DNA from: Bacteroidales bacterium
Lineage (GTDB): Bacteria > Bacteroidota > Bacteroidia > Bacteroidales > P3
Assembly (NCBI GenBank): GCA_017449525.1
Contig: JAFTFL010000013.1
Location: forward strand, 45,634 to 109,633
Length of the DNA stretch: 64,000 bases
Direction of reading: 5' to 3'
Positions 1-64,000 of the stretch are shown here, one piece after another (position 1 is the first letter of the stretch; each line of letters begins with the position of its first letter). Both the position numbers and the translations under genes were made by a program. The notes below the pieces were generated by a model. That model had not been told where the DNA came from and searched no databases. It saw only the letters and a program-made list of their open reading frames with translations.

Positions 1-1341
1 ATGGCTACACCTCGCGAGCTCACCAATAGGAGATGCCCAGCAGTGGTGTTACTATACATCCCAATTGTGGCAATCCTTGTCTTGGGCATGAGGGGGAGCC
101 TTTCGCAAACGACAGCCAACCCCTCGTTCGCCTATTTCTCACCGCATGCCTTTTGCAACCATGCAGCCCTTAACCCGACCTTCAACATGATTCATTCACT
201 CTTTAAAGCCGAGGATTTAAGTGCTGAATTTGTGTTTTACGACGACAGTGCGCCAGAACTACAGGAAGTGGCCCAACGGTTGCATACGGAAGGTGATATA
301 CAGGACACACTTCTGAGGACGACACGCCCCAATGTGCTGATGGTAATATGGGAGAGTGGAGGAACGGACATGGTGCTGAACGACAGTGTGGGACCAAACA
401 TTTCGCGACTTAGTCGCGAGGGAGTGTATTTTTCCCACTGTTATGCGTCAAGTTTTAGAACCGACAGGGGGGTGGTTTCGCTGCTTAGTGGGTGGATGGG
501 GCTGCCAACGGTGTCGCTCATGAAAATGTCGGACAAAGCACGCCGACTGCCTGCCATTGCACGGGATTTGCGGGCAGAAGGTTACAGTACGCAGTTCACC
601 TACGGGGGCGATATTGACTTTACTAATATGAGATTGTACTTGCGCGAGTCGGGTTTCAGTGATGTGCGAGGGAGCGATGCTTTTTCTGCATCAAGACGAC
701 TTAGTGCGTGGGGCGCCCCCGATGCATACGTATTGACACCCTCGGCCGTGTTGCCCCAAGAACGACCCTTCTTTGCGGCTGTATTGTCCCTCAGTAGCCA
801 TGAGCCCTGGGAGGTGCCGTTTCAGAGGTTGAAAGACCATAAGAGCAATGCATTTGCATATACAGACTCTTGTCTCGGTGTGTTGGTAGACAGCTTGCGG
901 ACTCTGCCTGTATGGGATAGTTTGCTATTGATTATTGTGCCAGACCATGGGGTATCGCAAGGGTCGAGAGCTACGTCCGACTATCATGTGGCTCACATTC
1001 CCGTGATTTGGACTGGGGGAGCCGTGAAGCAGGCTCGAGAGATAGATATCCTAATGAGTCAAAGTGATTTGGCTGCTACGTTGCTGGCGCAGATGAATCT
1101 ACCCATAGGACAATACCCTCTTAGCCGTAATGTGTTCAGTAGGTACTATGTAGATAGTGTGCGCTTTGCACTACACTCCTATAAAAACGGTTGCAACTAT
1201 ATAGAGGATGACGGCGTAACGGCATACGACTGTGCAGGCCGTGCTGAACGGCCACTTTCAGAACAGGAACAGTCTGTTCAGAGGTTCTCTCGGCTACAAG
1301 CGATGCTTCAATTCCTGTACGGTGCAACCTCAGTGTTATGA
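1..1341 (+). CDS. LtaS/YfnI-like sulfatase-family membrane enzyme, 5' end probably cut by the window
   Basis: This is an alkaline-phosphatase-superfamily sulfatase of the lipoteichoic-acid-synthase type. Such enzymes are anchored in the inner membrane and act on phosphoglycerol or similar groups in the periplasm. Visible features are one membrane segment at about residues 13-30, a linker with the family pattern AYFSPHAFCNHAALNP (residues 44-59), the metal-site WES (Glu118), a candidate nucleophile Thr154 in SSFRTDRG, and the metal-binding PDHG (Asp315-His316). Relatives are about 600 residues long with several N-terminal helices. The 446 residues here start exactly at base 1, so the true start is probably upstream and the first ATG is an internal Met. 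The exact substrate is unknown. Confidence 0.8.
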   Translation: MATPRELTNRRCPAVVLLYIPIVAILVLGMRGSLSQTTANPSFAYFSPHAFCNHAALNPTFNMIHSLFKAEDLSAEFVFYDDSAPELQEVAQRLHTEGDIQDTLLRTTRPNVLMVIWESGGTDMVLNDSVGPNISRLSREGVYFSHCYASSFRTDRGVVSLLSGWMGLPTVSLMKMSDKARRLPAIARDLRAEGYSTQFTYGGDIDFTNMRLYLRESGFSDVRGSDAFSASRRLSAWGAPDAYVLTPSAVLPQERPFFAAVLSLSSHEPWEVPFQRLKDHKSNAFAYTDSCLGVLVDSLRTLPVWDSLLLIIVPDHGVSQGSRATSDYHVAHIPVIWTGGAVKQAREIDILMSQSDLAATLLAQMNLPIGQYPLSRNVFSRYYVDSVRFALHSYKNGCNYIEDDGVTAYDCAGRAERPLSEQEQSVQRFSRLQAMLQFLYGATSVL

Positions 1342-1466
1342 AATCGACCGTGCCGTATTGTAATAGGTTGACTGGAGGGTATGAACACAATTTTTCATCT
1401 TTGATGTCGTTTACGGTGCAATGGAACACGGAGTTCCGGTTGATACATATAATAAATAGAGTAGAG

Positions 1467-1982
1467 ATGAAAAAGATTTTGACAGCACTCGTTGTGATTC
1501 TCACGATGGGTATGGTTTCCCAGATCGTGCAAGCTCAGACAACAGTTCCCGAAGAGATTGGAATAATCTTTCAGAAAGCAACTCGTGTGAGAGAGGTGAA
1601 GAACGTGTGGTATACAGTGTATGATGCCAGCAATAAGATACTTGGTTACGCTGCATATAGTAAACCTCATAGTGATGGCATTGCGGGCTTTAATGGAGAA
1701 ACCCCACTGCTGGTGTGCTTCGATGTCAACTATCGTATCATAAAGGTGGTTCTTTTGGAGAACCAGGAGACTCCAGGCTATGTGCGCTTGGTGAAAGAAT
1801 CGACATTATTTCATAGTTGGGATGGCCTCTCTATTCGCGAAGCGTTGGTCAAGACTCCCGAAACGGTCAGTGGTGCTACCTACACCAGTTCAGGTGTTAT
1901 TGAGTCAATGCGGATGCTGCTAATGTACCTCGATGAAAATGCCCCAACCAAAGATAAGAAAAAGGCTGCTGTCATACGGTAG
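1467..1982 (+). CDS. Exported FMN-binding domain protein (RnfG/NqrC-type flavinylation motif)
   Basis: The ATG at 1467 (171 aa) gives a clean signal peptide (residues 1-24, ending VQAQ). The open frame extends back to 1338, but that part runs into the preceding gene and has no signal-peptide character. The mature protein is one FMN_bind domain ending in SGATYTSSGV (residues 135-144). In NqrC and RnfG, FMN is attached covalently to the last Thr of SGAT, here Thr138, by ApbE. An ApbE homologue lies at 52838-53929. The protein is probably a periplasmic electron carrier. Its partner is not visible: no rnf or nqr genes are nearby. Family assignment is firm; role is inferred. Confidence 0.85.
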   Translation: MKKILTALVVILTMGMVSQIVQAQTTVPEEIGIIFQKATRVREVKNVWYTVYDASNKILGYAAYSKPHSDGIAGFNGETPLLVCFDVNYRIIKVVLLENQETPGYVRLVKESTLFHSWDGLSIREALVKTPETVSGATYTSSGVIESMRMLLMYLDENAPTKDKKKAAVIR

Positions 1983-2031
1983 TATCGATTTTGTTGGGCA
2001 ATGGTGATTGTAGCTAAATAGTTGTAAAGTT

Positions 2032-2538
2032 ATGATACGCTTGTTGAAACGAAGTTTGATCGAAGTAAAGTGTATGTACTTGATGCTGGCAAGCATTGCT
2101 GTGATGCTACTTTGTGGCATTGGTTGTACTACGGTACAAGCTCAGAGTGTTGATGCAGACCATATCTGCGGAACTTATGATGTGCCGTCACCTTTCAGCG
2201 ATGATGAGGCTCACGTGCGTATAACAAAGACTTCAAAAGGGACGTATCAAGGACGTATTGTGTGGGTGAACCGTGATACCAATCCTGATGGTACTCCACG
2301 AACTGACGAGAAGAATCCAGATCCCAAACTGCGCTCGAGGCAGGCAACGGACATCGTCATGTGCTGGAATCTCAAGTATGAGGAGGGCATGTGGGTGAAT
2401 GGGGTTCTCTATGACCCGTACTCAGGAAAACGATTTGGCATCCGATTTAAACCAGCCAAGAACGGTAAGGATCTTGACGCACGTTACTACAAAGGGAAGC
2501 CTGCTTTCGGCATCAATGCAGTATGGAAGCGGATGTGA
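2032..2538 (+). CDS. DUF2147 family secreted protein
   Basis: This 168-residue protein has an N-terminal export signal of about 38 residues (hydrophobic core MLASIAVMLLCG, ending VQAQ). The DUF2147 domain follows: ICGTYDVP near the start, then G.I.WVNRD, NPDPKLRSR, GVLYDPYSGK, and a C-terminal YKG...W. DUF2147 proteins are small periplasmic or outer-membrane-associated beta proteins of unknown function. A second Met at 2074 would shorten the n-region. Its last 16 bases overlap the start of the RND adaptor gene, so the two are probably translated together. Confidence 0.85.
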   Translation: MIRLLKRSLIEVKCMYLMLASIAVMLLCGIGCTTVQAQSVDADHICGTYDVPSPFSDDEAHVRITKTSKGTYQGRIVWVNRDTNPDGTPRTDEKNPDPKLRSRQATDIVMCWNLKYEEGMWVNGVLYDPYSGKRFGIRFKPAKNGKDLDARYYKGKPAFGINAVWKRM

Positions 2539-3569
2539 GGGAACGGAGGTTGCGTAGGCTTGGCATCTCAACGATGCTGATGGGGCTGATGATGTGTGTG
2601 GCTTGTCACCATGTTGATGTTGATGAGGCGACGAGCGGTGCGGTGAAGGTTCGGACAGTCGTTGTGCAGAGGGAGATACATACTACCCCCAATGCGTACG
2701 TGGGAAGTGTGGAGGAAGCTTCTGCAAGTAATCTGGGTTTTGCGTCGACCGGCAGGGTAACAGCGGTGTTTGTGAAGGACGGCCAGCAGGTGAGGAAAGG
2801 ACAGTTGCTGGCAACCCTTGATAGTGCACGTGCATATAGCACCTATATGGCTGCTCAGGCCACCCTGCGGCAGGCAGAGGATGCCTGCAATCGAGCACGG
2901 AGAATATATGAAGCAGGTGGGTTGTCCGAAGTGAAATGGATTGAGGTACAGACGCAACTAAACCAAGCTCAGTCGGTGGCCGACTTGGCTCAGCAAAGCC
3001 TTGATGATTGTAGATTGATAGCGCCCGTGGATGGCACCGTGGCCGACCGTAATTTAGAGGTGGGTACCAGTGTGGCACCTTACCAAACGGTCATGCGCCT
3101 GCTCAATCTCGGCGGGCTTTGTGTTAAGGTGAGCATTCCAGAGGCGGATATGGATAGGGTGCAGGTGGGAAATAGGGCTCAGGTTCGTGTGAATGCTACA
3201 GGTCTAAGTTTAGGTGGCCGTGTAGATGAGCGCAATGTTAGCGCAGATCCTTTGTCGCATAGTTATATTGTGCGTGTGCGGTTAGACAAGACACCGTCGC
3301 AATTGCTCCCAGGCATGGTCTGCAATGTTGTCATTGGAGAATCGGCAGGAGGTGGTGGCATGGATGTTCCCCTACGTGCAGTGCAGATAGATAATGATAA
3401 TAGACGCTTTGTGTGGATTGTTGTGGATGGTAAAGCACATCGGAGTTACGTTTCTATTAAAGACTTGTCGGCCACAGGGGTAATCATTGATGAAGGTCTT
3501 GCCGATGGCGATTGTGTCATCACCGATGGAGCCCTCAAAGTGTCGGAAGGTACCCCTGTAGAATTATAA
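2523..3569 (+). CDS. RND efflux periplasmic adaptor (membrane fusion protein), probable lipoprotein
   Basis: At 348 residues this is the HlyD/AcrA-type adaptor that joins an RND pump to an outer membrane channel. It has a basic n-region, a hydrophobic stretch and Cys28 in CVAC as the likely lipid-modified residue. Next come the first barrel-sandwich half (VFVKDGQQVRKGQLLATLD), a helical hairpin at about residues 100-160, the second lipoyl half (LIAPVDGTVADRN) and beta-barrel and membrane-proximal domains to the end. The start overlaps the DUF2147 gene by 16 bases, and 11 bases separate it from the pump gene. Substrate cannot be read from the sequence. Confidence 0.9.
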   Translation: MEADVRERRLRRLGISTMLMGLMMCVACHHVDVDEATSGAVKVRTVVVQREIHTTPNAYVGSVEEASASNLGFASTGRVTAVFVKDGQQVRKGQLLATLDSARAYSTYMAAQATLRQAEDACNRARRIYEAGGLSEVKWIEVQTQLNQAQSVADLAQQSLDDCRLIAPVDGTVADRNLEVGTSVAPYQTVMRLLNLGGLCVKVSIPEADMDRVQVGNRAQVRVNATGLSLGGRVDERNVSADPLSHSYIVRVRLDKTPSQLLPGMVCNVVIGESAGGGGMDVPLRAVQIDNDNRRFVWIVVDGKAHRSYVSIKDLSATGVIIDEGLADGDCVITDGALKVSEGTPVEL

Positions 3570-3580
3570 TTATATAGGTC

Positions 3581-6500
3581 ATGGCGAACCGTAGAAATCG
3601 TGGATTTATCGAGGTGGCCATGGCCAATCCCAAAATAGTCTTTCTTATTGTTGGACTGCTGGTGCTTTTTGGTATCTATGGCCTTGACAGCATGAATAAG
3701 CAGGAGTTCCCTGAGTTCGTGATACGCCAAGGTATAGTAGCTGCTGTTTACCCAGGAGCGGAAGCTGATGAAGTGGAGCAACAAGTAACCAAGCCTCTTG
3801 AAGAGTATCTGTTTACTTTTCAAGAGGTGGACAAGCAACTTACGTACAGCTACACCAAACAGGGGGTCGTTTACGTGTATGTGGAGTTGGTCAACTCGGT
3901 CAACAACCAGACTGAGGTTTGGAGTAAGATACGGCACGGGCTGAAAGACTTCAAGTCTAAGTTGCCTGTAGGTGTGGCTGCGGTCGTTGTGATTGATGAC
4001 TTCGGGAACACTTCCTCACTGCTGATCACCATGGATTCGCAAGATAAGACATATCGAGAGTTGGCGAACTACATGGACAGGTTGAAGCAGCAATTACGCG
4101 GTATACCAGCGGTGGGCAATGTCAAGTCGATGGGGGAGCAGCAAGAGGAGATTGCTATTTGGGTGGACAAGGCGAAGTTGTCGTCCTATGGCATCAGTCA
4201 GCAGACCCTCACGACACAACTCTTTACGCAGGGACTATTGAGTGTGGCTGGCACAGTCAATACAGGCGAAGAGGAGGTGCTACTGCATATAACAAATCCC
4301 TATAAGAGCGAATATGAGATAGGTGAACAGGTGGTGTACACTTCGCCATTGGGACACGTGGTACGGTTGCGAGATGTGGCGCGCATTGAGCGTCGTTATG
4401 CAGATCCGTCGAGTTACATTACGAAGGACGGGCGGCGTGCGTTGGTTCTGTCCATAGAGATGCGACAGGGTAATAACATTGTAAAGTTTGGACGGCAGGT
4501 GGATAATGTCCTCAACGACTTCCGTCGCGCCCTTCCCGACGGGGTGAGCCTGTATCGCATCACTGACCTACCCAAGGTGGTAGACGAGTCAATATGGAGT
4601 TTTATGCGCGATTTGATTACGGCTATCCTCGTTGTCATACTCGTGATGCTGATGCTCTTCCCTCTTTCGTCAGCACTCATACCAGCCATAGAGATTCCGC
4701 TTACGACAGCCATCACAATTGCCCTTATGTACATAGTGGGCTATGAGATGAACATTGTAACGCTGGCGGCACTCATTGTAACGCTGGGCATGATTGTGGA
4801 TGATTCCATAGTGATGATTGATGGGTACATGGAGAATGTGCATCAGGGCATGACGCGATGGAAGGCGGCATTGGATAGTGCGAAACAGTTCTTTCCCTCG
4901 CTGGCCGTGGCTACGGTGGCAATATGTGGCATCTTCTTCCCCTACCTGTTTACAATGCACGGTCCTTTGGCCGACTTTGTGAAGTTCTTCCCGACGACCA
5001 TTACTATCTCTTTGTGTGTTTCCTTGGCCTTGGCAATGTTGCTTACGCCGTGGTTGGAGCAGCGTATGATAGATCCAGAGCGAGAGCAGCAGCGTAAGGC
5101 TCATGGTTTGGTGCGTGTGCAGAACCGCTTCTTTGACTTTCTACAGGGCACCTACGAACGACTCTTGGCGCATTGTTTCGCGCATCCGTGGGCAACGCTT
5201 ACTATGGGTTTGGTAGCTATAATATTGGCGGTTGTGGTGTTCCTCCACCTTCCGTTGCAACTGATGCCTAAGGCGGAACGCGATTGTTTTGCAGTAGAGA
5301 TACATTTGCCTGAGGGTGCATCGTTGCAGCAGACGGCCTCGGTCTGCGCCATGTTTGAGGAGGTTTTGCATGGCGATGCCGACGTGGAGAGCATCACCAC
5401 ATTTGTGGGGTCGAGTTCGCCGAGGTTTATGGCTACGTACAGTCCGCAGATGCCTGGCAAAAACTACGCTCAGATGATTGTCAAGGCGACCAGCAATGCG
5501 GCCACGGAACGGTTGGTGCAGCGCTATAAGGACACCTATGTCGATGCGTACCCGGAAGCGACGGTCAGAGTGAAACAGCTCGACTATCAGGCAACGAACA
5601 ATCCTGTGGAGGTGAGACTAAAAGGAATAGATTATGAGGCACTTCGCCAGTATGGGGACACATTGAAAAAGCACATGGAGGCGACGGATGGTCTTGTCTG
5701 GGTGCACAGCGACTGGGATGGGTCGTTGCCCACAATGAGTATTGATTTGAAGAAGGAAGAGGCTTCGCGCATGGGTATCACCAGGTCACTGCTGTCGGCC
5801 AACTTGGCAGCACTGTACGGCGGCTTGCCTATGACGACGGTGTGGGAGGACGATTACCCAGTGTCGGTGATGCTGAGAACTGTTCAGCATGACACGGTCG
5901 CGACGGCCATTCGCCTTGATGAGATTCAAAATACACTTGTGCCGACGGCTCTGCCAGGGGTATGGGTGTTGATGCATCAGGTGGCCGAAGTGGCACCCGA
6001 TTGGGCGAGTGCTCAGATTGCGCACCGCAATGGGGTGCCCTGTTTAACGGTGGGGGCTGACTTACGCTACGGCGTAAGCCAGCCTGTGGCTATGCACAGG
6101 TTGCGCCCATGGTTGGAGCACGAGTTCCGAGCTATGCTGCCCGACGATATGGAGATGATGTACGGAGGTCTGGATGCTGTGAACGACAGTACGATGAGCG
6201 ACATCATAAAGGGGCTCATTGCTTCGGTGATGATTGTGTTCTTCTTCCTATTGTTCAACTTCAAGCGGTTCAGGTTGACAATCCTTGCCCTAAGTGGTAC
6301 AATGTTGTGCTTGCCTGGTGGATTTCTAGGGTTAGCGCTGTTTGGATGCGATGTCAGCATGACGGCCATCATTGGAGTGGTGAGTCTGATTGGTATCAAT
6401 GTGCGGAATACGATAGTGATGTTTGATTATGCCGAGCAGTTACGCCACAAAGGGATGGACATACGAGAAGTCTCCTTCGAAGCAGGAAGAAGACGTATGC

Positions 6501-6691
6501 GTCCGATTTTCCTTACTTCGGCCACGACAGCGGTGGGGGTTATTCCCATGATTGTGCACGGGTCGTCATTGTGGATGCCTATGGGAGTGGTGATATGCTT
6601 CGGTACGCTGTGTGCCATCTTTCTTATCGTTACGGTGATGCCCGTGGCGTATTGGAAACTATTTGCAAGAAGCAAGGAGGTTTTGGTCTGA
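3581..6691 (+). CDS. RND-family inner membrane efflux transporter (AcrB/MexB superfamily)
   Basis: This 1036-residue proton-driven exporter has the normal RND length and layout: a helix at about residues 14-32, a large periplasmic loop, helices 2-6 at about 335-500, a second loop, and helices 8-12 from about 870. The proton-relay pair is present as VDDSIVMID, with Asp407-Asp408 at the same numbers as AcrB. In the TM10 position the segment INVRNTIVMFDYAE carries Arg-Asn where AcrB has Lys940-Asn. The adaptor gene is immediately upstream. No TolC-like gene follows, so the outer membrane channel must be encoded elsewhere. Drug, metal or lipid substrate is undetermined. Confidence 0.92.
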   Translation: MANRRNRGFIEVAMANPKIVFLIVGLLVLFGIYGLDSMNKQEFPEFVIRQGIVAAVYPGAEADEVEQQVTKPLEEYLFTFQEVDKQLTYSYTKQGVVYVYVELVNSVNNQTEVWSKIRHGLKDFKSKLPVGVAAVVVIDDFGNTSSLLITMDSQDKTYRELANYMDRLKQQLRGIPAVGNVKSMGEQQEEIAIWVDKAKLSSYGISQQTLTTQLFTQGLLSVAGTVNTGEEEVLLHITNPYKSEYEIGEQVVYTSPLGHVVRLRDVARIERRYADPSSYITKDGRRALVLSIEMRQGNNIVKFGRQVDNVLNDFRRALPDGVSLYRITDLPKVVDESIWSFMRDLITAILVVILVMLMLFPLSSALIPAIEIPLTTAITIALMYIVGYEMNIVTLAALIVTLGMIVDDSIVMIDGYMENVHQGMTRWKAALDSAKQFFPSLAVATVAICGIFFPYLFTMHGPLADFVKFFPTTITISLCVSLALAMLLTPWLEQRMIDPEREQQRKAHGLVRVQNRFFDFLQGTYERLLAHCFAHPWATLTMGLVAIILAVVVFLHLPLQLMPKAERDCFAVEIHLPEGASLQQTASVCAMFEEVLHGDADVESITTFVGSSSPRFMATYSPQMPGKNYAQMIVKATSNAATERLVQRYKDTYVDAYPEATVRVKQLDYQATNNPVEVRLKGIDYEALRQYGDTLKKHMEATDGLVWVHSDWDGSLPTMSIDLKKEEASRMGITRSLLSANLAALYGGLPMTTVWEDDYPVSVMLRTVQHDTVATAIRLDEIQNTLVPTALPGVWVLMHQVAEVAPDWASAQIAHRNGVPCLTVGADLRYGVSQPVAMHRLRPWLEHEFRAMLPDDMEMMYGGLDAVNDSTMSDIIKGLIASVMIVFFFLLFNFKRFRLTILALSGTMLCLPGGFLGLALFGCDVSMTAIIGVVSLIGINVRNTIVMFDYAEQLRHKGMDIREVSFEAGRRRMRPIFLTSATTAVGVIPMIVHGSSLWMPMGVVICFGTLCAIFLIVTVMPVAYWKLFARSKEVLV

Positions 6692-6745
6692 GTGTTTGTT
6701 TGGGAATGATTCTATAGTTAGGCATATTATTAATAGCAATACAGT

Positions 6746-8305
6746 ATGATAAAGAGGTATTCTTTTCTGATGGTGATGGTGCTGCTTGGCTCGATGATGA
6801 GCAATGCAGTTGCCTGCACCAATTTTCTATTCAGTCGTGGCAGCACACGTGACGGCTCTACAATGATAACCTATGCGGCCGATTCGCACACACGCTACGG
6901 TCAGTTGCGCTATCACCCCGCTACCGACCATCGCAAGGGCGAAATGCTGCGCATCTATGACTACGGTTCGCTACGCTATCTGCTCTCCATCCCCCAGCCG
7001 AGCCACACCTACAACGTGGTGGGTTTCATAAATGAGCATCAATTGGCCATTGGCGAGACCACCTTCGGTGGTCGCGCTGAGCTTTCAAAAGGCAACGCCG
7101 AGGGCATTGACTATGGTAACCTGATTTACGTGGCGCTACAGCGAGCACGCAACTGTAGGGAGGCCATCGTGGTGATGCACGAGCTCGTGTCTACCTATGG
7201 CTACTGCAGCAGTGGTGAAAGTTTCTCGCTGTGCGACCCCAACGAAGTGTGGATAATGGAAATTATCAGCAAGGGTAACGAGAAGGGCGCCGTGTGGGTG
7301 GCTCGTAAGGTGCCCGAAGGCTACGTGTGTGGCCATGCCAATCAGGCTCGCATCACCACCTTTCCGCAAGAGAGGATAACCCAGCGCGGCGAGGTGGCCA
7401 TCAGCTCGCGCAAACTGAAGAGCATCGGCTTGGCCGACATCAGCTGCGTATATAGCGACGATGTGGTGAGCTTTGCCCGTCGACGGGGGTGGTACTCGGG
7501 CAGCGATTCCGACTTCTCCTTTGCCGACACCTACTGCCCCGTCGACTTTGGCGGAGCGCGTTTCTGCGACGCCCGTGTCTATGCCATGTTCCGCCGTGTG
7601 GCTCAAGGCATGGAGCGCTACGAGGCCTATGCCATGGGCAACATCAGTGCCGAGCGGCCTCCACTATGGATTAAGCCCGACCACTTGATAGATGTGCACG
7701 AGGTGATGGAGCTAATGCGTGACCACTTTGAGGGCACCCCAATGGACATGCGGCACGATGCTGGTGCTGGCCCATACCATTGCCCCTACCGCCAGCGCCC
7801 CATGACGTGGGAATACGAAGGACACACCTATATCCACGAGCGCGCCACCAGCACCCAGCAGACTGGCTTCAGCTTCGTCGCCCAGTGTCGCCGTTGGATG
7901 CCTGCCAAAGCAGGTGGTATCTTGTGGCTTGGCGTGGACGACACCTACAGCACCGTCTACTGCCCCATGTATTGTGGCCTAACGCAAGTACCCGAATGCT
8001 TCCGCGAAGGCAACGGCAGCATGACCCAATACAGCACCACCAGTGCCTTCTGGCTCTTTAACCGAGTGGCCAACTTCGCCTACGGCCAGTATGACCGTAT
8101 GATAGGTGACATACGCGCCGAGCAGCGTGCCCTTGAGGAAAGCTTTATCAGCACCGTCCTGCAGCACGACGAGCAGCTGCTGAGCCTATCCGATTCGCCT
8201 CGGCTTGAAACGCAGCTCAACCTCCTCTCCAACCGCGCTGCCGACCGCATGATGAAAGCCTGGACTCAGCTTAGCAATGACCTGCTGGTGCGCTACCACG
8301 AGTAG
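6746..8305 (+). CDS. Family C69 (U34) dipeptidase, exported
   Basis: The protein has 519 residues. A signal peptide of about 23 residues ends just before Cys24 (AVA-CTNFLFSRGSTRDGS). C69 enzymes are N-terminal-nucleophile hydrolases in which this exposed Cys is the catalytic residue, and the following T-N and G-STRDGS are the family signature. Further family segments are VGFINEHQLAIGETTFGGR, EVWIMEI and W-A-R-VPEGYVCGHANQARI. It probably hydrolyses dipeptides in the periplasm. It stands 54 bases after the RND gene, so it may be read through from that operon. Confidence 0.92.
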   Translation: MIKRYSFLMVMVLLGSMMSNAVACTNFLFSRGSTRDGSTMITYAADSHTRYGQLRYHPATDHRKGEMLRIYDYGSLRYLLSIPQPSHTYNVVGFINEHQLAIGETTFGGRAELSKGNAEGIDYGNLIYVALQRARNCREAIVVMHELVSTYGYCSSGESFSLCDPNEVWIMEIISKGNEKGAVWVARKVPEGYVCGHANQARITTFPQERITQRGEVAISSRKLKSIGLADISCVYSDDVVSFARRRGWYSGSDSDFSFADTYCPVDFGGARFCDARVYAMFRRVAQGMERYEAYAMGNISAERPPLWIKPDHLIDVHEVMELMRDHFEGTPMDMRHDAGAGPYHCPYRQRPMTWEYEGHTYIHERATSTQQTGFSFVAQCRRWMPAKAGGILWLGVDDTYSTVYCPMYCGLTQVPECFREGNGSMTQYSTTSAFWLFNRVANFAYGQYDRMIGDIRAEQRALEESFISTVLQHDEQLLSLSDSPRLETQLNLLSNRAADRMMKAWTQLSNDLLVRYHE

Positions 8306-8845
8306 GTAGCAGGTTCGATTGATGCTGTTGATGGAAATTTGATGCGATAAATACTTGTTATGCTAACCACTCAAAATCGTACCTCGTATTAGTTGCCACC
8401 GTCTATAAGGTACGAGTATTTGAACTTGGATATTTCAAGACTCAACCAGCTCATTTTCTTGGTAGGGGAGTCGTAGCCTCAACAATCAGGTGTAAAGGGA
8501 ATGGGCCGGGTGCTATTTTCCGCCGTTTTTGCGTCGGCAAGAAGCACCATCACAACTCACGTAACCTTACCTCTCCCGTGATGAAAACTTACATCAGACT
8601 TGATGTAAGCTTACATCTGGCGTGATGTAACCTTTCATTACCAGTGGCCTGTATGTCGTTCTACCAGCGGATGTGTACTCCAACCTTGTGAAGTGTTGTT
8701 TCTGTGTGTATTGACGGTCGCACTAACCACCGTACTATACAATTGTCGTACCCTTACATCCCACGCCGCAGGGAAATCGACATAACAGATTAAAGGATAT
8801 ATGGGCATCCTGCACTCTTACCGTGGAAGGGTTATCTCCCCTATA
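8306..8845. other. Gene-free spacer between C69 peptidase and the barrel gene
   Basis: No credible reading frame is seen in these 540 bases, which separate convergent genes. The stretch holds a 7-bp inverted repeat (CGTACCT around 8374 and AGGTACG around 8411), a pair of TTACATC hairpins listed separately, and no clear T-tract terminator. Confidence 0.6.
8588..8629. repeat. Two adjacent small palindromes of TTACATC/GATGTAA
   Basis: Hairpin one pairs CTTACATC (8588-8595) with GATGTAAG (8602-8609). Hairpin two pairs TTACATC (8611-8617) with GATGTAA (8624-8630). The two units abut and have different loops. Neither is followed by a T-tract, so they are not ordinary terminators. They resemble a short palindromic intergenic repeat or a double binding site. 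Confidence 0.6.
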
Positions 8846-9565
8846 TTATATGGGAAATACTATGCCGAGCCCCACGGTTAGTCCGCTCTTATCCTTGATG
8901 GACTCCCCCACGCCGTCGGTAATTCCAGCTGCTGGTTTAAACATGGGGTAGAACCAGTCGTAGCCTATATCGAAAGCCAGTCGTACGCCCTCCAAACCAA
9001 TGGGGATATGAAAGGTTAGGTTAGGACCGATGACCGCATACAAATCTGCCGAGAGTGGCTTTACTGTTGACGATGAAGATGAACTACTTCCATGCTCAGA
9101 CGAGGTGGTGGTATGAGTTTCAGAGGTTTGTTGTAAGGTATAAACTCCTAAACCAAATTTGCATGCAATGGTGACAAATCCAACCCGTAGGCCAGGCTCG
9201 TAGTAGAGATAGCCCAAGTTCAAGCCCCTGGTAGTAGAGTCGAAATTAACGGTGCTGTATTCTCGACTGGTAGTATCGCCGTTTACAATGGTGAGGTTGG
9301 AAAGCACCCTGTATGAACCAGAACTATCGTACTTGATGGAGGTGTGAAGCATATTACCATAACCAATACGATGAGTAAAGAGTTCACGAACAAAGAGCTC
9401 TCCCGTGAATGCCGAAATATCCCAATGTGAGGAGGCAACATTTATCATGCCGCCAGCTCGAATGTCCCAGTCCCGTGCAAGCGTCTGCGCTTTGCTACTT
9501 GACCCCATGCTTATCATAACTAAAAGAAAGGGCAAGGCCCAGATTATCATATTTCGTTTCATCAT
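8846..9565 (-). CDS. Outer-membrane beta-barrel-like protein, third gene of the CHASE2-caspase operon
   Basis: I do not recognise a named family. The 239-residue protein begins with a signal peptide of about 26 residues (MMKRNMIIWALPF... SSSKA). The rest alternates polar and hydrophobic residues as in a small beta-barrel, with aromatic strand ends (GYLYYEPGLRVGF, AFDIGYDWFYP) and a final strand GLTVGLGIVFPI. A Ser-rich loop (about residues 155-168) may be a surface loop. Only 4 bases separate it from the caspase-like gene, so the two are surely cotranscribed. Function is unknown; it could be an envelope partner or substrate of the protease. Confidence 0.7.
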   Translation of the reverse strand: MMKRNMIIWALPFLLVMISMGSSSKAQTLARDWDIRAGGMINVASSHWDISAFTGELFVRELFTHRIGYGNMLHTSIKYDSSGSYRVLSNLTIVNGDTTSREYSTVNFDSTTRGLNLGYLYYEPGLRVGFVTIACKFGLGVYTLQQTSETHTTTSSEHGSSSSSSSTVKPLSADLYAVIGPNLTFHIPIGLEGVRLAFDIGYDWFYPMFKPAAGITDGVGESIKDKSGLTVGLGIVFPI

Positions 9566-9569
9566 ATAG

Positions 9570-10724
9570 TTACTTTGTTGGGTTTATGAATGAACGTATG
9601 GCAATGCCATTGCCAGTGGTTGCAGCCCCCTTATTTATTATTAGTGATGGATATAGAGAAGACTCTTTGCAGAGTGATCTTATATTATTGAACTCAGTTA
9701 GTATAGTCTGATTTGTAGAGCCTATGTTTTGGACAAGTATTTTTGTAAAAGGGCTTATCATATCGGGCAGTGCGCCTTCATAAGCTGCTGCCCCTGCTTG
9801 ACACGAGTAAAATACCGATTCGTTAGGAAGTAGCTGAATATCACGCCTTACATTAGTTGGGTCTGTTTTTTCGTGAGGATATTCTATACGGCATGCATCG
9901 TAAAGAATGATAAAGGTTGGACCCATTGATGTGTTTTTCCTAAATTGCTCCAGCAGTTTTTTAACTGACAAATATTTCTTTCTTATTTTCTTTTTTGAGA
10001 TGCGAGTATCTTTGGGTAATAGGTAGTCTTCTCCTCCAATACGCATCCCATGTCCAGAAAAATATATGAGCAACATATCGTATGGAGGTGGGTTGTCTCC
10101 ATTATCTCCTACAACGTTTGCCTGTTTCCAAAAGTCTGTAAGTCTCTTATCTATTGTCTTTTGTGTGGCATCGCAGAGGGGTAGTATGTCGAATCCCAAA
10201 TGAGACAATTTGCTCAGCACATAGTCGACATCCCTTACAGGAGACTTAAGCTTGAGCGCATCCTTGTCGTATTCGTTTATGCCAATTACTAATGCCAGTC
10301 TTTTGCATTTTCCAAACCTTACTGTATCGGTAATTCCTTCAATGAATTTGGATTCATAAATGCCTTTGGTACTTTGGGATTTATGTATAGCTTTTGAGAA
10401 GGATAATGTTTTGTGGGTACTCTCTATAAGGTTGCTTACAGTGTTAGAGAAATTAGTATACTCTTCCCCTTTAATTTCTATAATATGATCAAGAGTCCCA
10501 ACATTATGAAGTTGCATTGACTTAAATATCGCTAAAAGGCACACCATATCGTTCCCTTTCACAGTGTCTCCCTTTTTGACATACCTTCCATTGATGGTAC
10601 AGCTATTTTGTGGTTCCAGTTCGTCAATAGCATACCGCGATTCTGGTTGCCCAATGCCGAGCATCGGGATGGACAGAAGAACTGATAGAATGAATCGTTT
10701 CGTTCGTTTTCGTGTCATATTCAT
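9570..10724 (-). CDS. Caspase-like (peptidase family C14) protein with signal peptide
   Basis: The protein has 384 residues. A signal peptide (about residues 1-25) is followed by a small N-terminal domain (about 38-110) with the pattern INGRYVKKGDTVKGND. The caspase p20 fold starts at LALVIGINEY (143-152). The catalytic dyad is complete: His225 in IYFSGHG and Cys278 in ILYDACR. Between them lies DYLLPKDT, as in bacterial metacaspase-like proteins. A late segment, SVFYSCQAGAAAYE, matches the usual strand after the active site. The signal peptide suggests a periplasmic or surface protease. It sits 5 bases after the CHASE2-like gene and 4 before the barrel gene. Target protein is unknown. Confidence 0.88.
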   Translation of the reverse strand: MNMTRKRTKRFILSVLLSIPMLGIGQPESRYAIDELEPQNSCTINGRYVKKGDTVKGNDMVCLLAIFKSMQLHNVGTLDHIIEIKGEEYTNFSNTVSNLIESTHKTLSFSKAIHKSQSTKGIYESKFIEGITDTVRFGKCKRLALVIGINEYDKDALKLKSPVRDVDYVLSKLSHLGFDILPLCDATQKTIDKRLTDFWKQANVVGDNGDNPPPYDMLLIYFSGHGMRIGGEDYLLPKDTRISKKKIRKKYLSVKKLLEQFRKNTSMGPTFIILYDACRIEYPHEKTDPTNVRRDIQLLPNESVFYSCQAGAAAYEGALPDMISPFTKILVQNIGSTNQTILTEFNNIRSLCKESSLYPSLIINKGAATTGNGIAIRSFINPTK

Positions 10725-10729
10725 TTTGT

Positions 10730-11902
10730 TTATTTGTTTTTCTTTTCATGACGTACTTGCCACCAGTTGCTCCACAAAGTGAATACCATTGCAGGCAAAG
10801 CAAAGCTATATATTCTGTCGAAGGCTACGTAGATGATGGCGGTCATGAGGGCAGTTAAGGTTCCAAAGCTAACAAAGGAAAGCAGTAACCGTAGCGCGGG
10901 CTGTTTGATTCGTGTAGCAGTGTTACGAGAGTGGCCACGCATAATAAGAAGTGCAAACAAGAAATAGGTCAATAACGGAATAATCAGATACCAGCCTAAC
11001 CAGTGATGCTTTCTTTTGCATAGGGCTTGGAAAGCCAGCCAATGGTTCATTGGGCCACTTTGCATGCCAATGTAGGACCAATGTGTATCGTTCTTGAAAT
11101 CGCCCACAATGATGTGTGATTTTCTTGCTGCGCATATGTCTTTGAATCTGTTCCAAATATTAGAGTTGTTTAGCAGGTCTTCTATGTTATACTGATATGG
11201 GTAGATATCGGAGTTTATGTGGAATGTAAGAGGAAGATAGTTTGTAATAGGTGTCTTATCTTCGCAGTAGAGCGACGACCAATGCCAAAGCTTATGTATA
11301 TGGCCGGTATGGCTTCTGATGGTATGCCTGTACATTTCCCAAGCGACTGATTCGCCCTCTTCTTGTTCTATTTCGTAGTATCGGCATCGGTTGTCATAAG
11401 GTTTGATTGTATAACTTGTGGCGAAAGCAATGTTTCGCAGACTTGCATCAATAAAAGGAGTTTCTTCCTCATTTTTGGCAATGGCTATGTCATGCATGTG
11501 GAGTAGCTTATCTGCCAGTAGTGTGTCCCACGGTGTGAGGGAATCCCTTTGAAATTGGATGTCCAGAAATAGAAAAGCATAGGGGAGTGTATCTACCTTT
11601 TGCAAGAACTCCAATATTATTTGTGGGTCAGTAATAACCTCGCGTTGTGGTGAAGTAGCAGTTCCTCCCAAGCTTACCACGTGCTTGGCATTAGACACGT
11701 CAACAAAAAGCGCTCCCTTGCATTCGTCGTGTTCTCTCCAACTGTTCGTCCATCTCTCAAGCCGACAGAACATACCCATCCGTTCGTTCTCGAACAGTCG
11801 ATATTTCGAGTTGCTTGCGGCATAATCCAGCCCCAGCAGCCCTACGGCTACAAGCAAACTGATACCCACAGGCTTCATCGTCTTCTTCCACTTTTCTCTC
11901 AT
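10730..11902 (-). CDS. CHASE2-like sensor membrane protein, first gene of the caspase operon
   Basis: This 390-residue protein has one membrane helix (about 10-28), a large extracytoplasmic domain, then three or four helices (about 303-322, 336-362, 364-380) and a short basic tail. That is the topology of CHASE2 proteins. Two internal patterns fit CHASE2: AFLFLDIQF...D.LLADKL (109-133) and SHIIVGDF...DTH (262-273) followed by a G-P-M-N-H-LAFQAL stretch. No kinase or cyclase domain follows, so output must come from a partner, presumably the caspase-like protein 5 bases downstream. I prefer the ATG at 11902. A TTG at 11932 would add ten residues and also exists in the decayed leader copy. CHASE2 assignment is by pattern only. 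Confidence 0.72.
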   Translation of the reverse strand: MREKWKKTMKPVGISLLVAVGLLGLDYAASNSKYRLFENERMGMFCRLERWTNSWREHDECKGALFVDVSNAKHVVSLGGTATSPQREVITDPQIILEFLQKVDTLPYAFLFLDIQFQRDSLTPWDTLLADKLLHMHDIAIAKNEEETPFIDASLRNIAFATSYTIKPYDNRCRYYEIEQEEGESVAWEMYRHTIRSHTGHIHKLWHWSSLYCEDKTPITNYLPLTFHINSDIYPYQYNIEDLLNNSNIWNRFKDICAARKSHIIVGDFKNDTHWSYIGMQSGPMNHWLAFQALCKRKHHWLGWYLIIPLLTYFLFALLIMRGHSRNTATRIKQPALRLLLSFVSFGTLTALMTAIIYVAFDRIYSFALPAMVFTLWSNWWQVRHEKKNK

Positions 11903-11907
11903 TGTAG

Positions 11908-12190
11908 AGTTTTCGTTGCCCGAAGTCTCCAATGGGCATGGTACATATCAAGAAGAAAGGCATGAGACTTTATGTGCTCATGTCCGTCAAATCTGAGGTG
12001 TCGCCAAACACCTATGTAGGAACGGTTGATGGAACCTTAATCTCACGCCTGACGGTATGCGGATATAGTAGCATACACATACAAGCGAAAGCACAATGCT
12101 CCGTCCTCCTACATGAAAGATTTGGCGAATTTTCAGACTTAGGACACTTATGCAATGTCTTTATTGCAACTGCTTACGTGCTCTTGTAAG
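11908..12190 (-). promoter_or_regulatory. Structured 5' leader of the CHASE2-caspase operon (copy 1)
   Basis: This is the transcribed leader between the minus-strand promoter near 12200 and the CHASE2-like gene. Hairpins visible in it are GTATGC/GCATAC (12055-12060 with 12071-12076), GGTT/AACC (12024-12027 with 12033-12036), AGGTGT/ACACCT near 12000-12016, and a long inverted repeat at 12166-12197. A second copy at 12660-12970 keeps the same order of stems. The six-pair stem reads GGTGCC/GGCACC there, so four pairs change with pairing kept. The single-stranded CTCACGCCTGA (12042-12052, + strand) is identical in both. I match it to no riboswitch that I know. Confidence 0.7.
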
Positions 12191-12204
12191 CAGTTGCAAA
12201 AGTA
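12166..12204 (-). promoter_or_regulatory. Promoter of the CHASE2-caspase operon with an overlapping 12-bp inverted repeat
   Basis: On the minus strand the -7 box TACTTTTG lies at 12204-12197, matching the Bacteroidetes TAnnTTTG consensus. The inverted repeat GCAACTGCTTAC (12166-12177) and GTAAGCAGTTGC (12186-12197) begins at the edge of the box, with an 8-base centre. It would cover the transcription start. It could therefore be a repressor operator in DNA, or the first hairpin of the leader RNA. No good -33 TTG is seen at the usual distance. Confidence 0.6.
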
Positions 12205-12270
12205 CGAAAACTTTTTGGATGAAGCTCTTGCTTGTGTGCCCTTCTGCTGTCGTGCGTTACCATGAGTAAG

Positions 12271-12659
12271 AACCGCACAGTAAATACCCCTATAGCGCAT
12301 GGTAATTGGTGCCACCGTACTCTACAGGAGAGGAGGAAAAGACCGAGGCTGCCAACGGTGGCCTCGGTGTAATACAGGATGACGTAGAGAATGAAACCTT
12401 GACGTGACCGAGGTGGGGGGCGATGTTGTGCTGTAGTAGGTGGAATATCGGGCTCTCAGCGATGTCCTGCTTGGCGGGGATGTGGCGTATGATGCTGTCG
12501 GCTGTCGGTGTTCTCGCTGGTTCGTCCGAATTGGGTCGGTCGGTTCATGCCTGCGTGGACCGATAAGTCCCGCGCTTGGGCGTTCCGCGTGGAGCAGGCG
12601 GGGCTGAGGTGTAGCGGTGATGCTGCCAGCAATGTCGTTTTGTTACCTATTGGTGTATT
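12271..12659. other. Non-coding stretch between the two leader copies
   Basis: No supported gene is seen. On the minus strand this is where a gene behind leader copy 2 should lie, but the frame after the TTG matching 11932 stops after 12 codons, and I cannot align the rest to the CHASE2-like gene. It is best read as decayed sequence. Confidence 0.5.
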
Positions 12660-12970
12660 GAGTTTTTGTTGCTCACAACCTCCAACGGGTGTTCAAGTAA
12701 AGGTGAGAAGAGATGCATGAGGTTTGTGTACTTTTCTCATCCCTTTGTTACGAGGAATCGGCAAGCACCTTCGAGAAAACGGTTGGGGAACCAAACTCAC
12801 GCCTGAAGGGTAGGTGCCTAAAAGTGGCACCATACACGCACAATCGAAAGCACAAATGCTACGTCCCTCCTCTTTGAATTTTGCCGATTTCGATAACAGG
12901 ACTAAAGCAAGTCCTGTTTTCCTTGTAACTGCTTAATAGCTCTTGTGAGCAGCTGCAGGAGCGCGAAAAC
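12660..12970 (-). repeat. Second, diverged copy of the CHASE2-caspase leader
   Basis: About 310 bases align end to end with 11908-12211. Shared blocks are CTCACGCCTGA (12796-12806), the GGTT/AACC hairpin (12781-12792), GCGAAAGCAC-like sequence near 12844, the AGCA/TGCT hairpin, and AGCTCTTG within the promoter-side inverted repeat. The homology runs into the region matching the TTG start of the downstream gene. The -7 box has decayed (GCGCTCCTG in place of GTACTTTTG), so this copy is probably silent. It carries its own perfect 9-bp stem AACAGGACT/AGTCCTGTT (near 12895-12919). Confidence 0.7.
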
Positions 12971-13035
12971 CTCTTGTATGTTGTTCTTTGCCTACTGCGA
13001 TCGACGTGCCGTTGTGCTGCTTTCGGAGTGAGGCT

Positions 13036-14059
13036 TTACTGCTGCTTTATCTGAGCCGGTACGCCGATTGTAAGCACCAGATAGAACGTTTGGACAAGGA
13101 GATAGATGGATAGGCTCCCCACCAGCATCTTGTCAAGCAGTAGGCCTGCACAGAAGAGGACCAACGCCTCAATAATCTTCTTGCCCCGCTCGCCGTTCTG
13201 CTGATTTGCATTGTCGGGCTGCTGCTTGCGGGGTGTGTTGTTCTGTAGTGCTTGCAGGAAGGCGTTGCGTCGGTAGTCAACAAGGGTATGTAGCACAAAG
13301 GCTACGGCTTTTATGAACGCCAGTAGAAACGACGACGGCGAGTGGGAGTGGGCAAAATAGGGTGGTTTCAGAGGCTGTATGTAGTGGCGGCTGTACACAT
13401 CCGACAGGGCATAGATGGTCTCTATGTTGGGGCGCATCAAGTTGTGCCCATACACAAGCATCAGTACCTACATGCCGATGTTGATGATGTGTCCCACTAC
13501 GGTGAAACAGGTCTGTACGGTGGGGGAACTTCCCCTGGGTTGACGAGAGGCTGTAGCACAGGTACGAGAATAGCACTATCACATACGCCCAAACTAAGAG
13601 AAGCAGGCCGTGCGACAGCGAGTGGGTTTTCGAGATGCTCCGCCGCGAAATCTTGTAGGCTGGCCGCATGAACACCTTGCCCCAGAAGCTGTCGAACAAC
13701 TTGAATAGGGAGGCAATATAACAAGTGTTATCGCCTATCCACAAGCTGCTTTTGCTGGTGCCAAATCAACGCTGAAACCAGTTTGGGGCGGCGTGCACCT
13801 CCGTGTACACGCCGCAGGGGAACTGCGCCATGCCGAGTGTGGTTTGGTTGATGTCGTCCGATGTCATGTAGGCATACTGCTGCACCTCATATTCGCCAGC
13901 GTACTGTTCAGGCAGCTCTACGTTTGCGCAGCTATCCATAGCCACTTCCATCAGGAGGGGGCATCGCTTCGGTTTTGCGCCCTTGAGTGTGGCAATCCGC
14001 TCTTTGGCATGTTTGTCCTCGGGGTAGATGCTGAGCAGTCGGCTGTACAAATCCAAGGC
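13036..14059 (-). pseudogene. Broken gene for a membrane protein with an N-terminal TPR-like end
   Basis: Three minus-strand pieces read as one damaged gene. The first (14056 to 13766) begins with a TPR-like helix pair (LYSRLLSIYPEDKHAKERI) and ends at a TGA. The same frame then continues without another stop as LWIGDNTCYIASLFKLFDSFWGK...LLLLVWAYVIVLFSYL. Around 13480-13500 the sense moves to another frame (YGHNLMRPNIETIYALSDVY), which runs to 13036 through two hydrophobic segments. One stop and one frameshift therefore break it. A minus-strand -7 box lies upstream at 14490-14483. The family is not recognised. Confidence 0.55.
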
Positions 14060-14763
14060 CTAAGCTTTGGGGGAGGCTACGGCGTAGGGTTGATGCGAGT
14101 AAAGGCGTAGGGTTTGAGCCGTTGAAAAAGGAAGCCTGGTCTCGATGGGTTGGAGGATGTAAGTCGTTGGAGTGGAACCCTGATGCCGCACGGCACGATG
14201 TACTATGTCGTACGGTAGGGTTGTGGATGTCGTACGGCAGGTGGGTAATGATAAGCAGTTGTGGTGCATGTAGATGCCTGCGTAGGTGGTACGATCCTGC
14301 ACGGCATCATCCTCCACCCACAAGGACACTTTTGCTCATGCTCAGTGGGAGATGCTTGCTTTATAAAGGAACTGTATATATACAAGGTGAGGGGGGAGCC
14401 CGGCCACAGAGGGGTAGAATTGGGTGGCTATGCGCGGCTACTGTGCCGTGTGCCGACGGGGGCGTACCCTCCAAAGCAGGTGCAAAGGTACGAAAATGTT
14501 CTCGACCCTCGATGCATGGCCCCTCGCTATCTCCAATTTGGCAGCGAGGAGATCCTTATGCACGGCGCACTCTGTTCGGTTGCGGATTGTTCACAACTCT
14601 GTTGAAATCGTGTTCCGTTTCGAGGGCGAAACAGCTGCGCTGGAACAAAAGTTATGCACAGCGCGATGCATTTATTTGTTGTGTATTGCGTGTTGTAATG
14701 TGCTGTAGTATACCGTGCTGCGAACATTTTTCGATTATTTAACGTTGTTCAAACAAGGAGATG
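14060..14763. other. Gene-free region upstream of the str operon
   Basis: No supported gene is seen. It contains palindromic TGYCGTACGGYA elements (14180-14245), listed among the findings. It also has a minus-strand -7 box TACCTTTG (14490-14483) pointing at the broken gene. Short open frames here have no recognisable protein features. Confidence 0.55.
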
Positions 14764-14794
14764 TTGCGTGAGTCGGGAAAAGGTTGTACCTTTG
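14764..14794 (+). promoter_or_regulatory. Promoter of the rpsL-rpsG-fusA operon
   Basis: The -33 element TTG (14764-14766) is separated by 20 bases from the -7 box TACCTTTG (14787-14794). This is an almost ideal Bacteroidetes primary-sigma promoter, about 100 bases before rpsL. Confidence 0.8.
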
Positions 14795-14896
14795 CATTCT
14801 ATTTTGTGCAGCGCATGAGGATAGCGTGAGTTGTGGAATAGGCACAAAATGAGTGAACAAAGTAAACAATAGTTGTAAGAGTAAATATAGTAAGAA

Positions 14897-15280
14897 ATGC
14901 CAACAATTCAACAGTTAGTTCGCAAAGGACGTCAAAAGTTGGAGTACAAGAGCAAGTCGCCTGCACTTGATTCGTGCCCGCAGCGTCGTGGCGTTTGTAC
15001 CCGTGTGTACACCACTACGCCTAAGAAACCTAATTCGGCAATGCGTAAGGTTGCACGTGTGCGTTTGACTAACCAGAAAGAGGTGAATGCCTATATTCCT
15101 GGTGAGGGCCACAACCTCCAGGAGCACTCTATCGTCATGATACGTGGAGGCCGTGTGAAGGATCTTCCCGGTGTACGTTACCACATAATCCGTGGAGCAC
15201 TGGATACATCGGGAGTTGACGGTCGTCGCCAGCGCCGTTCGAAATATGGTGCAAAGCGCCCGAAGCAAGCCGCTAAATAA
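14897..15280 (+). CDS. rpsL: 30S ribosomal protein S12
   Basis: This 127-residue decoding-centre protein of the small subunit has the family core [19 protein letters not shown] and [13 protein letters not shown]. Lys43 and Lys88, the positions changed in streptomycin-resistant strains of other bacteria, are both the wild-type lysine. It is the first gene of the str operon; rpsG follows after 54 bases. Confidence 0.98.
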
Positions 15281-15334
15281 CAGTGGTGAAGTAACTGTAA
15301 TATAGTACTGAAGCTCGCATATTATTCCAATATT

Positions 15335-15802
15335 ATGAGAAAAGCTAAACCAAAGAAAAGAATCATCCTGCCAGATCCTAAATACAACGAGGTGCTCGTT
15401 ACCAAGTTCGTGAACAATCTGATGATGGGCGGTAAGAAAACGACTGCCTACAAGATTTTCTACGAGGCTATCGATGTGGTGGCAGACCGCACGAAGGAAG
15501 ATGGTTTGGAAGTATGGAAGAAGGCGCTGGCCAACGTTACACCGTCTGTTGAGGTGCGTTCGCGCCGTATTGGAGGTGCAACCTTCCAGATCCCGACCGA
15601 GATACGCCCCGAGCGTAAGCAGTCGATAGGTATGAAGAACCTCATCGGTTTCTCACGCAAACGCAACGAGAAGACGATGGCCCTGAAGCTCGCCGCCGAA
15701 ATTCAGGCAGCTTATAAGGAAGAGGGTGCAGCCTTCAAGCGCAAGGAGGATATCCACCGTATGGCCGAGGCTAACAAGGCATTCTCGCACTTCAGAGCAT
15801 AA
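15335..15802 (+). CDS. rpsG: 30S ribosomal protein S7
   Basis: This 155-residue primary 16S rRNA-binding protein nucleates the 30S head. It starts MRKAKPKKR and carries the family segments [20 protein letters not shown] and [25 protein letters not shown]. Length is normal. It lies between rpsL and fusA as in most bacteria; 104 bases separate it from fusA. Confidence 0.98.
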
Positions 15803-15906
15803 CACAAGAGTCGTCAGAACAACGATATCATCACTACAGTTAGATATTGCCAAACAGATTGTTCTCCCATATCAACACAAGCACAACTAAAAGACCACAG
15901 TAACAC

Positions 15907-17997
15907 ATGTCCGACTTACACTATACGCGCAACATAGGCATTATGGCTCACATAGACGCTGGCAAAACAACGACTACGGAGCGTATATTGTATTACACGG
16001 GCAAGAACTACAAGTTGGGTGAGACCCACGAAGGTTCTGCTACGATGGACTGGATGGTGCAGGAACAGGAACGTGGTATTACAATCACATCGGCTGCTAC
16101 GACGGTCTACTGGGACTGGCAAGGCGGACGTTACAAGTACAACATCATCGATACTCCAGGTCATGTGGACTTCACCGTGGAGGTGGAGCGTTCACTTCGG
16201 GTGCTGGATGGGGCAATAGCTATCTTCTGCGCCGTCGGAGGCGTTGAGCCTCAGTCTGAAACTGTATGGCGTCAGGCTGACAAGTACGGCGTTCCGCGCA
16301 TCGCGTTCGTCAATAAGATGGACCGCTCTGGTGCGGATTTCTTCTCAGTTCTTGCTCAAATCAAGGAGCGACTCGGTGCAAACCCAATCCCCATCGAAAT
16401 ACCCATAGGACAGGAAGACCTCTTCAAGGGAGTAGTCAATCTCATTACCAATAAGGCTCTCATCTGGGATGAAAGCTCGAATGGAACGAAGTTCTACGAG
16501 GTTCCGATGCCAGAAGATTTGAAGGGCATAGCAGCAGAGTATCGTCAGAAACTCATTGAAGGAGTGGCCGAGGAGAATGAGGTGTTGATGGAGAAGTTCT
16601 TTGAGGATCCCGACTCGATAACCGAGGAGGAGATAATTGCCGAGATACGCAAGGCTACGCTCGAAATGCGCATCACTCCAGTGATGTGTGGTTCGGCATT
16701 TAAGAACAAAGGCATCCAGACGCTTCTTGACGCTGTCGCAGCATTCCTTCCCAGCCCACTTGACATGAAGGCAGTGGAGGGTGTGAATCCTAAGACAGAA
16801 AAGGAAGAGACACGTAGCATAGATGCCAAGGCTCCGTTCTCGGCTCTTGCATTCAAGATTGCGACTGACCCCTACGTTGGTCGCCTGTGCTTCTTTAGAG
16901 TCTACTCGGGCTCGCTGGAGGCTGGGTCGTATGTCTTCAATGCGAATACGGGCAAGAAAGAGCGCATTTCGCGCATCATGCAAATGCACTCCAACAAGCA
17001 AAACCCCTTGGAAATTATTGAGGCAGGTGATATTGGAGCCGCCATAGGATTCAAAGATATCAAGACTGGGCACACATTGTGTGATGAGCAACATCCCATC
17101 GTTCTTGAGACTATGAAGTTCCCCGACCCTGTAATCAGCATTGCTGTAGAGCCGCACACGCAGGCTGAGATGGACAAGCTTACAAATGCCCTCTCTAAGC
17201 TTGCAGAAGAAGACCCCACGTTCAAGTTTAAGACAGACGAGGTGTCTGGACAGACGATTATCAGTGGGATGGGCGAACTACACTTGGATATCATTGTGGA
17301 CCGCCTGCGTCGTGAGTTTGGAGTGGAGGTTACTATTGGCCGTCCAGAGGTGGCATATAAGGAATCTATCACCACCACAGTTCAGCACCATGAGATTTAT
17401 AAGAAGCAGACTGGTGGTAAGGGTAAGTTTGCAGACATCCTCTTTGAGATTGGTCCGGCAGATGATGGATTTGTTGGACTGCAGTTTATCAATGAAGTAA
17501 GAGGAGGAAACATACCCAAGGAGTTCATCCCTGCCATAGAGAAAGGTTTCAAGATATCGATGCAGAATGGTGTGCTGGCTGGCTATCCCCTTGATAGTCT
17601 TAAGGTGAAGGTGCTCGATGGTTCGTTCCATCCTGTAGACTCCGACCAGCTATCCTTTGAGGTGTGTGCTCAGATAGGGTTCAAGGCAGCATGTAGAAAG
17701 GCTAATCCAGTGCTTCTGGAACCCATCATGAAGTTGGAGGTGCTTACACCAGATGCTTATGTAGGCGATGTTACCAGTGATTTGAACCGTCGCAGGGGTG
17801 TGTTAGAGAACATCACCGCAAAAGTTGGTGTACAGGCTATCCATGCCAAGGTTCCTTTGGAGCAAATGTTTGGCTATGTTACTGCGCTACGCACTATCAC
17901 ATCTGGACGAGCAAACTCTACCATGGAGTTCAGCCACTATGCTGAAATTTCACGAGAACAACAAGAATCTATATTGAAGAATAAATCAATTAATTAA
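15907..17997 (+). CDS. fusA: Elongation factor G
   Basis: This 696-residue ribosomal translocase has the G1 motif [15 protein letters not shown] near residue 15, the switch segment [11 protein letters not shown]3 DTPGHVDF, G4 [10 protein letters not shown] and domain IV-V segments through [15 protein letters not shown] near the end. Order and length match bacterial EF-G. The gene is followed after only 3 bases by rpsJ, and no tuf gene lies between them, as is usual in Bacteroidetes. Confidence 0.98.
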
Positions 17998-18000
17998 GCC

Positions 18001-18309
18001 GTGAGTCAAAGAATTAGAATTAAACTAAAGTCTTACGATCACATCTTGGTGGACAAGTCTGCTGAGAAGATTGTAAAAACAGTCAAGATGACAGGAGCGG
18101 TGGTAAATGGACCTATTCCATTGCCGACTAACAAGAAAATCTTTACTGTCAACCGCTCAACGTTTGTCAACAAGAAGGCAAGAGAGCAATTCCAGCTCTG
18201 CTCCTACAAAAGATTAATGGATATCGTCATTAATGACAGATCGAAAACCATTGATGCTTTGATGAAGCTTGAGTTGCCCAGCGGAGTTGAAGTTGAGATT
18301 AAGGTATGA
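18001..18309 (+). CDS. rpsJ: 30S ribosomal protein S10
   Basis: At 102 residues it has the family core [28 protein letters not shown] and [11 protein letters not shown]10 sits in the 30S head and, in other bacteria, also binds NusB in antitermination. The start is a GTG at 18001, three bases after the fusA stop codon; no in-frame ATG is available nearby. It opens the S10 gene block. Confidence 0.97.
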
Positions 18310-18360
18310 GAGAAATCAGCCAATGTTGTAATGATACGCTGATAATAATAAAGAAAAGAA

Positions 18361-18990
18361 ATGTCAGGATTATTAGGTAAAAAAATTGGTATGACTAGCC
18401 TGTTTGATGCCGACGGCAAGCAAGTGCCGTGCACTGTTGTAGAGGCTGGTCCTTGTGTAGTTACACAAGTGAAAACCGTCGAAACGGACGGATACGATGC
18501 TATACAGTTGGCGTTTGGGGAGAAGAAAGAGTCGCATACATCTAAGCCGATGAAGGGGCACTTTGCAAAGGCTAACACGACTCCCAAGCGTTATATGGCC
18601 GAGTTTACTCGTTTTGAGGATGGGCATAAAAAGAAGTATGGTGAGGTGTTGACAGTTGATGTGTTTCAAGAAGGGGAATTTGTCGATGTCGTTGGAACCT
18701 CTAAGGGTAAGGGTTTCCAGGGTGTCGTGAAGAGACATCACTTCAATGGTGTAGGGGATAAGACTCACGGACAGCATGACCGTCTTCGTGCACCAGGTTC
18801 TGTAGGAGCATCATCGTATCCCTCGAGATTGTTCAAGGGTCTTCGGATGGCTGGTCAAATGGGTAATCATCGTGTCAAGGTTCAGAACTTGAAGGTCGTT
18901 AAGATTATTCCTGAGAAGAATCTGATTATATTGAAAGGTTCCGTTCCTGGAGCTAAGGGATCTATAATTAAACTGGAAAGATGGAGCTAA
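18361..18990 (+). CDS. rplC: 50S ribosomal protein L3
   Basis: At 209 residues it opens with [18 protein letters not shown] and has the central loop [15 protein letters not shown] and [24 protein letters not shown] that reaches the peptidyl transferase centre. Its last 10 bases overlap the start of rplD, indicating translational coupling. Confidence 0.98.
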
Positions 18991-19610
18991 AGGTCTATAA
19001 TATCAATGGTGGTGAGACTGGCAGAACAATCGTATTGGACGATTCAGTGTTCGCCATTACTCCGAATGAACACGCTGTGTACTTGGACTGCAAGCAGTAC
19101 CTGGCCGACCAACGTCAAGGTACTCACAAGAGCAAGGAAAGATCCGAGGTGTCGGGCAGCACACGCAAATTGAAAAGACAAAAGGGTACTGGTGGTGCGC
19201 GTTCTGGCGATATCAATAGCCCAGTGTTTGTGGGTGGCGGCCGTGTCTTTGGACCCAAACCACGCGACTATCGTTTTAAACTTAATGTCAAGGTAAAGAG
19301 ATTGGCTCGTCGTTCGGCGCTGAGTAGCAAACTTTCGAGCAATGATCTCATTGTCGTTGAAGATTTCTCGTTCGAAGCACCGAAGACAAAGCGGATGATA
19401 GAGGTGTCCAAGAATCTAAAGCTTGAAGGAAAGTCTCTTTTTGTACTTGAGAATCAAAATGATTTCGTATCTTTGTCTGCAAGAAATGTCAAGGATATGA
19501 AGGTTGTTATGGCTTCAAGTCTAAATACTTACGACGTTGTGAATGCTCGTAAGGTAGTGCTTTCTGAAAGTGCAATTCAGAAGATTTCTCAAATCTTGGC
19601 TGTAAAGTAA
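18981..19610 (+). CDS. rplD: 50S ribosomal protein L4
   Basis: This 209-residue protein lines the peptide exit tunnel. The extended loop is present as [23 protein letters not shown]-type sequence around residues 52-75, followed by [18 protein letters not shown]. The start ATG lies inside the 3' end of rplC. In E. coli L4 represses its own operon; no equivalent leader can be identified here. Confidence 0.97.
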
Positions 19611-19639
19611 TAGTGTGTAACGATTAGAATAGTTGAGAA

Positions 19640-20005
19640 ATGAATGTTGTAATCAAGCCGCTGATAAGCGAAAAGATGACGAGAATTACGGAGGCTGCTG
19701 CCAATCCGAAGGTAACTCGTATTCAGCGAAACAAATTGAGTAAAGAGGGTAAGACGTTCGAACCTGTTGTTCGTAATCGTTATGCATTTGTTGTAAATAA
19801 AGATGCGAATAAAATAGAAATCAGAAAGGCTGTTGAGTCTTTTTACGGTGTTCGCGTTATGGATGTAAACACGATGAATTACTCGGGAAAGCAGAAGTCT
19901 CGCTACACCAAAGCTGGATATATTCAGGGGCGGACGAACGCTTTCAAAAAAGCTGTTGTGACGCTTGCTCCAGGTAATTCGATTGATTTCTATAGCGAGA
20001 TTTAG
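19640..20005 (+). CDS. rplW: 50S ribosomal protein L23, with an internal insertion
   Basis: It is recognised by VIKPLISEKMT, NRYAFVV, ANKIEIRKAVESFYGVRVMDVNTMNY and YTKAGYIQGRTNAFKKAVVTL. L23 lies at the tunnel exit, where signal recognition particle and trigger factor dock. The protein is 121 residues, roughly 20-25 longer than typical L23 of about 96-100. The excess lies at about residues 20-45 (AANPKVTRIQRNKLSKEGK), between the first helix and the first long strand. Confidence 0.95.
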   Translation: MNVVIKPLISEKMTRITEAAANPKVTRIQRNKLSKEGKTFEPVVRNRYAFVVNKDANKIEIRKAVESFYGVRVMDVNTMNYSGKQKSRYTKAGYIQGRTNAFKKAVVTLAPGNSIDFYSEI

Positions 20006-20062
20006 TTCGATTAGTAAGTAATAGGTGGTCACCTGAGAAATGACCTGTGTATTAGAATTAAT

Positions 20063-20887
20063 ATGGCACTTAAGAAAATAAAACCTACAACGCCAGGACA
20101 GAGACATAAGGTACTTGTCTCTAACGATGATATCACGACTAATAAACCAGAGAAAAGTTTGGTCTTTGGTTTCTCCAAATCTGGTGGACGCAATAATCAA
20201 GGGAAGATGACGATGCGTTACATCGGTGGTGGACATAAAAAGTTGTATCGAGTTATCGACTTCAAAAGAACTAAGGACGGTATTCCGGCAGTCGTAAAGA
20301 CTATAGAATACGACCCGAACAGAAGTTCACGAATTGCGCTTCTACATTATGCTGATGGAGAAAAGCGTTACATGTTGGCTCCGCAAGGACTTAAGGTTGG
20401 ACAGACCGTGGTCTCGGGTTTGGGTGTTGCGCCAGAAGTCGGTAATACGTTGTTCTTGTCAGAAATTCCATTTGGAACATTAATCCATAATATTGAGCTT
20501 CGCCCAGGTCAAGGAGCAAAGATGGTGCGCTCTGCTGGTGCGTATGCTCAGTTAATGTCTCGCGACGGCAAATATGCTATCATTAAAATGCCTTCGGGTG
20601 AGATGAGAATGATACTGCAAGCATGTCGCGCTACGGTAGGTGTTGTTTCGAATCCAGAGCACAACCTCGAGGTTGGTGGTAAGGCTGGTAGAAGCCGTTG
20701 GCTTGGAAGACGCCCTCGCAACAGAGGTGTTGTTATGAACCCTGTTGACCACCCAATGGGCGGTGGTGAAGGTCGTCAGTCAGGTGGACATCCTCGTTCT
20801 CGTAAGGGAATGCCTGCAAAGGGATACAAGACCAGAGCTCCTAAGAAGCAATCGAGTAAGTACATCGTTGAAAGAAGAAAAAAATAA
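20063..20887 (+). CDS. rplB: 50S ribosomal protein L2
   Basis: At 274 residues this is one of the proteins closest to the peptidyl transferase centre. Landmarks are [19 protein letters not shown], the oligonucleotide-binding segment with GQTVVSG, and the C-terminal [16 protein letters not shown], which contains the conserved histidine needed for subunit association. Length is normal. Confidence 0.98.
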
Positions 20888-20899
20888 ATTGTTGAGAAG

Positions 20900-21178
20900 A
20901 TGAGTCGTTCTTTAAAAAAGGGTCCATACATTTTCTATAAGTTAGAAAAAAGAGTAATTGAGGCTCAGAACTCAAATAAGAAAGTTACTCTGAAGACATG
21001 GTCGAGAGCTTCGATGATTTCTCCTGATTTTGTCGGACAAACGATAGCAGTGCACAATGGAAACAAATTCATCCCTGTATATGTGACTGAAAATATGGTG
21101 GGTCATAAATTGGGTGAGTTCGCTCTGACACGCACTTTTAGAGGCCATGCAGGTTCAAAGGATAAGGCAAAGAAATAA
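20900..21178 (+). CDS. rpsS: 30S ribosomal protein S19
   Basis: At 92 residues it has the family start [11 protein letters not shown] and the core [22 protein letters not shown] and [18 protein letters not shown]. It pairs with S13 in the 30S head. It starts 12 bases after rplB and ends 12 bases before rplV. Confidence 0.98.
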
Positions 21179-21190
21179 AAACAGTGGACA

Positions 21191-21613
21191 ATGGGACGAA
21201 GAAAGAAGAATAGTGCGGATGTGAGAAAGGAGTCAATGAAGGCTGTATATGTTGCTAAATTGATGAACAATCCTACTTCTCCGAGAAAAACGAGATTGGT
21301 CGCCGACATGATTAGAGGCGTGGACGTGGAGAATGCTTTGGCTATTTTACAGTTTTGCCCGAGAGAATCTGCACCGAAAATGCGTAAATTGTTGATGTCT
21401 GCAGTCGCTAATTGGCAGGCCAAGAATCCTGGCGCAAGCATTGAGGATTCGAATCTCTATGTAAAAACTGTAATGGTTGATGAGGGACGGACTCTAAGAC
21501 GAATGATGACTGCACCTCAGGGTAGAGGTTACCGAATTCGGAAGCGTAGTAATCATGTTACGATTATGCTTGAGTCAAGAGAGAAGCAGCATAGTGTTGA
21601 CGGTGCGAAATAG
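21191..21613 (+). CDS. rplV: 50S ribosomal protein L22
   Basis: At 140 residues it has the family core NNPTSPRKTRLVADMIRG and, in the long beta hairpin that reaches into the exit tunnel, EGRTLRRMMTAPQGRGYRIRKRSNH-type sequence. It is somewhat longer than the E. coli protein (110), with extra residues at both ends, as is common in Bacteroidetes. Confidence 0.97.
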   Translation: MGRRKKNSADVRKESMKAVYVAKLMNNPTSPRKTRLVADMIRGVDVENALAILQFCPRESAPKMRKLLMSAVANWQAKNPGASIEDSNLYVKTVMVDEGRTLRRMMTAPQGRGYRIRKRSNHVTIMLESREKQHSVDGAK

Positions 21614-21653
21614 AGCTTGAATTACGGTCGCATAATAATAGAATTTTGAATAT

Positions 21654-22391
21654 ATGGGACAGAAAACGAATCCAATAGGCAATAGATTAGGTGTAATTCG
21701 TGGATGGGATTCAAATTGGTACGGTGGAAATCACTTCGAGCAAAAAATAGTTGAAGATGATAAAATCCGCAAGTATCTGAATGCAAGATTTTCAAAGGCA
21801 AGTGTATCGAAGATTTACATTGAAAGAACTTTGAAACTGATAACGATAACGATTAATTCTGCTCGTCCAGGTTTGATTATCGGCAAGGGTGGTCAAGAGG
21901 TTGAAAAACTGAAGGAAGAACTCAAAAAGCTGACGAACAAGGATGTTCAGATTAACATCTCAGAGGTTAAGAGGCCTGAGTTGGATGCAGTGTTAGTCGC
22001 TCAGAATATTGCTAAGCAGATAGAAGGTAGGGTTCAATACAGACGTGCCATCAAGACTGCAATAGCCTCGACAATGCGCACTGGTGCAGAAGGTATTAAG
22101 GTTTCAGTGTCGGGACGCATTGGTGGTGCCGAGATGGCTCGTAGAGAGCATTATAAGGAAGGCAGAACTCCTCTTCATACGCTACGCGCTGATATAGATT
22201 ATGCTTTAGCTGAAGCTCATACTACGTATGGAAGAATTGGTGTGAAAGTATGGATATGCCGAGGAATTGTTTATGGTAAAAGAGAGTTGGTGTCGTCTGC
22301 TTTGAACGGTTCTGCTAATAGAGATAGACGTTCTTTCGGTACTTATGCAGGAAGGTCTGGCGCTGGAATGCGTAAAAGAACGACGAAGTAA
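21654..22391 (+). CDS. rpsC: 30S ribosomal protein S3
   Basis: At 245 residues it begins [18 protein letters not shown]. The KH domain carries [20 protein letters not shown], and the C-terminal half carries [19 protein letters not shown] and a basic tail. S3 lines the mRNA entry channel of the 30S subunit. Confidence 0.98.
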
Positions 22392-22420
22392 TTATTCATC
22401 ACAGAAAGTATTGTTGAGTT

Positions 22421-22843
22421 ATGCTACAGCCAAAGAAGACTAGATATAGAAAGCAGCAGAAGGGCAAAATTAAGGGTAATGCCTTTCGTGGACATGAACT
22501 TGCATTTGGAACGTTTGGTATAAAGTCATTAGAGACTTGTTTTATTACAGGTCGTCAAATTGAGGCTGCCCGTCAGGCTGTCACAAGATATATGAAGAGA
22601 GAAGGCCAAATTTGGATTAGGATTTTCCCAGATAAGCCGATTACCAAGAAGCCAAATGAGGTTCGTATGGGTAAGGGAAAAGGTGCTCCAGAATACTTTG
22701 TCGCCCGTGTTATGCCTGGTACAATGTTGTTCGAATGTGAGGGTGTACCAATGGACGTTGCAAAGGAAGCCTTGAGATTGGCTGCCCAAAAGTTGCCGAT
22801 AGCGACGAAGTTTGTTGTGAAGAGGGATTATCTTGAGGCATAA
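22421..22843 (+). CDS. rplP: 50S ribosomal protein L16
   Basis: At 140 residues it starts [20 protein letters not shown]. It has the conserved segments [43 protein letters not shown] and [15 protein letters not shown]16 positions the aminoacyl-tRNA in the A site. Normal length. Confidence 0.98.
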
Positions 22844-22861
22844 TGACTGAATTAGATAGAT

Positions 22862-23077
22862 ATGAAAAATAAACTCGTTTTGAAAGAATTATCTGACACG
22901 GAGTTGAGAGAGTGTTTAGACAGGGAGATGAGTCAGTACCAAAAGAAAAAAATCAACCATGCGGTCTCTCCTATTGAGAATCCGAATGAGATAAAAGTTG
23001 CGAGGCGAAATATTGCAAGGTGTTTGACGGAGATTCGCAGGCGTGAGTTGATGAATGGAAGTAGTAATATCCAATAA
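22862..23077 (+). CDS. rpmC: 50S ribosomal protein L29
   Basis: This 71-residue two-helix protein is recognised by the [13 protein letters not shown] start and by [23 protein letters not shown] at the end. It binds next to L23 at the tunnel exit. Three bases separate it from rpsQ. Confidence 0.95.
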
Positions 23078-23079
23078 GC

Positions 23080-23334
23080 ATGGAAAGAAACTTGAGAAAA
23101 GAGAGAGTTGGGGTTGTTGTTAGCAATAAAATGGATAAATCCATTCTTGTTATGGTTGAGAGGAAAGTTAAGCACCCCAAATATGGTAAGTTCATAAAAA
23201 GAACCTCTAAATTTATGGCACACGATGAGAATAATGATTGCAACGAGGGGGACACCGTAAGAATAATGGAGACGAGACCTTTGAGCAGTCGTAAGTGTTG
23301 GAGGCTTGTAGAGGTAATAGAAAGAGTTAAGTAG
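23080..23334 (+). CDS. rpsQ: 30S ribosomal protein S17
   Basis: At 84 residues it is recognised by [33 protein letters not shown]-type sequence and by [23 protein letters not shown]. It is an OB-fold 16S rRNA-binding protein. The stop lies one base before the rplN start. Confidence 0.97.
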
Positions 23335-23335
23335 T

Positions 23336-23704
23336 ATGGTACAGCAAGAAACACGAATGACGGTTGCGGATAATAGTGGCGCAAAGAATGCTTTATGTAT
23401 CCGTGTATTGGGAGGTACAAAAAAACGATATGCGTCTATAGGCGACACTATAGTTGTTGCTGTTAAGGATGCGCTCCCCTCAGGAAATGTAAAGAAAGGC
23501 TCTGTGTCTAAAGCCGTAGTTGTTAGAACTAAGAAGGAGATTCGTCGAAATGATGGTTCCTATATTCGATTTGATGATAATGCCTGCGTTCTGTTAACTG
23601 CTGCGGATGAACTTCGTGGAACGCGTATTTTTGGTCCAGTAGGAAGGGAGTTACGCGAGAAACAGTTTATGAAGATAGTTTCGTTAGCTCCTGAGGTTCT
23701 TTGA
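23336..23704 (+). CDS. rplN: 50S ribosomal protein L14
   Basis: At 122 residues it has the signature [22 protein letters not shown] and the C-terminal [21 protein letters not shown]14 forms bridges to the 30S subunit and is the docking site of the silencing factor RsfS. Normal length. Confidence 0.98.
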
Positions 23705-23729
23705 TGTTTAATTATCTATATCGGTGTAT

Positions 23730-24044
23730 ATGAAACTCAAGTTAAAGAAAGGTGATTTCGTCATGGTCATCTCGGGAAATGACAAAGGCAAGTCTGGTAA
23801 AATCTTGAAGATTTATCCCGAAAAGAACATGGCGTTGGTGGAAGGGAGAAATATTAGAAAGAAGCATACGAAGCCCAATGCAAAAAATACTCAGGGTGGT
23901 ATTGTTGAAGTTGAGGCTCCAATTCATGTTTCGAATTTGATGTACATGAACGGAAAGACACCGTCAAGGATCGGGCGTAGAATTGATCAAGAGACGGGGA
24001 AAATTGTTCGTTACGAAAAAAAAACAGGGGAGGTTATTAAATGA
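23730..24044 (+). CDS. rplX: 50S ribosomal protein L24
   Basis: At 104 residues from the ATG at 23730; a GTG two codons earlier (23724) is possible. The KOW motif is clear: [20 protein letters not shown] near the N-terminus, then [15 protein letters not shown]24 starts 50S assembly. Its last 4 bases overlap rplE (ATGA). Confidence 0.96.
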
Positions 24045-24604
24045 AATATGTTCCTTCTTTAAAAGTGAAGTACGACTCAGAGATAAAGAATGCTCTGATA
24101 AAGGAATTTGGATATTCGACTGTGATGCAGTGCCCTCGCTTGCTAAAGATAAGTTTAAATCAAGGACTTGGTAAGTTAGCAATTGCAGATAAGAAGGTTA
24201 TTGATAAAGGTATTGAGGAAATGTCTGCCATAGCAGGGCAGAGGGCTGTTGCAACTAAATCTAAAAAGGATATATCGAATTTCAAGTTGAGAAGAGGTAT
24301 GCCCATTGGAGTCAGAGTTACTCTTAGGGGGGATAGAATGTATGAGTTTTTAGAGCGCCTTATCACAGCTTCAATTCCTCGTATACGTGATTTTAGAGGT
24401 ATTAGTGACAAGGGGTTTGATGGTAAGGGAAATTATTCTTTTGGTATTTCGGAGCAAATTATCTTCCCTGAAATTGATATAGATAAAGTTGATAAAATTC
24501 AAGGGATGGATATTACTTTTGTTACGAGTGCACGTACAGATAAGGAGGCGTTGGCTCTGCTTAAGCAGTTTGGTCTTCCTTTCAGTAACCAGCAAAATAA
24601 CTAA
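24041..24604 (+). CDS. rplE: 50S ribosomal protein L5
   Basis: At 187 residues the family markers are [35 protein letters not shown] and [28 protein letters not shown]-type sequence. L5 binds 5S rRNA in the central protuberance. It overlaps rplX by 4 bases and is followed by rpsN after 6. Confidence 0.98.
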
Positions 24605-24610
24605 TTTGAT

Positions 24611-24910
24611 ATGGCAAAAGAATCAATTAAGGCGAGAGAACGTAAGCGCCAAAAGATGGTTGCCCGTTATGCATCAAAGCGTGCAATGTTGAAAGAGGTT
24701 GTAAGGAAGGGTACTCCGGAGGAGGTCGAAGTGGCAGTTATTGCTTTGCAAAAGTTGCCTAAAAATTCGTGTCCAGTTAGGCTCCATAATCGTTGCAAAA
24801 TAACTGGACGACCAAAGGGGTATATGAGACAATTTGGTATTTCGAGAATTAATTTTAGGGAAATGGCTGTAAGCGGTCTTATCCCAGGAGTAAAAAAAGC
24901 GAGTTGGTAA
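24611..24910 (+). CDS. rpsN: 30S ribosomal protein S14, zinc-free long form
   Basis: At 99 residues it ends RHNRC-type sequence [43 protein letters not shown]. The CxxC...CxxC zinc knuckle of short S14 proteins is absent, so this is the long C-minus form. A single copy is visible in the window. Confidence 0.97.
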
Positions 24911-24959
24911 TTTTTGTAAGTTGGAGTTATCCAATACTGCAAAATTCAAAGTATAGAAT

Positions 24960-25361
24960 ATGGTAGGAGATCCCATTGCAGATTATTTGACGAGAATGCG
25001 TAATGCCATCGTGGCAAAACATCGCGTAGTTGAGATACCTGCTTCAAAAATAAAGAAGGAGATAACAAAAATCCTTTTTGAAAAAGGGTATATTTTAAAT
25101 TATAGATTTGAGAATGAAGGTACCCCGAAACAGTCAATCAAAATTGCGCTGAAATATCATCCATTAACGAAAGTATCGGCGATTTCGAATTTGCAGCGTG
25201 TGTCCAGCCCTGGATTAAGAAGGTATGTGTCCGTTGATGAAATGCCGAGGGTTATGAATGGTTTGGGAATAGCTATTATTTCGACATCCAAGGGATTAAT
25301 GACTGATAAGGAAGCAAAATCTCTTAATGTGGGTGGAGAAGTTTTGTGTTATGTGAGTTGA
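24960..25361 (+). CDS. rpsH: 30S ribosomal protein S8
   Basis: At 133 residues it starts [21 protein letters not shown]. It has the C-terminal [27 protein letters not shown]8 binds the central domain of 16S rRNA and in E. coli represses the spc operon. Slightly longer than the usual 130-132. Confidence 0.97.
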
Positions 25362-25378
25362 TAATAGGAGGTATATTT

Positions 25379-25930
25379 ATGTCAAGAATAGGTAAATTGC
25401 CAGTAAGGATTCCACAAGGGGTGGATGTTTCAATCAAAGGGAACGAGATTACTGTAAAAGGTCCTCGGGGGTGTATGTCTCGCCAAATTAGTCCTCTTAT
25501 TTCAGCTTCTGTAGAAGATGGTCATTTATATTTTTCCAGACCGAATGATGAGAAGCAGACGAAAGCTCTCCACGGACTGTATCGTGCGTTAGTGCATAAT
25601 ATGGTTGTTGGTGTATCTGATGGTTTTACTATCGTACAGGAAGTTATTGGAGTCGGATATAAGGTTCAGGCTACGGGACATGTTTTAGAACTTGATTTGG
25701 GTTATTCACATAAGATTTTCTTCGAGTTGCCAGATGAGGTGAGTGTTGAAACGGTTACAGAAAAAGGGAAAAATCCTGTAATCACTCTGACGTCTATTGA
25801 CAAAGAGTTGCTTGGTCAAGTGGCGGCAAAGATTAGGTCTATGCGCAAGCCTGAACCATATAAAGGGAAAGGTATCAGATTTAAAGGTGAGGAGGTACGT
25901 AAGAAGGCAGGAAAGGCTGCTGCGAAGTAA
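25379..25930 (+). CDS. rplF: 50S ribosomal protein L6
   Basis: At 183 residues from the ATG at 25379, where MSRIGKLPVRIPQGV begins. The open frame runs upstream to 25346 but only into the end of rpsH. An AGGAGGT stretch (25367-25373) sits at a good distance; such strong Shine-Dalgarno sequences are rare in this window. The C-terminal family signature is EPYKGKGIRFKGEEVRKKAGK. It lies near the factor-binding site of the 50S subunit. Confidence 0.97.
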   Translation: MSRIGKLPVRIPQGVDVSIKGNEITVKGPRGCMSRQISPLISASVEDGHLYFSRPNDEKQTKALHGLYRALVHNMVVGVSDGFTIVQEVIGVGYKVQATGHVLELDLGYSHKIFFELPDEVSVETVTEKGKNPVITLTSIDKELLGQVAAKIRSMRKPEPYKGKGIRFKGEEVRKKAGKAAAK

Positions 25931-25964
25931 GAAGTATATCGTGCTCATTTAATTGATTTTGTGT

Positions 25965-26318
25965 ATGTCAACTAAGAAAGATATAAGAAGGATAAAGATA
26001 AAGCACAGGATACGTCATAAGATTTATGGCAATTCTGATATGCCACGGCTCTCTGTTTTTAGAAGTAATAAGGAAATATACGCTCAGATAATTGATGACT
26101 CTACAGGAGTTACATTGGCTGCAGCATCGTCTTTGGAGAAATCTTTTGATAGAAGTGGAAGTAAGATTGACGTTGCTGAACGAGTTGGGAAGAAAATAGC
26201 AGAGAGAGGTATTTCAAGTGGCATTGTTTCGGTTGTATTTGACAGGAATGGATACCTTTATCATGGGAGAGTAAAGTCTTTAGCTGATGCAGCTCGAAAT
26301 GGTGGCTTAAAATTCTAA
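25965..26318 (+). CDS. rplR: 50S ribosomal protein L18
   Basis: At 117 residues from the ATG at 25965; a TTG four codons earlier is less likely. Landmarks are [34 protein letters not shown] and the end [21 protein letters not shown]18 binds 5S rRNA with L5. Six bases separate it from rpsE. Confidence 0.97.
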
Positions 26319-26324
26319 TTTATC

Positions 26325-26843
26325 ATGGCTGAAGTTAATATTAAACGTGTTAAATCAAGCGATATAGAGTTCAAAGATCGTTTGGTCGCTATTAATAGAG
26401 TAACCAAAGTTACAAAGGGTGGTAGAACTTTTAGTTTTTCTGCGATTGTAGTAATTGGTAATGAGGACGGCATTGTCGGTTATGGACTTGGTAAGGCTAA
26501 AGAGGTTCAGGCTGCGGTGCAAAAGGGGGTTGATGATGCGAAAAAGAACCTAATTAAGGTTCCAATCCTCAAGAACACGATACCCCACGAGCAGGTTGGT
26601 AAGTATAGTGGTGCAAAAGTCTTTCTTAAACCAGCTGCTCCTGGAACTGGTGTGATCGCTGGTGGTGCCATGCGTGCTGTGTTGGAAAGTGTTGGTGTAA
26701 AGGATGTATTGGCCAAAAGTAAGGGGTCATCAAATCCGCATAGTGTTGTGAAGGCGACTATTAATGCACTTCTTCAGATGAAAGATCCCTATATGGTTGC
26801 TCAGTTGAGGGGAGTTTCCTTGGATAAAGTTTTTAATGGCTAA
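26325..26843 (+). CDS. rpsE: 30S ribosomal protein S5
   Basis: At 172 residues the double-stranded-RNA-binding half has [20 protein letters not shown], then [17 protein letters not shown] and the second half [26 protein letters not shown]5 takes part in decoding accuracy at the mRNA entry site. Normal length. Confidence 0.98.
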
Positions 26844-26855
26844 TTATTTGGAGAA

Positions 26856-27047
26856 ATGGATAACAAGATGTTGAAGATTAAGCAAATTAGGAGTTCTATT
26901 GGCCATCCAAGGCGTCAAAAGCAAACTTTGGAAGCTCTAGGACTGAGGAAAATCAATCATGAAAGGTTAGTTTCGGATACACCACAAATACGTGGTATGA
27001 TTGCCAAAGTTGGACATTTGATAACAGTGGAAGAGGTTAGTGCATAA
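26856..27047 (+). CDS. rpmD: 50S ribosomal protein L30
   Basis: At 63 residues, LKIKQIRSSIGHPRRQKQTLEALGLRKINHER-type sequence identifies it. The first ATG (26856) gives MDNKMLKIKQ; the second (26868) would also fit the family length of about 58-60. It lies between rpsE and rplO as in E. coli. Confidence 0.95.
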   Translation: MDNKMLKIKQIRSSIGHPRRQKQTLEALGLRKINHERLVSDTPQIRGMIAKVGHLITVEEVSA

Positions 27048-27064
27048 AATAATAAAGAGTAATT

Positions 27065-27511
27065 ATGAATCTGCATGAATTGAAACCTGCTAAGGGTTCT
27101 ATTAAACATACCAAGCGTATAGGAAGAGGTCAGGGATCTGGTAAAGGTGGCACATCTACGCGTGGACATAAGGGTGCTAAGGCTCGTTCTGGTTACCACA
27201 GTAAGATTGGCTTTGAAGGCGGACAAATGCCCCTGTATAGGCGAGTACCGAAATTTGGATTCAAGAATATCAATAGAGTGGAATATGTTGGTATTAATTT
27301 AGATCTCCTTAATACTCTCTCCGAAATAAAAGGCATTAAGGACTTTAATATAGACACTTTCCTTTCGAATGGTCTCATTTCTCGTCATGATAGAATAAAA
27401 ATTTTGGGACGTGGCGAGTTAAAGGCTACTATTAACGTTTCTGCTCATGCTTTTTCAAAGACGGCGAAGGAACGTATTGAGCAGAATGGTGGTACAGCTA
27501 CTATTGTATAA
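27065..27511 (+). CDS. rplO: 50S ribosomal protein L15
   Basis: At 148 residues it has the glycine-rich N-terminal half KRIGRGQGSGKGGTSTRGHKG and FEGGQMPLYRRVPKFGFKN, followed by the C-terminal globular domain ending AKERIEQNGGTATIV. Normal order upstream of secY. Confidence 0.97.
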   Translation: MNLHELKPAKGSIKHTKRIGRGQGSGKGGTSTRGHKGAKARSGYHSKIGFEGGQMPLYRRVPKFGFKNINRVEYVGINLDLLNTLSEIKGIKDFNIDTFLSNGLISRHDRIKILGRGELKATINVSAHAFSKTAKERIEQNGGTATIV

Positions 27512-27586
27512 CTTTTAGTCATAGTTGTGGTGGTGTGCGTTGACAAGATGTAGGCGCACACCATCTTTACGGAAGTTACAAGAATA

Positions 27587-28942
27587 ATGAAGAGATTAGT
27601 TCAGACTCTAAAGAATATATGGTCCATTGATGATTTAAGGAAAAGAATCTTATATACGTTAGGTTTAGTTCTTATTTATCGTATTGGGTCGTATGTTGTT
27701 CTTCCTGGAGTTGACCCCTCTCAGTTACAAAATCTGCAAAATCAAGGTTCAGAGGGGTTGATGGGGTTGCTTAACATGTTTTCAGGTGGAGCCTTTTCGA
27801 ATGCATCGATATTTGCATTGGGCATTATGCCGTATATCACTGCGTCCATTGTGATTCAGTTGTTCACAATGGTTGTACCCTACTTTAGAAAGATGCAACG
27901 TGATGGTGAAAATGGTCGCAATAAAATGAACCAGATTACTCGTTGGTTGACGGTTATCATTACGGGTTGTCAAGCTCCAGCCTATATAACTAATATGATG
28001 TATCAACTGGGTGCTAGGTCAACTGCAATTCATCCGTTCGATGGGAGTCAACCCTCGTTATTCTTTTGGTTTTCCAGTATTGTCATATTGATATGTGGAA
28101 CATTGTTTGTTATGTGGTTAGGTGAGAGAATAACGGATAAGGGTATTGGTAATGGCATTTCTCTTCTTATTATGGTCGGAATCATTGCTCGTTTGCCGTT
28201 TGCTCTCGTTGGTGAATTTATGGCAAGATTAACAGGTGGTGGTGGGCTATTTATGTTTTTAGTTGAGATTGTTGTTCTCTTGGCTGTCATATTATTAGTC
28301 ATTCTTTTGGTACAGGGAACGAGAAGGATTCCAGTTCAGTATGCCAAGCGTATTGTTGGTAATAAGCAATACGGTGGTGTTCGCCAGTACATACCGATTA
28401 AGGTTAATGCAGCGGGAGTTATGCCGATTATTTTTGCGCAAGCATTAATGTTTCTTCCAATAACATTTATGGGTTTTACTGGGAATTCCGATTCTAAGTT
28501 TGCAATGGCATTTGCGGACTTCAACGGATTTTGGTATAATTTGACGTTTGCACTTTTAGTTATTGTGTTCACATTCTTCTACACTGCAATTGCTATTAAC
28601 CCTAATCAGATGGCTGAAGAGATGAAGAAGAATGGTGGATTTATACCAGGAATCAAACCAGGAAAGAAGACGGCAGAATATTTGGAAGGTATTCTTTCCA
28701 AGATTACGCTCCCAGGTTCGATATTCCTTGCTATCGTTGCTATTTTGCCTGCAATTATTCGACTTTTTGGTGTTAATACTCAGTTCGCTCAATTCTATGG
28801 AGGAACGTCTTTGTTGATCATGGTTGGAGTTATTTTAGATACGTTGCAGCAAATCGAGAGTTATCTTCTGATGAGACACTATGATGGTTTGACAAAGACA
28901 GGTCGAATAAAAGGAAGAACGGCAATGTCGATTCAAGCATAA
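27587..28942 (+). CDS. secY: Protein translocase subunit SecY
   Basis: This 451-residue central pore of the Sec translocon has ten predicted membrane segments. Family markers are YRIGSYVVLPGVD near the N-terminus, the plug and TM2 region with FALGIMPYITASIVIQL, IPVQYAKRIVG, and GGFIPGIKPGKKTAEYLEGIL in the loop before TM8. It follows rplO by 75 bases and precedes map by 8, as in the spc operon of many bacteria. Confidence 0.98.
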   Translation: MKRLVQTLKNIWSIDDLRKRILYTLGLVLIYRIGSYVVLPGVDPSQLQNLQNQGSEGLMGLLNMFSGGAFSNASIFALGIMPYITASIVIQLFTMVVPYFRKMQRDGENGRNKMNQITRWLTVIITGCQAPAYITNMMYQLGARSTAIHPFDGSQPSLFFWFSSIVILICGTLFVMWLGERITDKGIGNGISLLIMVGIIARLPFALVGEFMARLTGGGGLFMFLVEIVVLLAVILLVILLVQGTRRIPVQYAKRIVGNKQYGGVRQYIPIKVNAAGVMPIIFAQALMFLPITFMGFTGNSDSKFAMAFADFNGFWYNLTFALLVIVFTFFYTAIAINPNQMAEEMKKNGGFIPGIKPGKKTAEYLEGILSKITLPGSIFLAIVAILPAIIRLFGVNTQFAQFYGGTSLLIMVGVILDTLQQIESYLLMRHYDGLTKTGRIKGRTAMSIQA

Positions 28943-28950
28943 ATTGAATA

Positions 28951-29721
28951 ATGATTCTGCTTAAGACACCAACCGAAATTGAAATGATTCGTAAAAGTGC
29001 GCTTCTTGTGGGGCGCACTTTAGCGGAGGTCGGTAGGCATATTCGTCCTGGTGTTACGACCTTATTTTTAGATCAGATAGGTGAACAGTTCATTAGAGAC
29101 AATAAGGGTATTCCTCTTTGTAAAGGATTCGAGGGTTTTCCAAGTGCGCTTTGTATTTCAGTGAATGATGTTGTTGTACATGGAATCCCCAATAAGAGTG
29201 TGTATTTAAAAGATGGCGATAATGTCTCTGTGGATTGTGTTATTGAGTTGGATGGTTTTGTTGGAGACTCGGCGTATACATTTCCTGTTGGAGAAGTCTC
29301 TGAGGAAATGAAGCGTTTGATGCGTGTTACGAAAGAAGCATTGTATCTCGGACTTTCTAAGTGTGTTATCGGGAATAGAGTTGGTGATATAGGTTATGCG
29401 GTTCAGAGACACGTGGAAAAAAATGGATATTCTGTTGTTCGAGAGTTGTGTGGACATGGAGTTGGGTACAAAATGCATGAGTCTCCTAACGTATGCAATT
29501 ATGGCAAGCCTGGAACTGGTCCATTGTTGAAAGAAGGTATGGTCATTGCAGTTGAGCCTATGGTGAATATGGGTTCCAGGAATGTGAAGTTCTCAAAAGA
29601 GGATGGATGGACTTGTAGTACGAGGGATGGAAAACCAGCGGCACATTATGAGCACACGGTTGCAATTGGCGAAAAAGAGCCTGATATTTTGTCGAGTTTT
29701 GCAGAAATAGAAAATAATTAG
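28951..29721 (+). CDS. map: Type I methionine aminopeptidase
   Basis: This 256-residue enzyme removes the initiator Met from new proteins. All five metal ligands can be placed: Asp in VSVDCVIEL, Asp in GDSAYTF, His in [10 protein letters not shown], Glu in AVEPMV and Glu in HYEHTVAI. No N-terminal zinc-finger extension is present, so it is the short type Ia form. It sits between secY and infA. Confidence 0.97.
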
Positions 29722-29741
29722 TTGTAATTTGTATAGGTAGT

Positions 29742-29963
29742 ATGGCTAAGCAAGCATCTATTCAGCTTGATGGAACAGTTATTGAATCGTTAGGTAATGC
29801 ATTGTTCAGGGTTGAACTTGAGAATGGACACGTTATAATTGCTCATATTTCAGGGAAGATGCGCATGCATTACATTAAGATACTTCCGGGGGACAAGGTG
29901 CAAATTGAAATGTCGCCGTATGATTTGACAAAAGGTCGTATTACGTATCGTCATAAGAGTTGA
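29742..29963 (+). CDS. infA: Translation initiation factor IF-1
   Basis: At 73 residues it is an OB-fold protein: [40 protein letters not shown] and [13 protein letters not shown]. It blocks the A site during initiation. Size is exactly normal. A 110-base spacer follows before rpmJ. Confidence 0.97.
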
Positions 29964-30073
29964 TGTTCGTAAAAAGGGTGACGTTTGCTATAGCCCCAAT
30001 AGATTGGTGTTTTGATGAGTAATTAAATCAAGTTATTGTTATAGATTGTTTCAAGAACTAATTAAGTATAGTA

Positions 30074-30190
30074 ATGAAAGTTAGAGTATCGGTAAAGAAG
30101 AGATCACCAGAATGTAAAGTGGTTCGTAGACATGGTGTCGTGTATGTGATTAACAAGAAAAATCCCAAATTTAAGCAGAGACAAGGTTGA
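30074..30190 (+). CDS. rpmJ: 50S ribosomal protein L36, zinc-free form
   Basis: This short gene of 38 codons starts [19 protein letters not shown] and ends NPKFKQRQG. Zinc-binding L36 has three Cys and one His; here only one Cys (Cys14) remains, so it is the C-minus form. It lies in its usual place between infA and rpsM, with 29 bases to rpsM. Confidence 0.95.
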
Positions 30191-30219
30191 AACCAATTAA
30201 TCGTATTTAAACATATTTT

Positions 30220-30600
30220 ATGGCTAGAATTGCAGGAATAGATTTACCCAAGGGTAAGAGAGGCGAGATCGGTCTTACATATATTTATGGCATTGGTAGG
30301 AGTACAGCAAAAGAGATTTTGAACAAGGCTGGTATTGATGTCAATAAAAAGGTGCAAGATTGGTCTGATGATGAACAAAACACTCTGCGTACGATCATCA
30401 ATGATGAATACAAAGTAGAGGGAGCTCTTCGTTCTGAAGTACAGATGAACATCAAGCGTTTGATGGATATTGGTTGCTACCGTGGAATTCGTCATCGTTT
30501 AGGACTTCCGTTGCGTGGACAAAGTACTAAGAATAATGCTCGCACACGTAAGGGTAAGAAGAAGACTATAGCAAATAAGAAGAAAGCTCCTAAGGCTTAG
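30220..30600 (+). CDS. rpsM: 30S ribosomal protein S13
   Basis: At 126 residues it has [34 protein letters not shown]-type N-terminus with the helix-two-turn-helix, and the basic C-terminal tail [22 protein letters not shown] that contacts the P-site tRNA. Normal length. Confidence 0.98.
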
Positions 30601-30679
30601 TATAATAATATGTAATATCAGCGGATTAGAGTAGATTTGACGAGTGAAGCTGATAGAAGGAATCAAGCAATAGAATTAT

Positions 30680-31069
30680 ATGGCAAAAACTTCAAAACCG
30701 ACAAAAAAAAGAGTCGTTAGAGTTGAACCGCAGGGAAGAGCAACTGTGTTTGCTTCTTTCAACAACGTGATTGTATCGTTGACGAACAATGCTGGTCAAG
30801 TGATTTCTTGGTCGTCTGCAGGAAAAATGGGCTTCCGCGGATCGAAGAAAAACACTCCGTATGCTGCACAAATGGCTGCGGAAGATTGCGGCAAAGTTGC
30901 TTATGATTTGGGCCTAAGAAAAGTGAAGGTTTATGTAAAAGGACCTGGCTCTGGACGTGAGTCGGCAATTCGTGCAATCAATAATTGTGGTATAGAGGTT
31001 ATGGAGATAATTGATGTTACCCCATTGCCTCATAACGGATGCCGCCCCCCAAAGCGTCGTCGTGTTTAG
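30680..31069 (+). CDS. rpsK: 30S ribosomal protein S11
   Basis: At 129 residues it has [41 protein letters not shown] and the end [19 protein letters not shown]11 lies on the 30S platform near the mRNA exit. Normal length. Confidence 0.98.
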
Positions 31070-31113
31070 TTAGATTAGAAAAGGTTGTTTTATTATTGAG
31101 ATAGATAAGTAAA

Positions 31114-31719
31114 ATGGCAAGGTACACAGGTCCAAAAACTAAAATAGCAAGAAAGTTTCATGACCCTATTTATGGGGCAGATAAATCGTACGAGCGCAAG
31201 CCGTACGCACCGGGAATGCATGGACAAAACCGTCGTAGGGGCAAATTGTCGGAGTACGGTGTTCAGTTGCAAGAAAAGCAGAAAGCTAAGTATACCTATG
31301 GTATTTTAGAGCGTCAGTTTAGGAAGTTGTATGCTGAGGCTTCTCGTCGTGGAGGTATCACTGGTGAGGTGTTGTTGCAATTAATTGAGGCACGCCTTGA
31401 TAATGTTGTATATCGTCTTGGCATCGCTCAGAGCCGTGCACAGGCTCGCCAGTTGGTCTCTCACAGACATATAACTGTTAATGGTGAAGTGGTTAATGTG
31501 CCGTCGTTTCTTTTGAAAGAAGGTGATGTAGTGGCAGTTCGTGAGCGCTCGAAATCCCTTGAAGTCATAGTGAACTCTGTTGCATCGCATGCAAATAGAT
31601 ATTCGTGGTTGGAGTGGGATAACGCATCTATGCAGGGTAAATTTATGAATTATCCACAGCGTGCGGACATTCCTGAGAATATCAATGAGCAGCTCATTGT
31701 TGAATTGTATTCCAAGTAG
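31114..31719 (+). CDS. rpsD: 30S ribosomal protein S4, zinc-free form
   Basis: At 201 residues the N-terminus [18 protein letters not shown] lacks the four-Cys zinc site. The S4 RNA-binding domain [27 protein letters not shown] is intact. It is a primary 16S rRNA binder and a translational repressor of this operon in E. coli. It is followed by rpoA after 70 bases. Confidence 0.98.
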
Positions 31720-31789
31720 CAGTTGAGATGATAAGGCGGAATTCGCCACGATAAAACAATATATTCACTAATACGAGAAAGGAAAGATA

Positions 31790-32782
31790 ATGGCAATATT
31801 AGCTTTTCAAAAGCCTGACAAGGTTGTCATGTTGGAAGCCGATGATTTCCGCGGGGTCTTTGAATTTCGTCCTCTTGAGCAAGGCTATGGTATCACAATA
31901 GGGAATGCGCTGCGTCGAGTTTTATTGTCTTCATTAGAAGGTTATGCTATTACATCGGTTCGCATAGAGGGGGTTGATCACGAGTTCTCCTCAATACCTG
32001 GTGTGATAGAGGACATGACTGATATCATCCTTAAATTGAAACAGGTTCGATTCCGTCGTCAGATAGAGGATGTGGAGACCGAGAAGATTACGTTCTCCAT
32101 AGCAGACAAAACAGTCTTTAAAGCTGGAGACTTGAATGCATATTTGAACGGGTTTCAGATTCTGAATCCTGAAATTGAGATATGCCACATGGAGTCCAAC
32201 ATCAAGTTGAACATAGAGTTGACTGTCGAAAAAGGTCGAGGATATGTTCCGTCGGAAGAGAATAAAAAGGTTGGAGACCCTATTGGAGTAATAGCAATTG
32301 ATTCTATTCATACACCTATCCGTAATGTAAAGTATAGCGTTACGGACTATCGAGTAGAGCAGAGAACGGACTATGAAAAGCTGACATTTGACATAGAGAC
32401 GGACGGTTCGATTCATCCAAAGGATGCATTGAAAGAGGCTGCTACGATTTTGATTCAACACTTCATGTTGTTCTCTGATGAGCGCATATCTGTAGAGTTA
32501 GAATCGAAACCTATGGTGGATGAGTTTGATGAGAACACCTTGCACATCCGTCAGTTGTTGAAGACTAAGTTAGTTGACATGGATCTCTCAGTGCGTGCTT
32601 TGAACTGTCTCAAGGCAGCAGAGGTTGAGACGTTGGGTGATCTGGTGTCGTACAATAAGTCCGATCTCCTTAAATTTAGAAACTTCGGAAAGAAGTCGCT
32701 GACCGAACTTGAGAACTTGGTGGCTTCAAAGAATCTGGAGTTTGGTATGAATATTTCGAAGTACAAGTTAGACAAAGAATAG
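31790..32782 (+). CDS. rpoA: RNA polymerase alpha subunit
   Basis: At 330 residues the N-terminal assembly domain has [32 protein letters not shown]. The C-terminal DNA- and activator-binding domain (from about residue 255) has [25 protein letters not shown]-type sequence and [15 protein letters not shown]. Order rpsM-rpsK-rpsD-rpoA-rplQ is the standard alpha operon. Confidence 0.98.
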
Positions 32783-32797
32783 AAAGGATATTGAGAT

Positions 32798-33349
32798 ATG
32801 AGACATGGATGCAAAGTAAATCATTTGTCGAGGACGCATGCTCATAGAGTGGCCATGTTGTCGAATATGGCATCGTCTTTGATTTTGCATAAAAGGATAG
32901 AGACTACAGTAGCTAAGGCGAAAGCTTTGCGTGTATATGTTGAACCACTGATTACGCGTTCGAAAGTAGTGAACACTGCAAACGCGGAGGATGAGCAATA
33001 CAAGGCTGCTTTACGCAACAATCACCGTGTGGCGTTCAGTTATCTGCATAATAAGCAGGCTGTACACGAGTTGTTCAGCGAGGTTGGTCCTAAGGTGGCT
33101 AACCGCAACGGTGGTTATACACGCATTCTTAAGACTGGCATTCGTCATGGCGACAATTCTGAGATGTGTATTATAGAACTTGTGGACTACAACGAGAACA
33201 TGTTGAAGACTCCCAAGAAAGCAAAGGCAACGCGTCGTGGTCGTGGTAAAAAGGCCGAGACAACTCCCACTAATGAAGTGGTTGAGAACGCTGCTGAGCC
33301 AGTTGATGCAGTCAATGTTGAGGCATCTGACAATGCTAAGGCTGAGTAG
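32798..33349 (+). CDS. rplQ: 50S ribosomal protein L17 with C-terminal extension
   Basis: The core of about 125 residues has [24 protein letters not shown]-type start, [13 protein letters not shown] and [29 protein letters not shown]-type sequence. From about residue 135 a low-complexity Lys/Arg/Ala/Glu tail follows, making 183 residues in all. Such tails are common for L17 in Bacteroidetes. Last gene of the ribosomal cluster, with a terminator 26 bases on. Confidence 0.97.
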
Positions 33350-33374
33350 CAATAGTATTGGGATGTAGATAAAG

Positions 33375-33415
33375 GAGGAATGCAGTGCGATAAGTCGCTG
33401 CATTCCTCTCTTTTT
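33375..33415 (+). terminator. Rho-independent terminator of the ribosomal cluster
   Basis: The stem GAGGAATGCAG (33375-33385) pairs with CTGCATTCCTC (33398-33408), followed by TCTTTTT. It lies 26 bases after the rplQ stop codon. Confidence 0.9.
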
Positions 33416-34276
33416 GCCGTTTAAGCTTTCCGCGAGAGTTCTGTGAAATGATACGAGGTGAGGAAGGGTGGAGATATAGTATAACTTGGACGTTTGGTTG
33501 TGGACTCCCCAGACTAAGCTGAGAAACAGTTGTACAGAAATTCAGAGTGGTTAGTGTGTTGATGCTGTTTTCTTGCAGTGAGGTGTGATGAGTATAGGAA
33601 AAACCACATTAGCCTCAGAATGTGTGATAATAAAGCTGAGGTACCGAAGCGTGTGGACTGTGCCACTGCATGAGGATTGCTGTAGTATATAGTGAGACAA
33701 TTTGGGTTGAATTGTTCGATACCAAGTTGAGGTGGATGGGATAAGTTGGGGGAAGAAAGTGGAAAAACAAGAAGAGGTGATGGCGACATCATAGGCAGGG
33801 GGCTCTAATAGGTGGTACAAGAATAGAGAGGAATGTGTTGAGGTATGGTGCGTGTTTAGAACCTGATGTTTTCAGGGTTGGGGCAACGGTATGTGTGGGA
33901 TGTACATAGTTCTTGTTAGTAGGTTCTCAAGGGGGGATTTGTGAGGTTGGGCTTAATAGCATCGAGACATCATGGGGTAAAGGAGTTTAGTTCCTTTGGG
34001 CAGTGTTATGTCTAATGTTAGATCGGAGCAAAAACAATATAGCAAGACATAGTTGGAGTTTTATGACGGGCCGGAGTGAGAGTGTAAGAGGTTTATACAA
34101 TTATAGGCGCAGGATTGATGTTTTGTGATAGGAGAATTAACCTCAATGAGAAGGTGTGTTAATAGTGAAAGAGAATGGAACAAGAGGTTAGTATGAAAAG
34201 GGAAGTAGTATGTAACGAGCGAGGTGAGTAGTGTTTTCGTGTGGAAGAATAAAATATTTTGCAGGGAGAGAAGGCC

Positions 34277-34540
34277 GTATGAGCTCAGAGGAAGAGGGAA
34301 TTCAGAATAGATGAGGGAATGTATTTGAGGAAGGAGATAGACGAGGGTTGATGAAGGAGGGTGGATGTATGGTGAAGTAAGCGAGAGTGTGTTGAGGTAA
34401 AGAATGGGCGTATGAGCTCGGAGGGAGAAGGAATTCAGAATAGATAAGGGAATGTATTTGAGGAAGGAGATAGACGAGGGTTGATGAAGGAGAGTGAATG
34501 TATTGTAAGGTAGATGAGATTGTGCTGAAGAAGGGTAAAG
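34277..34540. repeat. Tandem duplication with a 133-base period
   Basis: GTATGAGCTC occurs at 34277 and again at 34410. The following 90 bases are nearly identical (AATTCAGAATAGAT, then GGGAATGTATTTGAGGAAGG and ATAGACGAGGGTTGATGAAG), and the last 40 are more diverged. Two units are clear; a weaker match just upstream may be a third. Confidence 0.75.
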
Positions 34541-34628
34541 TCATAGATACCTTGAGATAGAGGAGAACTTATATAGAGAATGGAGTTAAAATGTGTGTAG
34601 AAATATGTATACGGGGTAAAGGAAGTGC

Positions 34629-36116
<1,488 letters not shown>

Positions 36117-36126
36117 TCTTTTCGAC

Positions 36127-36807
36127 ATGAAGTTTGCCATCATTGGATATGGCAAAATGGGACACGCCATCGAGCAGCTCGCGCTACAGCGCGGCCACTC
36201 GGTGGCGTGCGTCATTGATGCCGATGAGCAGTGGGCCTATTTGGAGTCCAAGTTGCACGAGTGTGATGTGGCGGTGGAATTCACCATGCCTTCCGTGGCG
36301 GCACGCAATGTGAGCCGCCTTTTGCACTTAGGTCTGCCCACCGTGTGTGGAACCACTGGCTGGCAAGGCCAGTTCGACGCAGTGGCCACCCAGTGCAAGG
36401 AGTTGGATGGGGCACTTTTTACGGCCTCGAATTTCAGTGTGGGCATGAACATGATGTTTCTCCTCAACGAGCGGTTGGCACAGTTGATGGTGGGGCGCAC
36501 TGAGTATAAAGCCGACATCACCGAGGTACACCACGTGCACAAGCTCGATGCCCCGAGTGGAACAGCACTTGTGTTGCAGCAGGGCATCCGCGACTATTTG
36601 CCCGAGCAGCCAGTTCCTATCACCTCTGTACGCGAAGGGGAGGTGCCCGGCATCCACACAGTGCGGTATGCCTGTGAGGACGACACCATCACGTTGTCGC
36701 ACGAGGCCCATTCGCGTCGAGGTTTGGCCATGGGAGCCGTGTTGGCAGCCGAGTTTCTTGTTGGCAGGCGAGGTCTATTCACCATGCGCGACCTATTGGC
36801 CTGCTGA
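36127..36807 (+). CDS. dapB: 4-hydroxy-tetrahydrodipicolinate reductase
   Basis: At 226 residues the NAD(P)-binding GYGKMG is at residues 8-13, followed by the conserved CGTTGW and the catalytic-domain signature EVHHVHKLDAPSGTA. The C-terminal HEAHSRRGLAMGAVLAAEFL is also typical. It works in the lysine and diaminopimelate pathway. It is somewhat shorter than the E. coli enzyme (273), as in other Bacteroidetes. Cotranscribed with eno. Confidence 0.96.
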   Translation: MKFAIIGYGKMGHAIEQLALQRGHSVACVIDADEQWAYLESKLHECDVAVEFTMPSVAARNVSRLLHLGLPTVCGTTGWQGQFDAVATQCKELDGALFTASNFSVGMNMMFLLNERLAQLMVGRTEYKADITEVHHVHKLDAPSGTALVLQQGIRDYLPEQPVPITSVREGEVPGIHTVRYACEDDTITLSHEAHSRRGLAMGAVLAAEFLVGRRGLFTMRDLLAC

Positions 36808-36880
36808 GGGCACTTGTGCTTGTATACCCGAATTGAATGCGCTATAGCATGGTACATCAAGGCTCAACCACCAGTACCAA

Positions 36881-37216
36881 ATGATGAAATCCCCCACGCA
36901 GGTCGATATTAGCACGTTGTCCGCTGAGGTGGTTGACATTGTCTCGCAGATACCGCCTGGTCGTGTGATGAGTTATGGGCAGATCGCTCGGTTGGCTGGT
37001 TGGCCTCACCATGCGCGCTTGGTCGGTCGCATCTTGCGCCATGCCGACGAGACCGCGTTGCCTTGTCATCGGGTGGTGGCGGCTTCTGGCCGTTTGGCTC
37101 CGCATTTCAGCAACCAGGCCGACCTACTGGAGGCCGAAGGGGTGGTGTGCAGCCGTCGCGGCTTTGTTGACATGCATCTCTATCGGTGGTTGCCTGGTGA
37201 GGAGGTGGATGCATAG
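36881..37216 (+). CDS. MGMT-family single-domain DNA-binding protein
   Basis: This 111-residue protein has only the C-terminal domain of methylguanine-DNA methyltransferases: IPPGRVMSYGQIARLAG (helix-turn-helix), ARLVGRILR with the arginine-finger position, and LPCHRVVAASGRL. Alkyltransferase-like (ATL) proteins usually carry Trp in place of the Cys of PCHR; here Cys is kept. It could be a minimal active alkyltransferase or an ATL-like damage sensor. The second codon is also ATG, so the start may be 36884. It lies 73 bases after dapB. Confidence 0.85.
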   Translation: MMKSPTQVDISTLSAEVVDIVSQIPPGRVMSYGQIARLAGWPHHARLVGRILRHADETALPCHRVVAASGRLAPHFSNQADLLEAEGVVCSRRGFVDMHLYRWLPGEEVDA

Positions 37217-37356
37217 TGCAACACCCTTCGGCGCTTGGCTGCTACGTCATGAGGCTTAATCGATGGTGTGTGCTCCGCTACCGAGAATGGCCTGCGGTAT
37301 GACCGTAGATTCTTGGGCGAGCACACCAAGATGACAGAAGCCTTATAAATCTTTTG

Positions 37357-37404
37357 TAAAGCAGGGAGCGGATGCACCGACTGGTGCATCCGCTCCCTGC
37401 TTTG
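37357..37404. terminator. Bidirectional terminator between the MGMT-like gene and asnS
   Basis: A perfect 19-bp stem pairs AGCAGGGAGCGGATGCACC (37360-37378) with its complement (37383-37401). It is flanked by AAA on the left and TTT on the right, so it can serve both converging transcripts. Confidence 0.9.
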
Positions 37405-37438
37405 TATTGCTGCTTGGGTGTCCGACGCGGGACGCAGC

Positions 37439-38848
37439 TTAAAATTCTGCTGATTTGGGGTAGCGGGGGAACGGTATCACATCGCGAATGTTGTTCATAC
37501 CCGTAACGAAGAGCATAAGGCGTTCGAAGCCCAAGCCGAAGCCTGCGTGGGGACAGGTGCCATAGCGGCGTGTGTCCAGATACCACCACATGTCCTTCAT
37601 TGGTATACTGCGTTCGGTAACGGCGGCCATCAGCTTGTCGTAGCTTTCCTCACGCACCGAGCCTCCAATGATCTCGCCTATTTGGGGGAAAAGCACGTCC
37701 GTGCCCTGCACTGTCCTACCGTCTGCGTTCTGCTTCATATAGAAAGCCTTTATCTCTTTGGGGTAGTCCACCATGATGACTGGGCGGCGGAAGTGTTCCT
37801 CCACCAGGTAGCGCTCATGCTCGCTGGCCAGGTCGGCACCCCAGTAGACAGGGAACTCAAATTTGTGTCCGTTCTTGGCGGCCTCTTCGAGAATACGAAC
37901 CCCTTCGGTATAGGGCAGGCGCACAAAGTCGGTGCTGATGACCGACTGGAGGCGTTGCAGCAGGCTCGGGTCAATCATTTTGTTGAGGAACTCCAGGTCG
38001 TCGCCGCAGTGGTCAAGAGCCCACCGCACGCAGTATTTGATGAACTCCTCCTCCAATGCGGTGAGGTCGTCCAGGTCGTAGAAGGCCATTTCGGGCTCTA
38101 TCATCCAGAACTCGGCCAGGTGGCGCGGTGTGTTGCTGTTCTCAGCTCTGAAGGTGGGACCGAAGGTGTAGATTTTGCCCAGTGCTGTAGCCCCCAGTTC
38201 TCCCTCGAGTTGTCCGCTCACCGTCAGTGCGGTGAATTTGCCGAAGAAGTCCTGATCCCAGTCTATTTTCCCTTCGGCGTTGCGCGGAGGATTTTCGGGG
38301 TCGAGGGTCGAGACGTGGAACATCTCGCCTGCACCCTCGCAGTCGCTGGCGGTGATGATAGGGGTGTGGAAGTAGAAGAAGCCGTGGTCATGGAAGAAGG
38401 TGTGTATGGCCATGGCCATGTTGTGGCGCAGGCGCATGACGGCTCCAAAGGTGTTGGTGCGCAGACGCAGATGGCTTATTTCGCGCAGGAACTCCATGCT
38501 GTGCCCCTTCTTTTGCAGAGGATAGCTGTCGGGGTCGGCTGTGCCGTACACCTCAATGTGTGAGGCCTGCACCTCCACCTTCTGCCCGGCGCCCTGGCTT
38601 TCTACGAGGGTGCCCTCCACAGCGATGCAGGCTCCCGTTGTGATGAGGCGCAACTGCTCTTCGTCGGCGGTAGCAAGGTCTACCACCACTTGCAGATTGA
38701 GAATGGTCGAGCCGTCGTTGAGGGCAATGAAGGCTACGTTTTTGTTGCCACGCTTGGTGCGTACCCAACCTTTGACGCACACGTTCGTTCCGATGAGTTG
38801 GGCCGTGTCGCCTTTGAGTAGTTGGACTATTTCAATACGTTTGTTCAT
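37439..38848 (-). CDS. asnS: Asparaginyl-tRNA synthetase
   Basis: This 469-residue class IIb synthetase has an N-terminal OB-fold anticodon-binding domain (about 18-110: [24 protein letters not shown]-type sequence). The class II core includes [21 protein letters not shown] (motif 2 region) and motif 3 [27 protein letters not shown] at the C-terminus. The final serine-proline-arginine context is that of AsnRS rather than AspRS. Promoter box on the minus strand at 38938-38931. Confidence 0.97.
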
Positions 38849-38930
38849 ATTCTGTTGGTGTGTCTATTGTCTGATTGTTCAGCCGTTAGGCTCTTGTCTG
38901 TAGGCACAGTGGCTGTGCTATTCCGAGGTG

Positions 38931-38938
38931 CAAAAGTA
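38931..38938 (-). promoter_or_regulatory. -7 box upstream of asnS
   Basis: TACTTTTG on the minus strand, 83 bases before the asnS start, matches the Bacteroidetes TAnnTTTG consensus. The -33 element is not obvious. Confidence 0.6.
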
Positions 38939-38986
38939 CGCACTTTTTCGTTGTGCGGTGTGGGAGGCGTGGTCGGTGTGGGGTGC

Positions 38987-40099
38987 TCATTGTGTGGCTA
39001 CGATGCCAGTGTGTTGCCGCCGGTTGCGCAGTTCGAGGTCGGAGGCGAACTTCAGCAGCATCTCTTCGCTGGTGCGTGGGCAGATGAGGAGCACCTCGGG
39101 GCTTTCGGCCACGATGTAGTTGTCGAGCCCTTGAATGACTACGTTTTGATGGTTGCGCAGTAGTATCATGTTGTCGTGGCTGTCGTAGGTTACGACGCCA
39201 GTCGAGAGCAGGGCGTTGCCCGACGGGTCGTGTGGCAAGGTTTGCCAGAGCGAGTCCCATGTCTCGACGTCAGACCATCCGAAGTCCACCTTCTTGACAT
39301 ATACGTTGTCGGCCTTCTCCATGATGCCGAAATCGAGTGAGATGGAGTCGGTGGTGGCGTACAGGCGCTCAATCCACTGGCGCGGGGTGTCGAAGTTGAT
39401 GTCGAAGAAGCGTTCGGCCACGTTGGGTAGGTGTTTGTGGTAGGCCTCGCGCAGGGTGGCAAGACTCCACACAAAGATGCCCGCATTCCACAGAAATTCG
39501 CCAGAGGCTATGAACTGCTGAGCCATCTCCAATGGCGGTTTTTCGGTGAAGGTTATGACGCGGTGGATGCCTGGTGTATGACTTGTGGCGGGGGGCAGTG
39601 CGAACTGGATGTAGCCGTACTTGGTGTTGGGGTTGACGGGCTGTGCCCCCATGGTTACAATCCAGTTGTGCTCTGTGGCCACGGTGGTGGCTTCCGCCAT
39701 GTTTTGGATGAAGGCCTGTTCGTCAAAGACGGCGTGGTCCGAGGGGGTTACGATGAGGGTGGCCTCGGGGTTCATCTGTGCCACCACGGAGGCTGCGTAG
39801 GCCACGCAGGGGGCTGTGTTGCGCCGTAGCGGTTCGCTCAGCACTTGATAGCCCAGTAGGCCAGGCAACTGCTCGTGCACTCGGTCGGCCATGCCCTCCG
39901 AGGTTACGACGATAATGTTCTCGCGCGGACACACCTGTGCAAAGCGTCGGAAAGTGCTTTGCAACATGCTCTCGCCTGTGCCCAGTAGGTCAAGGAACTG
40001 TTTGGGTCGGGCCAATGTGCATAGGGGCCAAAAGCGTGAGCCAGTGCCGCCAGCCATGATGATGCAGTAGTTGTTGGGGTTTTGTCTGATATTATTCAT
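38987..40099 (-). CDS. manC: Mannose-1-phosphate guanylyltransferase
   Basis: This 370-residue nucleotidyltransferase makes GDP-mannose from GTP and mannose-1-phosphate. The signature CIIMAGGTGSRFWPL is at about residues 12-26, followed by PKQFLDL, the conserved EPLRRNTAP, VTPSDH and FTEKP, and VKKVDFGWSDVETWDSL. It lacks the C-terminal isomerase domain of bifunctional ManC/AlgA. It starts 47 bases after thyA on the same strand. GDP-mannose would feed surface polysaccharide. Confidence 0.94.
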   Translation of the reverse strand: MNNIRQNPNNYCIIMAGGTGSRFWPLCTLARPKQFLDLLGTGESMLQSTFRRFAQVCPRENIIVVTSEGMADRVHEQLPGLLGYQVLSEPLRRNTAPCVAYAASVVAQMNPEATLIVTPSDHAVFDEQAFIQNMAEATTVATEHNWIVTMGAQPVNPNTKYGYIQFALPPATSHTPGIHRVITFTEKPPLEMAQQFIASGEFLWNAGIFVWSLATLREAYHKHLPNVAERFFDINFDTPRQWIERLYATTDSISLDFGIMEKADNVYVKKVDFGWSDVETWDSLWQTLPHDPSGNALLSTGVVTYDSHDNMILLRNHQNVVIQGLDNYIVAESPEVLLICPRTSEEMLLKFASDLELRNRRQHTGIVATQ

Positions 40100-40146
40100 G
40101 TCGTTGGTGTGGGGGTGGTTGGGTTGAGCGAAACGGAGGGCTGGGC

Positions 40147-40941
40147 CTACACGCTGACGTCGCCCTTGATGTGGGGGTGCGGGTCGTAGCCCGTGAGGGT
40201 GAAGTCGTCGTAGTGGAAGTCGAATATGCTGTGCACCTCGGGGTTAATCTCCATGCGAGGCAAGGGGCGAGGCTGGCGTGTGAGTTGCAAATGGCATTGG
40301 TCAATGTGGTTGCGGTAGATGTGGGCATCACCCAAAGTGTGGATGAATTCGCCCGGCTGCAGCCCTACCACCTGTGCGAGCATCATGGTGAGGAGCGCAT
40401 AGGATGCTATGTTGAACGGCACGCCGAGAAAGACGTCGGCCGACCGCTGGTAGAGCTGGCATGACAGATGTCCACGGGACACGTAGAACTGGAATAGGCA
40501 GTGGCACGGTGGGAGTGCCATGCGGTCAATGTCGGCCACATTCCATGCCGACACTATCAGCCGCCGCGAGTCGGGATGGGTGCGCAGCTGCTCCACGAGT
40601 TGTGCTATCTGGTCAACGGTGCTACCGTCGGCGCACTGCCACGAGCGCCATTGGCGGCCGTAGATAGGACCCAATTCGCCCTCGGCATCAGCCCACTCGT
40701 CCCAGATGCTGACGCGGTTGTCATGCAGGTATCGCACGTTGGTGTCCCCCTTCAGGAACCACAGCAACTCGTAGATGATACTGCGGGTGTGGAGCTTCTT
40801 GGTGGTTAGCAGGGGGAACCCTTCTGCAAGGTCGAAGCGCATCTGGTAGCCAAACGTGCTGAGGGTGCCTGTGCCGGTGCGGTCCTCCTTCGGAGTGCCG
40901 TGTTCAAGGATGTGTCGCACAAGGTCAAGATACTGTTTCAT
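40147..40941 (-). CDS. thyA: Thymidylate synthase
   Basis: This 264-residue ThyA-type enzyme methylates dUMP with methylene-tetrahydrofolate. Catalytic Cys lies in [13 protein letters not shown]. Other markers are [25 protein letters not shown]-like [34 protein letters not shown] and the C-terminal [14 protein letters not shown], which is close to the E. coli protein in length and sequence pattern. Confidence 0.98.
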
Positions 40942-40975
40942 GATGTGTGTGGTTGTTCAAGCGCAGTTCTGTATG

Positions 40976-40983
40976 CAAAGGTA
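40976..40983 (-). promoter_or_regulatory. -7 box upstream of thyA
   Basis: TACCTTTG on the minus strand, 35 bases before the thyA start. It probably drives thyA-manC. Confidence 0.65.
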
Positions 40984-41600
40984 CATCTTTTTTGTCGAAC
41001 GCGTGCGCGCGGAGCTCAACCGTGTGCAGTATCATGCCGTTCGTGGTGTATCGATGGCCAATATTTGGCTGTCGGTCTTCGCCATGCGGCACATTTTGCG
41101 CCCAAGGCAGGCGAACGAACGGCGTGCGGGCTGTATGTTGGAGAAAAATCGTACCTTTGCATTGCACTTGGGGGCTTTGGCACGGCGCGAGAGAAAAGCC
41201 GTTGCCGCAAGGAGACCCCTCGTCCTTGCATTCGGTTTTAAGTATGGCCATTGGGCAGGAGGGGGTGCGATCCTGTAGGACTGCACCCCCTCTATGCGTA
41301 CGGCATAGAGCTGTATGTTCCGCTACGGGGCTGGTAACTACCGTTGTGGGGTAGGAAATGTGCCGTACGGCACAGCGCGCAGTCCCGTACAGCATTGGCC
41401 AGCATGCTGTACGACATAGGGACTCCGCCCCAACGGCATTTGCCGCCGTGCACCACCACGAAATTAGTCCAAATACAAGCGGTTGTCCCTCGGCAGACTA
41501 CTGCAGTGGGACGGTGTGGCGAAGGATGGGAAGAACTGTAGAGTATTAATATGCAGAGCAGTACGTACGACCACAACGCAAAAAGACAAGCGATAGAGCG
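40984..41600. other. Gene-free region between thyA and rimP
   Basis: No supported protein gene is seen; overlapping frames on all strands lack domain features. It contains a + strand -7 box (41152-41159), two hairpins forming a possible small RNA, and a cluster of GTACGGCA palindromes (41290-41420), each described separately. Confidence 0.6.
41152..41293 (+). ncRNA. Candidate small RNA with its own promoter
   Basis: The box TACCTTTG (41152-41159) is not followed by any gene for 570 bases. Downstream are a 7-bp hairpin GCAAGGA/TCCTTGC (41207-41213 with 41223-41229) and a 10-bp hairpin GAGGGGGTGC/GCACCCCCTC (41259-41268 with 41283-41292). The last lacks a T-tract. The transcript, if real, would be about 130 bases. 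Confidence 0.35.
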
Positions 41601-41627
41601 TTGTATGACAAAAAGTTCGTATCTTTG
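41601..41627 (+). promoter_or_regulatory. Promoter of rimP-nusA-infB
   Basis: TATCTTTG (41620-41627) is a good -7 box. A TTG at 41601-41603 lies 16 bases upstream, a few bases closer than usual. rimP starts 108 bases downstream. Confidence 0.65.
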
Positions 41628-41734
41628 CAACTCGGAATGAAGGGAGAGGGGACCGCGAGGGTCCCTTTCTTGTTGTCCCGAGGACACCCCTTTCAGCTCC
41701 GCAAAAGAATACTGCAAGAATAAACACAACCAAG

Positions 41735-42175
41735 ATGATCGACAAGCTGCAAGTGATAGACATTGTTCACCAAGCCCTCGAGGGTACAGACAGGTTCTTG
41801 GTGGATCTCAAAGTAACTCCCGACAACCGCATTTACGTATCAATAGACGGCGACAACGGGGTGCAGATAGACGATTGTGTGGAGTTGAGTCGTGCCATCG
41901 AGGGCAAGTTGAGCCGCGACGAAGAGGACTACGAGTTGAACGTGGCCTCCGCCGGTGTGGACATGCCACTGCGAATGACGCGCCAGTACAAGAAGAATGT
42001 GGGACGCGACCTGTCGGTTGTAACCACCGACGGCACTGCCGTAGAGGGACAATTGACAGAAGCCACGGACGAGCAGATAACCCTGCAGCCCCGCGCCACC
42101 AAGAAGCATACACCAGAACCTGTGGTGCTGCCGTACGGCAACATAAAGACAGCCAAGGTGATGGTCAAGTTCTAA
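41735..42175 (+). CDS. rimP: Ribosome maturation factor RimP
   Basis: At 146 residues the N-terminal half has DNRIYVSIDGDNGVQIDDCVELSRAIEGKL and the segment EDYELNVASAGVDMPLRMTRQYKKNVGRD-type sequence. The usual SPGLDRPL motif is modified to SAGVDMPL. The C-terminal SH3-like half ends GNIKTAKVMVKF. RimP is needed for 30S assembly. It heads the rimP-nusA-infB operon. Confidence 0.93.
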   Translation: MIDKLQVIDIVHQALEGTDRFLVDLKVTPDNRIYVSIDGDNGVQIDDCVELSRAIEGKLSRDEEDYELNVASAGVDMPLRMTRQYKKNVGRDLSVVTTDGTAVEGQLTEATDEQITLQPRATKKHTPEPVVLPYGNIKTAKVMVKF

Positions 42176-42214
42176 TAGTAAGAAAAAGTACAATACAGTC
42201 TCAAGCATACAACC

Positions 42215-43459
42215 ATGAAGACGTTAGACCTTATTGAGTCCTTCTCGGAATTCAAAGAGCACAAGAATATCGGCCGCGAGACGCTGATGCACATCCTTGA
42301 GGAAGTGTTTCGCAATGCCCTGGTGAAACGCTACGGCACTGACGATAACTTCGACATCATTGTCAACATTGACAAGGGCGATCTCGAAATCTTCCGGAAC
42401 CGCACCATTGTGGAAGACGGGCATGTGGAAGATGAGCAACACGAGGTGGCCTACTCGGATGCCATCAAAATAGAGGCCGACTTTGAGGTGGGAGAAGAAC
42501 TGTCGGAACCCGTCATGATGAGCGAATTTGGCCGGCGAGACATCTTGGCTATCCGCCAGAACCTTGTCGGTAAGATACAAGACTATGAGAAATCGCTCGT
42601 CTTCCAGAAGTACAAGGAGCGTGTTGGCGAAATCATTGTGGGCGAAGTGCATCAGCCATGGAGCCGTGAGGTGTTGGTCCTCGACGATGAGAAAATAGAA
42701 CTGATACTGCCCAAGTCAGAGCAGATACCCTCAGACCACTTTCGGAAGGGCGACAGCGTGAAAGCAGTGGTGCTGCGTGTAGAGTTGCGCAACAACAACC
42801 CAATCATTACGCTCTCGCGCACGGCCCCCATCTTCTTAGAAAAACTTCTCATGGCGGAAGTGCCCGAAATATACGACGGACTGATTACGATACGCAACGT
42901 GGTGCGTATGCCAGGCGAACGAGCCAAGGTGGCAGTGGAGTCGTACGACGACCGCATTGACCCAGTGGGATCGTGCGTAGGTATGAGAGGTAACCGTATA
43001 CATGGCATTGTGCGTGAGCTAAGAAATGAGAATATAGACGTCATTCATTACACCTCTCGCGCCGATGTGCTCATACAGCGTGCACTCAGCCCCGCCAAGG
43101 TGTCGTCGGTTAAAATCAACGAAGAGACCAAGAATGCCGAAGTGTACATGGCTCCCGACCAGGTCTCTCTGGCCATCGGTAAAGGTGGCTGCAACATCCG
43201 CCTCGCCAGCAAACTGAGTGGCTATGAGATCGAAGTGTACCGTGACACCGATGAGGACTACGAGGATGTGGACCTCAAGGAATTCGCTGATGAAATAGAC
43301 CAGTGGATTATAGACGAGTTTATCAAGAAGGGTTATGACACGGCTAAGAGTGTACTTTCCCTATCGAAAGATGAACTCATGCGTAGGATAGACCTCGAGG
43401 AGGAGACACTCGACCACGTGCTGAGCGTACTGAAGGCCGAGTTTGAAGAGGAGGCCTAA
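42215..43459 (+). CDS. nusA: Transcription termination/antitermination factor NusA
   Basis: This 414-residue protein has the N-terminal RNA polymerase-binding domain (about 1-130), the S1 domain (about 135-200, with GEIIVGEVHQ), and KH domains with DPVGSCVGMRGNRIHGIVRELRNENIDVI-type and LAIGKGGCNIRLASKLSGYEIEVY-type sequences. A short acidic C-terminal part follows. The E. coli-type C-terminal repeats are absent, as is usual outside proteobacteria. Confidence 0.97.
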   Translation: MKTLDLIESFSEFKEHKNIGRETLMHILEEVFRNALVKRYGTDDNFDIIVNIDKGDLEIFRNRTIVEDGHVEDEQHEVAYSDAIKIEADFEVGEELSEPVMMSEFGRRDILAIRQNLVGKIQDYEKSLVFQKYKERVGEIIVGEVHQPWSREVLVLDDEKIELILPKSEQIPSDHFRKGDSVKAVVLRVELRNNNPIITLSRTAPIFLEKLLMAEVPEIYDGLITIRNVVRMPGERAKVAVESYDDRIDPVGSCVGMRGNRIHGIVRELRNENIDVIHYTSRADVLIQRALSPAKVSSVKINEETKNAEVYMAPDQVSLAIGKGGCNIRLASKLSGYEIEVYRDTDEDYEDVDLKEFADEIDQWIIDEFIKKGYDTAKSVLSLSKDELMRRIDLEEETLDHVLSVLKAEFEEEA

Positions 43460-43554
43460 GCCTCACCGAGCGGTACGCCGCCAGCAAAGCCCATGCACAG
43501 ACGCGCATCGGCACAAGCACAAGGTAAAACGAAAACGTAAAGAAGGAGCGACTC

Positions 43555-46542
43555 ATGTCAGAAGAAGCGAAGTCAGTAAGATTGAAAATGGCAGCCAAGG
43601 AGTTCAACGTAGGCATCACTACCATCGTTGAGTTTCTCCAAAAGAAGGGTTATGAAGTAGAGAGTAACCCCAACACCCGAATCAGCCCCGAACAGTACCA
43701 GCTGCTGTCCAAGACCTTTCAGGGCGAGCGTGCCGTGAAGGAGAACGCCGACAAGATAGAGATCGCTTCGAACAACAGCACAGTGGTCATTGAGGCATCG
43801 AAAGTGGGCGAGGATGGTGAAGAGTCGGCTGCAGACTATGCAGAGGGCTTGAATATCAAGGATATTACCTCTACACGTCCAGAAGAGCAACCCACCAAAA
43901 CCAAGCAGCCTGAGCTGGAAGAAGAGAAAGAGGAAGAGTTGGAGCCTGTCGACGAGCCAGTGGAAAGTGAGGACTCCCACACCGATGAGCATGCCGATGA
44001 ACCACAACCAGTAGTGGAGGACGAGCCTACACAAGATGCGGAAGAGTCGCAGCCCACAGAGCCCGAAGTGCAAATCATCAAGGGTACGGTGGCTGGGACG
44101 AACACAGAATTACGCATCGTCAACAAGATAGACCTCAGCGCAATCAATACGAAGGTGCGCCCCGACAAGAAGTCGCGTGCTGCTCACGCCGAAGAGGCAA
44201 AGGCTAAGAAAGCAAAGGCCAAAGTCGAGAAGCAGGCTGTAGCACCCGCCACTCCAGTTACACCGAAAGAGACCGCTCCCGTAGAGCAGCCCCAAGAGGA
44301 AACACCGCAGAAGACGAAGCCTGAAGAGCGCAAGGTGGAGTTTATCGAAACCCAATACACCAAGCTGGAAGGCCCGAAGGTGGTCAATAAGATAGACCTC
44401 TCGCAATTCGAGAAACCAAAATCCAAGACGAACGACAGCGAGAAGAAGAAGCGTAAGCGCATCAAGAAGGAAGGCGTGAAAGTGGATGAAAGTACCGTGG
44501 TGGGAACCGATGCGCAGGGCGACAGCAAAGCACGTCAGCAGGGTAAGGCCGACAAGAACAAGGTATCTGGCACGGACAAGAAGTCTGAAAAGAAGAAGAA
44601 AGCTGACAAGAAGAAGGTGGAGAAGAAGCCCGAAGTGGACGATGCCGAGATAGAAAAGCAGATACGCGAAACGCTGGCTCGGCTCAGCCCGATGGGAAAA
44701 TCGAAGGCTTCAAAACACAATCGAGAGAAGAGGCAAAAGGTGCATCAACGTATAGAGCAGGAGCAAATGCTCGAAATGGAAAACCAGAAGAGGTTGCAGG
44801 TAACGGAATTCGTTACGGCAAACGAACTGGCTACGATGATGAACATACCAGTTAATAAGATTATTGCCACCTGCATGTCGGTGGGTATCTTTGTCTCCAT
44901 CAATCAACGTCTCGACGCAGAAGCCATTCAGCTCATCGCCGATGAGTTTGGTTATGAGATAAACTTCGTATCGCACGAGGTGATTGACACCCTCAACTCC
45001 ATCGAGGAGAATGACAATCCTGAGGATCTGCAACCCCGTACCCCAATCGTTACGGTAATGGGACACGTGGATCACGGTAAAACTTCGCTACTGGACTACA
45101 TCCGCAACACCAATGTTATTGCTGGCGAGGCCGGCGGTATCACACAACATATCGGTGCATACGAGGTTACCACACCTGATGGTCGTAAGATAACGTTCCT
45201 CGACACGCCAGGCCATGAAGCCTTTACCGCCATGCGTGCCCGTGGAGCCAAGGTTACGGACATTGCCATCATTGTCATTGCTGCCGATGACAAGATTATG
45301 CCACAGACAGTAGAAGCAATTAACCATGCGCAGGCAGCTGGAGTTCCGATCGTGTTTGCCATAAATAAGATAGACAAGCCTGGTGCCGACCCAGACCGTA
45401 TCAAAACTGAGTTGGCCAACATGAACCTGATGGTGGAAGAGTGGGGCGGCAAGTATCAGAGCCAAGACATTTCGGCCAAGAAGGGTATTAATGTGGACTT
45501 GCTGCTCGAGAAGGTATTGCTTCAAGCCGATATCATGGAACTGAAGGGTAACCCCAACAAGCGTGCTAAGGGTACGGTGTTGGAGAGCTCGCTCGATAAG
45601 GGGCGAGGCTATGTGGCCAAGATCTTAGTTGAGGATGGCACAATACATCAGGGTGACCCCATTTTGGCAGGAGCCGTCTCGGGCCGCGTGAAAGCTATGT
45701 ACAACGAACGAAACCAGCTCGTGAAGGAGGCCGGTCCCTCGCAGCCAGTGCTACTCTTGGGCCTTGGCGGGGCACCTCAAGCAGGCGATACATTCAACGT
45801 AACCGAGAACGAAAAAGAAGCGAAAGACATTGCTGCTCGTCGTCAGCAGTTGCAGCGCGAGCAGGGCATTCGTACGCAGAAACATATCACCCTTGACGAA
45901 ATTGGTAGACGTATTGCCATAGGCGACTTCAAGGAGTTGAACCTTATCGTAAAGGCCGATGTGGATGGTACAGTGGAAGCTCTTGCAGACTCGCTGCTTA
46001 AACTCAGCAATGAAGAGGTGCAAGTCAATGTGGTTCACAAGGCCGTGGGTCAAATCACCGAGAGCGATGTGCTTTTGGCCGAAGCGTCGAATGCCGTCAT
46101 CATCGGTTTCCAAGTACGCCCGTCTGTACAGGCTCGTAAGATGGCCGAGGCAGAACAAATTGATATTCGCCTCTACTCGATTATCTATGATGCAATCAAC
46201 GAGTTGAAGGATGCTATTGAGGGTATGCTTTCGCCCGAGACTCAGACCAAGATTACTGCAAACCTTGAGGTACGAGAGACCTTCAAGATATCGAAGGTGG
46301 GAACTATTGCAGGCTGTATGTGTCTTGATGGTAAAATCAATCGAAACAGTAGTGTGCGTGTTATCCGTGACGGCATCGTGGTGTACACTGGCAAACTCTC
46401 CTCACTCAAACGCTTCAAGGACGATGTAAAAGAAGTCGTTTCTGGTCAAGACTGCGGCCTTGGTATAGAGAACTATAATGACATCAAGGTGGGCGATATT
46501 ATCGAAGCATACGAGGTGATAGAAATAAAACGCAAAGTTTGA
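43555..46542 (+). CDS. infB: Translation initiation factor IF-2
   Basis: This 995-residue protein has an IF2_N domain at the start ([20 protein letters not shown]), then about 400 residues of low-complexity Glu/Lys/Pro/Ala linker, a second IF2_N-like domain ([19 protein letters not shown]) and the G domain: [33 protein letters not shown]. Domains III-IV and the fMet-tRNA-binding C domain follow. The long charged linker is typical of Bacteroidetes IF-2. Starts 95 bases after nusA. Confidence 0.97.
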
Positions 46543-46559
46543 CGTTATCCCTCAGAGTT

Positions 46560-46631
46560 GCCTCCTTAGTTCAACGGATAGAACGGAAGTTTCCTAAACT
46601 TTAAATGAGGGTTCGATTCCCCCAGGAGGTA
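46560..46631 (+). tRNA. tRNA-Arg (anticodon CCT)
   Basis: A cloverleaf folds from G46560. The acceptor GCCTCCT pairs with AGGAGGT (one G-T pair), the D stem is GTTC/GAAC, the anticodon stem is GAAGT/ACTTT with loop TTCCTAA (anticodon CCT, reading AGG), and the T loop is TTCGATT. CCA is not encoded. It starts 17 bases after infB and probably shares its transcript. One T-stem pair appears mismatched. Confidence 0.92.
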
Positions 46632-46634
46632 CAA

Positions 46635-46677
46635 AGAGAGCGACCTGTTGACTCAGACAGGTCGCTCTCTTGTTTTT
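46635..46677 (+). terminator. Terminator of rimP-nusA-infB-tRNA-Arg
   Basis: GAGAGCGACCTG pairs with CAGGTCGCTCTC around a 10-base loop, followed by TTGTTTTTT. It directly follows the tRNA. Confidence 0.92.
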
Positions 46678-46954
46678 TGCACTACAGGTTGACACGAAAT
46701 GAATGTGGATGTGTGCTGGCTATATTTTGAGAAAGGGGTACGAATTAGTGGTTATGATTAATTCTGGTCGAGGAGCAAAATGAGAGGTTGATTAGAGAAT
46801 GTTGACTCACGTTTTTGAAAAGAGGGCTTGCAATACCACTGGCCAGAGTATTGCTGTTAGGTGATGCGGTGGGTATATAGCAAAAGATGTCCCCATCGAC
46901 TGAAGGGAACATCTTATTGAAGAAAAGTGTAAAACAAATTACTCTGTAGTGTCT

Positions 46955-47242
46955 TTATTTGGTTTTACGTCCTTTCTTTACCGTTGCAATAACTGCACTC
47001 GGCGTGAACTTCATGATAGTCTTGGCTGGTACTTGAATGCTTTTGCCCGTTTGCGGTACTCTTGCAGTGTGTGCTTTCTTGTCAACCGTGTAGAACGAAC
47101 CAAATCCGCGGAGGCTAATTCTCTCCTTTTTCTTCATTGTTTCGCATGTGGTTTCCACGAATGCGTTGTAGAAAGCTTGAGCATCCTTCTGGCTCAATCC
47201 GGCCTTCTTTGCTACGGCCTTAATAAAATCGGTTTTGTACAT
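46955..47242 (-). CDS. HU-family DNA-binding protein
   Basis: At 95 residues it has the family fold: TDFIKAVAKKAGLSQKDAQAF helices, RISLRGFGSF saddle, and the DNA-contacting arm with ARVPQTGKSIQVPAK and TIMKFTPS. It bends and compacts DNA as a dimer. It is monocistronic with its own -7 box (TACATTTG) at 47299-47292. Confidence 0.95.
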   Translation of the reverse strand: MYKTDFIKAVAKKAGLSQKDAQAFYNAFVETTCETMKKKERISLRGFGSFYTVDKKAHTARVPQTGKSIQVPAKTIMKFTPSAVIATVKKGRKTK

Positions 47243-47291
47243 AATGATTGGTATTGAGGGTTAAACCTTGTCAAGTTGTACTTTATCGGTG

Positions 47292-47299
47292 CAAATGTA
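47292..47299 (-). promoter_or_regulatory. -7 box of the HU gene
   Basis: TACATTTG on the minus strand, 50 bases before the start codon, within an AT-rich segment. Confidence 0.55.
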
Positions 47300-47355
47300 T
47301 TAATAATTTTTTATATAAGGCCGTGTTTACACCGAAAAAATTAGTTGCGCATCTG

Positions 47356-48336
47356 CTATCCTTTGCAAAGCGCTATAGACCAATCCGCTATAGAATATCC
47401 TCGTAAAAATTCTTCTGTTGAAATTCGTTTTCTGCCATTCAGTTGAAGGCTGTAAATACTGATGAAACCACCTTTAACTGCGATTTTTAGGTGTTTTTTG
47501 TTATCGGTGGTGATGGTTCCTGGGGTAGGTGAACTATTGGGTTCAAATGATACATCGAAGATTTTGCAGGACAGAAACTCTCCTTTATCAGTTTCAAAGG
47601 TGGTGTAGGCAGCGGGGTAAGGAGATAGTCCGCGCACGAGGTTGACGACTTCCCTACCAGGACGATTCCAATCGATTTCGCAATCACTTTTAAATATCTT
47701 CGGAGCGGCGGGTGCATCGCTTGGTAATTGTTGTGGATGTGGTTGGGCAGAGCCGCTTGCCAGCAAGTCGGCTGTACGAACCACCAAAGAGCGTCCCATT
47801 TCGGAGAGTCGGTCGTGAAGTGATCCTGCGTTGTCCTCTGGGTCGATGGCTGTTTCTTCTTGAAGGATAATGGCTCCGTCGTCAATGCGTTCATTGAGCA
47901 AAAAGGTAGTGAGCCCCGTTCGCTTTTCGCCGTTGATGATAGCCCAGTTGATGGGTGCAGCGCCGCGGTAGGAGGGGAGAAGAGAGGCGTGTAAATTGAA
48001 AGTGCCAAGTCTTGGCATGCCCCACACCTGTTTAGGTAGCATTCGAAAAGCCACGACTATAAATAGGTCGGCCTGCCATGCTTCCAATTGTTGCAGAAAT
48101 ACTTCGTCTTTCATTTTCTCTGGTTGGAGTACGGGTATCCCTTTTTCTTCGGCGTATTGCTTCACGGCAGAGGCGGTCAGTTTCTGCCCACGTCCGGCCT
48201 TACGGTCGGGCACCGTTACCACTCCCACTATGCTGTATCCAGCATCAAGGAGGGCATTGAGCGATGGGACAGCGAACTCGGGCGTGCCCATGAACACCAC
48301 CCTTGTGTTGGCGCGCATGTTCTGTATTGTATTCAT
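47356..48336 (-). CDS. fmt: Methionyl-tRNA formyltransferase
   Basis: This enzyme formylates initiator Met-tRNA using 10-formyl-tetrahydrofolate. The N-terminal catalytic domain has VVFMGTPEFAVPSLNALL and the signature NLHASLLPSYRGAAPINWAI with Asn, His and Asp as catalytic residues; the C-terminal OB domain begins near residue 205. The ATG at 48336 overlaps the ribH stop codon as ATGA, giving 326 residues and translational coupling. A GTG at 48363 is the only longer choice. Confidence 0.95.
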   Translation of the reverse strand: MNTIQNMRANTRVVFMGTPEFAVPSLNALLDAGYSIVGVVTVPDRKAGRGQKLTASAVKQYAEEKGIPVLQPEKMKDEVFLQQLEAWQADLFIVVAFRMLPKQVWGMPRLGTFNLHASLLPSYRGAAPINWAIINGEKRTGLTTFLLNERIDDGAIILQEETAIDPEDNAGSLHDRLSEMGRSLVVRTADLLASGSAQPHPQQLPSDAPAAPKIFKSDCEIDWNRPGREVVNLVRGLSPYPAAYTTFETDKGEFLSCKIFDVSFEPNSSPTPGTITTDNKKHLKIAVKGGFISIYSLQLNGRKRISTEEFLRGYSIADWSIALCKG

Positions 48337-48824
48337 CCCAGCAGTTGTTGACGGGTGTGGCACATCTTCAGTGCGGTAACTGCTGCTTCAGTTCCTTTGT
48401 TGCCGTGTTGTCCACCTGAGCGTGCTATGGCCTGTTCGGTCGTGTTGGTTGTCAGAACACCGAATATTACGGGCTTGCCTGAAGAGAGAGCCAAACTGGT
48501 TAATCCAGTGGAAACGGCTTGGCAGATGAAATCGAAGTGGCGCGTTTCACCCTGTATTACGCAGCCCAAACAGATGACAGCATCGCAGTGGTTACCACGT
48601 AGCAAATAGTCGGCACCCGAGGGCAACTCGAAGCTGCCAGGAACATGTACTGTAGTGATGTTCTCTGCTTTCACATGATGTGCGATGAGCGTGTCCACGG
48701 CTCCTTTCAGTAGTGCATTAGTGATATCAGCGTTCCATTCGGCTACCACTATTCCAATACGGTAGTTCTCACCATTGGGTACTTCAGCGGGATTGTAATC
48801 GGAGAGGTTCGTTTTCTTTTCCAT
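48333..48824 (-). CDS. ribH: 6,7-dimethyl-8-ribityllumazine synthase
   Basis: This 163-residue enzyme catalyses the penultimate step of riboflavin synthesis. Markers are GIVVAEWNADIT, VPGSFELP, GCVIQGETRHFDFICQAV with the catalytic His, and ITGVLT-like PVIFGVLTTNTTEQA. It is coupled to fmt by a 4-base overlap. The M23 peptidase gene lies 62 bases beyond the ribH start on the same strand. Confidence 0.95.
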   Translation of the reverse strand: MEKKTNLSDYNPAEVPNGENYRIGIVVAEWNADITNALLKGAVDTLIAHHVKAENITTVHVPGSFELPSGADYLLRGNHCDAVICLGCVIQGETRHFDFICQAVSTGLTSLALSSGKPVIFGVLTTNTTEQAIARSGGQHGNKGTEAAVTALKMCHTRQQLLG

Positions 48825-48886
48825 GTACCTTGTATATTATGTGTGTATTCGTAGACTTGGGTGGTGCAGTAGCTACTGGCAGAAGC

Positions 48887-49801
48887 TTATTGCACCCTAA
48901 TCTTTTGGCCTGGTTTTATGCGAGTCAGATTGTTGTTGAGGCTCTTGATATGCTCTTTGGTTGTATTATATCTTGATGCGATGCCGTCAAGTGTGTCGCC
49001 TTTGTTCACGGTGTAGTATAGTGGACGTGGTGCGACAGGACGCTCTTTGACGATGCTTTTGTCGGCCTTATATGCTAATGGTGCATTGCCTTTGGGTTGG
49101 CTGATGCCAAAGTAGCTCTTGTCAAGGTGTAGTCGGCGTGTGCGCAGTGAGTAGGTCTTGAAGTCGAGAATCCATTCGGGGTCGAAGGTCTCATACTGAA
49201 AGCGCACTTCAAAGTGCAGGTGTGGCCCAGTAGCTCGTCCTGTGCTGCCACCCAGTCCGATGGTGTCACCAGCGTTCACGATTTGGCGTGGACGCACCTT
49301 GATTTGTGACAGATGCCCATACACAGTTTCCAATCCATTGTAGTGCCTGACTACAATCACGTTTCCGTAGCCACCCATGCTGCGTGCTATGCGCACGATG
49401 CCTGGGAAGCAGTTGCGCACGGGTTCGCCTGTACGCAACAGGATATCCACTCCGCGATGGCAACGATTCCATCGCCACCCATAAGGTGATGTAATGACGT
49501 TTTTCACAGGGAAAGCGAACTCTTCAGGCTTCCGGACAAGACGCAAGTTTACCTCATCGGGCAGCGAATCGAGGGGTGTCAAGGCTGCTCGTACGCGTGC
49601 ATCAGAGAAGTTGGTGCCATACCACATCGAACCAGGCATTGGCTTGTTCTCGTTATAAAACTTGTCAATGTGGTCGTCGCCTTCCATCAGGGCAGTGTCG
49701 ATAGCGGTCTTAGTTCGAATAGACGATTGGGCTGTGGTGTGTAGTTGTACCAGTACGAAAGCGACAAAAAGAAGTGGGCGACGAGTAAGGGGTGTAGTCA
49801 T
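48887..49801 (-). CDS. M23-family metallopeptidase with C-terminal LysM domain
   Basis: This 304-residue protein has a signal peptide (1-24), a linker, then an M23 (LytM) domain from about residue 100: SPYGWRWNRCHRGVDILL gives the zinc ligands His and Asp, and TGPHLHFEVRF gives HxH. A LysM peptidoglycan-binding domain closes the protein (YYTVNKGDTLDGIASRYN, about 258-304). It probably cuts or regulates cutting of cell-wall peptide bridges. Its start overlaps the previous gene as ATGA. Confidence 0.95.
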   Translation of the reverse strand: MTTPLTRRPLLFVAFVLVQLHTTAQSSIRTKTAIDTALMEGDDHIDKFYNENKPMPGSMWYGTNFSDARVRAALTPLDSLPDEVNLRLVRKPEEFAFPVKNVITSPYGWRWNRCHRGVDILLRTGEPVRNCFPGIVRIARSMGGYGNVIVVRHYNGLETVYGHLSQIKVRPRQIVNAGDTIGLGGSTGRATGPHLHFEVRFQYETFDPEWILDFKTYSLRTRRLHLDKSYFGISQPKGNAPLAYKADKSIVKERPVAPRPLYYTVNKGDTLDGIASRYNTTKEHIKSLNNNLTRIKPGQKIRVQ

Positions 49802-50424
49802 TGTTGCAGGAGGAAGAGTATATATATAGTGGTTGTGATAGCTATGCCACCCAGTAGGTTGATGAGAACAGAGCGTGCATCTTGCCGCTGCAGTTCGAGG
49901 TTAATGCTGCAAACTACTCCACAAAGCAGAATGAACAGTACAAGAGGTAGAGCCAAGTTGACGTGCAGCGTGAGATATAATAAGGTGAAATATGTGATGA
50001 GCGAGCCTTGTGTAGCAATGTGTAGGTTGGGCGTGGCAAAGTGCCAAGTTATTAGGCTGAATAGTTGCAACACACAGCCTGATGCAATCATGGTGTTTAT
50101 TCTGAAATCGGCACCCATGCGGCGAAATAGGCTCAGGGCTACGACATAGCATGTCAGCGACACCACCACCGCCCCAATATGCTGTTCTCGCTGGTGTGGT
50201 TGCCACATACTGTCTAATCGGCGACGCAGGTGCATAATCCACCAGATGAAGATGGGGGTGATGACGGCAATGGCGGCAAACAAGCCTGCGGCGAGTTTTT
50301 GTGCCGAGTAGTTGTAGGGGTAGACACAGTGCAGGGTTACCACAACGGCCAGCCATCCCATCAGCAGAGGATGTGTCAGTATGCTTACGCTTTTATCGAT
50401 GAGCTTCAGTATCGAGGGACGCAT
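49798..50424 (-). CDS. Polytopic membrane protein, divergent PAP2-like
   Basis: At 208 residues from the ATG at 50424, which directly follows the rpoN stop codon with one base between. About six hydrophobic helices are seen. The segment TPNLHIATQGSLITYF resembles the K-ISxHxxGxGG stretch of PAP2-related Bacteroidetes membrane proteins, but the phosphatase catalytic residues are not convincing. Sandwiched in a coupled cluster rpoN - this gene - M23 peptidase, it may concern envelope lipids; that is an inference. Confidence 0.7.
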   Translation of the reverse strand: MRPSILKLIDKSVSILTHPLLMGWLAVVVTLHCVYPYNYSAQKLAAGLFAAIAVITPIFIWWIMHLRRRLDSMWQPHQREQHIGAVVVSLTCYVVALSLFRRMGADFRINTMIASGCVLQLFSLITWHFATPNLHIATQGSLITYFTLLYLTLHVNLALPLVLFILLCGVVCSINLELQRQDARSVLINLLGGIAITTTIYILFLLQQ

Positions 50425-50425
50425 G

Positions 50426-51835
50426 CTATAGTGTTTTGCGGAGCGAGGCTGTGGGTATGTCGAGTGCATTTCTGTATTTGCTGATGGTGCGCCGTGCTAT
50501 GTTGATGCCTTTTTTGCTCAGCTCAGCCAGTAGTTGGTCGTCTGTCAGTGGGTTGCGTTTGTCCTCTGCGGCCACTATTTCTGACAGGTAATGCTTCACG
50601 GTGTCGACCGAGAGTTGTTCGCCTTGTTCTGTTGACAAGCCTTTGGTGAACAACTCTTTGAGCAGGAATGTGCCAAACTCAGTCTGCACATGTTTTGACG
50701 ACACTATGCGCGATATTGTGGATGTGTCCACTCCCGTTATCTGTGCAATGTCCTCCTGCTTCATGGGGCGCAACTTCGTAATATCACCAGTGAGGAAATA
50801 ATCTCGTTGATATTCGATGATGGCTCGCATGGAGTTGCTCAGGGTGTCTCTGCGCTGAGAGAGGTTGTCTATAAAGTCTGTGGCTGCCTCGGCGTGCGAA
50901 CGCAGGAAAGACTGCGTTTGACGTTCATCGCTTGTCAGCGAACTTTTGGCCGATAACTCGTTGAGCATGGTCGTGTAGAGTTCGCTCAAGTGGAGTGTTG
51001 GCAGATGCACATCGTTCAGATAGAAGCTCAGTTTGCCGTCGTGTCGTGTTACGATGAAATCAGGCACCACATAGTTGTCTGGGTTTTGAGTCTCCACCCG
51101 GCCAGGACCAGGACGGGGAGAGAGCGACCGTATCAGTTCCAGTGCTGCTTGCAGGTCGTTCTGGCTCACCTGCAGTCGTGTTGCCAATTGCTCATAGTGG
51201 TGCTTGCTGAACGCCTCAAAGTACTTGTCCACTATGGTTGTGGCCAGTTCTACAGTGTTGGTCTGAGGCTTGATGCGGTGCAGTTGGATGCTGAGGCATT
51301 CCTGCAGGTTTCGTGCACCGATGCCAGGAGGGTCCAACTGCTGCACAAGGCGAAGCACTGCCTCCACCTCTTCTTCCTCTACTTCGATGCCTTGTTTAAA
51401 GGCCATGTCGTTGGCTATAAGTTGTGGGCTTCGACTGAGATAGCCATCGTCATCGATACTGCCTATTAACTGTTCACCAATCATTTGTTGACGCTCAGTG
51501 AGGGGGAACAGTTCGAGTTGGCGGCTCAGGCTCTCAATGAAGGAGGTTGTGGAAACCACTTCAGGACGATAGACCTCGGGGTTATTGTTGTGTGCATACA
51601 CGGCATAGTCGTCCTCTTCGGCGTCGGAAGTGTAGTGATCCGTATCAGGAGTGGGCTCTATGGATTGCAGACTTTCCTCCTTGGGAGTGTCCTCTTCCAG
51701 CAGGGGATTCCGCATCAGTTCTTCCTTCACAGCCTGCTCCAGTCCAGTGGTGGGCAGTTGTAGCAGGCGCAGCAGCATCAACTGCTTAGGCGACAGAGCC
51801 TGTTGCTGCTTGAGTTTCAGTCCTTGCGAAATCAT
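50426..51835 (-). CDS. rpoN: RNA polymerase sigma-54 factor
   Basis: At 469 residues region I is Gln/Leu-rich (LKLKQQQALSPKQLMLLRLLQLP) and binds enhancer activators. The core-binding region lies in the middle, and the C-terminus has the HTH and the RpoN box ARRTISKYR. It directs transcription of genes that need ATP-dependent activators. No such activator gene is in this window. Confidence 0.97.
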   Translation of the reverse strand: MISQGLKLKQQQALSPKQLMLLRLLQLPTTGLEQAVKEELMRNPLLEEDTPKEESLQSIEPTPDTDHYTSDAEEDDYAVYAHNNNPEVYRPEVVSTTSFIESLSRQLELFPLTERQQMIGEQLIGSIDDDGYLSRSPQLIANDMAFKQGIEVEEEEVEAVLRLVQQLDPPGIGARNLQECLSIQLHRIKPQTNTVELATTIVDKYFEAFSKHHYEQLATRLQVSQNDLQAALELIRSLSPRPGPGRVETQNPDNYVVPDFIVTRHDGKLSFYLNDVHLPTLHLSELYTTMLNELSAKSSLTSDERQTQSFLRSHAEAATDFIDNLSQRRDTLSNSMRAIIEYQRDYFLTGDITKLRPMKQEDIAQITGVDTSTISRIVSSKHVQTEFGTFLLKELFTKGLSTEQGEQLSVDTVKHYLSEIVAAEDKRNPLTDDQLLAELSKKGINIARRTISKYRNALDIPTASLRKTL

Positions 51836-51935
51836 GATGCTGTTGTTGCGTGCGGTGTGCTATATTGGAGTGGCGCGTAGTGGCTGCGGTTGCATATGAT
51901 TGTATACCGCTGCACCCGTGCAATATCCATATTGT

Positions 51936-52796
51936 TTACAGGATATTGCCAAGCTGTTCTTTAATCTTCTCCAGCTCGTCCTTCATCTCTACTACAAGCC
52001 GCTGCATCTCCACGTGGTTCGCTTTGGATCCAGTGGTATTGATTTCACGTCCCATCTCTTGACAGATGAACGAGAGCTTCTTGCCACAAGTGCTTTCTTC
52101 TTTCACGGTATGGCGGAAGTAGTCGATGTGCTTGGCCAGTCGCACCTTTTCTTCGGTGATGTCGAGTTTTTCCAGATAGTAAGCCAACTCCTGTTCGAAG
52201 CGGTTGGAGTCTACACTTTCCAGTTGAAGGTCGCTCAGATACTTGTGCATGCGCTCCTTGACAGTCTCAATGCGCTCTGCCTCATACTGAGGAATGAGGT
52301 GAAGACGTTGCTCTATGGCATCTACATGCTTGCAGATGTCGTTTTGCAGGATTGCCCCTTCGTGAGCCCTAAAGGTGTCGCAGTCCGCTATAGTTTGTTC
52401 TACAGCCTGTCGCAGCATAGGCCAGGTTGCTTCGTCTTCTTCCCCATTGTTTGTTGACCACACATCGTTCATCGTAACGAGGCTTTCGAGCAGCCGGTCG
52501 GTCTGCTGATTGAGGCTTTGAGCCATACGTTGCAGCGCCACGATGCGATTGTGGAGCAACTCCTCGTTCAGTCCTACAACGCTGGTGTTGTCATTCTCTT
52601 CTGTAATGGTCAGGTCGGCCTTGCCTCGCTCCAATCGGTTCAGCAGTGAGCGTATTTCCAACTCGTGGCCTCGATACGCATTGGGCAGTTTTACATTGAG
52701 GTCAAGTTGCTTGCTGTTGAGAGTCTTTAGTTCTATGGAGATTGTGCGACCTCCTATGCTGTATTGCCGTTTGGCGTAACCTGTCATTGATTTCAT
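51936..52796 (-). CDS. YicC-family endoribonuclease
   Basis: This 286-residue protein has the family start MKSMTGYAK and SIELKTLNSKQLDLNVKLP. The C-terminal signature is present as GKKLSFICQEMGREINTTGSKA and EMQRLVVEMKDELEKIKEQLGNIL-type sequence. YicC proteins are RNases. In many bacteria the gene is next to gmk, which is not the case here. Confidence 0.93.
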   Translation of the reverse strand: MKSMTGYAKRQYSIGGRTISIELKTLNSKQLDLNVKLPNAYRGHELEIRSLLNRLERGKADLTITEENDNTSVVGLNEELLHNRIVALQRMAQSLNQQTDRLLESLVTMNDVWSTNNGEEDEATWPMLRQAVEQTIADCDTFRAHEGAILQNDICKHVDAIEQRLHLIPQYEAERIETVKERMHKYLSDLQLESVDSNRFEQELAYYLEKLDITEEKVRLAKHIDYFRHTVKEESTCGKKLSFICQEMGREINTTGSKANHVEMQRLVVEMKDELEKIKEQLGNIL

Positions 52797-52837
52797 GGTC
52801 GTGATATTAGTTGACGAAATTGTTGTGATTTCGATAA

Positions 52838-53929
52838 TTACTCGTTGATAAGCTTGTCGAATGCTGGTGTGGACATGGTCTTATAAGTACCGCCATCGTC
52901 GTAGATGAAGAAGACAGCTTGCACTTGCGAATCAGTGGGGTGGGCTTCAATGAAAGCGAGACTACGTTCCAATCCCATCACCATGAAGGCGGTGGCCAGC
53001 GCATCGGCGCGCCATGCATAGCGGTCTACTACCGATACGCTCAGTAGGCTGTGTTCTACGGGTCTGCCCGTTGAAGGGTCTATAGTATGGGAGTATCGTG
53101 CACCATCCTTTTCGTAGTATTTACGGTAGCTGCCCGATGTTACCACCGATGCATCTCTCAGTGCGATGCTCAGCTCTATTTCAGGGGCACTGTAGCGGTC
53201 GGGAGCAGGGCGTTCTATGCCAACGTTCCATGCTTCACCACCTGGCTTGCATCCGCGTCCAATCACTTCGCCACCCACGTCTATCAAGTAGTTGTGAACC
53301 CCTTTGGCCTCAAAGAAGTCTGCCAGCATATCAACCGAATAGCCCTGTGCAATGGCGTTGAAGTCCAGTTCTATTTCTGGAGTTCCCTTGCGCAGTAGCA
53401 GGGTGCCGTTGTCGGCAGTGTCCAATTGTAGACGATTGGTGCCTATGTATCCCAGCATGCTGTCCACGGCATGCTGTCTAAGTTCTTCGTGTTTCCGAAA
53501 TCCAAACCCCCAAGCATTGACCAATTTGCCAACAGTACAGTCAAATGCGCCGTCGGTGTAGTCATAGGCCTCCATTGACTTTGTTAGCAGGTCGGCGAAG
53601 AGAGGCGTGATGGTATCGGTCGTATTGTCGTTCAGACGTCGCAGCAGGGAGCCTTCCACCCACAGCGATGCCGTGAGGTCAAAGTCTGCCAGTAGTGAGT
53701 CTATCTCGCTTTGTGCAATGCGTGGCACCGTGTCATAATAGGTGATGGAATAGTAGGTACCTTGTGCTTCGCCCTGATAGTGTATGCGTTCGGGTTGATG
53801 TGGTGAGTGTGGACTGTGGCAGGCCTGAAGGGTTAAGAGCAGGCACAAGGCGAGTAGCCACAGCGAATGTCGCGTGGCGCGGCCGTGGTGCAATGTGTGG
53901 TAGAAGTGTAGCATTGGGTGCTGTTCCAT
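52838..53929 (-). CDS. apbE: FAD:protein FMN transferase, lipoprotein
   Basis: At 363 residues it has a lipoprotein signal with lipobox LQAC near residue 37. ApbE features are GTYYSITYYD, the substrate segment with DGAFDCTVGKLVNAWGFG, ELDFNAIAQGYSVDMLAD, YLIDVGGEVIGRG and, for the Mg/FAD site, SHTIDPSTGRPV and ADALATAFMVMG. It transfers FMN from FAD to Thr in SGAT-type motifs on exported proteins. The protein at 1467-1982 is a natural substrate candidate. Confidence 0.95.
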   Translation of the reverse strand: MEQHPMLHFYHTLHHGRATRHSLWLLALCLLLTLQACHSPHSPHQPERIHYQGEAQGTYYSITYYDTVPRIAQSEIDSLLADFDLTASLWVEGSLLRRLNDNTTDTITPLFADLLTKSMEAYDYTDGAFDCTVGKLVNAWGFGFRKHEELRQHAVDSMLGYIGTNRLQLDTADNGTLLLRKGTPEIELDFNAIAQGYSVDMLADFFEAKGVHNYLIDVGGEVIGRGCKPGGEAWNVGIERPAPDRYSAPEIELSIALRDASVVTSGSYRKYYEKDGARYSHTIDPSTGRPVEHSLLSVSVVDRYAWRADALATAFMVMGLERSLAFIEAHPTDSQVQAVFFIYDDGGTYKTMSTPAFDKLINE

Positions 53930-53935
53930 CTTATA

Positions 53936-53967
53936 ATAAAAAGGCGCTCGGTGTTGTGCCGAACGCC
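53936..53967 (-). terminator. Terminator behind the T9SS cargo gene at 54.0 kb
   Basis: On the minus strand GGCGTTCGG pairs with CCGAGCGCC (53967-53959 with 53951-53943), followed by TTTTTATT. It lies 34 bases after the stop codon of that gene and just before apbE. Confidence 0.8.
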
Positions 53968-54001
53968 CGTAGCGTTATCAGTTTGCTTGTTTAATCCCAG
54001 T

Positions 54002-55363
54002 TCATTTGCTGATGATGACGGTGCGCGTAACGGTCTTTCCGCTTCCGAGTTCTATCATCATCGTGTAGGTTCCGTTGCTGAGGGTCTGCAGGCCGAGGCT
54101 CTGTCGTTCGCTGTTGCCTTGCTGTGTCAGTACCCGCTGGCCATTGATGTTGTAGAGGCTTATGCGCTTCACTCCGTCGGTGCTGACCACATTCACCAGT
54201 TCGGTGGCTGGGTTGGGGTAGATGTTGATGTCGGCTTCTGCGTCGTCCACACCCAGTTTGTTGCAAAGTATGGTTACGTATTGGGTGCTACTGCACTTGG
54301 TCTCTTCGTTGTCGGCGCGTACCCACACGTCAGTGTTTTCTGTCAGCCCCGTCAGTGTAATCGTGCTGTCTCTGATGCCGTTGTGCCATGTCCAGCTTAC
54401 GTTTTGGTTGGCGGTGGCGACGAGCTTTGCATCGCTGTTCGGACGGATGTTGATGTCGCCCTTGATGATCACTTGCGGAGTTTTTGCAATGGTGATGTTT
54501 AGTTTCACTATGCTGTCGCAGCCGTTTGCTGCAGTGTCTACGGTTATCTCATCTTCTTTACTGAAGCGGTAGGTGTGGTCTTTTTTGCCATCGTTGAACA
54601 CGTAGGAGTCGCATGCATTTACGATGCTGTCCTTATACACCTTTTTACGCACGTTGATGTGCACGTAGTAGGTCGAGTCGAAGCAACGGGTTGCGGTGCG
54701 AGGGTGATAATAATTGCGGAAGGCAGCGCGGTTTGACAGCACTTGGGTCGAGGTGTCTATCGTCTCGGTAATGACGGCCACGGAGCCCGATATGAACTCA
54801 AGATAATAGGTGTTGCACACGCTCACGGTGTCATACTTCTCTGCTTGGCGAGGCTGCTTCACAGTGAGGTGCAGTGTGTAGACCGACTTGCATCCGTTGT
54901 CATCCACTATAGAATCTTTGTAGGTGTTGCTCTCGGTGAGGGTCTGTTCACGCCACGAGTACTCCTGGCAGGCTGAATCGGTGGTCTCTATGCGGTTCAC
55001 GTTGGTGATATTGACCGTGAGGGTTACGATGCTGTCGCAGCCTAAGGAGGAGGTCAAGGTGTCGGTGTAGGTGCCCGAGGTTGTAATGTTGTGGCGGCCG
55101 AAACTGTAGCTACAACCACCGTCGACAGTTGCCGTGGTGTTCGAGGCCTTTACGATGGTAAGGTCAAGCACGTAGAGCGTGTCGGTCGAACGATGAAAGT
55201 ATACGTCGGTGCTGTCGTAGGTCTTGCCGTTGACGGGCCATGTGTACGAGTTACATTGGCGCTCGGTGGTAATGATGTTGGCGACGGCATTGGTCTGTGC
55301 GTGCATTACGATTGGCATCATCATCATGCAGGCAAGAATTATACTTATCAGTCCTTTTCTCAT
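54002..55363 (-). CDS. Secreted repeat protein with T9SS type A sorting domain
   Basis: At 453 residues from the ATG at 55363, which gives a signal peptide (MRKGLISIILACMMM...MHAQ); the upstream part of the frame covers the promoter and is not coding. The body holds several copies of a pattern seen in Bacteroidetes adhesins and gliding-associated proteins: TYTDTLTSSLGCDSIVTLTV, TYKDSIVDDNGCKSVYTL and VDTAANGCDSIVKLNI. Paired cysteines recur in each. The last 75 residues are a type A sorting domain (INIYPNPATELVNV... LYNINGQRVL...GTYTMMI). Probably surface-exposed; ligand unknown. Confidence 0.88.
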   Translation of the reverse strand: MRKGLISIILACMMMMPIVMHAQTNAVANIITTERQCNSYTWPVNGKTYDSTDVYFHRSTDTLYVLDLTIVKASNTTATVDGGCSYSFGRHNITTSGTYTDTLTSSLGCDSIVTLTVNITNVNRIETTDSACQEYSWREQTLTESNTYKDSIVDDNGCKSVYTLHLTVKQPRQAEKYDTVSVCNTYYLEFISGSVAVITETIDTSTQVLSNRAAFRNYYHPRTATRCFDSTYYVHINVRKKVYKDSIVNACDSYVFNDGKKDHTYRFSKEDEITVDTAANGCDSIVKLNITIAKTPQVIIKGDINIRPNSDAKLVATANQNVSWTWHNGIRDSTITLTGLTENTDVWVRADNEETKCSSTQYVTILCNKLGVDDAEADINIYPNPATELVNVVSTDGVKRISLYNINGQRVLTQQGNSERQSLGLQTLSNGTYTMMIELGSGKTVTRTVIISK

Positions 55364-55477
55364 TGTAAGGTATGATTTAATTGGTTCTTCCTCTGTACGA
55401 GTATTTCTTCTATTTAGTTGTTTTTCTTCTCTATGTACTGTACTGTTGTTTAGGCAGCACAACACCGATTGAACGTG

Positions 55478-55485
55478 CAAAGATA
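55478..55485 (-). promoter_or_regulatory. -7 box of the T9SS cargo gene
   Basis: TATCTTTG on the minus strand, 115 bases before the start codon at 55363, inside the region that an over-long open frame would treat as coding. Confidence 0.6.
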
Positions 55486-55521
55486 AAACAATTTTCTGAC
55501 ACGGTGCACAACTTTTTTGTG

Positions 55522-56955
55522 CTACTGGTTGCGCAGCACCAGTTCGGCCACGTTTTCGACGTGTTGGGTGTGGGGGAACATGTCTACGGGTTGTAGTCGT
55601 TGCACGTCGTAGCGTTCGCCCAGCAGTTCCAGGTCGCGAGCCTGTGTGGCTGGGTTGCAACTCACATAGATTATTTTGCGTGGGCTGCACTGCAGTAGTT
55701 GCTCTATCACTTTGGCGTGCATGCCAGCTCGTGGGGGGTCGGTTACCACGATGTCAGGGCGTCCGTGTGTCTGCACAAAGCTGTCGGTCAATACTTGCGC
55801 CATGTCGCCAGCCACGAAGGTTGCGTTGTCGATATGGTTCAGCTGGGCGTTGAGGCGCGCGTCGGCCACTGCTTCCTCCACATATTCTACGCCGACGACC
55901 TTTTTGCACATGTGTGCCAGGAACAGGGCTATAGTGCCGGTGCCCGTATAGAGGTCGTAGAGGGTGTCGCTGCTCTGCAACTCGGCCATTTCGGCCACAA
56001 AGCTGTAGAGCTTACGTGCTTGGCGCGAGTTGGTTTGGTAGAACGACTTGGGGTTGATGCTGTAGCTCAGCGCGGGGGCTCCGTCGTAGCCTTCCATGTG
56101 CTCGGTGATGCAGCTTGTGCCGTGATACAGCACGACGTCGAGGTCGGAGTAGCTGTCATTGAGCTTGGTGTTGACTATGTATTGGAGCGAACTGATTTGA
56201 GGAAACTGGTTCTTGAGGTGCTCCAGCAGGGGAAAGAGAGCGGTGGTGTCGGGTTCGGCCACTACGACGATGACCATCCACTCGCCGGCCTCTGTGTTGC
56301 GCACCACCAGGTTGCGCAGGTAGCCGCTGTGGTTGCGTATGTCGTAGAATGCAAGGCCGTGCTGCTGCGCGTACTGGCGAACTTCGTTGCGGATGTTGTT
56401 GGAAAGGGTGTGTTGCAAAGCGCAGTGGCGTATATCGATAACTTTATCGAACACGGTGGGCGCGTGAAAGCCCAGTGCGCCACAACGGGGGTGTTCCTCG
56501 GTGTCGCTGGGCGGCGTGTCGCGCCATTCGCGGGTGGAAAAGGTGAACTCCAGTTTGTTGCGGTAGTAGAACGTGGCGTCGGCACCGCATATAGGGCGCA
56601 TGCTGTCGGTGCGCACATGGCCAAGTCGCTCCAGGGTGTCCTTCACCTGTTGCTCTTTGGCTTGCAGTTGGGCGGTGTAGTTGGTGGTTTGCCATTTGCA
56701 TCCACCGCAGGTGCCGAAGTGGGGGCATTGGGCTTCCACCCGCAGCGGCGACGGCTTCAGCAGGGCCACTGCACGGCCTTCGGCGTAGTTCTTTTTGCGC
56801 TTGTATACGGCTATGTCCACCACATCGCCTGGCACTACGAAGGGGACAAATATCACCATGCCTTCGCTGTGTGCCACGGCTTTGCCCTCTGCGGCGGCTG
56901 ATTCAATGGTTACTTCGTGCAGCAATAGTGGCTCTTTGGTCTTTCTCATCTTCAT
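55522..56955 (-). CDS. rlmD: 23S rRNA (uracil-C5)-methyltransferase, RlmD-like
   Basis: At 477 residues it has an N-terminal TRAM-like domain, then the iron-sulphur cluster cysteines CPHFGTCGGCKWQ (about residues 77-89). The SAM-binding region is DLYTGTGTIALFLA, and the catalytic region DPPRAGMHAKVIEQL...IIYVSCNPATQARDL contains the nucleophilic Cys. It modifies a uridine of 23S rRNA; exact target position (U1939 or U747) cannot be told from the sequence. Confidence 0.93.
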   Translation of the reverse strand: MKMRKTKEPLLLHEVTIESAAAEGKAVAHSEGMVIFVPFVVPGDVVDIAVYKRKKNYAEGRAVALLKPSPLRVEAQCPHFGTCGGCKWQTTNYTAQLQAKEQQVKDTLERLGHVRTDSMRPICGADATFYYRNKLEFTFSTREWRDTPPSDTEEHPRCGALGFHAPTVFDKVIDIRHCALQHTLSNNIRNEVRQYAQQHGLAFYDIRNHSGYLRNLVVRNTEAGEWMVIVVVAEPDTTALFPLLEHLKNQFPQISSLQYIVNTKLNDSYSDLDVVLYHGTSCITEHMEGYDGAPALSYSINPKSFYQTNSRQARKLYSFVAEMAELQSSDTLYDLYTGTGTIALFLAHMCKKVVGVEYVEEAVADARLNAQLNHIDNATFVAGDMAQVLTDSFVQTHGRPDIVVTDPPRAGMHAKVIEQLLQCSPRKIIYVSCNPATQARDLELLGERYDVQRLQPVDMFPHTQHVENVAELVLRNQ

Positions 56956-57046
56956 AGGGTGATGCTTCAGCAGTGGAATACCTTATTATTTGTGCGTACG
57001 TGCGCGCGAGCGCAGACAGTGCTATGGTCTGACGATGTGCACACGC

Positions 57047-57079
57047 ACAAAAAAAGAAGTACCGTTTACAATACTTCTT
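57047..57079 (-). terminator. Terminator of rpmH
   Basis: On the minus strand AAGAAGTA pairs with TACTTCTT around a short loop, followed by seven T. It lies about 65 bases after the rpmH stop codon. Confidence 0.75.
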
Positions 57080-57142
57080 CCTTTTCTTGGTGGTGTGCGC
57101 ATGGAGGCTTGGCCGTTGGGCGTGCTCCTGCGCTATAAGCAC

Positions 57143-57289
57143 CTATCGCTCGTCCGAAACGGTGAGTTTCTTTCTGCCTTTGCGACGGCGGGCAGCCAGA
57201 ACTCTGCGTCCGTTGGCGGTAGACATTCTCTGACGAAATCCGTGCTTATTCACTCTCTTTCTGCGCGATGGTTGAAATGTTCTCTTCAT
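57143..57289 (-). CDS. rpmH: 50S ribosomal protein L34
   Basis: This gene of 48 codons starts [19 protein letters not shown], continues [20 protein letters not shown] and ends LTVSDER. Length and sequence are typical for bacterial L34. It is not next to dnaA or rnpA here; it stands alone with its own promoter and terminator. Confidence 0.96.
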
Positions 57290-57311
57290 CTTTCTGTCGT
57301 TTTTGAGTTTG

Positions 57312-57319
57312 CAAAGGTA
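57312..57319 (-). promoter_or_regulatory. -7 box of rpmH
   Basis: TACCTTTG on the minus strand, 23 bases before the rpmH start, giving a very short leader. Confidence 0.7.
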
Positions 57320-57911
57320 CGTATTTTCCTTGACATGCGTATGTTTTTTTCAACAATATCTTGTTGTGCGTAGGACTGTGTAAATATTAGTGCACTGATA
57401 TAGAATGGACTGTTGTGTTCTGTTGAGGCTCTGTTGCACCAGGGTTGATATGTTGAAAAATAAAGGGGCGCGGGTTGCGTTATGTGGTCGATGGGTCTGC
57501 TGGCACGGCAATAGGAGGCGACGCGTCCTGCTGTGCCTTCCGAGCGCGCGTGGGCTTTGGCCTGCGTCGTGGTTGGGGAGGGCTCGGTTTTCGGTTCTTT
57601 TTGAGTGGTGTGAGGTTGGGTGCGCAGGGGTCGGTGTTGTACGGCATCGGGCCTTTTGCCGTGCGGCATGGTGGTGGTGCTCTTGCTATTTCGTTGATGG
57701 GATGCTATTTGCGAGGGCGCGCTGCCGTGCGACACTGGGGGCTGCGCCTGTAGAGTGTCGAAGGTTGTGCCGTACGGTGTGGGTGCGTCAGCTCTGCGGC
57801 GGCTGGGGGAGGGGTAGTGCGGCTGATGCATGGCCCCTACTACGGGGGCGAGACAGTGGTCGCCAGAAATGGGGTGGCGAGGCGGTAGGGAGGGGACTGT
57901 GTGGAAATTCG
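57320..57911. other. Gene-free spacer between rpmH and gtrA
   Basis: No supported gene is seen. The + strand is rich in G and T. From 57630 to 57780 it holds several GTACGGCA-like palindromic elements, described among the findings. Confidence 0.55.
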
Positions 57912-57919
57912 TATATTTG
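57912..57919 (+). promoter_or_regulatory. -7 box of gtrA-rsgA
   Basis: TATATTTG, 109 bases before the gtrA start. The open frame running through this point is therefore leader, not protein. Confidence 0.6.
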
Positions 57920-58027
57920 CAATTTCGTGTTGAAGGAGGACCGACATGGACAAGCCTTTGTGGCGCAGTTGCGAACGGGGCGTTCTATTCCCCCCTAAGG
58001 CACGAGGCTGAACGGCGTTTTGGACGG

Positions 58028-58591
58028 ATGAGGCAGACGAACGACGATAGGAAACACTGCGAAGTGTGCGAGCATACGACCCTCTTGGGCCGCTACCTGC
58101 GCTTCTTTGTGCTGAGCCTGGCCGGCACACTGGTGGACATCGGTGTGTTGTGGCTCTGCTCCACCTTCATCTTCCACACCTACGTGGGCACTTACGTTGT
58201 GAGCCCCATCATCTCCTTTGAGTGTGGAGTGGTTACGGACTTCGTGTTCTACTACCATTTCGTATGGCATGAGCGCATCGTGGAGCGCTCGCCGCGCACC
58301 TTTGGCCGACATTTGCTGAAGTTCAACCTCTCGGTGGCCAGCACGTTTCTGCTGAAGATGGGGTTGCTCATCCTGATTGAGCGGCTGTCGGGCGGTTGGC
58401 ATGTGGTGGTGTGCAACATCATTGCCCTGGTCTTCTCTGGCCTGATGAACTTCCTGCTCAGTGAGGTGCTGGTCTTCCCCCACAAGAAGGTGGGCAAGAA
58501 GTTGCCTCGCGCCTGTCAGCGGCAGCGCAGTGCAGACATCGGCGAGGCCTCGCCTTGCGAGCCAGACGCTGCAGAGGAGGGGCAGGCATGA
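58028..58591 (+). CDS. GtrA-family membrane protein
   Basis: At 187 residues from the ATG at 58028. Four membrane helices are seen: LRFFVLSLAGTLVDIGVLWL, then YVVSPIISFECGVVTDFVFYYHFVW, FNLSVASTFLLKMGLLILI and VCNIIALVFSGLMNFLLSEVLVF. GtrA-like proteins are thought to move lipid-linked sugars across the inner membrane. The tail of about 30 polar residues is extra. It overlaps rsgA by ATGA. Confidence 0.88.
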   Translation: MRQTNDDRKHCEVCEHTTLLGRYLRFFVLSLAGTLVDIGVLWLCSTFIFHTYVGTYVVSPIISFECGVVTDFVFYYHFVWHERIVERSPRTFGRHLLKFNLSVASTFLLKMGLLILIERLSGGWHVVVCNIIALVFSGLMNFLLSEVLVFPHKKVGKKLPRACQRQRSADIGEASPCEPDAAEEGQA

Positions 58592-59496
58592 AGGGCACCG
58601 TGGTACGCTCCACAGGTAGTTGGTATCGGGTGATGGCCTCCGACGGAACGACGACCGACTGTCGGCTGCGAGGCCAGTTCCGTTTGCGCGACAAGGGGCA
58701 GACCAACCCCATAGCCGTGGGCGACCAGGTGGAGGTAACCCTGCAGGACGACGGCACTGGTGTCATCACTGCTGTCGACGAGCGGCGCAACTGTCTCATC
58801 AGACGTGCCACCAAACTGTCGCGCCAGACCCACCTTATCGCGACCAACATCGACCTGATGTGCATCGTAACCACCCTGGCCGCACCGCGTACCAGCCTCG
58901 GATTTACGGACCGGCTCCTCGTTTCGGCCGAAGCCTACCACATTCCGCCACTCATCGTCGTCAACAAGACTGACCTTCATACCCCCGAACTCAACGAACT
59001 GATGGCGCGCCGCGAAGCTATCTACACCGCGGCGGGCTACCGCCTGTTGCCCCTTTCGGCACGCACGGGCGAAGGCCTCGGCGCGCTGCGACAGGCTGTG
59101 GAGGGCGGCACCGTGCTCTTCGTAGGCCACTCGGGAGTGGGCAAAAGCGCGCTACTCAACGCCCTCGACCCCACCTTGCACCTCAAAGTAGGTGCCATTA
59201 GCGACTGGAGCAGCAAAGGGCGACACACCACCACCTTCGCCGAGTTGCACCCCTTCGCAGGAGGGTTCCTCGTCGACACCCCGGGAATCAAGGAGTTTGG
59301 CATGGTGGACTACAGCGCAGCCGAACTCTCTCACTTCTTTCCCGAAATGAGACCGCTGCTCGCGCAGTGCCGCTTCGCCAATTGCACCCATGTGCACGAA
59401 CCCCACTGCGCTGTGCGACGTGCCGTGGAGGAGGGCGACTTGGCGACCGAACGCTATGAGAGTTACCTCAATATGCTTGCATCGCTCGACGAATAG
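58588..59496 (+). CDS. rsgA: Ribosome small-subunit-dependent GTPase A
   Basis: At 302 residues from the ATG at 58588, overlapping the gtrA stop codon. An N-terminal OB domain is followed by a circularly permuted G domain: NKTDL (G4) comes before GHSGVGKSALLNAL (G1) and DTPGIKEFGM (G3). The C-terminal zinc-binding part is CRFANCTHVHEPHCAV. RsgA acts late in 30S maturation. Confidence 0.96.
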   Translation: MKGTVVRSTGSWYRVMASDGTTTDCRLRGQFRLRDKGQTNPIAVGDQVEVTLQDDGTGVITAVDERRNCLIRRATKLSRQTHLIATNIDLMCIVTTLAAPRTSLGFTDRLLVSAEAYHIPPLIVVNKTDLHTPELNELMARREAIYTAAGYRLLPLSARTGEGLGALRQAVEGGTVLFVGHSGVGKSALLNALDPTLHLKVGAISDWSSKGRHTTTFAELHPFAGGFLVDTPGIKEFGMVDYSAAELSHFFPEMRPLLAQCRFANCTHVHEPHCAVRRAVEEGDLATERYESYLNMLASLDE

Positions 59497-59599
59497 TCCC
59501 GCGGGCTCAAAATGATGCGGCGTGCAGCCGCAGGGATGTTGCAGCCGCAGGGAGACCTGTGGGCTCGGCTTGTTGAGCCACAAGGGGCTACGAAATATA

Positions 59600-59631
59600 T
59601 TTGGGCGTATTGCTCAATGTTGCTACTTTTG
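59600..59631 (+). promoter_or_regulatory. Promoter of the cobalamin-riboswitch operon
   Basis: TTTG (59600-59603), 20 bases, then TACTTTTG (59624-59631): a full match to the Bacteroidetes promoter pattern. It lies just upstream of the riboswitch. Confidence 0.8.
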
Positions 59632-59659
59632 CAACGCCAAAGACAGAGAGAATTGTCCG

Positions 59660-59870
59660 CTCGACGGGTCGCAAGCAGACACCACCGTCTGCCACGCCAA
59701 GAGGGAATCGGGTGCAAATCCCGAACAGTCCCGCTGCTGTGAGCCCAGCCGATAAGGCACCGTCCTGCAGTCGTAGCACCCCCCAAAGGGTGCATCCACT
59801 GTGCACCGCCACAGGCGCATGGGAAGGAGAGACGCAGGACCGCGGCAAGTCAGAAGACCTGCCCGTGCGA
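59660..59870 (+). promoter_or_regulatory. Cobalamin (B12) riboswitch
   Basis: The conserved core is present in order: GGGAATCGGGTGCAAATCCC (59703-59722), AACAGTCCCGCTGCTGTGA (about 59724-59742), CCACTGTGCACCGCCACAGG, GGGAAGG (59821-59827), and the B12 box AGTCAGAAGACCTGCC (59849-59864). It controls the surface-protein gene 284 bases downstream. In known cases cobalamin binding lowers expression, so the genes should be on when B12 is scarce. Confidence 0.93.
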
Positions 59871-60153
59871 GCGTAGAGAAGCGAGGAAAGAGTGGTGCGG
59901 CTGTGGCCGCGAGTCTCCTCGCCGAGATGGAAAGGCTTTCGAGGAAAGAGCCCGTACACACATGCTGCCACCACTTCGGCATCGCCGCCCACCCGAGCCT
60001 GCTGCCCCACGGCAGAGGAGTTTGAGTACCCTGAGTGCGGCGTGCTGCCCGTGCATCTTGCTTGTTGTACCCCCATGCCCCTTTCCCCCAAAGCCCCGAG
60101 CGAAGGAGGAGAGAGGAAACGGAGTTATACACATAATATAATGTAACAACAAG

Positions 60154-62304
60154 ATGTACAAAAAAGCATTAGCATTAGTAATGAGCCTGACCCTCGCGGT
60201 CGGCCTGTTTGCCCAGCAGCATAACAACGAACTTATGCAGGTTCGGGGCAAGAAAAACGTCACCTTCTCGGCTACCAACGTACTGCAATGGACTGGGTCG
60301 GGAATTAATTCGGGCATGGTAGCCATCTCGTGGGACGATGCAACTGCATACGTGTGGGGCGTGCGTTGGAACGGTTCGGTCTACGCCATCGACCTGCTTG
60401 ACACCATCATGCAGCACGACCCGCGCTTCAGTCATGCTGGACTTCAGGGCAGCTGGTTCAGCGGCTGCAGCTATGTGGACACCGTGAACCACATGAACTT
60501 CCCCAACAGTGGCGACTTCTGCTACAAACTGAATGGAAATTGGGCTGGTGCATACGGTTCGCAGAGCGTGAGCAACGGCGACTTCATGGAGATAAGCGCA
60601 TCGTGCATGTTTTCCGCCAGCGTGGCGCAGCCCATTCCGGCATTGCCCAGCAACGGTGGCACGACTGAACCCACGCCGACCGACACTGCCATCGTGGCCG
60701 ATGCCATGCTGTGGTGGGCTGGACAGGGCAGCCACAGCGCCATTGTGGCCGTCAACTGGGCCGACACCTGCCTGGCTTGGGGCGTGCGCTTCAACGAGGA
60801 CAGCATCAGTGTGCAACGCGCCATGGACATCGTGGCACGTGCTGACCACCGTTTTGCCTACACCTCCTACCCCTCGCAGTGGGGTGAGGTGCTGAGCGAC
60901 ATCTACTTCTACACCCCCACCGACACTATGCGATTGACCGAAGGAGAGATGTGGAGCTACAACGTCAACGGGGTGTCTGCACCCTTGGGCTTCGCAGCTA
61001 TGCAGATTCGAGACAGCGACTTCGTCAAGTGGGGCGACCCGACTGTGGGCATCGTTACGCGCTACGACACGAGCGAATATGGCATCTATCCCTTGCAGAC
61101 TGTGTGGACTGCTCCTGTGGAGGCTGTAGGCCTGCCCGAGGAAAGCACCATAGCAGCCGACGACCTCCTGTTCTGGGTGGGTCAAGGTTCGAACAGAGCC
61201 ATCGTGGCTGTCAACTGGGTTGACACCTGCTTGGCCTGGGGCGTGCACTTTGCAGCCGACAGCATCACCGTGCAGCAGGCCATGGACATCGTGGCTCGCG
61301 TCGACCATCGTTTTGCTTACACCTCCTACCCCTCGCAGTGGGGCGAAGTGCTGAGCGACATCTACTTCTATACGGGTGCCGACACGATGCGCATCACCGC
61401 AGGCGAAATGTGGAACTACAATGTCGACGGTGTCGCAGCGATGTTGGGCTTCTCCACCATGCATGTTGGCAACGGAGCCTTCATTAAGTGGGGCGATCCA
61501 CAGGTGGGTGCCATCACGGCCTACGAGACCAGCGAGTGGGGTACCTACCCGTCGCAGACCGTGTGGAATAGCACCGTCGAGGCTTGTGGCCTGCCCGAGG
61601 AGAGCACTATAGCAGCAGCCGACATCCACATGTGGGCCGGCAGCGGTGAGCACAGCGTTATCGTGGCCGTCAACTGGGCCGACACCTGCTTGGCTTGGGG
61701 CGTGCACTTCACCACCGACAGCATTTGCCTACAGGCTGCTATGGACAGCATTGCAGCCCTTGATAGCCGCTTCAGCTACACCTCCCGTCCTTCGCAGTGG
61801 GGCGAGGTGCTGAGCGATATACTCTTCGCCTATGCAGCCGACACGCTGCGCATCACCGAGGGTGAAATGTGGAGCTACAACGTCAACGGAGTGGCTGCCC
61901 CGCTGGGATTTGCTGCCATGATGTTGGCCGACGGCGACTTTGCCAAGTGGGGCGACCCGACTGTAGGCATCGTTACACGCTACGAGACGAACGAGTGGGG
62001 CACCTATCCTGCTCAGACCGTGTGGAACTGCCCCGTTACGGCAGCTACTCCAGCCCAGTCTAATGCCATTCGTCCCGTGGACGAAGTCAGCATCAGCATC
62101 TACCCCAACCCAGTGGCTGACCTGCTGCAGGTGTCGACCGAGAGCGATGCTACCGCTTACGAACTGTACGACATGAGCGGTCGCCGCGTGGCCGAAGGTC
62201 GCATGAGCGCTGGTCGTGCTGCTGTTCGCGTGGCCGACATGCCAGCAGGCATCTATGTGCTGCGTGCTGGTCGCGCTACGGCTCGCGTGGTGGTGAAGCA
62301 CTAA
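60154..62304 (+). CDS. T9SS-sorted surface protein with four ~153-residue repeats, under B12 control
   Basis: At 716 residues it has a signal peptide (1-20, ending LFAQ). Four repeats begin near residues 40, 182, 335 and 489. Repeats 2-4 are very similar (W-G-GS....IVAVNWADTCLAWGV, then DHRFAYTSYPSQWGEVLSDI and GEMW.YNV.GV, WGDP.VG); repeat 1 is diverged (VAISWDDATAYVWGVRW). A type A sorting domain closes the protein (ISIYPNPVADLLQV...GIYVLRAG). The riboswitch suggests a role in capturing B12 or a related compound at the cell surface. No transporter gene follows. The repeat domain is not one I can name. Confidence 0.85.
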   Translation: MYKKALALVMSLTLAVGLFAQQHNNELMQVRGKKNVTFSATNVLQWTGSGINSGMVAISWDDATAYVWGVRWNGSVYAIDLLDTIMQHDPRFSHAGLQGSWFSGCSYVDTVNHMNFPNSGDFCYKLNGNWAGAYGSQSVSNGDFMEISASCMFSASVAQPIPALPSNGGTTEPTPTDTAIVADAMLWWAGQGSHSAIVAVNWADTCLAWGVRFNEDSISVQRAMDIVARADHRFAYTSYPSQWGEVLSDIYFYTPTDTMRLTEGEMWSYNVNGVSAPLGFAAMQIRDSDFVKWGDPTVGIVTRYDTSEYGIYPLQTVWTAPVEAVGLPEESTIAADDLLFWVGQGSNRAIVAVNWVDTCLAWGVHFAADSITVQQAMDIVARVDHRFAYTSYPSQWGEVLSDIYFYTGADTMRITAGEMWNYNVDGVAAMLGFSTMHVGNGAFIKWGDPQVGAITAYETSEWGTYPSQTVWNSTVEACGLPEESTIAAADIHMWAGSGEHSVIVAVNWADTCLAWGVHFTTDSICLQAAMDSIAALDSRFSYTSRPSQWGEVLSDILFAYAADTLRITEGEMWSYNVNGVAAPLGFAAMMLADGDFAKWGDPTVGIVTRYETNEWGTYPAQTVWNCPVTAATPAQSNAIRPVDEVSISIYPNPVADLLQVSTESDATAYELYDMSGRRVAEGRMSAGRAAVRVADMPAGIYVLRAGRATARVVVKH

Positions 62305-62365
62305 GCTGCGGTGCCATCCCGCTCATGCCATAGAGCAATGACGAGGAATTAAGTGATTATGTGTG

Positions 62366-62409
62366 GACAGGCGTCCGTGGGTTTTGACTTGCGGTGCGCC
62401 TGTCTTTTT
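62366..62409 (+). terminator. Terminator or attenuator between the two surface-protein genes
   Basis: GACAGGCG (62366-62373) pairs with CGCCTGTC (62397-62404) around a 23-base loop and is followed by TTTTT. It ends only 30 bases before the next start codon. Confidence 0.65.
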
Positions 62410-62438
62410 CTTGGACAACGAAGAAACAGATGTACGAT

Positions 62439-63437
62439 ATGAAGAAACTCTTCACACTCCTTATGCTGCTGGCCACAGGAGCAGCCACCTCGATGGCCAC
62501 GGCCATGAATGATTCGACGCAGGTGTTCTGCGGCGCTGTGGGTACGGCGGGATGCAAGGCGGTGTCGTGCGAGGATGCGCTGGTCGTGGGCTGGGCTGGC
62601 CAATGCCGAGTGGAACGGGGCTGGTGGACGGTGGCCGACACGACGCGCGGCCGTGTAACCTACGGCGTGGACAGTTTGGGCAACGGCCCCGCGTCGCTCA
62701 CCGACAACCTCAACGTCGTCAGCCTCGGCGACGGCGGCCGTGCCACCCTCGTGTTCAATCCCCCGATTGCCAACCACGAAGGAGCTGACTTTGCGGTGTA
62801 TGAAAACTCGTTCGACGACGCTTTTCTCGAGCTGGCTTTCGTCGAAGTAAGCTCGGATGGCGAGCACTTTGTGCGCTTCCCGGCCTATTCCAACACGCAG
62901 ACCACCACCCAAATCGGCTCGATAGGGAAGGTCGACCCCACGCGCATCCACAATTTGGCTGGTAAGTATCGCATGGGATGGGGCACTCCGTTCGACCTCA
63001 GCGACCTCGCCGATAGTACGGGCATCGACCTGAACCACATCACACACATCCGTATAGTCGACGCTGTGGGCAGCATCAACCCCCTGTATGCCACTTATGA
63101 TTGTCAAGGCCACATGGTCAATGACCCATGGCCTACCGTTAGCTACAGCAGCGGATTCGACTTGGCTGGAGTGGCTGTGCTGGCGCCTAATGCGGCCATT
63201 GGCGAAGTGAAGGAGGTCGACATTCGCGTCGCTCCCAACCCCGCGTCCAACCGCATCACCGTTCGCGCCGAAGGGTTGGAAGATGCCGACGTGCAGTTGT
63301 TCGACCTTGCAGCGCGCCGTATACGCCATACGACGCTACGCCACGGAGCGGCGCAGCTGGAGGTGTCGACCCTGCCAGCCGGCATCTATATCCTGCGCGT
63401 CGGGCGGCACACGCAGCCCGTCTGCATAGCCCGATAA
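62439..63437 (+). CDS. T9SS-sorted cell-surface protein of the B12 operon
   Basis: At 332 residues from the ATG at 62439 (62430 is possible), giving the signal peptide MKKLFTLLMLLATGAATSMA. The body has a beta-rich domain common in Bacteroidetes surface proteins: VVSLGDGGRATLVFNPPIANHEG, DFAVYENSFDDAFLELAFVEVSSDG and IRIVDAVGSINP, then GFDLAGVAVL. The last 75 residues are a type A sorting domain (IRVAPNPASNRITV...GIYILRVG). It shares promoter and riboswitch with the repeat protein upstream unless stopped by the hairpin between them. Ligand unknown. Confidence 0.85.
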   Translation: MKKLFTLLMLLATGAATSMATAMNDSTQVFCGAVGTAGCKAVSCEDALVVGWAGQCRVERGWWTVADTTRGRVTYGVDSLGNGPASLTDNLNVVSLGDGGRATLVFNPPIANHEGADFAVYENSFDDAFLELAFVEVSSDGEHFVRFPAYSNTQTTTQIGSIGKVDPTRIHNLAGKYRMGWGTPFDLSDLADSTGIDLNHITHIRIVDAVGSINPLYATYDCQGHMVNDPWPTVSYSSGFDLAGVAVLAPNAAIGEVKEVDIRVAPNPASNRITVRAEGLEDADVQLFDLAARRIRHTTLRHGAAQLEVSTLPAGIYILRVGRHTQPVCIAR

Positions 63438-64000
63438 GCGCATCTGCGCGCCCACTCGCTCCCCACCGTTGGCATTTCGCCCACGGTGGGGAGCGTCATT
63501 TTCTGGCTGAGCCTGTCTGCGCAGGCTCAGTAGCCGAGGCGGTACCGACGGGTGGCGCATAGGGGAGGAGTCTCGTCGCCGCCCATCACTATATATTATA
63601 TGTGTCGCGCATGCTCGAAAACAGACATGCGCATATCCGTTCGCCGACACGCGCATGTCCAGTTGTCTCCTTGCGCACCTCATAAAACAGATGTGCGCAG
63701 GGAGACAAAAACTTGATGAGCGGAGAACCAGCGGCACGGGTCGCGCAACAGTCTATCACTGCGTATGGCTATATGCTACAGTGCTGGACTGCATCGTATA
63801 AGGTGCGAACCTCATCGCAGGCAGGCAGCAGTATTATAGAAAATGCGTACCTTTGCACTCCGAAAGATGCAAGAGAGTGCATCACTTGCAGAAGCATTTG
63901 TAAGGTCCGAGAACTGAAATTTCGCCAAAAAATATCGGAGGACTGTAATACTGATGCCTTCATGCTTGCCACGTATGCCGAACTATGGGTTTGCGCATAC
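63438..64000. other. Gene-free end of the window
   Basis: No supported gene is seen. It holds a terminator (63458-63498), two long hairpins at 63624-63708, and a -7 box TACCTTTG at 63848-63855 on the + strand. About 145 leader bases then run to the window end, so a gene probably starts just outside. Confidence 0.55.
63458..63498 (+). terminator. Terminator of the B12-controlled operon
   Basis: GCTCCCCACCGT (63458-63469) pairs with ACGGTGGGGAGC (63483-63494) and is followed by GTCATTTTC. It lies 21 bases after the stop codon of the second surface-protein gene. Confidence 0.75.

Follow-up and report, generated by a model that had tools for sequence, protein, structure and literature searches.

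The ops/JUMPStart and EAR elements are antitermination leaders of polysaccharide operons. Competing helices are a usual mark of a switch. In Bacteroides thetaiotaomicron, 13.5% of mRNAs have 5' UTRs longer than 100 nt, and about 2% of such UTRs are predicted to hold a riboswitch, according to PMC7366714. Below, we describe a large conserved RNA, apparently without a name, that many Bacteroidota of the gut and elsewhere carry, often in several copies; that it forms a class of structured leader RNA we regard as nearly certain. The starting point was the window, by which we mean the whole 64,000-nt stretch of Bacteroidales DNA analysed (GCA_017449525.1, contig JAFTFL010000013.1, positions 45,634 to 109,633). 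It contains two copies, both on the minus strand and at the positions given by a first-pass annotation, which align over about 305 nt, as that annotation had claimed. The copies, the genes of the operon behind copy 1 and the stem on which the annotation mainly relied are as follows.

11917..12196, minus strand: copy 1 of the leader RNA, about 280 nt, from approximately the presumed transcription start to the end of the 3' hairpin
12660..12955, minus strand: copy 2 of the leader RNA; most of P2-P6 is intact, whereas P1 has degenerated
10730..11902, minus strand: first gene, ATG at 11902, 390 aa, a membrane protein by eye
9570..10724, minus strand: second gene, a caspase-domain protein of 384 aa (Peptidase_C14, E 1e-20, Pfam)
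8846..9565, minus strand: third gene, 239 aa, no family match
12055-12060/12071-12076, minus strand: GUAUGC/GCAUAC stem at the top of P6 (P6c) in copy 1
12813-12818/12826-12831, minus strand: P6c stem in copy 2

It had been proposed that four of the six pairs of the GTATGC stem are replaced between the copies with pairing maintained. The count is partly a matter of register: the outer GUA/UAC pairs are still present in copy 2, and it is the inner stretch that has grown longer, being GC-rich and carrying a bulged U. The helix is real, with three of the seven P6c pairs forming in all 61 copies that have letters there, but it hardly covaries within the genus. The AGCA/TGCT hairpin corresponds to P6a, each pair of which forms in 59 to 63 of 63 copies; the sequence CTCACGCCTGA is the reverse complement of UCAGGCGUGAG, which is near-invariant. 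The GGTT/AACC hairpin is absent from the family consensus (63-copy alignment, judged by eye) and was set aside as a family feature. Of the gene labels, the caspase domain of the second gene holds; CHASE2 for the first gene is unconfirmed, finding support neither in Pfam at E<=1 nor in NCBIfam. Placement before caspase or CHASE2 genes is not general: there is no caspase family among those listed for the 64 genus and 69 order downstream genes (first gene only), although single cases could be hidden since the tallies list the 25 commonest of 33 (genus) and of 38 (order) families.

With the covariance model R1, which spans P1-P6 in 208 positions, copy 1 scores 187.2 bits (E 2.1e-41) and copy 2 113.1 bits. 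Copy 2 is probably a decaying duplicate, since its P1 is damaged, its promoter site (12956-12963, CGCTCCTG) has lost the promoter motif and the longest ORF close behind it has 58 aa. The idea of a gene remnant between the two copies was rejected, the loci compared giving no match. The genome of the window holds four copies in all; the third (C21:16998-17207) stands before a 250-aa protein with a PADLOC match (PDC-S31, 3.2e-9) and the fourth (C21:6753-6964) before a 471-aa ORF. Paired copies in one locus also occur within the genus (L091, L096). Leaders are paired in one locus of L160 as well, and close neighbours recalling the pair in the window are found in Bacteroides acidifaciens (L200, 5089-5310 and 5517-5713) and Parabacteroides distasonis (L217, 378-597 and 707-893).

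The family has homologues in genus, order, class and phylum. BLASTN with copy 1 against 61 genomes gave matches at E<=0.001 in 29, all of the genus of the window, the longer ones being 70-81% identical to copy 1. Covariance models reach further, under the stricter search filters that apply above 40 genomes, used for the genus, order, class and phylum sets. R1 matches 98 of 120 genomes of the genus (54 of the 62 with at least 90% completeness and at most 5% contamination) and 73 of 393 genomes of the order, in 44 of 206 genera. With the later model R2, matches appear in 45 of 395 genomes of the class, 35 of which belong to other orders, and in 11 of 296 genomes of the phylum, six of which belong to other classes; that 285 of the 296 lack a match suggests that false positives are not common. 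Members are about 290 nt long (about 210-290 nt within the genus), and a genome may have up to 10 matches, a count that may include a few echoes because R1 gives weaker antisense matches (L181, L191, L132). A pattern scan of named genomes gave at least 120 stretches. Carriers among the matches listed include B. fragilis Q1F2, B. acidifaciens, B. timonensis, P. distasonis An863, Coprobacter secundus, Butyricimonas synergistica, Odoribacter lunatus, Duncaniella muris and a Candidatus Cryptobacteroides; one match (L157) lies in a record titled Lachnoclostridium, possibly mis-binned.

As the first-pass annotation had surmised, the element appears to correspond to no known class: in the window and 50 further loci, no Rfam family reaches its cut-off over it. 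Over the full window Rfam 15 gave nothing beyond a cobalamin riboswitch (59650-59880) and a tRNA, and the 50 loci, searched at E<=5 or E<=1, gave none at cut-off over the element. Two weaker hits were set aside: MIR2599 over L127 (33.3 of 120 bits, E 0.017), a miRNA family far below threshold and taken as chance, and TPP in L117 (1963-2052), just under cut-off and outside the element. The cobalamin riboswitch lies on the plus strand and scores 77.3 bits. No description of such an RNA was found in the literature searched, judged by title or start of abstract.

Seen through comparison of sequences, the family and its helices are supported by strong covariation that grows in the larger sets, as expected for the functional structured RNA originally suggested. 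Three alignments bear on this: A3, comprising 63 of 65 genus copies (L076 and L078, being partial, were left out); A5, comprising the 106 matches at E<=0.001, including four partial or antisense, found with R1 in 100 loci, 15 of these matches scoring as high as genus members; and A10, comprising 29 matches, 28 of them outside the order. In A3, 93.7% of 4523 cells are paired, against 85.9 +/- 0.3 in 500 shuffles; cells changed on both sides number 359 against 115.9 +/- 8.9, and pairs changed on both sides 32 of 73 against 21.4. Sliding the structure along A3 gives 31.5-45.8% paired, a control that favours the drawn structure because this was derived from the same sequences. The corresponding values are 94.3% against 72.7 paired and 1027 against 295.5 double changes in A5, and 92.3% against 61.8 +/- 1.0 and 335 against 102.9 in A10, counts that lean towards the models because both alignments were fitted to them.

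As drawn from the 63 genus copies, the consensus fold begins with a 5' hairpin (P0), continues with helices P1-P6, where a small hairpin (P4') encloses the 3' arm of P4, and includes a 3' hairpin whose loop forms a pseudoknot with the strand 5' of the P1 3' arm. In copy 1 the elements fall as follows, with the promoter at the head.

12197..12204, minus strand: promoter TACTTTTG, adjoining the RNA 5' end
12164..12199, minus strand: P0, 5' hairpin, here a 14-bp perfect palindrome reaching into the promoter
12155..12162, minus strand: 5' arm of P1, AAAGACAU, closing helix with 11955-11966
12142..12145, minus strand: 5' arm of P2, GUCC, with 3' arm GGAC at 11982-11985; 98.8% of cells paired
12133..12140, minus strand: 5' arm of P3, AAGUCUGA, with 3' arm UCAGAUUU at 11989-11996; most variable helix
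12122..12129, minus strand: 5' arm of P4, UUCGCCAA, with 3' arm UUUGGCGA at 12001-12008
12107..12112, minus strand: 5' arm of P5, GUAGGA, with 3' arm UCCUAC at 12016-12021; all 6 pairs changed on both sides
12042..12091, minus strand: P6, CUUUCGCUUG (12082-12091) with CAGGCGUGAG (12042-12051), GUAUGC/GCAUAC on top
12042-12049, minus strand: strand 2, GGCGUGAG, within P6
11955..11966, minus strand: strand 3, CUCAUGCCUUUC, the 3' arm of P1 with a U-rich tail, complementary to strand 2
11964..11970, minus strand: pseudoknot strand AAGUCUC, complementary to 11923-11929
11917..11938, minus strand: 3' hairpin UGCCC/GGGCA, its loop holding GAGACUU (11923-11929)

The helices differ in how they vary. 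P0 covaries, with 96.3% of cells paired in the 63 copies. P3 has changes on both sides at all seven pairs and is paired in 84.0% of cells in A3 and 98.6% in the model-fitted A5. P4 is near-invariant in the order; in other orders it changes at all seven pairs, with 98.5% of cells paired, and its 3' arm UUUGGCGA is itself the loop of the AGGU/ACCU hairpin P4'. The 3' hairpin is paired in 76.0% of cells of A3, where it occurs in two length types with one column out of register, and L048 and L077 have a different 3' hairpin. A local hairpin, AUGAG/CUCAU, is near-invariant and uninformative. In part of the genus copies (e.g. L047, L062) a small hairpin is added in the apical loop of P6; it carries CUCACGCC, which is also complementary to strand 2 GGCGUGAG and may be a built-in competitor.

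The flanks of the element suggest its role. The copy 1 promoter TACTTTTG is, we take it, of the Bacteroidetes -7 type, TAnnTTTG. Of the 65 genus copies, 61 carry this motif in a 55-nt span around the start of the element, 60 sharing a single register, compared with 59 of 3250 random windows; at order level 92 of 106 matches have it in the preceding 80 nt, a figure that has no separate background. The first ATG opening an ORF of at least 60 aa is 42-108 nt behind P1 (CTCATGCC) in 52 of the 60 genus copies measured, and at order level the start codon follows the end of the model by 36-85 nt in 55 of 77; these ORFs are mechanical calls, and any that begin at a distance of 200 nt or beyond could be erroneous. 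In copy 1 the start codon is 14 nt behind the 3' hairpin. The RNA looks like a leader of the following gene because the promoter motif abuts it and the ORF comes at a set distance, and we infer that the two are transcribed together. An independent gene for a trans-acting sRNA, merely placed before accessory genes, could equally have its own promoter motif and a complete fold, but it would not account for the spacing of the start codons in either set, and we consider it very improbable. Between the 3' hairpin and the ATG, several genus copies (L151, L178 and others) have a stretch resembling GTTGCGCCCGRCACGTATAAGGG, before different genes.

It might also be asked whether the element is structured as DNA, being a repeat or a mobile-element end. 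Such an origin would fit its presence in several copies per genome, its patchy occurrence, its accessory neighbours and the position of several order-level matches near contig ends. Against it are the covarying folds with a strand-specific promoter in fixed register, the divergence of even the longer BLASTN matches from copy 1 and the transposases, none of which appears among the 25 commonest Pfam families listed for genus and order; nor was a transposase or recombinase seen among the downstream genes viewed. A match to an IS or repeat family would have spoken against the first reading; none was encountered in those tallies, where transposase families were sought. Among 2.9 million viral contigs there were eight pattern-matching stretches; phages gave no match with the B. 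fragilis copy as query, and plasmids gave none with the window copy and two with the B. fragilis copy. A mobile-element or phage origin was rejected on these searches, and we find a mobile-element end scarcely credible. One match on a plasmid record of P. distasonis (NZ_OY725790.1, L305) covers 67% of the B. fragilis query at 74% identity and stands just before an annotated hypothetical protein.

Two pairings outside both R1 and R2 bear on how an mRNA leader of this kind might act. The first is the pseudoknot. In 101 of the 106 matches (four partial or antisense ones and one with too little downstream sequence were left out), the complementarity score of a copy with its own partner averages 15.06, against 12.47 +/- 0.23 when partners are swapped (maximum 13.02 of 200), relatedness being ignored. 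Exchanges such as AAUAUCCC/GGGAUAUU, CAGCCC/GGGCUG and UCGUUCCA/UGGAACGA are found. Not every copy has the pseudoknot: in 26 of the 101 the score does not exceed the swapped mean, and sequence comparison supports the pairing in roughly three quarters of the order-level copies examined. The excess in A10 is small (13.86 against 11.95 +/- 0.46, maximum 13.28, relatedness ignored), and 12 of 29 score 11.5 or less. The loop strand ends a median of 25 nt before the ATG in the 33 genus copies with a strong helix.

The second pairing joins strand 2 to strand 3. In the 99 matches with a recognizable strand 2 motif, strands of the same copy score 22.15, against 20.38 +/- 0.23 for swapped ones (maximum 20.97 of 200), and in the 29 of A10 19.38 against 15.72 +/- 0.54 (maximum 17.76 of 300), relatedness being ignored in both; exchanges include GGGGUGGG/UCCACCCC (L283) and GGGGCGUAU/AUACGCUCU (L294). 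The strand 2-3 helix would compete both with P6, which takes up strand 2, and with P1, which takes up strand 3; with relatedness again ignored, P6 and the strand 2-3 helix are two conserved, mutually exclusive pairings of the same strand 2. Strand 3 is continued by U-rich sequence (on average 6.6 T in 10 nt, 100 matches), and the strand 2-3 helix may be a terminator. The tail need not mean this, because in the genus it also pairs with the A-rich arm of P1. The intervening loop, 75 nt in copy 1 and 55-75 nt (median 63) in the 99 matches, is long for an intrinsic terminator. When every fifth of these matches was folded, none of the 20 had strand 2-3 pairs in its minimum free energy structure, and forcing the helix cost 5.8-22.8 kcal/mol (mean 13.0).

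From these elements the following scheme may be drawn. Transcription would start at the promoter abutting the RNA, which would fold into a P1-P6 body closed by P1, with the loop of P4' paired in P4, and the strand 5' of the P1 3' arm would pair with the 3' hairpin loop shortly before the start codon. Strand 2 (GGCGUGRG) would have two possible partners, strand 1 in P6 and strand 3 (CYCAYGCC and the U-rich tail); strand 3 would likewise have two, the 5' arm of P1 and strand 2, the latter choice clashing with the pseudoknot. The stable fold of P1, P6 and pseudoknot would let polymerase through and present the start codon, and some common signal would shift the balance across a group of accessory proteins, exported ones among them. 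A cis-acting leader with abutting promoter, P1-P6 body, pseudoknot and strand 2-3 attenuator, a reading that is partly conjectural, is the one towards which we lean; to an attenuator-like switch as the mechanism we give about an even chance.

Alternatively, the leader might act on translation only, with the 3' hairpin and pseudoknot gating the ribosome and the strand 2-3 pairing being a folding intermediate or a tertiary contact. The pseudoknot does stand before the ATG, its sequence varies with pairing kept, and the closed fold is much the more stable. Such a leader would leave the U-rich tail and the covarying strand 2-3 helix unexplained. A Shine-Dalgarno role is also unlikely, because in 45 genus copies the median distance from the end of the last GGAG to the ATG is 25 nt (8 nt in two); sequestration was rejected on this distance, which is mostly too great. 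We consider control of translation alone fairly unlikely.

The genes under the leader were taken as 64 in the genus (copy 2 of the window, with only its short ORF, was left out) and 69 in the order, the latter from 77 ORFs behind 87 copies, 10 copies having none in reach and eight short or doubtful ORFs being dropped. As control served 60 of 61 other genes of the same genus loci, of at least 150 aa, one having overlapped a target. The targets are rich in proteins with export-signal-like N-termini: by a crude, home-made rule, 30 of 64 in the genus (Fisher p 1.9e-4) and 48 of 69 in the order (p 2.4e-10), each against 9 of 60 controls. The Pfam family seen most often is LRR_5, of the BspA type (8 of 64 and 11 of 69), with at most one member among the 60 controls, for which the 25 largest of 70 families are listed. 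Poly_export proteins make up three of the 69 order-level targets, in B. timonensis, B. fragilis and B. cutis by sequence. Genus targets also include ZorA2-like (2), Mrr (3), PDDEXK_4 (2), a type III methyltransferase (1), and DUF4007 and SspB-like (1 each, possibly one gene). A role specific to defence is not supported: PADLOC models, which are not gene counts, number 67 for the 64 genus targets, 43 for the 60 other genes and 13 for the 69 order targets. The neighbourhoods themselves hold such genes. In four order-level loci (L152, L158, L170, L196) the leader stands before short related ORFs, HTH regulator-like by eye.

These diverse exported and accessory proteins have no common ligand-linked pathway, and the lack of a single target pathway would be unusual for a metabolite riboswitch. 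It could be that the element is the site of a conserved protein, for example a NusG-like antiterminator or an RNA-binding protein, that raises accessory operons as ops/JUMPStart and EAR do. Unrelated targets under one leader, Poly_export among them, and the high number of matches in some genomes fit this, the lack of any Rfam family at cut-off over the element does not, and we judge such a site improbable. Returning to the attenuator, we can extend it only tentatively, and with some doubt, to a phylum-wide riboregulator in which one common signal acts through the three-strand attenuator and start-codon pseudoknot on a shared regulon that, in Bacteroidota including gut commensals, would cover surface adhesins and exopolysaccharide export, joined in some lineages by defence-like genes. 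If the leader is a switch, it would tie together surface proteins, polysaccharide export and other accessory genes whose control in the phylum is little known, and its ligand or partner would be directly testable because culturable carriers exist.

Compared with known systems, the element resembles each in part. The HMP2 candidate RNAs of human microbiomes (PMC8040213) are likewise computed structured candidates, some from Bacteroidetes; those named in the part of that text used here are 38-132 nt and tied to other genes. With ops/JUMPStart and EAR it shares the position ahead of surface and polysaccharide genes at several loci per genome, but, unlike them, it is matched by no Rfam family at cut-off. 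As in attenuators with 1:2 and 2:3 helices, three strands are mutually complementary and the last is followed by U-rich sequence; here, however, the 55-75 nt loop belongs to a stable body and the alternative fold is much less stable. Riboswitches and orphan candidates differ in that the targets of this leader (exported and LRR proteins, restriction and other defence-like genes, polysaccharide export) share no metabolic pathway, and in the length of the RNA, about 210-290 nt within the genus. What it has in common with them is a complex conserved fold with a pseudoknot in the 5' part of the mRNA, and alternative pairings near a U-rich tail and the start codon; like them, it is a conserved structured RNA in 5' leader position.
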